Positions 1 through 64,000 of a stretch of 64,000 bases of DNA are shown here, piece by piece. This DNA is from Bimastos eiseni. Lineage: Eukaryota > Annelida > Clitellata > Crassiclitellata > Lumbricidae. The notes below the pieces were generated by a model. The model ran no database searches. It was not told where the DNA came from and saw only the letters and a program-made list of their open reading frames with translations. A program made the position numbers and the translations under genes. Location of the stretch: positions 26,125,516 to 26,189,515 of the forward strand of contig OY365806.1 of NCBI GenBank assembly GCA_959347315.1, read 5' to 3'. Each line of letters starts with the position of its first letter. Position 1 is the stretch's first letter.

Positions 1-97
1 GCTATTTGCGGGTGTAATATTTGCCGAGGCGAATACTTCCGAATAATCGAGTATTCGACCCAGGCGAATGTCCGAGGCGATTTCCGGTTGAGCCCTA
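1..97. mobile_element. hAT-like element, right end only
   Basis: The stretch carries repeated GCGAAT/ATTCG motifs and ends in CCGGTTGAGCCCTA, whose reverse complement starts TAGGGCTC, a typical hAT terminus. The GCGAATGTCCGAGGCGATTT block recurs with few changes near 48536-48561, inside a more complete element. The left end is outside the window. Confidence 0.5.
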
Positions 98-554
98 CCC
101 CCTAGTGATGCCACTGCCAATACAAAAGATATTTATTGACCGGTTGCACTTTGATCAAAATTCGCTCCACATTGGAATTTATGCCTATACAGTTGAATTT
201 AGATTTGAACGGTTTGAGTTCAAATTTGGTTTGATCATTCTTTGAGGATTGTGTGGACTCAATAACAAGTAGACATTGTCGTACATGCCTTATGATATGA
301 ATGCAAACCAGGCTGCATGCAAAATGAGTTATTTTGAATAAGTAAATATTTAGCACTGCAATGAATTCTTGTATGGTGCATTAGTCAAAACAGCATTATA
401 AATTATGTTAATAGCTTTCAAGGACATTGCAGCACTTTTCATTTAGCAGAATGATCTATAAACCAAGAGTGAAATCCACTGTATTACAATTGATAGCTGA
501 ATTCTCTTCCAAAATAAAAAATACCGATGCAATTAAAATTTGATCCAATGTTGA
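98..554. other. Intron of the SVOP-like gene, nothing recognised
   Basis: AT-rich sequence in which I see no exon of the transporter and no repeat family that I can name. Confidence 0.5.
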
Positions 555-1195
555 AAACAAGAGAAGGAAATTACAGTCAGAGAAGAAGTAATTGAAAATG
601 TTAGAGTTCAGATGCCTGGGGAGCCTCATGACTTTGGACAACAACTGCACGATGGAAATAAAGAGAAGAATTAATATAATGAAAGGTGCGATGGCAGGCT
701 TTAGCACCATATGGAGAAGCAAGTTAAAAAGATACCATATCAAACTGAAGTTATTGAAAAATACGTAATTAGTACAGCACTATATGCCTGTGAGACCTGC
801 GTGATAAAGAAAACGTATTTGACGATGATACTAGCGTTTGAAATGTACTGTTAAAAAGGAATATTGCAACTGAACTGGACACAAAAGATAAACAAATGTT
901 GAAGTAAGAAAGAGACTAAGCGTCAAAGAGAATATGATTCAAGCCATAATTAAACTAAAATTGGGATTATTTTGGCATATATGTAGAATGGATAATCAGA
1001 GAAAATAAAGAAAGTATGGAGTGAACTGGAGGAAGGGGGAGGAGACCTTGCAGAGAATGGCTTGATGACTTAGAAGACTGGTGTGGGACTGAAATACACA
1101 ACTTATTACAGCTAACCCAGGACAGAGGAGCATGGAGAACAATGGTCAAATATGCAGTGGACACCTACAGGCTTTTAGCCCATGGATCGTGATGA
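555..1195 (+). mobile_element. LINE ORF2 C-terminal relic
   Basis: Broken reading frames spell the C-terminal part of a non-LTR retrotransposon polyprotein in the right order: FRCLGSLMTLDNNCTMEIK near 605, STALYACETCVIKK near 770, LAFEMYC near 830, KLGLFWHICRMDNQRK near 960 and REWLDDLEDWC then DRGAWRTMVKYAVDTY near 1050-1170. Stops and frameshifts show it is dead. It sits in the intron before the first SVOP exon of the window. Confidence 0.75.
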
Positions 1196-1409
1196 TGATA
1201 ATGAAAACAACAACCAAACAAATTATCTTCAGATCCCAACAAATCTAATCCTAAACTAATCATTTCATTTTTGCTACTTATATGAACTATGACCTTTTGC
1301 ATTATTCTGTGACAAAGTTTCTTTTGAATAAGAATTAAAGCATTTTGCATTTCATGTGTTACTGAAATTGCAAATAGAGTTAATTAACCTTAGCAATTTC
1401 TGTTTTTAG

Positions 1410-1473
1410 GATTACTCTGTATGCTGAGTTTCTCCCAGTAGCAACACGTGCCAAATGTGTCATCATGATGGAG
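1410..1473 (+). CDS. SVOP: SVOP-like exon a
   Basis: Acceptor TTTTTAG, donor GTAACA. The first G completes a codon from the missing upstream exon; the frame then reads [16 protein letters not shown]...MME, the conserved lead into a membrane helix. Ends in phase 0. Confidence 0.85.
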
Positions 1474-4400
1474 GTAACATGGAATATGATGAGGATGAGG
1501 TCTGGTTTTTATTTGATTAGGATTGGCTCCTGGCTGAATTTAATTTTCATGGGATTGTGTCCAATTTGTTTTTTATGAGGATTGGGTTCAATTTTATTTA
1601 ACCAGCACTAGACTCAATTTATTTAGCTTGATATGCAAAGTGTTGATAGAGTAAAAAGTGACAATAGCATTTTTATTAATAGATATTGAGTAGTTAATAA
1701 CTATTTTGTAGGAGAAATCGTAGAATAAGAAATTCAAAAATATTATGTTTGATCATAGAGGGAATATATTTTCATGTTATGATGATGATACAATCATAAA
1801 AATATTAGTGGCAGCATGACAGCATGATTGGTAGCGATAGGCTAATATAGTTTATGGATAATGTTTTCGTATCAGATTGTTTTTGCCTTGCCTTTAGATC
1901 TATGCGTTATACTATGGGCTTAAATAACTAAATTAATAATTTGACAGTAGTCAAAGTAGTAATAATAATGATACTAGTAGTAATGGTAATAAATTAATGT
2001 GATCAAATTGTTTGTTTTTGGCAGTTATTCTGGGCAGTCGGAACGTGTTTCATTGTGTTCATTGCGATCTTTGTGATGCCAACTTTTGGCTGGAGGTTTC
2101 TGCTCGGAATTGCTGCCATTCCTCTACTCATCTTCTTTCTTGCTTGTTTTGTGAGTCTTAATGCTTACATATAAAGTAAAAGCTTGTAGAAAATGTTAGA
2201 GTATTATAAAATGTTCGGGTAATTTTAAGAACAAACTCATGATTTTAATGTTAGGAGAGAGGATACTAAACAGATAATGAAAGAAAATTTCTGTTTCAAT
2301 TTAAATTGAACAATTTAATATTGTAGAGTGTGGCTCAGAAACACAGTTGCTTGGGGGGGATATCTCTTATGATGCAGCATGTTAAGAGGGTCAAGAATAA
2401 TGTTGGAATAGAGAATTCGTGGCGCATTCGCGGTCAAATGTGTAACACAATGAATAAGTCAATAACTGAGTATAGTCAACGACCATTCATGCCAATAATG
2501 CCGGTTGCTGTTGCTGCGATGTCTGCTTTGCAAACACAGCTGAAGGAGCAGGTTGCAATTTTTCCCTTTTCGCCTCTCCACTCTCGACTCTCTGTGCTTT
2601 GCACTTGTGAACGGTGTTTATTGAGCTGCTTAGTGCAAATGTCCCTCCGATTAAATTCGACGGGCACATTGCATGTTCTGTAAAATATCAGATCACCACT
2701 CCCCTGAAACGTACCGGGCTTAAACCGAATGACTTCCTCTAGCCACCAAATGTTTTCGCGCATGAAGTCGTAACTAATGTTTAGAATCTTTGTCGTTATC
2801 ACATCAAAAACACGCGCAGCATGAAAAAACTGTCAAATTTGCGGCAAAACGTTAAAATTCACGGTAGTATCCAAGATTCGCGAATTTTGCGAATCCCGCA
2901 ATGTCCGCAAAAAATTTACAGCCCTACTTATCATACCTTACTTTAAATTTATTTTGCTTTGAACTATTATGCTATAGAAGGATGTGGGTGTTTGTATGTA
3001 GTGGCTGCCAGAGAGTCCTCGCTTTGACATAGCACGTGGACAGACAGAGAGAGCATTGGCAACACTTCAGCGAATTGCAGCTGACAACAAGAAGCCAATG
3101 CCACTTGGAAGGCTCATGGACATACACAGTGAGGTATGATGACGTTAGTCTGGACAATTGGAGAACCAGCGCAATTGGACTTGGTAACTTCTGTTGTTTC
3201 AGCATCTGATGCACGTGACTTCAACTGATGGCAGACAATAACCAAACCTTTATCGGGTTATCTTCTGATATATCAGTTCGTTAAGACGGAAAGGAACATA
3301 TGGTGGGAAGAATAAGTCATAAGAGCAGTCCCTTAAGATAGACCTGAAGCATACATGGGTATGTAGTAGTTGCAGCTTCATTTTCTCAACCTTGGCATAT
3401 GAGGGCATTTGGCTGGTCCTCTCCCTCACTGTCTGGATATTTGCTCTGACAGTGTACCATCAATGCACTCATTATTGCTGACTTGGCTAAGGGTGCAGGA
3501 CTGCAAGTAGAGCAGAAATCTAAAAACAAATTTCTGCTGGGGTGGGGATTTGAACTTCCATCTATCCGGCCCACTAACCACTGGACTATGCAAGCTTCTA
3601 TCTACCACAGGAAAGAGATTAAGTTGAGAACGATGGGCTTTGCGCATTTTGACCTGTTATATCCTATGCATAGTAGTCGTAGAATGCAGTTTTGCACAGA
3701 AGTGACCATCCAATCAACGCCTTTTGCATTATGTTAACTTAATAATACTGTAGTTTTCATGTCTGAATCGATTGCCTTTTATGTGCTTAATTATTCACTC
3801 ATGTTCTTACCTACCTCTGAACTCTGCTCTCTACTTAGCTTCCTTTTGTACTGACTCCTCATCTCCTTGGTTTTTTTAGTCAGGTGAGCCAGTGAAGCGA
3901 GGGCAGATTCGTGACCTTTTTACTCCAGAACTTCGTGTCACAACAGGACTTCTCTGGTTTATATGGTAGGTGGTGCCACTCAGTTCTCTAAGTAATTATG
4001 TGCAGTCTATATTAGCAACATGAAGGTGACATTAGGAAGGAGAAAGGGCCCTAAACAACAGTGTTTTGGGCAAAGTGAAATCTTTGTATAAATGATGCAC
4101 TGTAAACAGAACTGAGTGCACTAGTGCATTAAATGAAGTTCTATGAACATATAATGGCATATTTCAAGCATTTATTCTCAATAATTGTATTTTACTGCTA
4201 CATTAAAAATATTTACACAACATTGCTTGTGAACTACACAACCTTGCTTTTCACGTATCATGTTTAACTGTTATGCAGCGCTTTTAGTGTTATTCATTGT
4301 CGTAATTGTAATCTTCAAACTTCTAAGACGCCACTCGAAACCAAAAAGCCTATTTACAAGCGCTGTGTCACGTCTTAGGGATTGTGAGAAGGGTGGTTTG

Positions 4401-7400
4401 AAGTTATCAGGAGGGTCAGTGAAGGCAGAGTAGCTATTAAAGTGGATGTCGTTTAGGTCGAGAATTGAGAGGTGGAAGATCAGGTGAATCAGGGAAGAGT
4501 TTTTGAAGAAGTCAGACTTGTGTCTGAGGGTGATGGATAGAAGACTCCAGAGCAGAAGATGGTGGGTGATTAGCAATGATGGTGGAGGAACCGAAAAAAT
4601 CCGAAATTCAGAAGGCAAATCGTTCCAGAGACGTGGAACAGTGTTGGATATTGCTTGGTTGGAGAAGTTGGCATGAGAAGTGACCGGGGATTGAGAAAAA
4701 CTGAGAAGTGAATGAACGGATTGGCTGGATGGTTGAGAGTTCGTGACTTTTATCAGCTCTGTATGTAGGTTGGCGAATGCATTCTCATACTATGGCATTG
4801 TTCTGATGACAACTGAACTCTTTGAAGTCGGCGACACGTGTCATGGTATGTGGGTGAGCTTCATATTTGCTTTGCTTATAATTATGTCAAACATACTTAT
4901 AGTTGCTAAACCCTTTAACAGCAAACAACATGTACTTTAGCTTCCAAGTCTCTTTTAACACATTCTTTTCAAGAAAGTCTGAAGTACTAATGCTGTATAT
5001 CTTATTTACTTGGACCAAGTCAGTGTTTTCTTAGAGCAGACTTAAAGTTTCATGTGTTGTTTTGAGAACACTTTGGTCAAGGATGAATCTAGAGTGGCTC
5101 ACATTTAATTTGCAAAGTACATGCATCAAGTTGGCCCCAAAGAGGTAAGGGTAAGTAATGCCTACTAAACTCAAGTAAAAAAGGATAAAAGTTGAAAACT
5201 GAAAATGTTCGCAAATGCCATGAACAGAATCGGAAGTTTAATTATTTTATGACTTTTTAAAACTATTTTATTATTGGTATTTTAGCAGTTAATTATGCCT
5301 TTCTTTACATATTTCATTATTTGAAAGAGATTTGTTGATATTTGTAGTACACTTATTATTATTTGTTAAAAATATTTTTATATTTTATGCACATTTTATA
5401 ACATTAATTATGAATTTGAGAGATATTTATATATTATCGTTACTTTGACAATGTTTTTCTTCTTGTTGTTTAGATTGTTTTAATGGCCTGATAGTCTCTT
5501 AACATGTATATTACAAGTAGGCCTAAGTTGATGATATTGTTAGACTCCATGCATAACATAAAATCATTATGCATCATGTAGTCATCAACACTCATTGATA
5601 CTCAGTCCTAGGTAAAGCAGGTTTACACCACAGTAGCAGACCACTGATCATTGTTTGAATAGTCTGAAGCAGTGGGAGTGGGAATATCCTCTTTTCCCAA
5701 TAAATGAATTAATATGAATGTTGAATTGTGAGTTATGATATATGTGTTTTGATATTAAATATAATGTAATGTGAAATCAATTACCGGGTTTGTATCTATT
5801 GTGTTGCCTAAATATGTGTTTAGAATAATTAGGGATGCTGATGTTAATGATTAATTAATCGTTAATATAATTTTAATGAGTACATTTATTTTTAACGATT
5901 AATCGAAGATTTGTTGTTGTATTTGACAATAGCCATTGCTACCTAAGGAGAACATTTGAACTGAAAAATGTAAATAAGACTGACAATGGGAACAAATAGC
6001 TACCAAGTAACTACTAGCTCCAATGAATAGTTATAATAACTATTCAAAGTTCAATAATGTTTGATCTAAGGCTGCAAGAGTTACTATTGCAAAAAATTTA
6101 ATCTTAGGCAACTGTAAAGATAATAGGTATATAAATTATGCATTTTTATAATTGGAAACACTTTGCTGCTTGCCATATATGCTGGAATTTGAAAATCTCT
6201 TATCCAGGTGGAACAGTTGAACCAGGTGGAGAGGTGGAAGAACCTGCTTGTCGCCTTGAGTGTAAGTATCTGTCCATGGCAGACTACACTGACCTCCTCT
6301 GGACAAGCGTCTCAGAATTTCCAGGTAAATTCTATTATTTTTGTTATCTTTATTAATTCTACTATTTATTTGTATTTCTTACTGGCTTTCAAACATCAGG
6401 TTCTATGAATGTTTACTTATTTATTAATTATTATAATTATTGTTATTATTTTTATTATTATTGTTATTGTTTGTTTGTTTGTCTGTTTATCTGTCTGTTT
6501 ATCTCTGTTTGTCTGTCAGTCAGTCAGCCAATCTATCAATTAATTAATTAATTAATTCTATTGTGAACAAAGTAACAACGTCCAGTAGGTGTATATATGT
6601 TTTGTAAGAGGTTAAGTCTTAAGTTGAGAACAAAACATAGAAGGTGACTGAGCAGAATGGACATACACAGAGAGTTCCAATAACTAGGTCCAGCAACTTA
6701 ACAAGCTTGTTCGGCGAGAACAGTTCTTGCTTTTGGTTTGACCTGAGTGACCGACCGTGTTGAATGATGATGAGTCGTCAGAATGAGGACTGATTTTAAC
6801 ACTTTAAAATTCATTTATTCTGAGCATTTATATAGCTCCCCTTCATGAAGCCTACTCAGGAGCGCGCCCATCCCAGCCACGACGAAAGAAAAAAGACTCG
6901 AAGGCCTTGTGAAACCGTGATGGTAGGGCCACAGGCTCAAATGGCAGTTCATTCCATGGTGAAGGGCCTACAATCGAGAAAACACAGCACTCCCTAATAG
7001 CCAAGTGAGCATGCAGAACTAGAAGTTCATTCCTTGTCGCAACGATAAGAGTGTACTAGAATCGACTGCAAAATCAATGCAGCTTGTCATTAAAGTGTTT
7101 AGTAATGTGGGTGGTTGATCAGAGTTCCGAGTTTTATAAACTATGAGCCCCAATTTGAAACCAATCCCATGCTGAACAGGAAGCCAATGTAATGCTTTAA
7201 GTACATGAGTTATATATGATGTTCATTTATTGACATATGGCAGTTATTGCTTAAGCCAGAGTTTTCTCTGCAGCTTCAGCCTGTTTGACTTAGGACTACA
7301 TATGATACTAGTAAGAAGTGAGTTATAATACCGGTACACAGCACTGTGCTTCTTCAATAAATCACCAGAATATCGCCTGCTGGTCCTTTGCTGGGCTACA

Positions 7401-10400
7401 GGTAGCCATCTGCTCAAGACTGTAGACATGACACTATAAAAATTTGCCTACCTGCATTATGAGGATGTGGTATCTGCTGCCCAATCCTTGCAAGTGGCCA
7501 TAAATTCACTTGGCGCCTGGATGTCCTCTACTTGGCTCCGACTAAATCCTGCAAAAAGGAGTTTATCTGGCTTGGTACCAGACAACAATATCTAAAATTG
7601 ACCCGGATGCTCTTTACCCGCTTTCCCCATTACTCATTCTCTACCTATGTCCAGGATATAGTGGCCATTCTTGACCAAAAACTTACTTTTGCTCAGCAGA
7701 TCAACTTCTACCAAATACGTCAACTTAGTATAAGCTCTCAATATCTCACCCTAGAAAGCCGCAGTTACTTTAGTGCATGCTTTTGTTGCTAGTTGCTTGA
7801 ACTTCTGCTCCATTTATGCTGGCATCCCTTCGTTTGGCTGCACAACTGATAGGTGGTATCCCTAGATCTGGCCATGTATCTGTCTATATGCGCAATGTCC
7901 TTCACTGACTACCTCTCCCACAACGTGTTATGCTCGGGGTTTATGCCATAGTTTGACGCTGCCTCCGTGCACTGTCCCTCTTCACCTTCAGGAGCTGTGT
8001 CAATCTGTCACTGCCAATGTCGGTCAACAGCCTTTCAGATCCGTTGCTTGGGGGGAACTTGGCTGTCCCGTTTGCCCACACTTATAGGATACAGAACCGG
8101 AGGTTTCAGTGGTGGATCCAACCACCTGGAGCGGGCTTCCGACCACTTGGAGCAGGCTATGTGAGCCAGTGTAGATCATTGATCATGTAAGTGGAGATAT
8201 GTGAGTATCAGGGAAGATGAGCAATGAGCCTGGCTGCAGCATTTCAGTATAGATGGATCATTTCTAATGGTTTTCTTCATTTCAATACTCTGTGTTTTGT
8301 CATATTGTAGGTCTATTCATAACGTTCCTGATCATCGAATGGTTGGGTCGGCGAAAAACAATAGCTCTCGAGTTCTTCATTTTCGCAGTCTTCGTTTATT
8401 TGGTTAACATCTGCATCACCAGGTAGCACATGTGTTATGAGTGCTATATTGTTCATTATTTGGGTTATAACTAACTAACTCGATGTGGTTTTATCACTCG
8501 AATGCTATACAATTGAATCTATTCCTATTGTGAGTTTAACTAGGCCTAGTATTGTTTGAGTTACTCATGGGATGTCTGTTGTGTAATTGCTAATTATGAT
8601 TATTTTATGAGTGTACATTATTTTACTCTAACTACTTTGATGATGTCTAATTGCTGTGTAATTGCTTGATATGTTTATTTTGAGAGTCTACATTGTTTTG
8701 AACGTTCATATTATGATGTGCCCACAGTGCGTTTGCAAGTGGTTCAATAAAGTACATACTTACTTACTTACTTTTATATTCCTTGCTACTTTGTGGAACT
8801 TTGCCTTCTTTTAGGTTTGACTGGTTGCAGAAATTTTCACTTCATGACTCGAGATGATAGTGCTCCTTGCACTATGATGAATATAATAATTAACACTAGT
8901 TACTGAAAATTTTCTAGTTCAGTTTAAATTTTTTTATTTCAAAGTGCTATTGCTATGATATAGATATATAGTGATTATCATAATTGTCAATGAATGCTAC
9001 AAATGAATAAAATACTGTAAATTTCCGTAAATGCCCCAAATGAATAAAATATTTATTAACCTATATTTTATATATGCTAAATGAATTCTTGTCACCGTTG
9101 TGTTGCGTATAGAACTGTTCTCACGATTTTCCTCTTTGTTGCTCGTGCGTTCATCTCGGGCGGTTTCCAAGCAACATATGTCTACACACCAGAGGTCAGT
9201 TTTGGAATTTATTTATTTAATATTAGAAATTAATTTTTGCATTTATTGTGTATACTAGCCCTGTTAAAGGAAGAGTGATGCTTTAGAAGTTTAGAGATTA
9301 TGATTACGATGTGTTAAAGGAAGATTCTATGATCGGCATCTTTGGAAAAATATGTTATTTCTTTTGTTTGCAATCTGTCACAGTTGCTGACTCCACCATG
9401 TGGTGCTTCTTAACTTTCCAACTATCTTACTGGGACTCTTTCACTCTAACCAAGTAGCAATCTCTTCCACTCTGTTTACAGTTGATGTTGCTTCTATGTT
9501 CAATGTGCACTTCTAAAAATGTTGTTATGCAGACATCAAATTATGGACTGCTTATGTCAAATGTGATGTGACTGTTTTATGTTTAGGTGTATCCCACTAC
9601 AACACGTGCTCTTGGTCTAGGCATGTGTAGCGGGATGTCTCGAGTTGGAGCTCTCGTAACCCCATTCGTTGCACAGGTCAGAGACAACTCTTATGTTCTT
9701 TCCAGTTCAGATGAATTCAGTAGCAAGTTGCCTTTATTATTCTTAGTTATTTAGCATATTTTCGGAAATGAATGTTTAAAAGTACAAATGTCATAATTTA
9801 GCATGCAATTGAGCTTAAATTAATGGCTGCATTCTTCTTGTGTTGTTTGTTTTTTGCACTGATTCAGAAATTTATCTGTTTAATCAAGTGTTTCATTTCA
9901 TCTACAGCTGCATGCTACTTAATAATGCTAAGTAAAGTGACCTGGTTGGCCCAGAAAATCCACGGGCCCGAAATTCCGGTCCAGTACGGAAGCCCATCTT
10001 TCTGGCCTGCTGCATGACCTGCATGGCCATTCTTTTCCTCTTACCCATAAGCGCTTAACACTTGAGCAGCAAGATGCATTGTTTTCCCAGTTGCTTTTAG
10101 TACATTCTCATTGTTAAGGTGTATAAAAATTCTATTTTTTGTGCCCTCAAGTTGTGTATGCCTGTCATGAGTTTCTCGTGAATGGTGCTACATAATTGTT
10201 TTATTCCTTTATTAAATTCACAGTTGCCTGTGCAGCTAAGATAGAATGAAGAGGTCCCTGCAAAGCTGGCAGTAGGGACTTCCATGGATCTGTGGACCAG
10301 CAGGATGAGAAAAACAGTGGAAGAGAAAGCAGATTTTAAGTTTATACTGATAGGATTAAGTTCTAGTGGATTGCACAAATCAACAAGTAGGCCCTTATGA

Positions 10401-12964
10401 GCAGTTCAACAATCTATTAATCGGTCTATGAATTTTACTGGAACCGATTCAGAATATATACACCTTTCACAGTGAACATTAGTATCAGGAATACACAAAA
10501 CTTGGATCAAAAGAGTCAACAAATAATGAGATATCACTTTACGGTGTCAAAATGTATCAGTATATGGGATAGTTAGATGCCAATACTTTATCAGTAAAAA
10601 CATTATACACCAATTATACTTACCAGTAAAAAGATTTAGTTCGATTCGTTTGATTCATCCTTAAGGATGATAAGGTGACTAGATCTTTATATTTCATCCC
10701 TATACTATTGCAAAGCTTATTTTTATGTATGCTAAGGATTAGCAACAATTCATTCTGTGTAAGTCTTGCTAACTAACAGGTCACCTCTCCTAAGCTGAGC
10801 ATTACATGCTTTGGATGATACCATTTGATCCATCCAGGTGATGCTCCGGAAGTCAGTCTACCTAGGAATTAATACATACGCCACTGTTGGTGTCTTAGCA
10901 GCAATTTTTACTCTCTTCTTACCAATCGAGACCAAGGGACGGGAAATGAAGGCAAGTTTACCCATTAATGTTTACTCATTTTAGATTACCTTAAAGCCTG
11001 TCATTTAGGTTCATTTGTTAAGCTGCTCTTATTTTTGCTTTGAACTTTTCTTTAAGTTTTTTTGATAAAGTCAGCAATCTGAATTCTACTACCTATATCT
11101 AATAATAATTTTCAGTATGTTCACCTTACTCTATCACATGGTAATCCATAATCATTAGGTGACAAATCAGCCTTTATTTCATAGTATATAATTCACTTTA
11201 ATTGTAACTGCAGTGTTGTTACATGCAAAATAATTTAATAAAATCATCTTGAGAAACAGTCAAGGTCATGTAAAACAGTCAAAACCTAAAATATTCAAAT
11301 ACCTTAAAACTTAACCTAAACTAGAGTATGGGAATTATACAATTTGTCTGGAATAAAGTTCGTTTACTTGTAAGGTCAGCCCCAACAATCTCATCCTTCA
11401 GGCTCCAACATAAACTCTTACTTGACCAATGAAGTGGTCACTTATGGTTGCTCCCTTAGCTGTCCATTATCTCACCTACCCTAAGCAGCAGACCGATTCA
11501 AGTATTGCCTATGGCATGTGAATCGCATGTTATTCATTTAGTTCATTCATTCACTCATTCAAACAATACAAATACCTTAGCACTTAATCTAAGCCATTTT
11601 AGGGAACAATAAAAAAATCTTAACTAAGTGAACAGTCAACCAAGCTGATAGATGCAGTTACCGAAAAATTTAGCCTAAACCCATTAAAAGTAAACAATGA
11701 AAGATGATAAAATGCAGGGCTAAGTTTATAAATCGTCTGTTACTTGTAGGACACTGGAGCACAGTCACAGACTAGATCTTCACGAAACGTTGATTGATTC
11801 ACCTCAGTTGGTAGCCAAGATGTCGTTTTCTAGTCACAAAAGGGCATGCCAATTCCTCTCATTCCAACCCAGAAGAGGGTTCTCAGTAAAGATTAGGTAT
11901 TGTAAGGTCTTCATTTATCATGTAACTGAAATGTAACAGCTTATTGTGAGGAAATTAAATGATTTAGTGATATGCCAACATGTTCTGGCACAGATGATAT
12001 CGTTATGGTGCATACTTGGGCTTGTGTATTTTGTATTGTATTTATTAATTTATATAGCATCGCATTCAGTAGCACTCCCAGTGCGAAAACCTGGAGAGTA
12101 GAAAAAGGTTTTTGAGGAGGGAGAATAATGCATGAAGATACCCATAAAAATGGTAACATGTGAGATGAGGAATGGCTTTCCAACTGGAGGCTCAATGGTG
12201 GCAAAAGATCTAGTTTGGGCCACAGTGGTCCTTACTCATGAAACAGGGAGAATATGCCAGTCCATGGAGTGCAAAGATCGATGAGAAGCTGCAGAAAGAG
12301 TGGAGCGAATATTTCTTTGAACTGAATGCATGCAAGCTGATAGAACAGTGCTGTCCAACCCTTTTGATGCCGCTGGCCACCGAGGAGATTATTCTTGAAA
12401 CCACGAACTGCACCAGTAAACTTAAAAACACAAAGACCACAATTTATGGAAAATTATTAACTGTATTAACATTTTTTTATGGAATAATCATAATGAATAA
12501 TCGTGTGTATGTATGCCTTGTGCTCTCATTGTCACACGATAAGCCAAGTTATGAGCAAATATCTATGCAAGTAGGCCAGTGACTTTATCTTTTACTTCAT
12601 TATTACACAAATTGCAAAAATTTAGCAAGCTCAGGCAGGCTGCTTGAAATCAACCTTCGAGCCTCATGCGGCCCATGGATCATGTGTTGGACAGCACTGT
12701 CATAGAGGAAACCATTGCAAGTGATTGACCATAAACAAGATGTGGCAGAATTTAGGAGTGTGAGCATAAATCTGGCAGCAGTATTGAGAACCAACAAGTT
12801 GGGATAAAGACAAACCTTGGGGAGGCATATAGGAAGATTATCACAAGTCAATTCTAGAACAGATAAATGCATGAACTGTTAAATTTTAGGTGGATGAGGA
12901 GACAGATCTGCAAATGGCCCTGTATATTAATAGTGAAATTCAAAAACATAAACATCACACTTAA
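1410..12964 (+). CDS. SVOP: SVOP-like major facilitator transporter, 3' part of the gene
   Basis: Ten exons (1410-1473, 2025-2150, 3002-3133, 3880-3965, 4769-4845, 6208-6324, 8311-8422, 9113-9194, 9587-9676, 10838-10951) join in phase and read as the C-terminal two thirds of synaptic vesicle 2-related protein. Seen directly: LYAEFLP, the PESPRF sugar-transporter signature, the loop ending in [68 protein letters not shown] and PIETKGRE. All are characteristic of the SVOP/SVOPL branch of the MFS, whose members span the membrane twelve times; vertebrate SVOP is a synaptic vesicle protein and its substrate is poorly defined. The exons upstream of helix 5 lie outside the window. A possible last exon is 12890-12964, reached through a GC-AG intron; otherwise translation stops at 10984. 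Orthology to SVOP rather than SVOPL is not settled. Confidence 0.88.
1474..2024. other. SVOP-like intron, nothing recognised
   Basis: AT-rich intron with short GATGATGATGA and AGTAATAAT runs; no feature seen. Confidence 0.5.
2025..2150 (+). CDS. SVOP: SVOP-like exon b, two membrane helices
   Basis: Phase 0 to phase 0, 42 codons. Reads [24 protein letters not shown] and [13 protein letters not shown]: helix, short loop with GWR, helix. Acceptor GGCAG, donor GTGAGT. Confidence 0.87.
2326..2926 (-). mobile_element. Degraded hAT element with zinc-finger relic
   Basis: The right end TTTACAGCCCTA at 2926 is a hAT terminus (TAGGGCTGTAAA inverted), preceded by GCGAATTTTGCGAATCCCGC. On the minus strand near 2630-2700 a frame reads [19 protein letters not shown], like the N-terminal finger of CGGBP1/hAT transposases. 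The left end near 2326 is a guess and no matching target duplication was seen. Confidence 0.5.
3002..3133 (+). CDS. SVOP: SVOP-like exon c, central cytosolic loop
   Basis: Phase 0, 44 codons. Starts [19 protein letters not shown] (sugar-transporter PESPR signature), then the amphipathic loop [20 protein letters not shown]. Acceptor ATGTAG, donor GTATGA. Confidence 0.88.
3475..3625 (-). repeat. tRNA-derived SINE
   Basis: On the minus strand an A box TAGTCCAGTGGTTAGTGG is followed by a B box GTTCAAATCCCC and then a tail with GCAGAAATTTG...TTTCTGCTCT. The same family occurs, interrupted, at 41240-41705. Confidence 0.6.
3880..3965 (+). CDS. SVOP: SVOP-like exon d
   Basis: Reads [20 protein letters not shown] then TTGLLWFIW, the end of the loop and the start of the next helix. 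Acceptor TTTTTTAG, donor GTAGGT; two bases are left over and pair with the first base of the next exon to make Trp. Confidence 0.87.
4275..4740 (-). mobile_element. LINE C-terminal relic (minus strand)
   Basis: Minus-strand frames read [20 protein letters not shown], the common C-terminal motif of CR1/L2-type LINE ORF2. Further on the similarity fades. It fills most of the intron after exon d. Confidence 0.55.
4769..4845 (+). CDS. SVOP: SVOP-like exon e
   Basis: Reads [20 protein letters not shown] then GDTCH; NAFSYYG and TTELF are hallmarks of SVOP helix 7. Acceptor ATGTAG, donor GTATGT; one base left over. Confidence 0.88.
4846..6207. other. SVOP-like intron, AT-rich
   Basis: No exon seen. 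Around 5828-5905 AGGGATGCTGATGTTAATGA and repeated ATTAATCGTTAA/TTAACGATTAATCG motifs look like the end of a hAT-type element, but no partner end or target duplication was found. Confidence 0.4.
6208..6324 (+). CDS. SVOP: SVOP-like exon f, luminal loop
   Basis: Gly/Glu-rich [19 protein letters not shown] followed by [20 protein letters not shown]. The two Cys and the YLS..DY.DLLWT..SEFPG block match the SVOP loop before helix 8. Acceptor CCAG, donor GTAAAT. Confidence 0.88.
6420..6560. repeat. Simple repeats TTATTATT, TTTG/TCTG, TTAA
   Basis: A run of ATT-rich units, then (TTTG)n/(TCTG)n with CAGT units, ending in five TTAA copies. Confidence 0.8.
6815..7080 (-). mobile_element. CR1/L2-type LINE 3' end (minus strand)
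   Basis: The minus strand reads [20 protein letters not shown], then [11 protein letters not shown] and a stop, followed by AGCTATATAAATGCTCA, the usual 3' tail. This is the last part of a LINE ORF2 and its 3' end. Confidence 0.7.
7440..8160 (+). mobile_element. CR1/L2-type LINE reverse transcriptase relic
   Basis: Plus-strand frames show, in order, [18 protein letters not shown] (thumb region), [17 protein letters not shown], the [12 protein letters not shown] stretch and, after frameshifts, a GGTWLSRLP and FSGGSN region corresponding to the usual VVGPTTWNGLP end. Several stops; dead copy inside the SVOP intron. It runs opposite to the LINE end just upstream. Confidence 0.75.
8311..8422 (+). 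CDS. SVOP: SVOP-like exon g, helix 8 and GRR loop
   Basis: Reads [20 protein letters not shown] then [17 protein letters not shown]. The GRRK turn is the conserved MFS loop after helix 8. Acceptor TTGTAG, donor GTAGCA; two bases left over. Confidence 0.87.
8423..9112. other. SVOP-like intron with a dispersed repeat
   Basis: Bases about 8565-8640 (TTACTCATGGGATG... to TACATTATTTTACT) recur at 18598-18675 with about nine in ten bases equal. A short (ACTT)n lies at 8757-8774. Nothing else seen. Confidence 0.45.
9113..9194 (+). CDS. SVOP: SVOP-like exon h, helix 10
   Basis: Reads [20 protein letters not shown] then TYVYTPE, nearly invariant in SVOP. Acceptor GTATAG, donor GTCAGT; ends in phase 0. 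Confidence 0.9.
9587..9676 (+). CDS. SVOP: SVOP-like exon i, helix 11
   Basis: Thirty codons in phase 0: [20 protein letters not shown] then [10 protein letters not shown], the conserved TRALGLG segment. Acceptor TTTAG, donor GTCAGA. Confidence 0.9.
9677..10837. other. SVOP-like intron, nothing recognised
   Basis: No coding exon or named repeat seen in this intron. Confidence 0.5.
10838..10951 (+). CDS. SVOP: SVOP-like exon j, helix 12
   Basis: Thirty-eight codons: [20 protein letters not shown], then [26 protein letters not shown] marks the end of helix 12. The following bases are GCAAGT, a consensus GC-type donor (AAG|GCAAGT). If it is not used, the frame continues for ten residues ([10 protein letters not shown]) to a stop at 10982-10984. 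Confidence 0.87.
11985..12215 (-). mobile_element. LINE 3'-end relic (minus strand)
   Basis: The minus strand ends in GATGCTATATAAATTAATAA, resembling the 3' tail of the CR1/L2-like LINEs nearby; the coding part is too decayed to name. Confidence 0.35.
12346..12699. mobile_element. Short non-autonomous hAT element
   Basis: Terminal inverted repeats CAGTGCTGTCCAAC at the left and GTTGGACAGCACTG at the right are perfect over 14 bases. Flanks TGATAGAA (12338-12345) and TCATAGAG (12700-12707) look like an 8-bp target duplication with two changes. Total 354 bp. Confidence 0.85.
12890..12964 (+). CDS. SVOP: Possible last exon of the SVOP-like gene
   Basis: An acceptor AAATTTTAG opens a phase-0 frame [20 protein letters not shown] followed by KHHT and a stop. 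It fits the phase of exon j and the length of a short SVOP tail, but the tail is not conserved in the family, so this rests on splice signals alone. Confidence 0.35.
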   Translation: MDEETDLQMALYINSEIQKHKHHT

Positions 12965-15360
12965 TAATTGGATATCCCAATTTGCAAAATGGCAGGTGGT
13001 TTTATATTTTAAGGCTTGTATGGTTTAACAGTTTTTTAATTGAAAATGTAAATTATACAAGTATGGTAATTTTCATTACAATGGACTTACCGGGTTCAAA
13101 AATGGGTCATGTGAATTTTATGGGTAAAACTTCTTGTTGTACATAATGGTGTGTTGCTTCAAATTTACTGATTGAATGTTATTATGTGCGATCAACAGAA
13201 TGGATAATTTTTTGGTGCAGTGATAGAGGCTGATATAGACCATGGAATCAGTTGAGAACATGGGCACCAGCTCCTTTATAGAACTACTGCTACAGCTACT
13301 GCTTTCATTTCTTATATATATATTAGCCTTAAGCCATCTATTCAGATATACTATTTACCCAGAGGGGTTTTCAGGGTTTGATGAGGGGTTCATTCAGCAT
13401 GCCTGACCAGAAGGACAAGCAAATCGAGAGGGAAGCCATTCCAGGTATGAGGCCAAAAGGCTTAGCATCTGTAGACAGTATAAACAACATAAGGACTTCG
13501 TTAAGCACCAGAGAGGATGAGATCTTTATAAACAGATCCAAACACCTGCAGACCATTCATTTGCATCCGTCACCACCCAATGCGCAAAAGCACATTTGTC
13601 GGTCCCTGAGGATTAGAATGCCAGCATAAGCTGGGAAGTAAACAACAAGTTCTGTCATTGTTGACTTTATGACTGAAAAAGTGGGAAATGAGTGCATCTC
13701 CGTTTTTATACAATTAACATGAAGCTTTACTGTTATAATGCAAAGATAACATTCTTACAACCTAAGAATAGATTCATATGAGTGGCAGACCTAAACAGGA
13801 TTTTTTCACACTTTGGTATTTGAACCATAGACAATAAATACTGTATGTCAGTTAGTCACCATTCAACTGAAATATCTAATAAGAAGTTAACTGTGAATGC
13901 TAGCCTACTCTTTTGTTGAGAATAATAACGTTTTTGGGTAGCTAAGAAATGTGAACTTTTCATGAAAAAATCTCTGTGATCTTTATGATAGTCATCTTGA
14001 TACATGTATGCAGAATTTGAAATGTAAACTTGGAGAAATTTGAAATGTAAACTTATAGAAGTTTGAAATTAGTCTTGTGACATTATGAATGTTAGTTATG
14101 GTATGAATAAATATTGATATAATGTTACTTACATGGTTCAGAAATGAGTCTTGTGAATTTTTTTGGGTAAATTTTTTTGGTGCCAACTTGTGCGGTACCT
14201 CAGTTTAGCTGACTCATATTTATTTTGTGCCATAATTGAAGGGTCGTGAGGTCAGTTAAGGACATGAGCAATGAGCCGTAACTGCTTTATGGATCCGCCA
14301 CTGTTAAGAAAGCACACTAGAAGTTTCTGTATTAATCTAGTTGCAGGGCCATGTTTTAAGGAAGCTATGTTGTATAGAAAGTGACATTTTAAGACTTTGT
14401 AGCTAAATCTTTTGGCAGCATTATATTTACCTTATCTGATTCTAGTCTCTTGGTTGTTTTACAATGCAGTGATATTGTTAATTTGACCATAGTAATAATA
14501 TTTATTACTAATGATATGGTATTGTTTTGATCAAATGATGATACACAGCAGTATAGGATAAATTTTGAATGTGGTATAAGATGTGTGATTATAATGATTA
14601 TTAACTCTGGAAATTAATGTACAATAAGACGATGCAGATGCTATAATAGTATCACTAACTTGAATAGTTAAAACTGTTATTAATGAACAGACAGGTTTTT
14701 GAAGCCTTTGTAGGAAGGTTCTGACTAGTAAGTGTATTGGCAGAATACATGTAGTTGTAAATTACCATCACAAGTTTATAGCTTGGTTTTGCCATCATGA
14801 AGCTACAAAATGGACATACATAGTTTATTTAGACAGAGTGATTGTTTTAGTGAAAGATAATCGTTTGTGTTGTACACTCCTCTGTCAACATTAGTTGTAA
14901 CTAGTTCTAAGGTCCTGTGCATGTGACATTAACAGCATCAGCAATTTAACATCCATTCTTTATGTGTTTAAGGCTGAACAATGAATTCGCAATTTTACAA
15001 AAAAATGACAAATAAGGATTTAATCCCAAGACACGGAGGTAAAGGTAGTCTGTTGCTGTCAAATGGTAGCAGACAGATGACTGCTGCCTGCTAGATAGCC
15101 AAGTATATATAATAATATCCTAATTGTGTATTTATAATGTCTAAGTCTGATAACTAATCCTACTCTTACTAATGGACTGTTTGGCTGAAAATTTCACTGC
15201 TTCATCGCTTGTGTTACTTGAAAGTGGTTCAGTTACATGAAAATTTGTATAAATAATATATGTGAAGTTATACATTCCTATATAGATATATATATATAGT
15301 CATCATCATATATATATATATATGTATATGTAGATTGTAGATATATGTAGATTTTATGCG
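12965..15360. other. Intergenic, no gene seen
   Basis: Contains two diverged copies of one dispersed repeat (about 13088-13300 and 14127-14300, both with CTTAC..GGTTCA..AAATG and GTGAATTTT..GGGTAAA) and a short tandem pair TTTGAAATGTAAACTT at 14019-14056. No exon recognised. Confidence 0.45.
15285..15335. repeat. (TA)n microsatellite
   Basis: Two TA runs (TATATATATATAG and ATATATATATATATG) separated by TCATCATCA. Confidence 0.8.
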
Positions 15361-15369
15361 TATACTGTA

Positions 15370-15785
15370 TAAATATGTGTAATATGGGCTAATTTTGGCA
15401 GCACATACTCCAGCATAGACCCTACTAAAGCAGATGTTCAGTTGGGCTGCAAGAACCATATGGGTAGACAAACCTGAGTTTTGCTATAATGTACTCATTA
15501 TGGGCCCATTTTTGGCCCATTTGCCAATATATATCTCATTTCAGCAGCCCAGATGGGCTAATTGACATTCTGGTCTACCTATGTGTAATATGGGTCCCAT
15601 CTAGTTTACTTGTGGGGTCTTCTTGTGGGCATTGCATTACAATACACCATTTAGATTGCCCCAATATGCCTATGTGGACTAAATACAATCCATAGTGGGT
15701 ATCTGGGTGCATATTCAGCCCACTGCGAAAGGGCTGTCATTGTGTTGCCCATATCAACCCATATGTTCATCAAGGTGGATATATC
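15370..15785. repeat. Degenerate GCCCATATGGGC-rich repeat
   Basis: The words GGGCTAAT, GGGCCCAT, GCCCAT, ATATGGG and CCCATAT recur many times in both orientations, giving a patchy inverted-repeat-rich array. It is not a clean tandem array and carries no long frame. Confidence 0.5.
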
Positions 15786-16744
15786 TATATGTTTTACATG
15801 TAACAAATACAACTGCTGCTGAAATAAATGATCAAAATGAAACATGTAGTAAAACAATATTTTAGTTGTTTACTAAAGTCCTTTGGCTTATTAAAGTTTC
15901 CATGATAATCAGCCAACAAGGAATTAATAGTTTAAATTACAAATTGCTAGAAATGCATTCACAATTTCAAGATATTGTAAACCTGCAAATCAGTTAACCT
16001 AAGCTTGAGTTTTAGATAATTCCAAAGTAATAACTTCAAAGTCAATGCCCCATTTTTTATGTACTACAAATCGTAATAGATCTTTCAAAACCCAAGATAA
16101 ATATTGTGTGAAATTTAAGAAAAAATCTAACGATTTTCAGTGTCACCAGAGGGCATCTTCACTCGTCAGCACTCACTTTCATCAAAAGGCAGAAACATCT
16201 TGTTTTAGCTTCTCGGTGTTGCTGTGTGTTGGTGGAGAGCGCGAAGTTGGGCAATCCACACCAGTCGCTCAGTGTATCTTTGGGCCGTGGCATGTAGCCC
16301 AGTTTTAACACCAGAGGAGCGAGCAAATAAAAAGGCCCCTCGGCCCCAACTTGGCAGTTTGCACTTACCAAAATCAATAATTTTAAGTTAGTTAATTATG
16401 TTTATCAGGATTATACGTATTTATTTCTATTTTATATAAGACTGAGATTACTCTTCGCTGAGATTAAGTTTATGACGGCCCATCCATAAAATTTAATGAT
16501 GTCATGCAATTTTGAACGATTTTTGACCTCACTCAGATCTCGTAGTCACAAAAGTCATAACCCCTCAAATATGACATCACAAGCCCCCCCCCCCAGAAAA
16601 AAGATGTCCAGAATTTTATATACAAATCTTATATTTATCAAAAAAGGCAATTATAACTAAACTATAAAAATTATTAAGATTACATGTTTATAGTAGAATG
16701 AAGAAAAATGTAGAAAGTACAATGTTTAAGCCTACACTCATTAT

Positions 16745-16956
16745 CAGTGTTGTATGCAAGACCTTAAACTTCAAGACCAAGACGAGACCGAGACAGTGAG
16801 GTACCGAGACCAATACAGTGAGGTGCCGAGACCGAGACACTAGGTTCAAGACAGTAAAAGACAAGTGAACCTATATAAAAGGCTGTAAAATACTAATGTA
16901 TCCGTTTTCGGGAATAAGGTTCATTTGTAATTTCTATTTGAAACTTAATTGTAATG

Positions 16957-17019
<63 letters not shown>

Positions 17020-17640
17020 TGTATCAATTCCCAAGAACAGTTTTTATATTTCCGAGTGTTATCTTTTTCGATATTTCTTCTTCGGCCTATCTTCTGAACT
17101 ATAGTATAAAGAAAGCACGTATGAAATCTTCTAGACGATTTTAAACAAGCAAATTCGATACCAAATATCAAACGAAATTATAAATTTGCGCATATCGATC
17201 CTTACTCGCCCTGAGAAACTCGAAGTTGTTCCGATCGTTTCGGTTATAGGCCTAGTGGTTTTACATAACTGACAAACTAATAACCAAATAGGCCTTGTAA
17301 AATTGTAAATAGGCCTAATTTCAAATTGCGTAAACGCAAACTTCACAATTTCAGGTTCTTTCTCTGACATTTTTTCTCTTTAAGACAATTGAATTGATTT
17401 CAGTATTATGTGACTCGCGCGTCAGAATTACCGTTAGGCCTACTCGTAAATTCCGGTTTCAGTTTCTAGCGCAAAATTTTAAGACAGTTAAAGCGAAACT
17501 TATCGAGACCGCTTGTTCGAGACAGAACAAGACTTTTACTTCAAGACAATTTATAAAAATTCGAGACACTACCTCGAGACCGATACAGCAGACTTCCGAG
17601 ACCGAGACACTAAAAACTGTCTCTAGACCATACAACTCTG
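16745..17640. mobile_element. hAT element, GAGACC family, with 8-bp TSD
   Basis: Ends are CAGTGTTGTATG and CATACAACTCTG (inverted, one mismatch in 12). An exact 8-bp duplication CTCATTAT flanks it at 16737-16744 and 17641-17648. Both ends carry arrays of CAAGACC/GAGACCGAGACA units. No transposase frame is left; the interior holds a (CA)n(TA)n microsatellite. Confidence 0.93.
16958..17020. repeat. (CA)n(TA)n microsatellite
   Basis: About 19 CA units followed by about 12 TA units, inside the hAT element. Confidence 0.95.
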
Positions 17641-18864
17641 CTCATTATGCATTCATCAAGATGATGAGCTCTGGTAGCATCATTACATTTATAAAACAAT
17701 GTTTAATAACAATAACTTGAAACAGTCCAAACTAGATGCTTCTCCATTCTCCCTCGGAGAAGCAAAATGCTCATTCATGGAAAAATAGAGAGAGAGAACT
17801 TTGATCTGATTAGCCTGTTCAATGGATATTTCATTCGGATCCGGCTCTTCTTCCTCTATCCAATCTACACTCTCTCCGTTTTTAGTTTCCAATTACGACC
17901 ATTAAATTCCCGTTGCCGACATGCAGCGACTCTCTGTGGCCTGACATGTTTGGCAAAATATTTGTTTCCTGTTTGTGTGTTACATAATGACTGCCTCACT
18001 TCCAAAACCCCAAAAATTGACACCGAGCGTATAATTTAGTGAACACAATCCAAAAATTAAGAATGGAATAATCATAATTAATGTTTTTAAATTGTGGTAA
18101 CAATTAATGGTTATTATATTATGTGGGACTTGTTTAATTGAGTGAAAGGTTTAAATAAAATTACACATTTTGATGTGATGATGTGACGTCACATTTCGTT
18201 GATCCCTCCCTCGTCACCCATGGTCACAAATGTATGACCCCTCCCTCCTAGGCGCATTACGTCATTTATGGACGGCCTATAAACACTAAACAAACATGGC
18301 GAAAGAGTAAATTCAATACTAAAAGGGAAAAACTGAATTTCACAACAGTAATGTAGTTAGCCTTTTAGTCTAGCAAATTGTGCTTTGGTTTGTAACTTTT
18401 ATATTTTTGCGGTCTTTTCAATAATAAAAAATTATTTTGTTAACTTTGGAATTAGTGGCCCCACTTTTTTTGTAAACCATCACAGAGTTTGCGGCCACTC
18501 CCCTTGGCTATTCGGCCTATGCCTCTGCTCCAGGCAAGACGATAGCTGTCGCGTTTGGTGACAGTCCCGAAAAAATTGAATTCTATGTACACTATAGCTA
18601 CTCATAGGATGTATATGTTGGGTAATTGCTAGTTATGATTATTTTATGAGTGTACATTATTTTACTGTAACTACAGAATGACAAACATGCGGTTGCTACT
18701 GTCATGTAGCCTGTAGGCCCACGCTTTGTAAATATGCATAGGCCTAGCGTGGGCCGACAGAGCACAAGCCGGAAGTATGGAGATCGCTACGCTACCAGAT
18801 GTCTATCTCAGGACAGGTAGAATGGAACAGTCTATTAACTACAGTTCGTTAATGCACATCAGCT

Positions 18865-19436
18865 CAGTGTTGGGCACGAAACCAAAAGCTCGAGACCAAG
18901 ACCGAGAGGTCCAAGACCAAGACCGGGTGGTCCAAGACCGGGTGGTTCGAGACCAAGACCGGCCGCGCAGGTGGTCCGAGACCAAGACCGAGGGTCCAAG
19001 GCCAAGACCGATACCATTTAAAAAAAAAAATTCAATTTATTAAGACGCTAAAACGGAATAACACGCTTAAAATGTTAATTTTATTGCTGAATAATACTAA
19101 TCTTAATAATGGTCCAGGAGACTGTTTTACCAGCCAGTCTGAACTTTTGTGGGTTCAGCCATAGACTTCGGCCTGAGAATATCGCACTATAAATTACTTG
19201 TAACACTAGCCTATACGATAGGCTACAAATGAGTCATTTGAGTGAGTAGATTAGCTTTCCGTTTGAATGATGTAGGTCTGTAGGCCTATTTGTACGCGGA
19301 ATTGTAGGTTAACAGTGACTGTCCGAAGGTCCGAGACCAAGACCGATGGTCCGAGACAAATACCAAGACCGCAGTTTTCCGGTCTCGAGACCGTCTGAGA
19401 CCAAGACGGTACCGCGGTCTCGAGACCACATACCTG
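18865..19436. mobile_element. Second hAT element of the GAGACC family, with 8-bp TSD
   Basis: Begins CAGTGTTGGGCACGAAACC and ends GAGACCACATACCTG. An exact duplication CATCAGCT flanks it at 18857-18864 and 19437-19444. Arrays of GACCAAGACC and GGTCCGAGACC occupy both ends. 572 bp, non-autonomous. A further fragment of the same array lies at about 19520-19557. Confidence 0.9.
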
Positions 19437-19569
19437 CATCAGCTGTTACTAAATTTAAACCCACGTACATTAGAAACTTCTTCAATCAACTAATAATAGT
19501 GTATTCAAGAACCCAAGTCAAATACAGGTCCAAGACCAAGACCGGGTGGTCCGAAACTCATAACACATA

Positions 19570-21104
19570 ATGCGGAGAACATTTCTGTAAATTATGCAGT
19601 CACCCAAGGACCAAGGTTCCTATGACAGTCACCGAATCTTAGCACAAACATGCATATCAATCAGTCAGTCAATCAATCAATCGATCACAGTTTATTTGGC
19701 AATCGAATACACAGAACGAGAATGACAATTTTACAAATTTTATAATTATTGCTATCCGATCACCAGGAATTAGGGATCGGTTCCCGCTGGTTAGGGCCAC
19801 CTGGGGATGTTCGAGGTGACAATGAGCAACATAGCACCAATTATTATATAAATAAATTCCAATTTCGCTAGGAACGTAGCGGAACACGCTCTCGTGCAAA
19901 ACTGTCTTGTTATTGTGAACTTATCGAAACGCGATATAAATTTCATTGTATTGATTAATTTCCGCTTAGTAACCATAAATTTACACTGATAACGTAATAC
20001 AGGCATGGTTATGGATTATAGCCTAATATTCCCATAGATATATTATATCTATGAATATTACGAAATAAAATCATAGTTTTGATTGGCCGCTATTTTTAAG
20101 AGAGTACTTTACCCCGCCCCTTCGGGACTCAGAGATAAATATGCAAATATTGCTGATAAATATTCAGCAGTTTAAGTTTACATCGTGGTTTTTCTGAAAA
20201 GAACACTTCAGGCTTGCGTGAATGATTGTAACGAAATGATCGCTCGAGAAATCCTTGTAAAAAGGTAAAATTAATAAATTGTGCTTGGTTTATATTCAAG
20301 TTTTATTATATTGATAAGAAATAAGCGTAGTTATTAAGTTTTGCGAGCATATCTCAAGTTTCGATATCTGTGAAATCTGAGATCTTACATTGAGGAACTA
20401 ACCGGCTAAAACATGCTTATTAAGTAATTTTAAAATTATGTAGCGCCAGTTATTAAACTTTCTGTTGGTTTGAAGGCGTCGCCCAAGCATACAACTCCGA
20501 TGTTATGAGAATTGTTCACCTGCCATTAATAATAACAGTGGATTTTGAGTTTAATTATTATTTCAAGTAATGCCAAAACGTGTACAAAACTGCGTGTTGA
20601 GGTGAACCCAGTAAATTGCAGTAATCCTACCTATCACTGATGAAATGTATTGTCAGGCACATTAATCCCACATTATGCCAAGTTATGGCTTGTGGGTTTA
20701 TATTGTATTTAAGCATTTATAAAACGCATCTAGTAGGGTCAACCATTCAGAAGCACTGTCACTGCATATGTATGTTGCTTTGTATGATCTATTGTACAAT
20801 ACAATGCTTACCTTACAATACTGAACCAGTAGTTTATTGTTATGGGATCAGGGTTAGTGTGGTTTAGAAATACAAGGTTAGGGTCAGGGTTAAGGTGGCT
20901 TATAAAGGGTCAGGCAGGGTCAAGGGCAGCATCATGTTTAGATTTTGCCAAAAAACCATTGGCCACAGAAGTAATTTCTTCATGCGTAAATCTATCATTT
21001 CGTATTCCTTGGGTGCACAGCAAGTAAGAAATTGCAATTCTCTATGCAAATTTCTTATGCTACCTAAGTTACTGTATCTTACTTACCTTATCATGTTGTT
21101 CTTG
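19570..21104. other. Intergenic, possibly upstream region of the receptor gene
   Basis: No exon seen. The palindrome TAGATATATTATATCTA lies near 20035-20052. The gene downstream probably has a non-coding first exon somewhere here, but I cannot place a promoter. Confidence 0.35.
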
Positions 21105-21112
21105 CTCTATCT

Positions 21113-21695
21113 CAGTGGTTTTCAAACTTTATTTTTATTTTAGCAATAGATAAAATATCGAATTTTACCGTGCGTACCACCAGCAAAAGATCAGAACAAA
21201 AAACAACAGGTGAGTGCGAATTGTCCTTGTAATTGGTTTTTAGGAAAGCTTTCTCGGTTCTCTTGCAGGGTCTGAGGCGGATCACGGCCGGCGAATCCCC
21301 AGTCGACAATGTAGATTAGAGCATTGATGACAAATGATCTTGTTTTGATGTAATGTCATAGTTGAAATGTAAATTAAAAGAATTCAATTATAGGCTTAAA
21401 AGGACTTTTCGCAATATGTGCAACACACTTTTAAGCATTGGTGTAACTGAGTATTAGAGTTGCAAGTAGACAAATTTAATGGTTAATATATAATTTTAAG
21501 AATGTAGTCATATCAGCAAAAAGGAAAAATAAAATCTCTATTAGAAAGTGGTAATGTGAGCTGTGTGCTTGTTTCATCAAACTCAGATTTCCTACATTTG
21601 TTTTAATATTTGTCAGTTTCAAATGCAAATCTGGTTCGATTTGTAACATCTGGTGTACCACTAGTCGTACATGTATAACCGATTGAAAACTATTG
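21113..21695. mobile_element. hAT element just upstream of the receptor gene
   Basis: Left end CAGTGGTTTTCAAAC, right end GATTGAAAACTATTG, inverted with a few changes, a classic hAT terminus. Both ends carry a GTACCAC word in opposite orientation. Flanks CTCTATCT and CTCTAAGT agree at six of eight bases. It ends 92 bp before the first start codon. Confidence 0.7.
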
Positions 21696-21747
21696 CTCTA
21701 AGTAACATTCCTTGCCTTACTAACTATACACCCTGTGTGTTTTGTAG

Positions 21748-21786
21748 GTTTTTTAGTGCCATCTTCCGGTTGGTACCCTGTCTCAT
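21748..21786 (+). other. 5'-UTR part of receptor exon 1
   Basis: An acceptor-like TTTTGTAG ends at 21747, so a non-coding exon may precede. A stop TAG in frame with the coding sequence lies at 21754-21756, so translation cannot start further upstream in this exon. Confidence 0.5.
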
Positions 21787-21919
21787 ATGATGAGTGCACC
21801 TGTAGCACATTGTGAACGTGACCTCTTCTATGATTTAACTGTTCAAAATTGTTTGCCCTGTGCGAATATCTGCGGCCGAAACGGACTCAACAGAGTGGAA
21901 TGCGAAGATAAATGTCCAG
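21787..21919 (+). CDS. Receptor exon 1: BCMA/TACI-like cysteine module
   Basis: Two adjacent ATG codons, then SAPVAHCERDLFYDLTVQNC and the remaining four Cys. Six Cys in the BCMA/TACI spacing within the first 43 residues. Donor GTATGA, one base left over. Confidence 0.85.
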
Positions 21920-24900
21920 GTATGAAACCAAAAGCACTAGTGTAATAAGGAAAGCTTTTTGAAATAATTTGCTATATACAAAGATACAAAGATCTATCAT
22001 AAATACATAGATAATAATAATAATAATGCATACTATTACTGCTGCTATTAATAATAATCATAAGTATAACAATAATAATGTGTTTCTATCCATTTGTGGG
22101 CACATTACTCGTCTAAAGGACGAAGACAGTTGTATTTTGTCATATTGTTATTGGTTAGTTCTGGCACTATATGGCTTCAAAGTGCGCAATGCTTTGCACT
22201 GAACAGGCTTTCTGACTACTTTTTGCCACTGCTTAGAGTTGGCACTGTGGTTGGATGCAAAACTGCATATACAACCATTTAAATTCTCTTGACTTTGAGC
22301 CAGTTGGCAGTGGTTTTAGAACAGACTTAACATCTTGTGAAGCACTTTAGTTTAGGAGACGCCTTAAGACTTTGCTGTTCCCTTGTCCAAGCACAGACGT
22401 CCATTGCTTGGTTACATTACATTTTATAACACAAAATCGTTTTAAGCCTTTGTTGTGGTCTGTTATTTAATTAGTAGCCAGATATTGGCATTCCTGGCCA
22501 GCCTGGGTTGCCATATAATCTTGGTTTCTGGAGATCCAATGCAGACTTCTTCCTACTTCCAATTTGTTGCCATGACAATCCACCATCTTGGCAAGTTTAC
22601 TTATTGAGGAGCCAGACATCTATGAAGACACACTGTTCAGAAATGTTATCTACCTTGCATGGAGATTTTGTCCTTCGGTTAAAAAATAAATTCATAATGT
22701 TGATTTATAATAATAATAATAAATATAAATTATAATAATAGTCATTTTTTTGATTATTGTTATGGTATTAGTTATAATAATAATAGCAAAGAACAATAAT
22801 GATGTTATTATAATTGTTGTAATGATATTAAATGGGTGGTTTCGTAGATTTTGCTGAATATGAGGAACCATCAACGACTGTTGTGTCTCTGGCCTTGACT
22901 CTTGGCCCCATGAAGTCGATCGACATCTGGGTGACCCTGACCGTGTTCTCTGTCATACTGGCAGCTGTGACTGTGATCGTTGTGATGATTATCATTGTGA
23001 AGAGTCGTAAACTTCTTCATCTTGATCGTAAGTAATTGTTCTAAACTTCCAGGAATATGAAATTTTCTTGAATTAATTTATTTAAAATGAAAAAGTGATA
23101 AAGATGGAGAGAAAACTGTTTAATTGCACATATCGTAAATTGAAAATGAGTTATCCAGAGATGAGGTAGTTTGCTATGGTCAAACTGTACAATTTATATA
23201 GCACTACTTCAAGACTCATCAGTGCTGACTGACCTCTTTGATTTTAAATGTAGTTAACCCTACCTAGCTTTATCTTATCTAATTTATTTGATTATTTTAC
23301 TTAAGTTTATCTTACCTTGCAGAATCGAATCAAGGCCTGCTTCCTCGACATGCTGAGGATGGCCTTTCACCAGACAACATTGAGATAATGATTGAACATA
23401 CACAATCAGACATTCCTCAACCACTGACCAGCAACATCATGTCTCTCAACCCTAAGCTTTCCTCAAAGCAATGCAGTTACCCAAACATCCTGTCAAGTCA
23501 CCTTGGCAACCTCAGTGACATGACAGCCCCGATTCCTCGATCACAGACTCAGATCTTCGACGAGAGGGACGATCAAAGAGCACTTTCTCAGATCTCGCTC
23601 AAGAGCGATTCGTCACTGGCTGGCCATGCTTGTGAAGCAGACATTCCTCAAGTTCGAACTTTTTCTGGTAAGTCAAGTTCGTGGGTATCGTGCAATTGTC
23701 TAATAACTGGCTTGCTAAACTGTCAGTTCAGAGACTCAAATCCCTGACAGGGCAGATGCTTAGCATTTGCAGTCAGCTGCAAAATTAGCCTGCTCATTGT
23801 ATACTGTCAGCATGGAGAGAGATCAGACAATGATTGAGAGAACTGGTCTCCTGCCTCTCACAGAATGAGGCTAAAAAGTGAAGTACACCAGACCAATCAG
23901 TTGGGTCAATGCAAATCCATTCTTCTTCTTTTAGTCCTTGTGTTATAAGTTGACCTTATATAAATTCTTGATAAGGTCAGTTAATCTTCCATGTCCTGCA
24001 GTGGAACATAGATTCTTTGTATGCTCGTCATCCCTTGAGCTTGAGATGGTTAGCACAGATATCTTTATCCTGTACATCATATCCAATGTTACTTCCCTAC
24101 CTAACCTAGCATTTATTAATCTAGCTTTCAGTTACATTACCATCTAGCCTTATGTTAGCGTAAAGGCATGGATGACTTCAGTTACACGTGTGCTTATGTT
24201 AGTTATTGTACGTTTATTTAGTTATTATCCTATAACTGTTACTAAAGTTTCACTAAAGCTTCTGTATCGCGTGGTTTATAGGAAACAGTCTGACTAGCGT
24301 CTGTTCTTCCATATACAGCCTCTTTCACATGTTTGGCTGGCTTAATAAGTAAGTGGATTTCAGCTTTTACTTACACTCTATGCATAGGTTTATATTTAAA
24401 TAAATTATTTATATTGTATCTATTTTTTAACATTTTAGTATAAATGCATTGAAGCACACAGGTACAGAATTTGCAGTTTGTAATCTAATTTGAATGTCTG
24501 TATGTTTCTCTCTATCTAACACAACTTGAAGTTAAATCTCCTCTCTGGTTCTCTCGACTGGATATTGTTCTTTACATAGTATCTCTGAGCAATTCATCTG
24601 ACTTAATGCAGCATTCATGAATATGCTATTGCTCTGTGTTGAGCTATTAATTAACAGTTTGGTGGTATTGAATTTAAGGAAACAAATGTTTTTGACACAG
24701 CCAACACTGAAGCATGCATGTGTTTGTATAGTGTTGCATTTATTGTTAAACCACTTCAGTATATTAAATTATTAATAATAGCTCATGAAGACAAATAACT
24801 GTATGCTGTGCTCGACTTTTAAGTAGCTGTTTATAAATTTTTTTATTTTCTGTCCATTTCAGGACTTGTTGGGTGATGGAGTACAGCGAGGACGCGAATG

Positions 24901-26587
24901 GCCTTCGCATTGGAGTTGAGGGCATAGCAAAGGCCATGGCTGAAGACAAAATCCGTCACAAGGGTCAACACCTTCCAAACTTCCATTTTGTAGTGACAAC
25001 AACGCCCACCAGAGGTCGGTTCGTTCCTTGCCCCAATTCGAACCGCCACTCCATGCATCAGAGCTTAACCACAACCCTCAAACCTGGATCTATCATATTC
25101 TCTGATGCCATGGAAATGGATCCAGTTTCGAGAAAGTCTGAGCCCGGCTATGCCACATACAGTGGAGCAGTGAGTGGACTGTGCGTTGGGGCAGACGTGG
25201 GTCTGACGGTGGGACATCTGTACGACAATGTGAATCAGAGGTTCTTTATTGAGAATCGGACGGAAGGGGGATGGTGTCTGCAGAAGTACACTTCAGTGAT
25301 TCACAGGTCCCTTGGACAGGTAACTATATGGGGTCAACGAATTGGGTTTCTTGAGTGGGTTAACTGGCGAATTCACGGATGGACAGATACACTTAAAAGT
25401 TGGCAGATTGGGTGGATAGGACAGTGGGTACATACTATACACTGTGTGGGTGTATTGAAGAGTGGATGTATATTTGCTTGGTTTGGAGGGTGAGTGAATA
25501 TTTGGTTCAATTGTAGAGTGAAATATGGGCAATCAATGATGATGCTATCATTCAGTCATTCATTCATGAGATTTTTATAGCACCTCTTTATGTTAATATA
25601 CAGAAGCATTCCTGAGCCAACCTGGGATAAAAAAGAGACATCCACAAGGCCATTTCTAGCCTGCGAATGAATTGTCACTATTTTAGGCAGAGGTAGTACA
25701 GAAAAGCAATTTTTTCACATTAGGCTGTGATGTGGGGGAATTTCGGTCATGACTTTGCTTTAATTCACTTTAATTTCACTTATAGTGACCTTCTATTTGA
25801 TGTTCTATGAATTGTGAAAACGACAGTAACAGAAGTCAGTAGATCAGAAGCACTGTAGAACGGCTATTTTACATTGAAAACAGAGGGAGCATCGATGTGG
25901 TTGGTTTCAAGCATAGAACTGGATTGGAGTGACATCTGTTCTTGCAAAGTTATGTCCAGACGGCGACCACCACAGAGTTAATGTTACGCTTTTGTGGAGC
26001 ATGTATAGAGGCATATTACTAAGTGTGTTACAGTTATCTGTAGCTTTCTTTTAATAATTTGACTAATGAATAAATGATTGAATGCATGCATGTTTTAGGT
26101 AACCGCCGACCTTGCCTTGCTTCACATGGCGGTTCCAGCCGATAATACAGTTACCATTGGTGGCCGACGGTATCGTTTGAGTCTCTTCAAGGCGGACCTC
26201 AGCCCAAAGTTACCGGTCATTGTCCTCCTAAAAGACGGTTCGTTGAGCGAAGGGATAATCGCAGAGTCGATGTGTACTCTCAAGAAAGACGAGCTCTACA
26301 ACACCCTTCGTATCATCCGAGCCGAGGGTAGACCGGAGAAGATTGCCGGGGAGGGTTACAGTGGGGCATTGGTGCTTTCACGGCCTGTGCCAGAGTCAGG
26401 GTATCAATTGTTTGTCTATGGAATGGTCATTGGTTACTGGGAAAGCGATGAAAAGGATCGATCCCATACTGTGGCAACGCGACTTTGGAACATTCTGGAA
26501 ACTGTTTCTAATTTAGAACATGGAGTTGAGTTCAGTTGGAGGAATGAATTTAAGATGGATTCAGGATATCAAAGTCACCTCATATAA
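21787..26587 (+). CDS. BCMA/TACI-like receptor fused to a trypsin-like peptidase
   Basis: Six exons (21787-21919, 22848-23027, 23323-23667, 24282-24348, 24863-25319, 26099-26587) give 1671 nt and 556 residues with every junction in phase. Residues 9-43 form a cysteine module C-x12-C-x2-C-x3-C-x9-C-x3-C, the spacing of BCMA and TACI (TNFRSF17/13B), with their aromatic-Asp pair (FYD16) but not the full Asp-x-Leu. No signal peptide precedes it, as in type III BCMA. Residues 71-95 are one membrane helix followed by KSRK. Residues 97-241 are a polar Ser-rich linker. From about 335 to 510 a trypsin-like domain shows LTVGH360, TAD398LALL and GYS482GALV, a spacing of 38 and 84 residues as in S1-fold enzymes. 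Predicted topology puts the peptidase in the cytosol, so ligand binding could control proteolysis; that is inference. The alternative is two transcripts, with the peptidase starting at Met247. Confidence 0.8.
21960..22847. other. Receptor intron 1 with LINE-like relic and AAT repeats
   Basis: Around 22330-22400 the plus strand reads FRRRLKTLLFPCPS, like the end of a LINE ORF2. AAT/TAA-rich runs occupy 22010-22080 and 22705-22830. Confidence 0.45.
22848..23027 (+). CDS. Receptor exon 2: stalk and membrane helix
   Basis: The first two bases complete Asp45. Reads FAEYEEPSTTVVSLALTLGP (stalk), then DIWVTLTVFSVILAAVTVIV and VMIIIVKSRKLLHLD: a 25-residue hydrophobic helix with a basic stop-transfer end. 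Donor GTAAGT. Confidence 0.88.
23323..23667 (+). CDS. Receptor exon 3: cytosolic Ser-rich linker
   Basis: 115 codons with no recognised fold, rich in Ser, Pro, Gln and Asp (for example QISLKSDSSLAGH). It begins QSNQGLLPRHAEDGLSPDNI. Such tails usually carry docking or phosphorylation sites; I claim no specific TRAF motif. Acceptor TTGCAG, donor GTAAGT, one base left over. Confidence 0.85.
24282..24348 (+). CDS. Receptor exon 4: short linking exon
   Basis: 67 nt with acceptor TTTATAG and donor GTAAGT. It is needed: exon 3 spliced straight to exon 5 gives a stop after four residues (GLVG), while this exon restores phase and adds NSLTSVCSSIYSLFHMFGWL and NK. The hydrophobic middle is too short for a clear second membrane helix. 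Confidence 0.75.
24863..25319 (+). CDS. Receptor exon 5: peptidase N-terminal half with His
   Basis: Reads TCWVMEYSEDANGLRIGVEG at the start; the peptidase fold is recognisable from YATYSGAVSGLCVGADVGL and LTVGHLYDN, placing His360. Acceptor TTTCAG, donor GTAACT, ends in phase 0. GC content and long open frame stand out against the flanking introns. Confidence 0.88.
25320..26098. other. Receptor intron 5
   Basis: Repeats of GGATGGACAGATA-like GGATGG/GGTGG words at 25375-25495 and a LINE-tail-like TTTTTATAGCACC at 25573-25585; otherwise nothing seen. Confidence 0.4.
26099..26587 (+). CDS. Receptor exon 6: peptidase C-terminal half with Asp and Ser
   Basis: Begins VTADLALLHMAVPADN (Asp398) and contains KIAGEGYSGALVLSRP (Ser482), then LFVYGMVIGYW, the usual strand after the active Ser. 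Ends SGYQSHLI and TAA. Acceptor TTTTAG; the intron splits the domain between His and Asp. Confidence 0.9.
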   Translation, partial: VTADLALLHMAVPADNTVTIGGRRYRLSLFKADLSPKLPVIVLLKDGSLSEGIIAESMCTLKKDELYNTLRIIRAEGRPEKIAGEGYSGALVLSRPVPESGYQLFVYGMVIGYWESDEKDRSHTVATRLWNILETVSNLEHGVEFSWRNEFKMDSGYQSHLI

Positions 26588-27470
26588 AGAGGAGTTTTAT
26601 ACACATGGACCAGTGTGATCTTAGTGATACCAGTGAAGTTAGTAAGCAAATCGTACTCTTGTGTCCTTTGTTTGATTCTAGAAATGCCATGGTGCTCAGT
26701 TTATTCCCTTTCACCAATACTAAACCAGCAATGGACAACATTGAGGTCCTGAACAGAGGCACACGATTACCGATTACTCACCTTGGAGTTTTTGTTGGTG
26801 CCAAAGTTTACTCCTTGGTGACAATATTCCACACTTGAAGTCATTACTTTATGGACCAAGCATTTTTCCAGACACACAACCATCTGGTGATCTAAAGCTG
26901 ATTTATTTCCATGTTCCGGTGCCTTTGAAATTCTTATTCCATACTTGCTTATCTAAACTTGGAAATGGCATCACCAAAAAATGGCAGTTGTGGAGTTTAA
27001 TTGACTATAGGTAGGTTGCTTCTGTTTAATGACACTTCCATGATAGAGCTGATTGGCATTGATCTATCCGATCTAGCCTTGTGACTGGCTCCATCCGAAA
27101 ATGGTAGTTTTCAAGTTACCATGTCATAACAAAGCCAATCCTCCTATGGACAGTAGCTGAGTTAAACTGTAATTAGTGTAAACCTATTGAATGGATGTTA
27201 ATATACTTAAACAAGTGCCTACAATTTCAGCCAAAAATTGATGTATTATTATTATTGTTATTACATTATTACTTCTGTTATTATATATAATGGGGGAATA
27301 TTGCTTTCATTCAATCAATGGTGTCCTCAGTAACTAGTAAGAACAGAAGCAGTTTCTGTAACAAGTTGTTGAGAGGCAGCACCAGACATTTCCAGATACT
27401 GAGAAGTCCACTACTCATCAGTAATGCTATACTCATTTGTTCATGGTTAAGTTAACAATTGTGAACACTT
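26588..27470 (+). other. Probable 3'-UTR of the receptor gene
   Basis: Follows the stop without a further open frame that fits. No AATAAA is seen before 27470, so the end of the transcript is unknown. Confidence 0.35.
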
Positions 27471-27484
27471 TCCATGCATACAAT

Positions 27485-27980
27485 TACACTATCTGGGGAA
27501 CTCGGCGTTGCATGAGTTGAGAGAAGTTTTTGGCCGTGGAGAGCCGGAAGACGGCAGCCATGGGGTTCACCAACCCCTCTACCAAGTGTCCAAGTTTCAA
27601 GTGAATAGCTGTAAAAGTGTGAAAATGCATAAATGGAATTGTGTATAGACACTGATGTGTACAAAGCATATACCCACTGTGCAAACGATGGCCTACTACT
27701 GCTACCTGTACGATATCTCCCAAACCGTCCATGACGGTGTAAAAGAAGAGGTGTGGCAGATATCGCATGCACATGTCGGTAAATGTACAGCAGGTGACAC
27801 GCTCCTGGCGACTGAAAAGGAAACTTCCTTGGGGGTCCTGAGACAAGTTTTTGGTCCTGGAGACCAGGAAGAGGGCGGCCGCGGGTTCACCAACCACTCG
27901 GCTGCGTGTCCGTGTTCTCCAAGCCAATGGCAAAGGTTTCAAGTCAATAGCTCTAAAACTCTGCAAATGCATAGCCAGAC
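27485..27980 (-). repeat. Two diverged copies of a 170-bp unit
   Basis: Copy 1 (about 27500-27640) and copy 2 (about 27820-27980) share GGGTTCACCAACC, GTTTCAAGT.AATAGCT and AAATGCATA in the same order. A minus-strand frame (27484-27972) stays open through both and repeats the pattern AI.LK then NP/EP.AA.F..S...N.SQ. It could be a repeat family with a chance frame. Confidence 0.5.
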
Positions 27981-27989
27981 AGACGCACA

Positions 27990-30877
27990 GAATCTTCCTT
28001 TTACATATAGATTACTTAGGCTATTGATGCTGCATGCAACTTTAACATTGCCATGCTAAAAAATTTCACCAAGCTGAGCCAGCAGCAAATATTCACTGAT
28101 TGATACCAAAATATGCCTCCTTGTTATCAATATCCAAAAGAAACAAATGTAGAAATGGTCCTGGAATTGCAAAATTCTGTGAGCTATATCATCTAGTTCT
28201 CATTGCTGTCATATGGAGGAAGCCTTGAGTTGCTGATTATTACTATAATTATTATTATTTTTTTTTAAATTCTGTGCTGTCCACATCATGATGTCTGCTG
28301 GTTCTTTTGAAACACATCACTTTCTCATGTCAACATCTCACGACAAATTAATTTTCTACAAATTGTATTAGTTACAAATTACATCATTTAAAAACTCCTT
28401 TGCAAGAGCTGATCACACTTGAAAGTGTTACATGTTGATGTAACATACATCAGTATTTCACATAAAATTCTACTAAATATTTTTAACATATTCATAACAA
28501 ATTCAAGAAAATCATGCAAAAAATGAAATTATTGTAACATATTAGAATCAGCATATAACTGTAACACTGTAAAATGTTACAACTTTAAAAAAATTTAAAA
28601 TAAAGTTTTAACATATTAGAACTCAACATAAATTGTAACAATAGAATTTAACATAAATTATTCCATGCAGTCAAGTAAAGTAATGTATATAACAAATTTG
28701 GTGTAAATTTATCAATCCATAAATAGGATTGTAAATAGAGTAGTAATTCTCATTATAACAATAGTAATAGTATTTATTTTATATACAAAAGTAGTAATAA
28801 TAACAGTGATTATAAATAGTAATAATAGTATTAATAATAAAGATACCAACAATAATGGTAATATTACTATTAATAATAAACACATTTATTACTAATAATG
28901 GCATACACCACAGTATGAAAACATTTTAATAAAATAAAAGCGATAAGAACATCTATTAAATACTCATAACCGTATTCTCCAAAGATTTGTTGTTACCCAG
29001 TGCCACTTTAGCCAAGTACAACATAAATCCAACAACCAGACAACAACCGTACACATGCATATCGTCTAAGTAATGTCTTGAAACAGCAGCAGACACTAAT
29101 GTGGACACCAACCATCTATTCCATAATAAAGTATTGAAGACTTTAAAAGATGGTCCAAGGTACATAGTCTTCACCCTCACAAGAAAAATTGCATTTCAGC
29201 AACGTAGGCATCATGGCATTTATATAGCACCATTCTGAACTTTTCCTAAGCATTTAATATTCCAGTTACAGCCGATGCCTAAATCTGGGTTCAATACCCA
29301 GAAGTAATGAAATGCATTATAATGTGATGTAATCTATAGCTAAATGAAAATGCCAATGATGTTAGACTAGAATGTGATTTAGGGTATATGCAGAATTGGG
29401 ACGAAGACCTACATACGTTATGGGCAGCAGTGAAATGTTTGACAAGAAAGCATTGTCGATACAAGGGTCTGAACCAATTGGAGAAAAGACCCATGCAATG
29501 GAATGAAACGTATGTTGAAATTGTATTTTCAGTGGATGTAGTCTGAACAAGTGAACATGTAGGAGTAACATCTACAGGCAGGAGCACAGCATACATAGAT
29601 AAATGTTTTGTGAAAATTTGAATCTGATATGCAAGACTACATGCACATGTATTGCCATACATGTGCATTCAAAAGATTAAAAACAGTTTTGTACATTTCA
29701 ATACACAAATTGTCATGAGGCTAATTATATCTCTACCTGGAAGTTCATAGCCCCCAATGTAGGACAATGTACTGTCACCAGTACAAAGATTGCACCTCGA
29801 TTATATACATACATATATATATATATATATAAACATATATTACTCTGCACACTTGTTATTATGGATGCATGGTCAGTAAATCTGAATCTCAGGTGCAAGA
29901 AAAACATGCACTAGAAAACGTTACAAAGGGTGCTATGCAGGCTAAATACACACATTTGTTTGATTACAGCCCCAGCAAACTACTGATTAAAACATTATAC
30001 CTGCCACATTAGTGTCCACTCTGACCAGACACTGCCCTTCAACTTGGCTTAAAAGATTCTTTATACAGATTTCACAAATTCGACAAACAAGAAAATTCCT
30101 ATGATGTCTAAAAGGCAAGGAAAATAGTCTGTTGAAAAAAATTAAAAAATGTTACTTCCAACAACAAAATTCTAATCCTTAACATCCAGCACCAACTAGC
30201 ATCGACTTCAGGTAGTTGTAGCACATTTCTATAGTAGAGCTATAAACTGAACTAACAACAGATGGCGTTAAGTAGTCGTGTGCTTCACTGGCAAGCAAAT
30301 GAACCTGCGTACAAATCATCATTTCATAAGACAAGCGCCAAACCAGTTAGCTACTGCATTATGCAGGTGCAGTCTTAACTCGAGTGCAACACATCAACTA
30401 AGTTTAGATGCTCAGAGGTGGCAGTGATCACTGCTTTAGAGGTCTAGGTGCTAGTAGTGGCATTGGGAGAGTGATGTTAGTTGAGTTAGTAATGTGGTGT
30501 TAAAGGTGTAATTGGTGGCGCTGGTTGCCAATTGTAGCGGTGCTAATGATGGTGGTGCTAATGGCATATGGGGTGGTGCTGATGGTTGTTGTAATGTTAA
30601 GGTGGCTTTGGTGTGGTGTTAATGGTCAACCTGGTGGCATTGGTAGAGTTGCAGATGAAAAGATTGGCAGCTGTTCATTGATTGAGCACCACCTTAGTGA
30701 TTTGGTCATACTAATCATGGTGCCATTACGCTGGTGGTGAAAACTCATTAAGTTGGACTGGCACCATTTGCCTTACAAGCCAAGTGCTCAAACAGTCAAA
30801 CAACGAAATTGCCAGCATTTGCTCAGCCCCATAAGAAAGTAAGTAGATGGGTAGTCAGCTGGTTCATCTTCGTATCT
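27990..30877. other. Convergent intergenic and probable 3'-UTR region
   Basis: Between the converging receptor and QSER1/PRR12-type genes. Holds AACATATT-rich and AGTAATAAT-rich low-complexity DNA (28400-28900), a LINE-tail-like TTTATATAGCACC at 29219, (AT)n at 29812-29831 and GGTGGTGCTAATGG-like degenerate units at 30470-30760. No coding exon seen. Confidence 0.45.
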
Positions 30878-30934
30878 TCAGTCGACCACTGCGCTGTTCG
30901 CTTCGTTAAAGAGTCCTTCCAACATCTTGAAGAG
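30878..30934 (-). CDS. PRR12/QSER1: QSER1/PRR12-type last exon
   Basis: LFKMLEGLFNEANSAVVD then TGA. Acceptor TGCCAG. Phase 0. Confidence 0.75.
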   Translation of the reverse strand, partial: LFKMLEGLFNEANSAVVD

Positions 30935-33900
30935 CTGGCAAAAGAATATACAATCCACATCACTTAGGCAAGAGATCCCGAGCAGTGTTAAGTTAGTTAC
31001 ATAAGTAGAACATCTGAGAACAACATAAAAGGCAATATTCTGAGGGTAACAGAACCCATCTTTGAGTTAGAAGTATTTTATGTAGTGCCTCAATACATTG
31101 CACAAGATATTGCTGGGTAAGAAATAAGGTAAAGTGACGTAGGGTCTAGGTAAGAAAAAATATACGGTAAGATAAGTTACGATATTATGGGGCTTCATTA
31201 GACAAGATAATTTAACCTAATAAACACAAGGCACAGTAAGGGAACCTCAGGTAATGAAAGATAAGGTGAAGTAAGAAAGGGTTATGTAAAATAAGGTCAG
31301 ACAGGTGGCACTGTTTGACAAGAAGAAATGATCACTATTTGTTACTTATTTTACATCTTATTTATCTTACCTTAAACTTACTTACCTTAATTAAAATTAC
31401 TTTAAAAAATTACCTTTCATTTACTTAACCTCATCTTATATATTACTCTACCCACAAAATTAAACGTCTTTACATTACCTTACCTACTGCAAATGCACAA
31501 ATCACTGAAGAGGGTAACAGAATACATCTCAAGGTAAATAGAAGACATCTAGATACCTCTTTGAGCCAGATGGGATTCTGGAGACAGGTGTCAAGGACCT
31601 GGTGATCTTCCATCTCTGAATCCTGTCTCAATTCCAACACCTGTCGACACAGGAAAAAAACATATATGGCAAAATGGTAACAGGATGAAGAAAAAACACA
31701 AGGTAACACGTAAGATAAAAAGTAGTTACAGACAATAGAGATAAAATAAATGTAAAGTGCAGTATGGACAATCCAGTTGGTAACCTATCGTCTTGTCATC
31801 TTGGGGAGGGTGATTGGTGTGGATAAGACATCGTTGTTCAGAGCCGAAGGAACAAGTTTGATTCCTGCAACTCTCTAAGGTTGACCTTTGTCAAAGCAGT
31901 GACATTGTAAAAATTAAGTCTATACTGTGATGGATGCCGACAGTTAACTTCAACGACTGTAATAATGTGTCGTCCTCTGTTTATACTGTACTTGTAATCA
32001 TACAGTGGTTTGTCAGTTTGAAATCATGCAAAGTATCCTCAATCATATTATCCTCATTATCCTAGTTCTGATCAAAATTACATTTATTTCTTTAAAAATT
32101 GATGTTGAAATTAACTGCATGGGTTCTGTGAGCAATAGAGTTCCTTATGTAAGGTATCGTAACACAAACAAGTTGAAAAGTCATTTAGATTATGCCTTTG
32201 AGCACAAACAAACTCTGATAGAGGGCAGTATTTTCCGATAAGAGAAGTAAACAAGAACCAGAGATAAGTCGGCTGATTGAAATGTCAACCAGAAGTCAAA
32301 TTATAAGCAGGTTTCTTTACTCAATGGATAACCTTTATCATGTTATATTCTTATTAACTACTTAAAGCCCATCATTCTATTTTCATACAATATTGCCCTT
32401 CTTTTCCTCTAGTCATACAATCCTATTATTATGCAAATGCTTCTTCATCATCATCTTCTAACCTTCTTTTGGCAAAGCTCGAAGAAGGTGAGCTTGAGGT
32501 GGCGGAGTGCATGGTACACTGGGAGATGTTGTAGAGTCCGTGCACCAACCAACAACTCCTACATCACATAAACACCAATCACGAAAACATATATATGTTA
32601 CAGGCCATGTGCAAAACTAGATTTTTTGTAAAATACCTAGGCAATTTGTAAAACCCTAACTCTACACTAACCATGCACTAACCCTAGCTCTAATCCTAAC
32701 TGTACATGGGTGATTTTACATATTGCCTAAAATCTAAGAAATCAGACATTTTACAAAATCCCTGTTTCACACATTGCCTGAAACATATAATAAATATTAC
32801 TCAGCAAAATGCATATTTTGTTTTAAATTTCTCACACAAGGTGACATATTTTTCAATCGATGATGCAGTGTATTGTTTTGTGCATGTTTCTTATAAATTT
32901 GCACATTTCTCATCTGAATGTGATTTATTTTCTGAAATATATTGTTTATTTTTGCATTTTTTTCAGGCAAATATGCCATTGGCCTCACTGAAGAAGGAAC
33001 TGGTTTAAATTCATGGAGTGCAGAATAGAGGTCTTTCTTCCCTCTTTTAACTTGCTTATCCACCACTGGCAGCCTCTGTCTTAAGGCAGTTGGATACTAG
33101 AGCTGTACCGATATCACTTTGTGCCGATTATGCCGATACCGATTATTGCCGATTATTAATTTGCCGATACCCGATTATTTAGCCAATTATTTTGTCGATT
33201 ATTTCATTGTGTTTCCCAAGATGTTCGGTTCCACAAGATAGACCTACTGCTACTGCCTGTTGTTGTGATACAAGCAAACACTTGCTCCGTAGGAGATGTA
33301 TGAATGTAGTTGGGGACTAATCCTTGGCAGGCAATACAGATTAGACACACCACCCGCCGCCGAACTGTGTCCAAGCCTCTCAGGCGACTGAAATGTTTCA
33401 GGGAGATCTGATTGGCAGTTAGCATGTATTCATTAGGCATGCCTCCACAATGTACATTCATCGGTTTCTCTGTTGAATTGGCCTGCCATTCCTTGGCCCA
33501 TAAGCAGACACTATGACTCACTCTGCACAAGACCTATGTTGACAGGTTCCCACAGTCTATACTAGCACACTGGGAGGTCTCACCACTGGTCTGAAGAAGC
33601 CATTGTCTCGACGACTCGATATGGGAACGGAACGAAATGCCGTCCTTCACATACCCAGTGATGTTGCTGTAGTCATTTTGCTTGTATAGACTGAAAATAA
33701 TATTATAAGATTAAAAAAATTATTTTTAATATCAACGCCAATTATCTTGCCAATATCCGATATTGCCGATATCTCTATAATCGGCCCGATTAATCGGTAC
33801 AGCTCTATTGGATACTGACTGCCTTGATCCAACACAGGGTACTTGCTGTTGTGGGTCTATCTACCATTCTACCTGGAGTAACCTTGCTCCCTCACCAAGG

Positions 33901-36900
33901 GCTAAACTAATGACTGGCCTCTCTCCATCAGCCGTCCACTCTTTAAAGGCATTTATTTTCCCCTGGGGTTTTGTCTGAATAGTTATTCTGCGAGAGGCAC
34001 TCACACACATATATAATTTATATACAAGTATATAAGCAGTCCTGTATTTAGTTAGCTGACACAGAGATGAAAAGCAGTTTTGATTTTACTCTGAAATGAC
34101 TTAACCAACCTTTGCTTCACTCTCTGAAACCTCTTTCACAGTCTTCATGGTACTGCGAATGTAGACTTTCCCAAAAAACTTGACACTTGCCATGGCTGCA
34201 ACACTGGTATCCTCTGTTGCCTGAAGAAATGACAGTCAATCAGATATGTAGCCTCTAAATGTAAGACTGCAAATGATGCATGTACATAAGTACAAACATA
34301 CATGTGGACCTACATGGGTATGTATTAATGTACGCATGCATGCACCGATATGTACCATGGCATTTATAAAGCAAGATCTTTTTAAACATCTCAAAGCTAC
34401 TGGATAAGTGATCAACTGATGATAGGTATGCAAATGTAAATGCAATTGTTAGTTAATGCATGTCATGACAATCAATTGTCTGGTATCTTTGAAGCAAGTA
34501 GTTAGCTATTAGGCAGCCAGCAGACTAGGTTGATTCGTGAATAGGATGGCACAGGGGAGGTGTTTTGGGACTTTGTGGCAGGTAGGCAAAAATGTTAGTA
34601 AGGGGTAGGTAGGGCAGCTGGCTACTTGCTAGTGCTTTGAGAGGCTCTTGAATGTGCTCTGAAAAGCCAATGTATACATACATACATACATACATACATA
34701 CATAGACCAACATACAGGCTGATATACTGGTACCAGTAGAGCTGCACCTACAGATACACTCACCAGATTAGCAGATATTTCCACCTTCCATTGATACTTT
34801 GAGCATATACGACAAAGCCTTGTTGTTTCTCAGATTAGAAGATTAGAGTGGATAAGATTAGACTTTATTACCTGGCAGTTTAAAGAATCAAATGTTCCAT
34901 TGCTTATCTCAACTTTTGACATGTTATCAGCATCCTCCTATCACACAAAACAACATTTCTGGTAACATGAACTCAACAACATACGTAATAAAATGCAGCA
35001 GATGCTCTTGCAAAACATTCTCCACATGAAACTGTCCCACGGTGTGATTACCCCATGGCCAGTGAGCTACACTGACAAACGTGACAAGCCACAAAAAGAT
35101 TTTCAAGGTTTCTGCTCCACTGATGCTCCTTAAATAACTCTGCCATAAGATAAATATGCTGATCACACACTATGGGTGTGAAGATCTGCAGCAACTACAA
35201 CAGATAATGATGATAATGATGAAGGCAGGTCCATTGACTTCTATGGGGATGAGTGATTGAGGAGGTTTCCCGTTGCCTTCCTCACAGACAATTGTGGGTG
35301 AGTAACTTGTCCAAGGTTGCTACACAGTGGTTTGAGGTAGATACGAATCTGTGACCCTCTGGATACAAGGCACAAAACATGCCCGTACACTACCGGATCC
35401 ATTGCTACAACTACTGTCACAAAATATAATAATGTGACAGCCATTTCCAGACATCACTTTACAAAGAACAAGTGTATTAGTGACTATCAGTTCCATCAAA
35501 AATAAAGTACGGCAGTTTCATATAATGGCAAGAATGAAGAAACGCTGCCAACAGACAATACCAAAAGGAGAAAATTTGAATATCCTATTGTATCCACTTA
35601 CCACAAACTCCTTGGTCCACTTGCAAGCTGTTTTGATCTGGTTGAGACGTGATTCAATCGCCGTGTCAATAGTTGCCAAGGGATCCATATAGTAGGGCTC
35701 TAAATCACACACAGAGTAGCAAGTGTCACAGCATTGTTTTGAGCAAACCATATTTAACTAGCTATGTTGTTAGAAATGGGCATTTTGTAGGTTATATTAG
35801 GACGAAATTAGGATTCTTTATCTGGATGTTGTACTTAAGATGATATTTTTATGATTCTTATGAATAGGATAACATATTCAGGAAGTAAACATTTGATGTT
35901 ATACCTAAGAAGCAATATAGGATGTCATGATCAAAATGTATTTAGGAAGTCACACTAGAGATGCTGCACTTACAAAGTTATTTTCAGGATGTATGAAGCT
36001 ATACCTATGATGATGCATTTATGACGGAATTATCTTTGAAGTTGCGGTCAGGAAGCAATATTCAGGATGTTATATTGAATAAGCTATATTCAGGATGCTG
36101 TTTCAAGATGACATATTTAGATTGCTCTATGGTATGCTATATAATTATAAGCTATCATATTAAAGATGCTATACTTGGGTATGCTATATTTAAGGATTGA
36201 TTGATTGATTTTATTTTACTGCAACCAAAGCAAAACAAGAGTCATTATCCGGATGAGCAGATAAACTATACAAAATACATTGCAAAAAATTAATATAGGA
36301 ATAGATAGAAGGTTACAGATGGGAAAGCCCCATCTGTAACCTTCTATCTATTCCTATATTAATTTTTTGCAATGTATTTTGTATAGGATTACCCTGGGAC
36401 GCTTGTGGCTTTCGTGGGTAATTCCCACCAAGTTCATCCAAAACACATGGCATATACTGCTGGCAGCCACTAAATCCTGATAAACTATATCTACAGACGA
36501 AGACCTAAAAGATCAAGAATAGAGCAGAGGATTTCCACATGAAATGGCCCTTACAGTGAAGAAGAACACAGTAAGTCAATAAGCCACTGGACATGTCACT
36601 GCAGGATGATTGGTGAGTTATGCAAGGAACTAGTCACCACTGTGTATTCCATGATATATAGGTAGCTGAAAATAATAAGACTGTAAACCAGCATCTAACC
36701 AGGATCATGAAGTAAGGCATCCAGGAAGTTTGGTTCCAGTGACTGACTCAGCAAAATCTGGATGAAAACACTGAACGGCTCTGCAAATGACTCAATGCTA
36801 CAAGCAAAACAGCTAATCAATTATCTAATATATACCGGTAGTCTAACTACATCTCTAGCACAATCATTAAAGCTGTCAAACATTTTTGAAATCAGGACCT

Positions 36901-39900
36901 GGGTACCCGTCGATCCGTGCAGTCAGGAACTCGGCGCGAATATTTTTTTAGGAAATGTAGGGAATTGCGCATTTTTACGGCATGTCATGCACCCAAGAAT
37001 CGATTTCATTGCCCGGGCAGTCAGCCAATATGACCAACGGAATATTTCTGGCATATGTTCGGGTAAAATCGCACAGTTTTACGAAATGTCGTTACCCGAG
37101 AACCGATTTCATTGCCCGGGCAGCCAGCCAATAAGACCAACGGAACATTTCTGTCATATGTTCATGTAAATTAGCACATTTTTACGGAATTTCGGTCACC
37201 CGGAAACCGATTTCATTACCTGGGTAGTCAGCCTCGGGCAGGTACCCGGGTATCCGTTGACAGCCCTAACCATCATAATACAGCATTAATCAGGGGTCGC
37301 TAGAAGACTGTCAAGTATATTAATGTAAGGCAGCATATGGTCAGCAAGGACTAAACTTGGTCAAGTAAGTTTGGGAAAAGGTATTGTACAGTATAAAAAT
37401 AAATGAAAATCAAGTTAAAGTAATATAAACAAGTGTTGGAAAAGTACAAAGTAAATTTGTCAAATAGGTCAAACAAGTCGAGGATGCAGGCGTGAGTATG
37501 GTACAGACAGAAGTAAAGTAGCATAAGGCAAAGTAAGATGCTCAGGCAAAAGAAAGTAATTCAATCAAAAGGAAATCGTGGAAAAGTAGACCTACTGTCA
37601 AGTTAAGATAAGGAAATGAAGGAATTGAAGTTAAAGTGAGACAATGCAAGGTAAAACAAGTTAAGCTAAGGCTGCACAAGTTCAGCTGAGGAACGATGTT
37701 TCCACAGAATTCTGGCAACCTGCTGGGGTCCTTTGGTCTGAAGTCTTCAATGACTTCAACAACTTCTTGGACTCGACTTGCAACAACGACATTGACTCGA
37801 ATGGCGACATAGTTGACTTTGATGTCGTCTGACCAACTGGAATACTACAAAATGATGCGTTAAAGGTAAGTTGCAGTGAAATAAAAGTAAGGTAAATTCA
37901 GGTAATACAAATCAAACTGTTTAATGAATTGCCAATCAATCCTGAGAAAGCAGCACATACAGCCATCTAGGCTTGCTGGTAACAACAAAACAATTCAAAA
38001 GGTCAAACATCTGCTGAGAGCCAGATAGCACTGTTTAAAAAGACGAATTTTTATCTGGATATCAATTTCCACACGTATTAATGCTAGAGTCTACCACTAC
38101 ACCTTGTAAAGTTCTATTTATATACATATCAGTTGCACAAGGCAATATAATATCAGGTTGGAAATTTTTAGATAAAAAAGTAAATGCAGATTAATCCAAT
38201 TATTCTTCCATGATTCGACTTAAACTCAAAATACCAATGACATGCTCAGACAAGTAAGCAGATAATACAATTTCTGAAAGTTAAAACTTGATGATGGAAA
38301 TTATAATACTCAATTCTTCGAATGTAAAGCCAGCAAATATGATGATAGGCATCATGATCCCAATACCATGATGTTAGTTATGATGGAGATAGTGCCAAAA
38401 AATATGATCAATTTGATGATTACAACAGGAGTTTCAGCATCTGAACTGTCACTGCATCAACAGCAACAATCTATTGGGGATAATGACAGATCCTCAGTTA
38501 AAGTCAACGCCCGGAAGCACAAGGCTTTACATGTCACTGGAGTATATGTTATGTCAAAATGTCACAATGCATGGGATCAGAATCAATATCACCCTGACAC
38601 TGTGTACAACTGAAACAATGACAACAATAACAATTGCTCACTGCTCAGCGGTAAATCGAATCATAGCAAGTATAATGATGATGATGACGATAACATCAAT
38701 AATGATGCCTCAGATTATAATAATGACAATGCTAATAACCAGACAATAACTCTGATTAATAACTATACAATAACTCTGATACTGAGGTGTCTGACCGTGG
38801 AGATGGCCTGGTGGACATGCCGTCCATCTTTGACCACTGGTTCGTACTTCTGCAGAAGTCGTCCAGTGTCAATCTTCCAGATTGAGTACGTCGTGTTCTT
38901 TAGATCCTTCTTTTCAATCACAAAATCACCTTTCTGTCATAAGAACCAAAAAATCAATGATAGAAATATCAGGCTAAGCTATGTTCAATTTGCAAAATGA
39001 TGGGACCACATTAGATTTAATTCACAATGTGTTACAATGTATTCACATATGTCACATTCAGTTCATGTTGTGACGTTCAATTTACTTTCTTACAATCAAT
39101 TCACATTACACTCACAATAAGCTATGTTAAATTCTGTTTGTAACATTCGATTCACATAATGCCATGCTAAATTCGAATTCATAAATTAAATAACTATTAT
39201 ATTATTACCATTAATCACCAGTCATTACTTTCAGTTCACAGTCACATTCAATTCACATTGTCCTTCCTCAATGTCAATTCACATAATTAAAATTATGCAC
39301 ATTCAACTAACATTAAGTTACATCACACTCATGTTACATTCAATTCACAGTACATTCCTTTTATTAAACATATATAGTGTTCAACCAATTTGAACTACAA
39401 AGTCTGTCTAAATAAATTTACTGCAAGGCTGAATGATTGATTTAGTGACAGACGGATGTATTTACAAAAGATTGCAATCGATCAATTCTTTCATTGTACA
39501 CAGAAAAATAAATACAGGGAATGATACAGAATAATCATCAAAAGTTTAAAACTATCAGATCACATAACTGGTATATTATAATTGAGGGAGACAGTTGGAT
39601 GGACAGAGGTCTGGCTAAATTACTGATACATTAAGTGAATTGAAATTTATTCCAATCCTAACTTATATGAATTAAATTTATTCTAATCATAACTTATATA
39701 TCACTAAATGAAACAGTGAATAAACATATAAAAGAATTAAGAATTCATAAACAAAATGAACATAACCCGGATTGAAATACAATCTCATCTACTCGAACCT
39801 AATCACACCTTCTGTTCGGTCATTTTAATCACTGACCAAATGAAAGAATGCTGGACGACAGAAAAGTTAAACCAATGAATGCACGATGACTTTGATAGCA

Positions 39901-42900
39901 AACTATAATGAATGAATGAGTCCAAGAACAAGCACATAAAGAGATGAAAGAACAAAATAACGAATTTGAATGTGCTCATAACTTTTATGAATAAATGATC
40001 CAACAAATAAGTGAATGAATGCATAAACAAATAAATGAGTGAATGAGTAAATAAATAACTGAATGATTGAACAAAATACTCAATAAACAGAATTAATTAT
40101 TTATCGTTTAACATACCTGGTAAGAATGGGCACCACTGCTTCTCGGCGATTTGCCTGAAGACAATGCTGGACAAGCTGCAACAGTGGCCGTCTCCGGCAA
40201 TGAACCGGCTTTTATTGACATTGGTTCAACCACAGGCGATGCCCAGGACACCACTTCCCGTAGACTTTCTGACCTTTAGAAATCCAGATCATCACCTATT
40301 AATGCCTATATCACATATCAAGTAAAGCTACATGTTAACTGTTTAATCTAATTAAAGATTGGATGCTTTCTCATCGATTCCCCGATCTCCTGACAATAGT
40401 GGCTGATTGGTTAGAGGAGTCAGCCCATAACATTTAGTGTGCGCTGAGCGAGCGGGTTCGACCCTCGTCCGAGGAGTCACTGTGTAGGAACCTTGAGCAA
40501 GTCCATTGCGTACAAATGCTCTGCAGTAGAACTGCAACTGCACAGTCGAAGCGTGTGTATGCACTTCTGAGCAAAAATGTTGGAAGAAGGGTGGTATCAA
40601 ATTTTGGTAATAATAATAATAATAATAATTGCTGTCTAGCATTGATGGGGAAAACTGAAGCATAGACATAATTTGCTGTATCTGGCCCAACAGCATGGAA
40701 TGCTCTACTTGTAGCGCTTGATGATCCCCAAAGCAGGCTCCTCTACTTGTCACCTCACATTCTTACCCCTCCATATTAAAGACCAACTATTGAAGAATTC
40801 ATACCCTAATTCATCCAGTTCCCCACCTTTAAAGCTTTTAGATCTTCACTGAAAGTTGACTCGGGAGCTTAGACTTCTGCTTCCTAAATCTGATATCTCT
40901 GGTCTCTCTGGCCACCGGACTCGGACCTCTCTCACTCGACATCTCTGGACAACAATCCCTCTACACAACACAGTGCTGATGAATAAGCTGGTGCCCTACA
41001 CTTAGCTTTAGAGTAGTGCTTTACAAATCTGGAGTGGAGTACATGACTATGATAACAACTTAAACTGGTCCAATAAAAAAAATGACATGACCTACTTTGC
41101 ACTTGGCTTTCGACCTCTGTTTCGCTTTCCAGGTGACTCCAGTTCATCATCCGGCTGATGAGTTCTTTTCCGATTTGACTGAAATGCATATTTATTGAAT
41201 ATTGAATCAGTGTAGTCATCTTCATGCAGAGTTCAATAGGGGATCGAAGAGCAGAAATTTAAAAACATCTTTCTGCCTGGCCAGGTGTGGATTTTAACTA
41301 GGGATGAACCGAGTGTCAATTTAATGCCGAGTCCAAGTTTCACGAGTTGAGTTGAACAGAGTCCGAGTTTCAAATAATTAAAAAAGTCCCATTCTCTTGA
41401 TTTGTAGTTTGGCAGTTTGCACAATTTTTATGAATCATTTAGTTTTGCCTCAGTTTACACTGGGAAATAGAATAACTAATAAGTAGTAAATGTAACAATA
41501 TATTTGCTTTTAGGTATGGTTAATTGTTTTCTTGCCAAAAAAAATCCGATTTTCATTTTTATTTTAGGACCAATTGTTTGTCTGAGTATGAGTTTATGCT
41601 GAGTACTACCAAACTTTCTGAGCAAAGTTTCAGTTCATCCCAAATCACAACATTTGTTTGACTATCTAACACACTAACTAACCACTAGACTAATTGGTTA
41701 ACCTGCTCTTCATAATCATAATTGATTCCTATGGTTCTAACCAGGGCTGTTAATATCGCGATAAAGTATCGCGATACTCTGGTATTGGCGATCTTTTTGC
41801 AGTGTCGCAGCGTGTATCGCGATAGTTATATTTTTTTTAGCCAGTCATCAATACGCGATACCAATACCTTTTTTTCTCACCGTAATAAAAATTAAAAGAC
41901 TTCTCTTCCACTTAAAATATTTGCGATCAAGAAATGGTGAGCAATAAATCATCACGCTCAGAAAATTGTCTCCTGTTGCAATCTACGATCTATGGTATGA
42001 ATACAAGAAATCTATAAATAGGGAAACGATCGGATATATAGTGATTTCCTCTCTATGCACATCCTTGAGTAGTAAAGTCAGCCCATATTCGGAATATGGA
42101 ATGTTGGAGAGGAGCTTATCTCCTTTTCTTAGACCCTTGAGCCTGTAATGGACGAATCCCAAGGTCCTGGACACGGGGCCAGTGATATCATAGGACTTGC
42201 CATTTACTTCCCAGCTTAGGCCTACTCCCTGGTGACAGAGGCACGTGTGCGCAAAGAACTTGCCCAGGGTCACTACACGGAGTCGAACCCACAACCGTAT
42301 GATACGGGAGCAAGCTCATTACTGATAGGCCATCGTGTAGCAAGCTTGAGTATTATTTTTGAAAATAATAATTTTGATAATTGTTGTAGTTATTCTGATT
42401 TTTTATGTAAAAATTATTATTCTAATTATACCTATCTTTGATATGTGAAAATAATAATTGCAATTATACTGATTTTTGTATGTAAAAATAATAGTGTAAT
42501 TATACTCCTTTTTTTAGCACATGTTTTGTGTGAATAAATAGGAAACTTGCTCGTCGAAAAGTATAGGTAAAAGTATTGGTATTGCAAATCTTTTAAGAAA
42601 AAGTATTGGTATTGCAATACTTTTTTGATGAAATATTGGTATTGGTATCGCAATACTTTTTTCCAGTATTGTTAACAGCCCTGGTTCTAACAATACTTAT
42701 GTTAAGTTCCCAGCAGTTTCTTCTTCTTGTCACCAGTTAAGAGTAACAGACATGTTTAGAGCAATTCAAGATAACCAACAACCAGAAGAATAAAGGAAAG
42801 AATTTGAATAAATGAATGTAGCAAGCGATAGATGAACTAGCTTTTCAAAATCTTGCCTAATTCTACAGCCCTAGAACTCTTTGGGTAATTTTTGATTTCA

Positions 42901-45900
42901 TTCCTGGCTTTGATGTTGGACTTTAGCATGAACATTGACTTCCATCAATTGATACCATGAGCATCATAATAGTGGTGCTTGAGAGTGGTCCTCAAATAAT
43001 TTGTTAATCTTTATGTTTTGTCATCGATACCTCTGCTGGCTTCCATGCGGGGTCTTTGTCTGAGTCATAGTCATCCTCGTTGCTTCGAACAACACGTCGA
43101 CCTCGTGCAACAGTTGCCGTCTTCACATCCTCATCACTTGAATCGTCACTGTCTGAAAAAGAAAACAACACATTCACTTGACAATCCTAATCCATCGATC
43201 GATATATGTTACAGAAATACCCCACATATTTACTGAGATTTTGTCATTTAAACATCATGACCAGCAAATATTAATTCTGCAAATATTTAAATTTTCAGTG
43301 GTAACCATCATCTCAGGAAGGACCATCACCCAATACTTATCACTAACCTATTCAACATTCAAAGAGATGTTCTTTAACAATTTAACGACCAGCTGCATTG
43401 GCTTCCCAGTCACATTTATTACACTTTTGTCATCAAAGTAACTAAAGATATTCACACACAAACATACATACAGGTAATACATACATACACAAACAAACAT
43501 ATAGACACACACCTACTGGCACATACACACATATGCAAACATATACATACATATGAATTCATGCAAAAACCCACATATGCAAATACCTACATATAAATAA
43601 ATGCATAAATACATACAAAAGTACATACCTCCATACATACATATATATTTAGAAATAAAATATGAAATGTAACCCTAACCAGTTGCTGTAAACTTAATAC
43701 ATGAAATGGTAACCATGCCAGCAGTTACCCTTTCAAAATCTGTAGATAAATAAATAAATAAACATACAATTAATTGTTTCTCTAATTTTTATGAGCACTG
43801 AGCATAATACTGGTGCAAATAAAAATGATTTTGAACGTTTCTCAAAGAGTGGCATATAGAATCGACTCATTGGAAGCCATAAACATTATATATGTTTAGA
43901 AGGTCTACATAGTGAAGCAAATTATTAGGATTGCCAGAATAGAAATAAATCTACAAACGATAAATAATTAATGTACACAATACAAAATAAATTATTATTA
44001 TTATTCAAACAACACATAGAGTCCCTTACTTATTCTGTGTTTCCTTTGTTCCTCTACAACCGTCTTGGCCTTCCGCATTGGCTGTGGTCTCACTGGTATA
44101 GCATTTGGCCGTTCCCTTGCAGGAACCACTGGTGCAGGAACCACCACTGACCTTTTGACTTGTTCAGTCGACTTCACAGCAACAACCGAATCCAAGATCT
44201 TAACACCGACGACGACACCAGGCGTTGGTTTTGGCAAGTTCTTCAGGTCTGGAGGAGTCAATTGTTTTTCCTTTCCAGGGCTCTCTGTGGGTTTCTTTAC
44301 ATCCCCCTCTGTCCGTCGCGGCCGGGTGTCTGGGATGTACTTTGGGAGGATGGGCCGATTGGCAACAGCTGCGCTCGAAACGCTTGACAGGGTTTCTGGT
44401 TTCTTGCCGCTAAGAAAGTTGACGAACGAGTCAAGGAAATTGCCCTTTGTGATCGGTGTTGCCAGTTCCTGCTTTATGGGTTTCACTGGTGTCGTGTGTT
44501 TGCTTCGTTCATCGTCTATGACTGGACCTTGTGCAAGATGCGTAAATTCCTCGTCGATGACTGGAGGTGGAGGCGGATCACTCCGCTGCTTCATCGCCAG
44601 TTCATAGTCCGTGCCATCGGTGTACGACGCTTGCTCCTGGACGCCAGGGAAGTTTTCAACTGCATCTTCCTTCATTAGAAGCTCATTGGGGTTGATGAAG
44701 CTGTTCCCACACAGGTTCGTGAGAAAGACCTGCGTCTCCTGCGTTGGTTTGCTCGGTCCATAGGGGTAGATGTCAGAGCTATGTAGAAGTGTACTTGACA
44801 GGTGGACATCAGGTGAAATGCCGTGGGTGAAGACTGCTGAGCCGAGCGCACTCACAGTGCCACCAGGAGCAGCCATCAACTGTGGCATGTATCTATCGAC
44901 ACTCTCAAAGACGACACGTTCTGTGGAGCCTCCTCCATCCATCATCTCCTTCCCACCAGGTCCAAACTGGTCTCTTCCCTCCGATGATTTGCGCACCTTT
45001 GAGGGGGGCCGCACGCGCCTTCCGTCGGACGCCCCCATCCCCTCCGTCATCATGTCATCCTCGCCTGGGTATCCTCCATCAAAACCCTGTGAAGCACGAC
45101 CAGAACGAGCCGCTTTTGGCATCCGAGTATTGCGTGCAGCTGACTTCTTTGGTTTTGTGGTTGAGTCAGCAACTGCCTGCACTGTCAGAATACTAGCAAC
45201 AGATGCCTGTGCGGCAGACGAACAGCCAAGCAATCCACCAAGTCCGAACGAGTCTTCTCGATCCGGGTTTCTACCGCAGAGAACCCCACCCGCTGGGCTG
45301 AGGACTCGTGCCGCCATCGCACCGGCAGGATATCCCTTTGACATGCCATACTCGTTGTAAGAGGTAAGCATTGGATTTGTGCTAGCGACAAGCGCTCCGT
45401 AGCTGGTCGTCTGTCCTCGCGAGTCGATCGCAGCGAGCTCCACCTGAGGCTGGAACATTGTTCGAGGCTTCCCAGAGACAGGAAACCCAGTCGATGGAAA
45501 TGCCGATGGTGAGCATCCGCCGAACGATGGTCCCTGACCTATGACAGATCCAGAAGTGTCATCGCTCGACATGACATCGTTCAGGTCCATCTGAAGGGAT
45601 GAGTCGATATACCTCTGCTCGGCCGTCACTGTTGGAGTCATCGTCTGGGAGCTCCGGCCAGGGAAGAAGCGCTGTGCCTCAAAGCGCTGCGAGTTGGCGT
45701 GGGCCGTCGGTGGCGACGAAGCCATGGCGGCGCGGCTCGTCTGACTCATAGCATAGTCAGGCTTCGACTGTTGAGCGATCGAAGGTGTTTCATGGTAACA
45801 GCGCGACTTGCTGGATGCAACCAGCATGGGGCGCGATCCTGAGTGGGCAGGAGGAGGATCCTTCTTAGCAATTCCTGTTGAAGATGGCTGCATTCCCAGG

Positions 45901-48900
45901 AATGGGCCAACTCCTGCTGCAGTCGACATAAAGCCAGACCTCGACCAGAAGTCGGCAGCAGCCACTGCCGCATCGCTGGCTGAGGCAAGGCCCTGTATGG
46001 AGGAGTCATTCATCATGTGTGGGTCGGTGTTGAAGAGGGCCGAGGACGACGATGACGAAGACCGGGGCGGTTGGGATGATATAACGGATGCCAGGCGGGA
46101 CATAGTGTCGACGTGGGATCCGCTGACTGCTTCGAGGGAGTACAGAGCTGCTTGCCCCATTGTGGGCCGGTAGGATGACTGGTTTGAGAATCCCGATGGG
46201 GGAAAACCCTCAAACAATGGGTTCATAGAACCATGAAAGGTGCCGTAATTGACAGGGTGGGTCATGCTCGTCAGACGAGCAGGGGGCAGTGGGGCTGCAT
46301 GGGCGGGAAGGGGATTCGCTAGGCCCCCTCCCAAACCTAAGAAACACAAGAGCAATGTGGTTAGCACACAGAGTATTTGAATGCCTCTATTAGAATACAA
46401 CGGCAAAAAGTAGCAATAATAATGCATACATGACATGTATTAGGTACATGTATGTACGTATGGGTGTTTGTATGTAAATAATAACAGCTGAACTTCAAGA
46501 CTTCTAAAATTCTGAAAAAATGAGGATAGCAGAAGAACACATCACCTATTAGCATTCAGTACTTTAATGCATTCAGTTAAAAATGAAATTTGACAAAAAT
46601 ATATCTTGCTAACAGCATGATGAAAATGCTAGACAAATTACATCAGTAGCACGTACCAATATATATTAGAGAGAACTATCTGAGTTTTAGGTAAGCTATA
46701 ATTTTGATTACATTATTACTATTTATTAAATGGACAATTTCTAGAGCACCGCAACGCAGCCATGTCGCTACAAGGGTTCTTAAACATTGATCACTAACAA
46801 GACAGACTATAGATAGATATGTTTCTTTTTACATGTCCCTCATTCGATTTCATTAGCTGATTAACGGCACGATGTCCAACAGCATAACTGCGTCCAAGTC
46901 AAGTTACTAGGCATTACTAGGCAAACATGCCATCGTTTATTCTTACCTACATTTCTAACCCTCAAATAATGCCTTCTCATTTGAAAGTATCAGAGAAAAC
47001 AAATGTGTTAATTCAAATATGTCATAACTGGACTGACAATATTAAAGAAAGAAGTTTATACACACTCATACACTCTGGTACCCAGCCACTATGGCTAAGA
47101 TCTTTTCTTAGTTAGCTCTCCTTTTATGTGATCCAAGGGCCCTCTACGTCTCGCTGGGCCCTCGCAGCTCATGGTCTTCCCCAGGGCTCCGTCTTGGGCC
47201 CCTCCAGTTCATAATCTATACCTCTGACCTCGACTCTCTTCTTTCCTCCCACAGTATGGTCGCCCAGCTGTACGCAAACGATGTGCAAGCCTGCCAACTC
47301 CGCCTCGCCTAGAGCACCGTTGCGACCGTCCAGGATATGAGCTGGGCCATGGCGGCCTTAGGGATCTGGATGTCATCCAACCAGCTATGCCTTAACTCCC
47401 TAAAAACTCAGTCGACAGCTGGCTAAGTTAGATATGGCTGCCTCTGCTACCATCTTTCCCCATTTTTGTTTTAGCCTCCGCTGTCCATGACCTTGCCTTA
47501 GTGCTCGGGGCTCACGCTCTCTCCGCTTGGTTGAACTAGGTCTCATTTATGTTCCACATGCATGCACCGCCACCAGGCACAGCCGTGCATTCTCAATGGC
47601 AGGCCCCTCGATTTGGAATGGCCTCCCTTTGACGCTCTGCTCCCTTCCTTGAACCCCCTATCAGGCATTCTTCTCTCTTTGTAAGATGACTTTATTTGGC
47701 CGTGCTGGGGTTGGAAGCGCCTCTGCTTAATCACCTTGAAGAGGTGCCATACATAAATTATTTTAATGAATGAATTCTCTTAATAAATTGAATGAACAAA
47801 AAAATGCAGCATTCACTCAGTTATCGAATATCTTGTTTCTATTATTAATCATAAATACAGGACAGTACTATCAGAAAAAACCAATTAATAATATGGCACT
47901 CTTCAAGTAAATCTTATGGCCTTGATGTTGCTGCTAGTGACATGCCTGTAACCTCAGAAAGAAACTTAATACTTTTAAATAATTGTGTTGCAGCCTTTAA
48001 GCTGTCATACAAGTTTCAGTCCAAACAGACATGATTTGTGATTATGAGCTCTCACATGGCATCTGAAAATTATGATGATGCTTAGATGTTTCACACAGAG
48101 CAGAACTATAGGGTGACATGATTGCTGGTGCCAATACAAAATTCCACACAAGTAATTATGGCATAACCGAGTAGACAATCTCCACCGAGTACCGAATCCG
48201 AATATTTGGATGCACTATTTGCCGGATCTGGGTACGAACCAAATAGTAGTCGGCACTCTAGCCCGGCGAGTACCTTAGCAGGCAAAGCTCGACTTTTGTT
48301 ACTTTTGCATAATGCAAATTAGCAAAACAAATGTTTATGCCTGTAATAATAACTAAACACTTAAAGTCGCATGGCTCTAAATTCTTAATTTTCCTCTTTA
48401 GAATGTTAAATGTTTATAAAAAAATTATTGAATTAAGAAATTTTATTTTTTACTACTTGTGTGTCTAATATTTGCCGAGGCAAATATTACTGAACAGTCC
48501 CAAAAAACAGGATATTCGGCCAAGGTGAATGTCCTAGGCGAATGTCTGAGGCGATTTCCGGTTATGCCTTACAAGTAGCTGCTATCCTTCAGAAAAAAAG
48601 AATCCACAACTTTTAACAATCAGTGACAGCAAAGCTAATGATAGGTCAGTAAGTAAAAAATGAGCAAGTAACTACCTTATAAAGTGACTGAATAACTACT
48701 AACTTTTCTTGCATAACTATGCAATAATGACAATTTAAATGTAACCGTACTTGATTGAATACGACTGTCATTGCATGACCATTCTTGAGTGAGTGATTAC
48801 CAATAAGTGAGTGTAAAATAGTAACTGGGTAAGCAAATACTGACTTTTAGAGTGACTGAGTCAGCAAATTAGCAAACGAGTGACTGATTGAAGAGAGATT

Positions 48901-49033
48901 GACCTGCACTTCCAAAGCTTCGTTGGTCCATGACATGTAGATCGAATGGACTGAGGCAAGAGGCATTTGCCGGAATGCCACTTGCAGACGACAGTCTACC
49001 ATATGTAGCATTTATATTGCTCCAATGCTCCAT
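30878..49033 (-). CDS. PRR12/QSER1: QSER1/PRR12-type protein with DUF4211, complete coding region
   Basis: Fourteen exons (49033-48904, 46336-44030, 43152-43031, 41178-41096, 40273-40117, 38933-38796, 37844-37678, 36797-36700, 35699-35602, 34937-34872, 34220-34110, 32558-32463, 31640-31557, 30934-30878) add up to 3714 nt, exactly 1238 codons. The first 770 residues are low-complexity Ser/Pro/Gly/Ala, and include NFLDSFVNFLSGKKPETL, a short motif I recall from QSER1 and PRR12. Exon 4 has an AT-hook-like RGRKP. From residue about 934 the sequence GDFVIEKKDL...LLQKYEPVVKDG matches DUF4211. Vertebrate QSER1 and PRR12 are nuclear; QSER1 is known to protect regulatory regions from DNA methylation with TET1. 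A single gene before the vertebrate duplication is the likely status here. It is shorter than the human proteins. Confidence 0.87.
31130..31400. repeat. Degenerate AAGGTAAGATAA array
   Basis: Runs of GGTAAG, AAGATAAGGT and, further on, the complement TTACCTTA/CTTACCTT. Similar arrays lie at 37300-37690 and 57000-57180. Confidence 0.5.
31557..31640 (-). CDS. PRR12/QSER1: QSER1/PRR12-type exon 13
   Basis: Phase 0, 28 codons: VLELRQDSEMEDHQVLDTCL then QNPIWLKE. Acceptor CGACAG, donor GTATCT. Confidence 0.8.
31790..31990 (+). repeat. Possible tRNA-derived SINE
   Basis: GGTGATTGGTGTGGATAAG resembles an A box and AGTTTGATTCC a B box, 50 bases apart; the rest is not recognised. Confidence 0.35.
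32463..32558 (-). CDS. PRR12/QSER1: QSER1/PRR12-type exon 12
   Basis: Phase 0, 32 codons: ELLVGARTLQHLPVYHALRH then LKLTFFELCQKK. Acceptor ATGTAG, donor GTTAGA. Confidence 0.8.
33096..33807. mobile_element. hAT element, GCCGATTA family, with exact 8-bp TSD
   Basis: Begins TAGAGCTGTACCGATATCAC, ends TAATCGGTACAGCTCTA; the outer 12 bases are perfect inverted copies. TTGGATAC flanks it at 33088-33095 and 33808-33815. The left end has at least six GCCGATTA/GCCGATA units, the right end GCCAATATCCGATATTGCCG. No transposase frame found; 712 bp. Confidence 0.93.
34110..34220 (-). CDS. PRR12/QSER1: QSER1/PRR12-type exon 11
   Basis: Phase 0, 37 codons: ATEDTSVAAMASVKFFGKVY then IRSTMKTVKEVSESEAK. Acceptor CTTCAG; the donor GTTGGT is weak. 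Confidence 0.82.
34676..34705. repeat. (ACAT)n microsatellite
   Basis: Seven ACAT units in an intron. Confidence 0.85.
34872..34937 (-). CDS. PRR12/QSER1: QSER1/PRR12-type exon 10
   Basis: Phase 0, 22 codons: EDADNMSKVEISNGTFDSLN then CQ. Acceptor TGATAG, donor GTAATA. Confidence 0.78.
35215..35410 (-). repeat. tRNA-derived SINE, decayed
   Basis: The minus strand has TAGCAATGGATCCGG (A box-like), CAGATTCGTATC (B box-like) and then CACTGTGTAGCAACCTTGGA followed by CAAGTTACTC, a SINE body motif also seen near 40480. Confidence 0.5.
35602..35699 (-). CDS. PRR12/QSER1: QSER1/PRR12-type exon 9 (DUF4211 end)
   Basis: Completes a Glu codon, then PYYMDPLATIDTAIESRLNQ and IKTACKWTKEFV, matching the D-x-x-I-DxxxExR part of DUF4211. 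Acceptor ATTTAG, donor GTAAGT. Confidence 0.85.
35820..36190. repeat. Degenerate AGGATGCTATATT array
   Basis: The words AGGATG, GATGCTATA and TATTCAGGATG recur at irregular spacing of about 20-30 bases. Intronic. Confidence 0.5.
36266..36386. repeat. Perfect long hairpin, 58-bp arms
   Basis: Left arm 36266-36323 starts CTATACAAAATACATTGC and ends TTACAGATGGG; right arm 36329-36386 is its exact reverse complement; the loop 36324-36328 is AAAGC. Lies in the intron between exons 8 and 9 of the QSER1/PRR12-type gene. Confidence 0.97.
36700..36797 (-). CDS. PRR12/QSER1: QSER1/PRR12-type exon 8 (DUF4211)
   Basis: IESFAEPFSVFIQILLSQSL then EPNFLDALLHDP, the conserved Q-x-L-x-SQ-LxPxFL block. Acceptor TTGTAG; donor GTTAGA is weak. 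Confidence 0.87.
36895..37270. mobile_element. Partial hAT element with 104-bp tandem repeats
   Basis: The right end TATCCGTTGACAGCCCTAA is a hAT terminus; GGGTACCCG/ACCCGGGTA words mark both sides. In between a unit starting AGAATCGATTTCATTGCCCG (36997) returns at 37099 and near 37203, a period of about 104 bases. The left terminus is missing or mutated. Confidence 0.6.
37300..37675. repeat. Degenerate AAGTAAGGTAAA array
   Basis: Purine-rich, with AAGTAA, AAGGTAA, GTCAAGT and AAGTTAAG recurring; same character as 31130-31400. Confidence 0.45.
37678..37844 (-). CDS. PRR12/QSER1: QSER1/PRR12-type exon 7 (DUF4211)
   Basis: YSSWSDDIKVNYVAIRVNVV then VASRVQEVVEVIEDFRP. Acceptor TTGTAG. The donor is uncertain: GTGCAG at 37677 is the one that keeps phase with exon 8, though its consensus is poor. 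Confidence 0.75.
37845..38795. other. QSER1/PRR12-type intron 6
   Basis: AT-rich, ATGATGATG and AATAATGAC runs at 38600-38780; no other feature. Confidence 0.45.
38796..38933 (-). CDS. PRR12/QSER1: QSER1/PRR12-type exon 6 (DUF4211 start)
   Basis: 46 codons in phase 0: KGDFVIEKKDLKNTTYSIWK, IDTGRLLQKYEPVVKDGRHV, HQAIST. This is the most conserved part of DUF4211 (W-x-D/G-LLQKYEP). Acceptor TGACAG, donor GTCAGA. Confidence 0.92.
39040..39370. repeat. Degenerate ACATTCAATTCACATT array
   Basis: Words CATTCAATTCACA and TTCACAT recur about every 17-20 bases with many changes; intronic minisatellite relic. Confidence 0.55.
39830..40080. repeat. Degenerate AATGAATGAGTG array
   Basis: Tetranucleotide-like AATGAATG/AAATAAATG units with many substitutions. 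Confidence 0.5.
40117..40273 (-). CDS. PRR12/QSER1: QSER1/PRR12-type exon 5
   Basis: SESLREVVSWASPVVEPMSI, KAGSLPETATVAACPALSSG and KSPRSSGAHSYQ. Low-complexity linker before DUF4211. Acceptor TAAAG, donor GTATGT. Confidence 0.83.
40375..40560 (+). repeat. tRNA-derived SINE
   Basis: A box TGGCTGATTGGTTAGAGG, B box GGGTTCGACCCTC, then the body AGTCACTGTGTAGGAACCTT followed by GAGCAAGT. Clear pol III promoter; the 3' part merges into an (AAT)n run at 40605-40630. Confidence 0.7.
40750..40990 (+). mobile_element. Possible LINE 3' relic
   Basis: FPTFKAFRSSLKVDS near 40825-40865 resembles the FKSLLKTHLF end of LINE ORF2. Weak. Confidence 0.35.
41096..41178 (-). CDS. PRR12/QSER1: QSER1/PRR12-type exon 4 with AT-hook-like motif
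   Basis: SNRKRTHQPDDELESPGKRN then RGRKPSA. RGRKP is the core of an AT-hook, consistent with a chromatin protein. Acceptor TTTCAG, donor GTAGGT; two bases left over. Confidence 0.84.
41240..41705 (-). repeat. SINE split by an insertion
   Basis: On the minus strand the A box TTAGTCTAGTGGTTAGT lies at about 41675-41695 and the B box GTTAAAATCC at 41290, followed by the GCAGAAAGATG...TTTCTGCTCT tail. This is the family of 3475-3625; the insert is 41299-41642. Confidence 0.6.
41299..41642. mobile_element. Short hAT-like insert in the SINE
   Basis: Starts TAGGGATGAACCGAGT, ends AGTTTCAGTTCATCCCA; the outer bases are inverted copies. CGAGT/GAGTCCGAGTT words repeat at the left. The flanks do not show a clear 8-bp duplication. 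Confidence 0.55.
41742..42683. mobile_element. hAT element, ATCGCGATA family, with exact 8-bp TSD
   Basis: Starts CAGGGCTGTTAATATCGCGA and ends AGTATTGTTAACAGCCCTG; 12 terminal bases are perfect inverted copies. GTTCTAAC flanks it at 41734-41741 and 42684-42691. The left end iterates TATCGCGATA; the right end iterates AGTATTGGTATTGC. It carries a SINE inside. Confidence 0.94.
42065..42345 (-). repeat. tRNA-derived SINE nested in the hAT element
   Basis: Minus strand: A box TGGCCTATCAGTAATGAGC, B box GGGTTCGACTCCG, then TGTAGTGACCCTGGGCAAG and TTCTTTGCGCAC. The B box fits the consensus exactly. Confidence 0.72.
43031..43152 (-). CDS. PRR12/QSER1: QSER1/PRR12-type exon 3, acidic
   Basis: Completes an Asn codon, then SDDSSDEDVKTATVARGRRV and VRSNEDDYDSDKDPAWKPAE. 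Acidic patches around a basic core. Acceptor TTTCAG, donor GTATCG. Confidence 0.85.
43440..43660. repeat. Degenerate CATACATA/CACACA array
   Basis: Tetranucleotide-like ACATACAT and ACACACA units with interruptions in intron 2. Confidence 0.7.
44030..46336 (-). CDS. PRR12/QSER1: QSER1/PRR12-type exon 2, large low-complexity exon
   Basis: 768 codons. Begins LGGGLANPLPAHAAPLPPAR; contains Ser runs, SQTMTPTVTAEQRYIDSSLQ, and towards the end NFLDSFVNFLSGKKPETLSS, the short conserved motif shared with QSER1 and PRR12. A large single exon here is also the rule in the vertebrate genes. Acceptor CTTAG; donor GTAAGG leaves one base. Confidence 0.9.
47105..47765 (+). mobile_element. CR1/L2-type LINE reverse transcriptase relic
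   Basis: Reads GLPQGSVLGPLQFIIYTSDL, then QLYANDVQACQL (the catalytic YADD changed to YAND), IWMSSNQLCLNSLKTQS and, later, WPPFDALLPSLNPLSG and the WKRLC end. The order of motifs is that of a LINE ORF2; stops and frameshifts make it dead. Lies in intron 1 of the QSER1/PRR12-type gene on the opposite strand. Confidence 0.82.
48156..48570. mobile_element. hAT-like element, GCGAAT family
   Basis: Left end TTATGGCATAACCGAG, right end CCGGTTATGCCTT, inverted. Flanks ACAAGTAA (48148-48155) and ACAAGTAG (48571-48578) agree at seven of eight bases. Repeated CGAATCCGAAT, GCCGAGGC and GCGAATGTC words. Its right part matches bases 1-97. Confidence 0.75.
48610..48900. repeat. Degenerate GTGACTGAGTAAGCAAA array
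   Basis: Recurring GTGAGTGA, GTGACTGA, AAGTAACTA and GTAAGCAAA words about every 17-20 bases. Confidence 0.5.
48904..49033 (-). CDS. PRR12/QSER1: QSER1/PRR12-type exon 1 (first coding)
   Basis: ATG at 49033-49031, then EHWSNINATYGRLSSASGIP and ANASCLSPFDLHVMDQRSFG. This start was chosen because the splice acceptor TTATTAG lies only 9 bases upstream (exon begins at 49042), so a non-coding exon must precede. Donor GTCAAT leaves one base. Confidence 0.83.
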
Positions 49034-49139
49034 CGTAAATGTCTAATAAAAAAATGTAACACAACCGGTAATGTAACCCTTATATTACATATTGCACAGA
49101 CCGCAGCTGCACAGTGCACATAGTTGAATATTTTCAGCT

Positions 49140-49300
49140 TGCTATTTATCTAGTGCCCTAGCCTTGACTGCACTAAGCGCACTACAGAAATCATATTATT
49201 AATGAAATTTATGAGCGACCTAAGCAAGTGATTGGGCTGGGAGCGCCTTTGCATAGACATCTGGAGGGGCGCTATATAAATGTCAAAATGAGTGTATTAT
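49140..49300 (+). mobile_element. LINE/SINE 3' end
   Basis: GGAGGGGCGCTATATAAATG near 49262-49281 and the preceding TTGGGCTGGGAGCGCCTTTG are the 3' tail motif shared by the CR1/L2-like relics of this window. Confidence 0.5.
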
Positions 49301-50079
49301 AGAAATTACTAATTACAATACATGCGGGACTGCAGAATTGAAGCAAAACAATTCAAAACTTCAAGACGCTAATGCCTACCAGGATATAAAATCTTGGCCG
49401 TTAATATAAATTCAGATCTAGATAACATTTGCTGTGAGTTTCATTCCATGATAAATCTCATCTAAAAGTTTCTACTCGCGCTATAATAATAATTTTATCT
49501 TCACTGTACCATCTGGGAAAACTCATATCAGACGGAGGAGTATTAACTGTCATCCACTAGCAACTTTTTCACCCTTAAATTTCAATCTATGCAATAAAAC
49601 AAACCTTTCAATTTCTATTTCTGACAGAAACGCACTTTATCCAACAGAAAACGACAAAAGAAATGAATAAATCGCCATTTTATCTGCAAATTCTAAGCTA
49701 AACCACAGATTAATTATGTCACAGAGATTTCCATTTGTTTGCGTCATTTAGTGACGCCTTCGTGTTGGTGCATGAATGAGCATTTCAAAAAGTTACAATT
49801 ATTTCATCGTATTATCCACACAATTTTCTATACTATAGCAACCGCAGAGGCTCGACTCTTCTATCTTTTCAATGAATTTATATTGTGAGATTCTTCACCA
49901 CCGTTACCTTAATCGTGAAATCAGTTTAAAACACAGAATAGGTTTGTTCAGGATTGGTTGGCCTACACACAAGTGTGTACAGTTATCATTTAGCACATTG
50001 CCTGGCCCGTTTAACGACATAAAGGCGCCTGGGCGAAAGTGCAGTATATAGTCCGAATATAAACCGGGCGTCGTGAGAG

Positions 50080-50290
50080 TCGGTTAACTTCACTGGCGTC
50101 GTGACTCGTAAGGGTTAAGCTAATGTCTTCATTGGAAAACATGGTACCTTATGCACAGCATGCCAAAAGACACAGTACGACGCCGATAAACTTACACACC
50201 CCAATACTGCACTTTCGTCAGTGCCTCTATGCGTCATGATGACGGTTCGCCTAGCGATGGGTTTGCTTCATCGATATGAAAGTAATCCTG
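50080..50290 (-). promoter_or_regulatory. Possible upstream exon or promoter of the QSER1/PRR12-type gene
   Basis: Richer in CpG than its surroundings (GCGTCGTGAGAGTCGG, GACGCCGATAAAC), with a CGTCATGATGACG palindrome at 50231-50243 and a minus-strand donor GTGT|GTAAGT near 50196. A non-coding first exon is required somewhere here; this is the best place I can see, not a proof. Confidence 0.3.
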
Positions 50291-50299
50291 TACTTTAGT

Positions 50300-51980
50300 T
50301 GCCCAAATTATTTTTGTATTGTTCAACTGAATTTTGATTGCTGTGCAATGTTAGCAGTATTGATGAAATAATCTGTTTAAATTGGAGCGGGATTAATCAA
50401 AATCATCATACCTAAAAAGAAACTGTCTTGATGAGAAAATTTGCTTCTAAATAATTGGGCACCAAAAATACAGGATATGAAATTCGAACTAGCGCGGTCT
50501 ATACAAAGTAGCCCACCACACACACACTGGTCTGCTGATAGAGGGGTGGGGGAATTCAGAGGCCCGGCTACTTTCTAGGGTTATGGGGCAGGCCTGCAGT
50601 TTCTCATAAGACCTAAAGGTAACTTGTAGACCCGTGAAGCACCGCATATGGGCCCGGATTTATGCGACTGCTCTGCTTAGGCGCCTGTAATTTCTGTTGG
50701 CGACCCTGCGCACACAGCGTAGGGTAACAGGCAACACACTGGCATGCAGAGCTGGGGATTCACATATTCCATTCACATATCCAGTATCCTCCATAAGGTT
50801 GACTAGTCCTTCTTTGCTAGGCGACTTTGTTAGTTAAATTAGGTCGGCGTAATGTGCACCTTGCATGGCTGCTGAAAGTTAAATTAGACTCTTGTAATAA
50901 CTAGTCATCGTTCATTCGTACTATGTTTGTAATTATACTGTGGCTTTTCATTTTTAAACAGAAATTAATATTATTATCATTATTACATACACACACCTAC
51001 ACACGCACACACATACATTATTATATATAGCATGACACCAATTAAAACAAGAAGTTCCAGTCCCAGCCTACAGAAAGTCAGAGGGTGATGCTCACCATCT
51101 TGATGACAGTGTCGTTAAACAGCAAAAAATTCTTACAATCAACCAAATACGAAATATCTGGGGATTTCAACGGATCAGTTAGAAAACCGTATATCATTAT
51201 TGGCCTTACATTTCTATGCAACATTCTATTTGGTCAGGTTCAATTTCAAGTCCAGGTCCAAAAGGTTAAATGTAGGATAAGCAGCAACAGTGGACGGTGG
51301 GGGATGTTGTGGCTAGAGAGGAGCATATTTGGCAAGCTGAAGGACATGGAGTCTCATTATACTAGACTTGATTAAACCATTGTAAGTTTTTTTTATAAAA
51401 AAATTGGTCTGACACACTTCTGTCTTCATCTCTAACCCTGCAGTCAGCATTTTAGCCTTGCATCTTACAGTTACAACATCAATCAACCAATCAGAAAGAC
51501 TTGATATAGCGCCCCTTCAAGATATCTATTCAGAGGCACTCTGAGTATCTGAATGAAGGAGATCGAGTTGGGGTCCTTCAACACCATGCAGTTTGTCCCA
51601 ACCGCAATCACCACATTAGTCTACAATGTATATCGTTATAATCTGTTGACTTCTCTTGTGTCATTACCATAATGCATCAGGCATCAATCAATACTGCCGC
51701 CAAAAGTCATTACCCTTTGGAGAAGTCCAGCTAAAATTCAATGGGTCAGAGGATATTACATGTATATCATTTTGGTATTGTTACCATACTTTACAACATA
51801 TTATATTCTCTGAAACATTGATGCTACATATTAAATTGTTACACTTCAGGCTTCAACAGCACAGAGAAAACTAATTTTTTTGAAAATCTTTAGCAGCAGA
51901 AATTTTAAAATTCAACATCAATTGTTAGCAACACGACCTGCTAACATATAACAGTCAAAATTGATTTTCAAAACAAGCAT
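50300..51980. other. Intergenic, nothing firm
   Basis: (CA)-rich run at 50988-51015 and a LINE-tail-like TATAGCGCCCCTTCAAG at 51505-51521. No exon recognised. Confidence 0.4.
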
Positions 51981-52026
51981 CAGTAAAACAGTCTTGCACA
52001 ACTGACGATAACCACACACCCCAAAC
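51890..52026 (-). other. Probable 3'-UTR exon of the RRM gene
   Basis: An acceptor TTTGCAG ends at 52027. The sequence that follows could pair with the donor of the exon at 53723-53766. The 3' end of this exon is arbitrary; no clear poly(A) signal was found. Confidence 0.35.
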
Positions 52027-52029
52027 CTG

Positions 52030-53722
52030 CAAAGAAACACAAAAGCATTTAATAAATATAAAGAAATGCTCAAAATTCTCAAAGTTTAATATATGTTATT
52101 CATAAATTTTGCTATGGCCTATCAGCTTAAATCTGTTGGGTTTAGACCAGAGGCAGCACCAGACATTTTTAAACCAGCCATTGACAACTGCCACATTTAG
52201 CTACATTGTTACATGTGCATCAAGACACCTCTGTCCACGAAGAACATACCAGTTCCAGTATACCAATTGTGGCTTAGTTCAGAATTAGAATATCAGAATT
52301 TCAAATTAAAAAGACAGCTCAGTGACCAAGGTTTTCACCCAATAAGATTTAAATATCTGGAATACACAGCCCATACACAGGGATCCTAATTGGTGTTGGA
52401 CCAAGAGAGTGATGGTTAATGATTAACCCTATAAATTAATTGAAAAATGAGCAGAGTCATTTTAAATGTAACTGAAAAATAGCAGTCAATACAATTTTAA
52501 GATACATTTTCTCTTCTATAGCCTGATAATAAAACCACACATTGCATCAAATCAGTGATAACTTTTAGATGCTTTGGTCAGAATTGAAAAAGTCTGGGAA
52601 ACCAGAAGTATGGCAACAGAGGGAATATAAGCGAACCTGCAGTTTACATGTGAATGAAAGAATTATTCGGAAAATATCATTTATGAGAGTTAACACATTA
52701 AAAACTTTTTCCTGCTGCACACATGAAAAAATTCCACAAATTCAGTAATACTGTAAATTTCAATACAAATGTCTTTGATATCAATAACATAAAATCCAAT
52801 TGGAAACCAATAAAACATAATGAAAACATTTAAGAACACTAAAACTAAGGATGACATTCTCCATGTATATGAGAAATCTGTTTTCTGCAACAATGTTTTG
52901 GATGATAACCCAACATGACTTAAAACATGGGTGGTACTATATATACATGTAAATATCATGAGTGTCCAGAAAAAGGAAATGCAAGAAAAGTTGAGATTGT
53001 ACTCAGAAAATTCTTCACAAAGTCAGAATAGTTCATTTGCATGAAATGCACTCAGAAATCAATTCAGTGTAATATGGGCAAAATGAGCTCATTGCATATT
53101 TCTAACCTTATAAACATTGAGAACGCTATGCATAAAAACTTAACTTAAGTAGTAATACAAGACCTGTTTAAAAATTGTAATTTCTTTACTATCAGTAATA
53201 GAAACAGACAGTTTTAAAATAACTATTCAACAATTCCTGTATAATCCAGTGCAGTGTAAACCCATTTTGAATTTTTCTTGACTTTGTGACAGATCTCTCA
53301 AGGACAGTAATTTTGTTACAATAGATCCACTATATATATGTATGAATTTGTAAACATATTAATGCATTAGAAATATCTAAAGCAGTAATTCCATTCTATT
53401 TATAGTTTATATTTACTATGTCCCCCATAGGTCTCAGCACATGCACGAATAAAAAACATCATGAATCTCATCTATTCTGAAAGACATTGAAGTTTGAGTT
53501 AGTGAAATAATTACGCAAAACAATATGACGTTTTAAAGGGATCACTTATAAACCATAATGTTAACAGCAAATAAATATGGACAGAAACTCTTTAGTTAAT
53601 TAAATTTAATAAATTTTCATTCAAGTTTTTCTGAGTCTGCATAAGCCACTAGCCATAAGAGTTCATTTTCTGGAAACAGGGTAGTCATGATTCAGCTAAA
53701 TAAAATAGTAGTTCACACTTAC
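52030..53722. other. Intron-like AT-rich DNA
   Basis: No exon, repeat family or RNA gene recognised. Confidence 0.4.
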
Positions 53723-53766
53723 CTAAGCGAAAGAGCCACTGTGGCTGCTATGGCATCACGCATCAT
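53723..53766 (-). other. Probable 44-nt 3'-UTR exon of the RRM gene
   Basis: Good acceptor AATTTTAG and donor GTAAGT on the minus strand enclose ATGATGCGTGATGCCATAGC and 24 further bases. It lies downstream of the RRM gene's stop codon and in the same direction. It could instead belong to an unknown small gene. Confidence 0.4.
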
Positions 53767-53799
53767 CTAAAATTCAGAATAATTAGAATAAATAACAGA

Positions 53800-54880
53800 A
53801 TAGTAAAAAGTCACAGATCATGGAAGGCTCTGCTCAAATTATGACACAAACCAAGAACTCAAAAGTAACCACTACTGACCGAGTAAAAAAGAGACCATTT
53901 ATGCATAGTAAATTGACAGTGCATTGCTCAGTATGGCTCACAGTTTATAACATAGTCTAAGAAACCCTCGAGAACTCATTCACAAAACTTGTGTACGTTA
54001 GATTATATTAAATTGTGAATAGTGATCTTTTTAAAAGATTGGAGGCAGCACATCATAGGTGGCTGAGAAGAATTATTGCAGGTCTTGTGGCATGATAATA
54101 TTGAATAGAACTATACTAGAAGAGAGCAGAGGATATAAGATAGACAAGTCAACAAAGGACTCAGAGGCATTACTAGGGCTGGTGTCATCCGGTGCGGTCA
54201 CTCATGGTGTCACCCCGCATGGAAATCCTACCGTATGGATACCAGGAATGACCTGGAGCCCAACAGAAAAGCAGGGAAGACCACAGCAAAAGGGTGAAGA
54301 CAGTCTCCAGACTGTGTCTTGAGACCACCAGACATGACTTGATGTGTGTGGGGATGTAGTGGGATGAAGTCAAAAGACTGATTATGGACTAAGAGCTGTC
54401 AAGAGAGGAATGGAGAAGTTTCTCAATGAACAAACCAGTAAGAGAAGGACTAAGTACAGGCAGGTAAGAACATGGCATTTGACATTGCATTGTCTGCAGG
54501 CAGGTCCAAGATTTAGTTTAGTAGCTTTCATTGATGCATCCAACATCACAGTAGCTAGATATGACTTCTAAGACCTTGCAGATTTTAATCAGAAATGTGA
54601 GACTACATCCGGTTAAGAATGCACACTGCAATGAATACAATGCAAGTTATTTAAAATTAAATGCATGGGACTAGCATGAACTATCCATTTTAACCGTATT
54701 TGGCATAAAATACACCAAGCAAAACCTACTAGGATAAAAAGGAGTTTTATGGGTTTGAGGAGCCACTCACACATGTATTATGATGGCCAACAGTGGTATC
54801 AAACAGTTTGGCAATACAGTCCATGTCTTATACCGTTCACTGAGGCAGAAGCCAAGGCATTAGCTGCCTGGTCAGTGGCC
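53800..54880. other. No feature recognised
   Basis: Moderately AT-rich DNA between the probable UTR exon and the Cys-rich frame; nothing supported. Confidence 0.4.
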
Positions 54881-54887
54881 ATCTCAC

Positions 54888-55061
54888 CTACCAGATGACA
54901 TCACATGTGTCACTCTGCTGCTCTGATAGTCCAGATTTCAGACATCTACCACAACAGGCGGCATGTACAAGGGTAAAATTATATTCTTCCCTACACTTTC
55001 CACAAAAGCAAGGGTCATCACTATTGCAAGTTGGTAAAGTTATGAATGATGCAGGCCACAT
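54888..55061 (-). CDS. Cys-rich 57-codon frame, uncertain
   Basis: A minus-strand frame from ATG reads MWPASFITLPTCNSDDPCFC, GKCREEYNFTLVHAACCGRC and KSGLSEQQSDTCDV. The C-x5-C-x-C-x2-C...CC-x2-C pattern looks like a metal-binding module, loosely like the Cys-rich CxCGxC...CC segment of P2X7 tails and related domains. A donor GTAGGTGAG overlaps the stop (TG|GTAGGT), so it may be one exon of something longer or a relic of a mobile gene. No function assigned. Confidence 0.25.
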   Translation of the reverse strand: MWPASFITLPTCNSDDPCFCGKCREEYNFTLVHAACCGRCLKSGLSEQQSDTCDVIW

Positions 55062-55149
55062 GTCATCATCTTATGTGTTGAATGCCTCAGCCACCACTAG
55101 TGCATATCAAACACCGTGTCGAAAATAAATTACATTTTGGGTTATTCGG

Positions 55150-56990
55150 TATTACATTTTCTTCTGTGAGACTGACAAAGCAGTATACCCTATATTATCA
55201 GCTTCAAATGAGGGACTAATTTATACGAAACCATTGACGTGCTAGAGCTAACTAGCAATTCCCATTTTCAATTAAATGATAGATCTGTCGCTAAAAGCTT
55301 TAACTGTTTAAGTGTTTTTACTGCATAAGTGCACGTTTGACACTACACTGTGCTGCAAACGTTCAAACCCTGTGAGGATTTGAAAGGCATTACACAGTGC
55401 ATTTGGCCAATAAAACCTATAAAACACAACCAAAGACTTGACTAGCTATGTCATTGATATGACAGAGATTGCAACATATTACAGCAACAACTTACAAGTT
55501 ACAGCATATCACCAGATTAACATAGATTATGTCTTTTAGTCTTTTGTGTAAAGTATTAATTGCCAAGACCACAGACCAGTAAACAAATAACTCAAATTTT
55601 TAACACAGCATTATTACCTTATCCAGTATCATTTAGCAAATTTACATCAAAATGTAGTTTTTGTCAGTATATTTTACATTGACAGTAAACATACAAATAA
55701 CTAAAGCAGTGGGCCACAACACCTAAAGTCAATTAAATAAGGCATTTCCTGCTGCTGACTTGTGAAACTGGAATGACAAAATCACTAGTAGCAAGGTATC
55801 TGATATCAAAAATGAGACTTTCCACTTTCTTAACATGGAAAACAGGACAACAGAATGTAGTTGGAAAGCAATTGTGAGATACATGAATAACAAGGCTTCT
55901 GGTGGTGTACTGCATGATCACCACTAGAAGAACATATACTATGTTGTCCTGGGAAATACTTGGTTTGAATGTTGGCAAAGACTACAATGGAGGTTGGAAA
56001 AGATGGGCAGAGAAAGTAAGGCTTTTCCATCTGCCTTGAAATGGAGAATATAGTTCTGCAGTACAAACACAACTGCTTTGGAAAGGTGCATGAGCTGATA
56101 TGAAATCACTGACAAAGTCCATGTTCTCTGCTTAGATGAAGGGTTCGAAGACAAATCTGCAGACAATGTGAGACCTTTGAGGTGCTTGACTTTGTTAGAA
56201 AAAACCAAACAATGACATCCAGGTCAGTTGACAAACTAGATGAGGCATCTTGAACTGCTGGCAAAACTAGGCATTTGACATCATCGGTGAGCAAGGCACG
56301 TAACATACAACTCATTAACATACACATAAAATAACCTGTCACCTTTGACCTGTGGGTCTCTCAACACATCTCGAGCTTTCGTCGGTCTTCATTGATGTAA
56401 CACCCCATTGAACTTCGGCCCATGGAAAACGATAGCAGCAATGAGAGCAGTGGGAACAAGGAGCAAGTGAGGCAATTGACATGGTTGACTGGAGATGCAA
56501 GTTTACTGGAGAAGCGTGGTTGTGCAAAGAAGAAATCCTTGCAAGTCCATTGGTTGTCATGTCACAGGCTTTCTGTAGAGCCATCAAATTAGGGCATTTT
56601 GTTTTGGTTTAGAGCAATTGGCAGAGCTGTCGTTCAAAGCTGAGACTGTCGACACAACAGCCGGGCGACACTGGATGGGCAGGGTATGACACTGCAACAT
56701 AAGTCACCATTGAAGTTCTGGTGGTTAGTTCCAGAATGAAGTCCAAGTCACTGAGTAGCTGATTGGCTCTTAAATTAGGTCCAGTCACTGACCAGCTGAT
56801 TGGTTGTTGAATGATGTCAAGTCACTGATGAATCAAGTGGTTTAGGCAAATTTCTAGATAAAATATTCAACAAATAGAACTACTGCAGAATGAAATACAG
56901 GAATTGGAAGTAATGGATACTGGACACTTGGATGAACCAGGATGATTTGGATGCCACCAGGTCAGGTAAGCTCCTGAAGGTGTTCAGAGC
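55150..56990. other. No feature recognised
   Basis: Several short open frames, none with a recognisable domain or splice context. Confidence 0.4.
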
Positions 56991-56999
56991 AAGTTCAGC

Positions 57000-57180
57000 T
57001 AATGTAATATATGGCAAGTTCAAGAAGAGTATGGCAAGGAAAGCCCAAGGTAGTTAAACTATAATAAGTTACGCAAAGAAGGGCAGGAAGGTTCAAAATA
57101 AGTAAGCTAAGGCAATGTAATGTCAAGTTCAGGCAAGGTAAGATATGGCAATCTAAGGCAAAGCAAGGTAAATCGGTAGC
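57000..57180. repeat. Degenerate AAGGTAAG/GGCAAGG array
   Basis: GGCAAGGTAAG, AAGCTAAGGCAA, AAGGTTCAA units; third member of the type at 31130 and 37300. Confidence 0.45.
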
Positions 57181-57741
57181 TTGCATCTTTTCAAACAAAT
57201 CAAGCAAAGAATAATCGTGGATCATCAGATTATTAGGCAGCCAACCCTGATAGGGTCATGTTTATAAAAACATGCAGGTGAAGCCTGAGGTCACATCAAG
57301 GATCATAGATGGTTCATCCAAGTAATTTAATGGGCAAGGACAGAGACTGTGTCAGGATCAAATATGGCAGGGACAAGGGGAAGGAGGTTGACTCAAAGGG
57401 TCACTGGTTGGAGGTCAGCTCCAAAGACCAGAGATTGCCAGCAATCCTGACAACAAAGGTCATAAGGAGACAAATGGAAATGGTCTCAAGCAAAGGTTAC
57501 TTAAGCTACACTATCATACAGAACAGTTGCTTAGAACCCTCCACATGGCCTGCATTCGGCACAAGGCCGTAGGAAAATGGGTGAAGTAAGGTGCATGGTC
57601 TGCACCATAGAGGATGCTCTAGCTACCATCTGCAACGAAAAATGTTCTTATTAACAGTCATCAACTATATGTATGCACAATTTGCACATATGTATGTAAG
57701 TAAGACATTGTGTGTATGTATGTATGTTTGTTTGAATGTAT

Positions 57742-57835
57742 AAATCAATCAACAACCGTGATTCGCCCGTAGGTGTCTGATGCCTTTCTGACCACATCTC
57801 TCCATATGTCTCTGTTCATTGCAGAGTGGCTCAAC
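57742..57835 (-). mobile_element. LINE ORF2 C-terminal fragment
   Basis: The minus strand reads RDIWRDVVRKASDTYGRITV followed by VD and a stop, the last residues of a common non-LTR ORF2. Only about 75 bases are recognisable. Confidence 0.65.
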
Positions 57836-58385
57836 ACTTAAAAACTTGTTATGCCCAAAATATCTCTCATTTAGATCAAGCCACTATCGTGTCACTTACA
57901 AACTAAGAGGCATCATCTACAGTTGAAAGACAATTCGGATGAAGCACAACACTATTACAACAATTATCCAAACAACTGCATATTGCATAACCTATTCTTA
58001 CAGATTAAGCATGTTGCTATTCATGTACTTTATACACTTCATGCTTTACATGTTAGGTACTTCACAGCGTGTGCATCACGGCAATGAATTCAGACAGTAG
58101 ACACAGTGGAAAAATGAATTTCATAATCTGCCAGAATACCAGCTGTAGCACATTATCGACAGACACATGCGCAAACAGTTGGCTAGAGACAAGTTGTCAG
58201 AACAGACACAATCTACATTACAAGCATACAATCATTAACACAAGCAAACATATATATGTGCACACACACACAGTCACAAACACGCACGCACTGTTCAGCC
58301 CAACGAAACAGACATTAGCAGCAACCTATAGTCCGTACATGAAACCCAGACCTAAGACTTGACAAAGAATAACAAATGCACTTAC

Positions 58386-58617
58386 TTAAAGGTCAAGCAG
58401 ACTCGCTGGCTTTGACCCACGACTTGAGCCACCACCGCCTTTGGAATCTCGGCTGCCCTTGGAGCGTGACCGGTCATAGTCCACATGGAATGAACCGGAT
58501 TCGTCCAAGCGTAGCATCTTGCGCTGGGGCTCCATTCCAGGATTGCCCATCGGTCCCATTCCCCCTCCAAATCCACCCATGCCCATCATTGCTGCCTGCT
58601 GGCGCATCATCATGTTG
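58386..58617 (-). CDS. RRM gene last coding exon
   Basis: NMMMRQQAAMMGMGGFGGGM, then PQRKMLRLDESGSFHVDYDR and SKGSRDSKGGGGSSRGSK, ending LLDL and TAA. Acceptor CCATAG. The base after the stop starts a consensus donor, so the exon ends exactly at the stop. Confidence 0.82.
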
Positions 58618-61600
58618 CTATGGAAATGAATAGGAATATATTGGCACTGCATCATCAAGTTGCTATAGTAACAAAAATGGGGATATTTACAATATATATA
58701 TGAATAGGATGATAATTACAAGCAATTGGTAGCATCACTGGGCATGTTAACATTCACCACGACCTTTTTTGATGTTGCTGAGCACTATTTCTTTTGTAAA
58801 ATTCATTATCGTTCATTTTAACATTTATATAGTGCCCTCTCAAGAAGTCTATCTAGATGAAGCTCCCAGCCCAACCATGGTTATACAAATCATAACTTGC
58901 AAAACAAAGGCACATTACTCCTTGGTAGCATTTACATCTCAAAGGGAAGTAGTTCCAGGTGCAAGGGTAAATAACTGGCACGGCACTGTCTGGTCGACGT
59001 GCTTGCACAAGGCCTTAAACTGTAAAGTGTCTCATTTCATATATACAAAATTCATCGTACGTTTGTTGTAACAAAACAGCAGTGAAAAATTGCAACATAG
59101 ACAAATCGTGAGAAAGATATAATGTATCATTTTGCTACATTAACAGAAGTATATTATAGAGATGCTTACAGCAATGAAAACTAAGTTACAATGTAACACT
59201 ATGTTATCATGGTAAAAAAAGAGAAATTGAAACTGTGTCATCATGTGGTTATGGGAAAAACAAGTGAAAATGTTGGCAATAATGCTTTATTTATAGAAAA
59301 AAAGCAGAAAATGGGATCTCTAAAATCAAGAGATAACTGTTGAAAGAAAGAATGGAAACAGACAATATTCAGCAGAACTGCTAATGAAAGCAGCAAAGAG
59401 ACTGAAAGTTACCCTGCAAGAACCAATAACAATCAACTACATGAAGAGCATCATGTCTCAGTGTTCAAACAACTTCATGAAAATGGTATGCAATGAATGG
59501 CATCTGTAACAACATCCCAGACTTTTCAACAAGGCAATGGTAGACCCAACACCTACCCCATCAGGTTCTGCTGCATGAGCATTGCCATCGACGGCACAGC
59601 ATTGAGAGATGTTAGGCTTGGTGGAATGCTAAAACAACAACCTGTTTATTGTCTTACATCTAAATAGCACCATTAATCAAGGTCATGCACCCAAACACCA
59701 CCTTGAAGACTCAAGTATTCTGTTCAAGCTCCTCAATTCATCCCATCAGAATAAACTTGAGATCAGCTTCCTCTAAAGCTATCTGTCTCATCCCAGCAAA
59801 GAAAAAAAGACTTCTCATTTCCACAGCTATACAATTCGCTACAAACAACTTTGCAGCACCCATCTCTGTCTTTTAACTCACTCATAAACAATTACAAAAC
59901 TCACCCTTGCCTAGCAAGTATGTCTTTGAAGTAAAATTTGATAAATAAACATGGTCAATGATAATATTTAATGCCACAGTCAAAGCATCTAATGCTAAAT
60001 TAATACCAATTATATTTCTGCTTTACTAATTACATTCTGGCTAAACCAATGACATCTCTGCTCAAGCAACTAATGTCGGTCTAACCAATCACATCCTTGT
60101 ATAACCAATCACATCAATGTTGAACTGATTATTTACTTAATAAATTTCCAAATAATTTAGTACAGCCGAGAAACCCATAGACATGCATTTTAAATGACCA
60201 ACCTAGACATTAAATCTGCTAGACATTGGAAGAGGCTGCTTGTATTAAAATGTGTTTCTTATAAATACTAATACTAATATATCCTTATTAATGTCTCATT
60301 ATTTTTACTTAAGAATATATTTTCTCAAAAGAGAACTTAATTATCTTTGCTGGTCAGAGCAGGAAGAAATTTCACTGACCCAAGAAGACTGCTGCTGTTG
60401 CGACTGGAACGAGATGAATTCCTTGAGTCATACCTACAGATATAACACAAAATATTAGAAATTACTGGCAAACTCAGTAAGAAGTCCACAAATATGTACA
60501 TATAAAAAAATTATTTCTCTCTGGTGCTTAGCTAAGGCATTATAGTTAAGTGAAATTAGGCAGGTGCACCATTTAGCATGAAATGCAGAGGAAAAGTGAG
60601 AAATTCGCAAAAAACTGAATGTAGTCTAAAATTCAAAACCGGCCTTTTCAAAGGAAGTTTTAAAGTTAACATATATGTTGGTAGTGTAGTATACACACAC
60701 AACTCCAATGGATCCTGATTCTTCAATATGGCCTCAATTGAAGTGACCATTTTCTGCAGCCTAGTGTATTATAATACTGATGCTATTAAAGTCATTGCAT
60801 GAGATTAGATCAGCTTAGATCAATGAGCAGAGCACTCAAAATGGAGGAAACATATTCAAACAACCTACACCTAAGTATTATTTTCGCTATCTGTCTTACT
60901 AGCCAGTTTTGTACGTCCAATGTCATCATTTGTAACATTTTCTGACTAACTGCAAAACTCCTGCATCATCTTTTGATTAATTTGAGCTCAGGTGACAGAG
61001 TTAATGCTACATTTACTTTCAGCTACTAAGGTAATTAACGTACCAACAAAGGTGATTCTATACCTTTGCTTTATGTCTCACAAAGAAGAAGCGGTTTACA
61101 AATAACCTTAGTTAAAGTTCAGAAGTCAGGGTTAATTTTATGCTATATATATATTTAGTTACATTAAGCATTTACCTTAACTTTCCATAATTTCAGTTGT
61201 AATTGAGGCTACAGCTGGCTATTATGATAAAGTTTGGTTAATAGACCCAGGTCAATTGTATACAGAATCAATTTAATTTCAGCTAAGAGGTAAACAAAAG
61301 TTGAGATATTAACTCATTCAAGCCATACGTTCGCTTTCTGTCCCGTGAGTCACGGTTGAAGTCACGGCTGTCTCTTTGATAGGACCGTCGTGGTCTGTCG
61401 AGGACCCCGAGTTGCATGAGGGTCTCCTTGCGGTCAGAACCAGTAATCACCTTCACCCCGGTCATTGCTCGCATCTCAACGACATCTGGCGTGTCCAGAC
61501 CCAACTGTTTCCTCGCCCGATCATCTCTCTCGATTAGATTCTTGCAAATCTCCAGGCGCTGTAACGTATGGTACCGTAATGTAAAGCTGATGTTCATGAG

Positions 61601-63896
61601 AGTAACACAGTATTTGTATAGCAATTTATTATGAAGTGGTTGAAGTGTGAGAAGATTTCATTTTTTTTAAATCTAAAACTTAGCCTAAACACCTATAACT
61701 TGATATTTGCAGCTTCTTATTCAAATAAAACAAAATATAAGAAACAACATGCATGTACTCAACCAAAGACACATTTATGTGGCAATGCCAGGATGGCAAT
61801 CTCAATAGTCACTCTTTTACAAGTATAAGATGCAATGACATCAAAACAGAATAGTTTTTGTATAATCAATACACTTCATATTCAATTAATGTGGCTTGTA
61901 GTCCGAAAAACACGGTACTCTAACCATGTTTAGCTCGTCATATACAAAAGTGGGACTAGAAGTCATGTTGTAGAGTGTAGTGACCATCTGTACGTATGCA
62001 CGTGTATTTGCATATCTATGCATTATACATCTTTTATAGTAACTTACAAAAAGCTACATTTTGGCCAGGGAAAATGAGAAAATGCATTGACCCGATATAA
62101 GTCGTTACCGTAAATCATGCATCATCCAACAAAGCAAGTGTACTCAGCCTGCACTTCAACTAAAAAATTCAGCTGGATATAATTGAGTTGAACGAATATT
62201 GTCTTGTATTTCTATGCTGGAGCGCTAGGCCGCAGAGCTGAGTATTATTAACAGCATATAGAAAGTTATATGGATATGTCAGTTCAAATGTTCAATCACA
62301 ATTGATACCTTTGGACACCAGTCAGGAACTTTGGTTTCCGATCCTTCTTCATTTCCGCTCTCTATACGATCCGTTAATAGTTTCATGTATTTGAGGACGA
62401 GACGTCGCTCCTTTAGTTTGAGAAGACCTTCAAAACAAATCAATAGGTAAAATAAATTTTAAAGATTACGATAGATTGGGTCATTTTAGATTAAAATAGA
62501 CTACATTACCATTTATACTCAAGAACAAGTCCCAAAATTTTGGACAATCTAAAAACGTTAATTTGAGATACGACTCATATTCAGACCATGGCAAAATTTC
62601 ATGCATCCACAAAGGTAATAAACAAATGTGTACGCAATTAACGTAACTTTACCATACCTCATCACCTTGTCGTTAAATAATTTCTTACTATGTACAGTCA
62701 TAACTGTTTCAGCCAGCTGCATTTTGTACAAATTATAGCATAGAGGTGTAACTCAAAAGTGACTCATTCCCGACTCGAATCGGTAGTTAAATATGCAATA
62801 ACTTACACATATAAAATTACAAGGTCATTATTAGACTGTAATTGGAAGACTTTAGGTATTTGATTTAAGATTTAAAACTGAGCTAGACTAGATCGTATTA
62901 GACCAAAATATTTTAAATGTACATTACATGCATATAAGTAGAATTGTGCTCATGAAGATGGATCTGTAATGGATTGGGTTAGACTTATGTGGATTAAGTG
63001 ATACCTCTGGGTGTTTGGTCTTGTGGAACGTGGTACTTGTAAATCGTTAGGATCTCTCCATCCAATTCGATTGTCTTTGTCGAATATTCTTTGGCTGCTG
63101 CATAGGCTGCATCCTTTGTCCGGTAGACGATGTACGCCTCCCTGATTCAACAAAAACATCAACAATCAGTTAAACATCAACAGGAGCTAAAAGTAAAAAA
63201 TGTGACCTATCTGCACAAAACCAGCTGGTCTTAACTTACGACTGGTTTTATGCAGATGGGTCACAAATGGTGTTGCACACATTTCCATAGAGCAAGTGGT
63301 TTACATGATAACCTTGGATTAACATGGCTGAACTGGATTCAAATGAAATACCAAGATTCACATTATATGCAAGATATGAAAACAGAACTGCATTTTCTAA
63401 TCTCATCAAATCTACTTTAACTGATAACATTTTTTAGTAGATGATAGAAACTAAAAGGTATCAATTAGATAGTCACTAATATGAAACTGTAGTGAGATCT
63501 CACGATGTGTTAAAGAACAGCATTCGCACCACCAGGCCTCAATGGACAGCCAGGGATATGAAGTGTTAGCAAATTCACATTTATAGTCATAGGACGCAGG
63601 TGGCCAGTCCTTTCTGTTGTCTTAAGATATTTCCACTGACCACGTACAGTCAGTGTTGTACTTGTTGCATAGCAGTGTTTGCAACAGGTCAGACGTGAAA
63701 GAGCAATGGGATTTTGACACCCAATGCTTGGCTTAACTGCCTTACTTGGTTTTCGGTTGGTCGTCCTTCTTCTTGTCCTTGTCCCTATCCACATGCATCA
63801 CAATGTCCTCGGCATCGCAGAAAACGTCCTTCAACTGTTCCTCTGTCACGTTCTCCGATATGTTCTTTATCCAAAGAAGAGTGTCAGTCCAACGTT
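58386..63896 (-). CDS. RRM-domain protein with Met/Gly-rich tail, 3' part of the gene
   Basis: Seven exons (63896-63746, 63141-63005, 62427-62309, 61558-61329, 60433-60380, 59628-59557, 58617-58386) join in phase for 995 nt. The first two make one RNA-recognition motif: TLLWIKNISENVTEEQLKDV (RNP2-like LLWIKNI) and EAYIVYRTKDAAYAAAKEYS (RNP1-like AYIVYR). A helical Lys/Arg/Glu-rich segment follows (LLKLKERRLVLKYMKLLTDR and RLEICKNLIERDDRARKQLG), then SRDFNRDSRDRKR, a Ser-rich stretch, a Met/Gln/Gly-rich part (MGMGGFGGGMGPMGNPG) and the end SKPASLLDL. This composition points to a nuclear RNA-binding protein. I do not recognise the family. The N-terminus lies beyond the window edge. TAA at 58388-58386 is followed directly by a donor GTAAGT. 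Confidence 0.8.
58810..59000 (-). mobile_element. LINE/SINE 3' relic
   Basis: The minus strand reads LELLPFEM (like WNELPFE of LINE ORF2) and ends GGGCACTATATAAATGTTAA. Confidence 0.45.
59557..59628 (-). CDS. RRM gene exon, Met-rich
   Basis: IPPSLTSLNAVPSMAMLMQQ then NLMG. Acceptor TTTTAG, donor GTAGGT, two bases left over. Confidence 0.78.
59640..59890. other. Intronic LINE-like tail, weak
   Basis: ACATCTAAATAGCACCATTAA resembles the TTTATATAGCACC tails elsewhere in the window; no coding remains that I trust. Confidence 0.3.
59985..60125. repeat. Degenerate CTAACCAATCACATC array
   Basis: About seven units of 18-20 bases: ACTAATTACATTCTGG, TAAACCAATGACATCTCTG, TAACCAATCACATCCTTG and so on. 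Intronic. Confidence 0.6.
60380..60433 (-). CDS. RRM gene exon, Ser/Arg-rich
   Basis: YDSRNSSRSSRNSSSLL. Acceptor TCTGTAG, donor GTCAGT. Both ends in phase with neighbours. Confidence 0.77.
60440..61328. other. RRM gene intron, nothing recognised
   Basis: AT-rich; no exon or named repeat. Confidence 0.45.
61329..61558 (-). CDS. RRM gene exon, basic helical segment
   Basis: RLEICKNLIERDDRARKQLG, LDTPDVVEMRAMTGVKVITG, SDRKETLMQLGVLDRPRRSY, then RDSRDFNRDSRDRKR. Acceptor TTACAG, donor GTATGG. Confidence 0.85.
61570..62300. other. RRM gene intron, nothing recognised
   Basis: No exon, RNA gene or named repeat seen. Confidence 0.45.
62309..62427 (-). CDS. RRM gene exon, helical linker
   Basis: LLKLKERRLVLKYMKLLTDR, IESGNEEGSETKVPDWCPK. 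Acceptor TTGAAG, donor GTATCA; ends in phase 0. Confidence 0.84.
63005..63141 (-). CDS. RRM gene exon, second half of the RRM
   Basis: EAYIVYRTKDAAYAAAKEYS, TKTIELDGEILTIYKYHVPQ, then DQTPR. Contains the RNP1-like strand and the last strand. Acceptor AATCAG, donor GTATCA. Confidence 0.86.
63201..63265. repeat. Imperfect inverted repeat
   Basis: TGTGACCTATCTGCACAAAA then CCAG (63201-63224) pairs with CTGGTTTTATGCAGATGGGT then CACA (63242-63265), two mismatches in 24, with a 17-base loop. Probably a foldback element. Confidence 0.75.
63746..63896 (-). CDS. RRM gene exon, first half of the RRM
   Basis: RWTDTLLWIKNISENVTEEQ, LKDVFCDAEDIVMHVDRDKD, KKKDDQPKT. First strand and helix of the RRM and an acidic/basic loop. 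Acceptor CTTTAG (63898-63897); upstream exons are outside the window. Donor GTAAGG. Confidence 0.86.
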
Positions 63897-64000
63897 CTAA
63901 AGAAAACATTTAATATACATTAACATGAAGTCATTAACATATTTATTTCATGCAGTTTTATAAATAACTGGTGAAAATGCAGCTATTTGATGCAGCTAAT

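Follow-up and report, generated by a model that had tools for sequence, protein, structure and literature searches.

A gene of six exons on the forward strand of Bimastos eiseni DNA (positions 21787-26587 of the 64,000-nucleotide stretch analysed here, the window) is predicted to code for a TNF receptor that carries its own protease. We favour, at slightly better than even chances, the reading of its product as a single-pass type III receptor of the BCMA/TACI kind with a cytosolic PA-clan protease, which a ligand trimer would cluster to activate or aim its cutting. The order of the domains, its conservation in three receptors, the catalytic triad and the peptidase fold are the parts of this reading that sequence comparison and structure prediction support. 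The initial annotation had proposed such a fusion of a TNF-receptor-type membrane protein to a trypsin-like peptidase. Two full-length relatives support the architecture, and structure prediction adds support for its peptidase; the cysteine module stays below the Pfam cut-off. A receptor that doubles as a serine protease would reduce the route between cytokine and proteolysis to one molecule, and the protein would offer a compact system for testing how oligomerisation controls cytosolic trypsin-fold enzymes.

Gene model and full-length relatives

The proposed exon structure holds when the gene is rebuilt from the DNA: all junctions are GT-AG, the exons join at phases 1, 1, 1, 2 and 0, and the product is 556 amino acids long, followed by a stop codon. 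Exon 1 (21787-21919), preceded by an in-frame stop at 21754, starts with Met at 21787 or 21790, encodes the six-cysteine module without a hydrophobic signal and ends at a GT donor at 21920 (99.1 percentile). Exon 2 (22848-23027) codes for the stalk, the membrane helix and the basic inner flank KSRK, and exon 3 (23323-23667) for the putative cytosolic linker. Exon 4 (24282-24348) provides the start of the peptidase module; exon 5 (24863-25319), which has homologues, encodes the N-terminal part of this module including the predicted catalytic His, and exon 6 (26099-26587) the predicted catalytic Asp and Ser, the C-terminal tail and the stop codon. The donors rank at percentiles 95.4-99.8 among the 3,585 GTs of the window, and the acceptors of exons 3, 4 and 5 at 96.5, 91.1 and 99.7 among its 3,908 AGs, those of exons 2 and 6 being weak at 61.1 and 71.6; the weights of the score behind all these percentiles were set by hand. 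The fusion claim depended on the 67 bases of exon 4, since the frame is lost when exon 3 is joined directly to exon 5. The first poly(A) signal (AATAAA or ATTAAA) lies about 2 kb past the stop codon.

The same architecture, which the initial annotation had proposed to look for elsewhere, is found in two full-length relatives. When some 5.8 billion proteins were searched with the window model and the best 8,000 candidates scored, the search retrieved P0001, a 561-amino acid protein encoded by a single contig of 2,732 bases (41% identity over 99%, E 2e-111), besides two shorter relatives. A profile of the peptidase half led, at the same depth of 8,000 scored candidates, to 31 proteins including a second full-length receptor, P0004 (566 amino acids, from three contigs); the receptor half is present in P0001 and P0004 only among these 31. 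The two share about 70% identity and are therefore not fully independent witnesses. Their contigs bear the source tag lgn, which we take to mean Logan assemblies. A 10-sequence alignment headed by the full-length receptors served as query for a third search, which yielded no further full-length receptor among the best 8,000 candidates scored; its sole matches were P0004, P0001 and P0006, and the architecture is thus known here from three proteins, the window's included.

The receptor half

The cysteine module (21811-21915, residues 9-43) has the layout C-x12-C-x2-C-x3-C-x9-C-x3-C, and all six cysteines and their spacing are identical in the three receptors. This pattern supports assignment to the BCMA/TACI group of the TNF receptor superfamily. 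Searched as a single sequence against the PDB, the module gives TACI with an E value of 0.009. With the three-sequence profile, the PDB yields 22 matches (E up to 10), the best being TACI and then BCMA: two TACI entries at 3.5e-4 and 6.1e-4, ten BCMA entries at 0.23-1.7 and ten unrelated ones at 0.57-3.3. In Pfam, the TACI-CRD2 family PF09305 gives bit scores of 14.4-16.9, which miss the gathering cut-off of 22.9; of the 29 members of alignment A4, two match it at E up to 1 (best 0.00092). Scanned in six frames with PF09305, the whole genome gives 14 matches, none above the cut-off, and the cysteine exon of the window comes seventh (E 3.1). Since the single exon stays below the cut-off, it is the three-sequence profile and the conservation of the layout that carry the assignment of the module. 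The AF2 model of P0001 has pLDDT values of 30-66 for residues 1-50 and places a helix from residue 34 onwards, so that it gives no convincing fold for the cysteine module.

BCMA and TACI contact their ligands through a DxL motif. It is lost here, D-L-T standing in its place in the window protein and D-E-S in P0001 and P0004, with the D retained. Together with the subthreshold PF09305 score, this leaves room for a module that has given up binding of TNF-family ligands for another recognition task. We hold this to be unlikely, as the six cysteines and the pattern around them match TACI and BCMA best and the genome has TNF-domain genes, seven TNF-domain matches being above the cut-off.

Membrane helix and linker

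In all three receptors hydropathy and basic flanks indicate one strong membrane helix without any signal peptide, followed by KSRK or KIRK. The core of the helix in the window protein (22943-22999, residues 77-95) has a hydropathy of 3.29 over 19 residues, as compared to 2.42 in P0001 and 2.39 in P0004. BCMA and TACI are type III membrane proteins, and the same layout would place the peptidase in the cytosol. The linker that joins the two halves carries a [QP]ISL[KN]SD motif kept in the three receptors. Its equivalent in P0001 (residues 105-234) is modelled with pLDDT below 50, and this long low-confidence segment is probably disordered. No TRAF2-type motif is found in the linkers of the three receptors; a TRAF6-like motif, PVESEE, is present in P0004 only.

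A long and probably disordered linker, together with the database entries that have no receptor half, would also suit a constitutively active protease that the membrane anchor merely restrains near its substrate and that shedding or linker cleavage would free, the ligand governing release or endocytosis rather than catalysis. We grant this variant a minor share of probability, equal to that of a module with lost ligand binding.

The peptidase half

His360 (25215-25217, in TVGHL), Asp398 (26108-26110, in TADLAL) and Ser482 lie where the initial annotation had put the catalytic residues. Its proposal of a trypsin fold fared unevenly: no trypsin family is named by sequence profiles, but the predicted fold is trypsin-like. 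The structure predicted for a relative of the window protein displays the PA-clan double β-barrel and an overall fold like that of rice NAL1 (NARROW LEAF 1), its N-terminal part included. We therefore consider the cytosolic half as a PA-clan (trypsin-fold) serine protease of NAL1-like build, supported by modelling, whose catalysis is predicted. NAL1 is a plant protein (14% identity) without a sequence-level match: the 29-sequence profile gives no hit among PDB sequences at E up to 10. An animal peptidase family missed by Pfam would thereby be tied to the fold of a plant growth regulator.

Profile searches in Pfam, NCBIfam, PHROGs, PADLOC and PDB sequences name no peptidase. The 29 members match seven Pfam families at E up to 1, none of them a peptidase family and no caspase among them. 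Weak matches are found to two PHROGs families without assigned function, phrog_36680 (7 of 29 members, best E 0.0022) and phrog_37923 (10 of 29, best E 0.017). Alignment with hhalign to E. coli DegQ/DegS covers the Asp motif as its sole part, and that to a trypsin reading frame of the same genome (L023) consists of two local alignments at the GDSG and Asp motifs, all of these alignments having probabilities below 3%. In viral contigs, 68 pattern matches include no relative.

The triad occurs in the order His-Asp-Ser with a GxSG motif in 30 of 32 sequences, these being all that reach the sites. The window protein reads GYSG (Tyr481 and Ser482, 26357-26362) where the 29 others have GDSG. Replacement of the GDSG Asp by Tyr481 would be in line with a pseudo-enzyme acting as a ligand-regulated scaffold; conservation of the triad wherever the sites are reached, and of GDSG in 29 of these sequences, argues against it, and we judge this reading quite improbable.

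One gene or two

Support for the joining of the exons comes from P0001 and P0004, each of which continues across all five junctions of the window gene. The exon 1/2 join lies in a KC[PQ]D[FY] stretch kept in both, and the exon 4 stretch reads HMFGWLNK in P0001, as in the window protein, HMVGWLNK in P0004 and MFGWLN in P0002. Where a contig encodes the complete protein and lacks the five introns, the simplest interpretation is a spliced transcript.

Other entries begin further downstream. A form lacking the receptor half may exist, since the predicted starts of P0006, P0026 and P0002 fall within the peptidase or immediately ahead of it. In 13 of the 32 sequences (P0003-type proteins) [YC]S[QR] is found two residues ahead of a conserved Trp. 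It fits an open frame running back through an acceptor of the intron 4 type, at the same place and phase, and these short entries consequently look like exon fragments, the upstream exons of which might also encode receptors. The possibility of two adjacent genes, one for a short TACI-like receptor that stops after exon 3 and the other for a cytosolic protease from about Met247, draws on the starts of P0006 and P0026 at the equivalent Met and of P0002 at MKMFGWLN and on the rarity of the receptor half in the peptidase-half search, but is made very improbable by the single reading frames of P0001 and P0004 and by the fragment-like character of the short entries.

A working model of signalling

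For the protease-bearing receptor that we favour, the following course of events can be envisaged. TNF-family ligands are trimers, and one of them would cluster three receptors outside the cell. Clustering would assemble or crowd three peptidase domains inside, which would switch on or direct cleavage, either of a substrate in the cytosol or of the linker of the receptor itself; a cut in the linker would free the protease. Proteolysis itself would be the signal, with no need of TRAF or death-domain adaptors.

The predicted C-terminal tail suggests how signalling could end. The window protein carries DSGYQS (26558-26575), a possible phosphodegron. In 30 of 32 sequences a [DE]SG[YF] motif begins among the final 11 residues, and 28 of the 32 have Ser or Thr two or three positions beyond it. 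The degron recognised by beta-TrCP is DSGxxS, which DSGYQS fits and the DSGF[ND]AYS tails of P0004 and P0006 do not. Phosphorylation-dependent degradation through this conserved tail might terminate the signal.

NAL1 and HtrA enzymes form trimer-based assemblies, and a trimer-forming NAL1/HtrA-like tail would suit a receptor assembled as a trimer by its ligand; this is the most attractive step and the least proven. More tentatively, at clearly less than even chances, the protein would found a class of enzyme-linked receptors in which binding of a TNF-family trimer on the outside brings about, without intermediates, the assembly of a trimeric NAL1/HtrA-like serine protease on the inside, receptor geometry sets the state of the protease and a built-in degron ends the signal. 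Tyr481 in place of the GDSG Asp, the lost DxL, the low confidence of the modelled cysteine module, the starts of P0006, P0026 and P0002 and the TRAF6-like motif of P0004 count against the explanation that we favour.

Comparison with known receptors and proteases

TNF receptors are usually regarded as proteins that recruit adaptors. Vertebrate TACI and BCMA (TNFRSF13B and TNFRSF17) share the cysteine pattern of the window protein, its single membrane helix and its lack of a signal peptide; their signalling runs through TRAF-docking tails, they are not known to carry an enzyme, and they differ by the DxL motif that the window protein has not kept. Rice NAL1 is not known to have a receptor half. 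HtrA/DegS proteases have no receptor module, and their structural similarity is below that of NAL1; a DegP trimer is named in 8f0a.

The initial annotation held that no such receptor logic was known, which is too strong. In amphioxus, cDNA-supported transmembrane TNFR-caspase proteins have been described, with the TNFR module outside and the protease inside as in the window protein, and have been proposed to shorten the route between signal and cell death (PMC2575513). The amphioxus enzyme is a caspase, a cysteine protease, whereas the window protein has a predicted PA-clan serine protease and one BCMA/TACI-type module. Grindelwald of Drosophila, a protostome TNFR, has a single cysteine-rich module with a topology like that of Fn14, BCMA and the second module of TACI, and a tail with Veli- and Traf2-binding parts; unlike for the window protein, the available portion of the source mentions no protease (PMC8024323). 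Bacterial systems with Death-like adaptors resemble the window protein in the use of a trypsin-like peptidase as effector of immunity or cell death and differ from it, in the accessible parts of the source, by having no TNF-type receptor. No receptor with a serine protease tail was found in titles and beginnings of abstracts, a coverage mostly outside subscription papers. The logic of a receptor joined to a protease is therefore already known, and it is the enzyme class and the receptor type that are new, as far as the literature search shows.

Related loci in the genome

A single copy in the genome, as suggested by the window query, was dropped as a conclusion because P0003 as query finds two divergent relatives besides the window. 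One is at C5:43317803-43318012(-) (E 6.7e-5), with GQSGALV; the other, at C17:4357860-4358525(-) (L032; E 3.1e-4), lies in a 439-residue open frame that keeps TVRHF, TADIA and GDSG. No cysteine module turns up in the roughly 9.5 kb upstream of either locus when scanned coarsely for motifs. Another single-module exon of BCMA-like type, also free of a signal peptide, lies at C2:22245111-22245197(-) (L010, L033), with a membrane-helix frame 0.5-0.7 kb further on; a coarse scan of 20 kb at this locus finds no peptidase motif except the unspecific string YSG. The genome thus appears to hold a BCMA-like receptor with an ordinary tail next to the peptidase-bearing one. More could escape these coarse scans where introns are longer or exons are short.

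Elsewhere in the genome, three of the TNF-domain matches are spaced 7-8 kb apart at C10:24161578-24177315(+), and may represent ligand-like genes in a tandem cluster. At C4:43940819-43941271(+) (L024), an open frame of 340 residues includes a trypsin-like domain and is another possible cytosolic trypsin-fold protein. In the window itself, a stop-to-stop open frame of 812 residues (44004-46439, minus strand) has no Pfam match at E 0.01, and a 103-base tandem repeat is present in 2.4 copies with 84% matches at 36990-37233. The genome comprises 660 Mb in 118 contigs. On C118, regarded as the mitochondrial contig, COX1 can be read well, by comparison with the usual COX1 protein, if AGA and AGG are translated as Ser and AAA as Lys; this code argues against echinoderms and vertebrates, and the protein has a tentatively lophotrochozoan look. 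Outside contig C118 there are 34 COX1-like matches (31 above the cut-off), on C15, C16, C4, C5, C6 and others; six of them cover nearly the whole profile, and they are nuclear mitochondrial copies or assembly errors.
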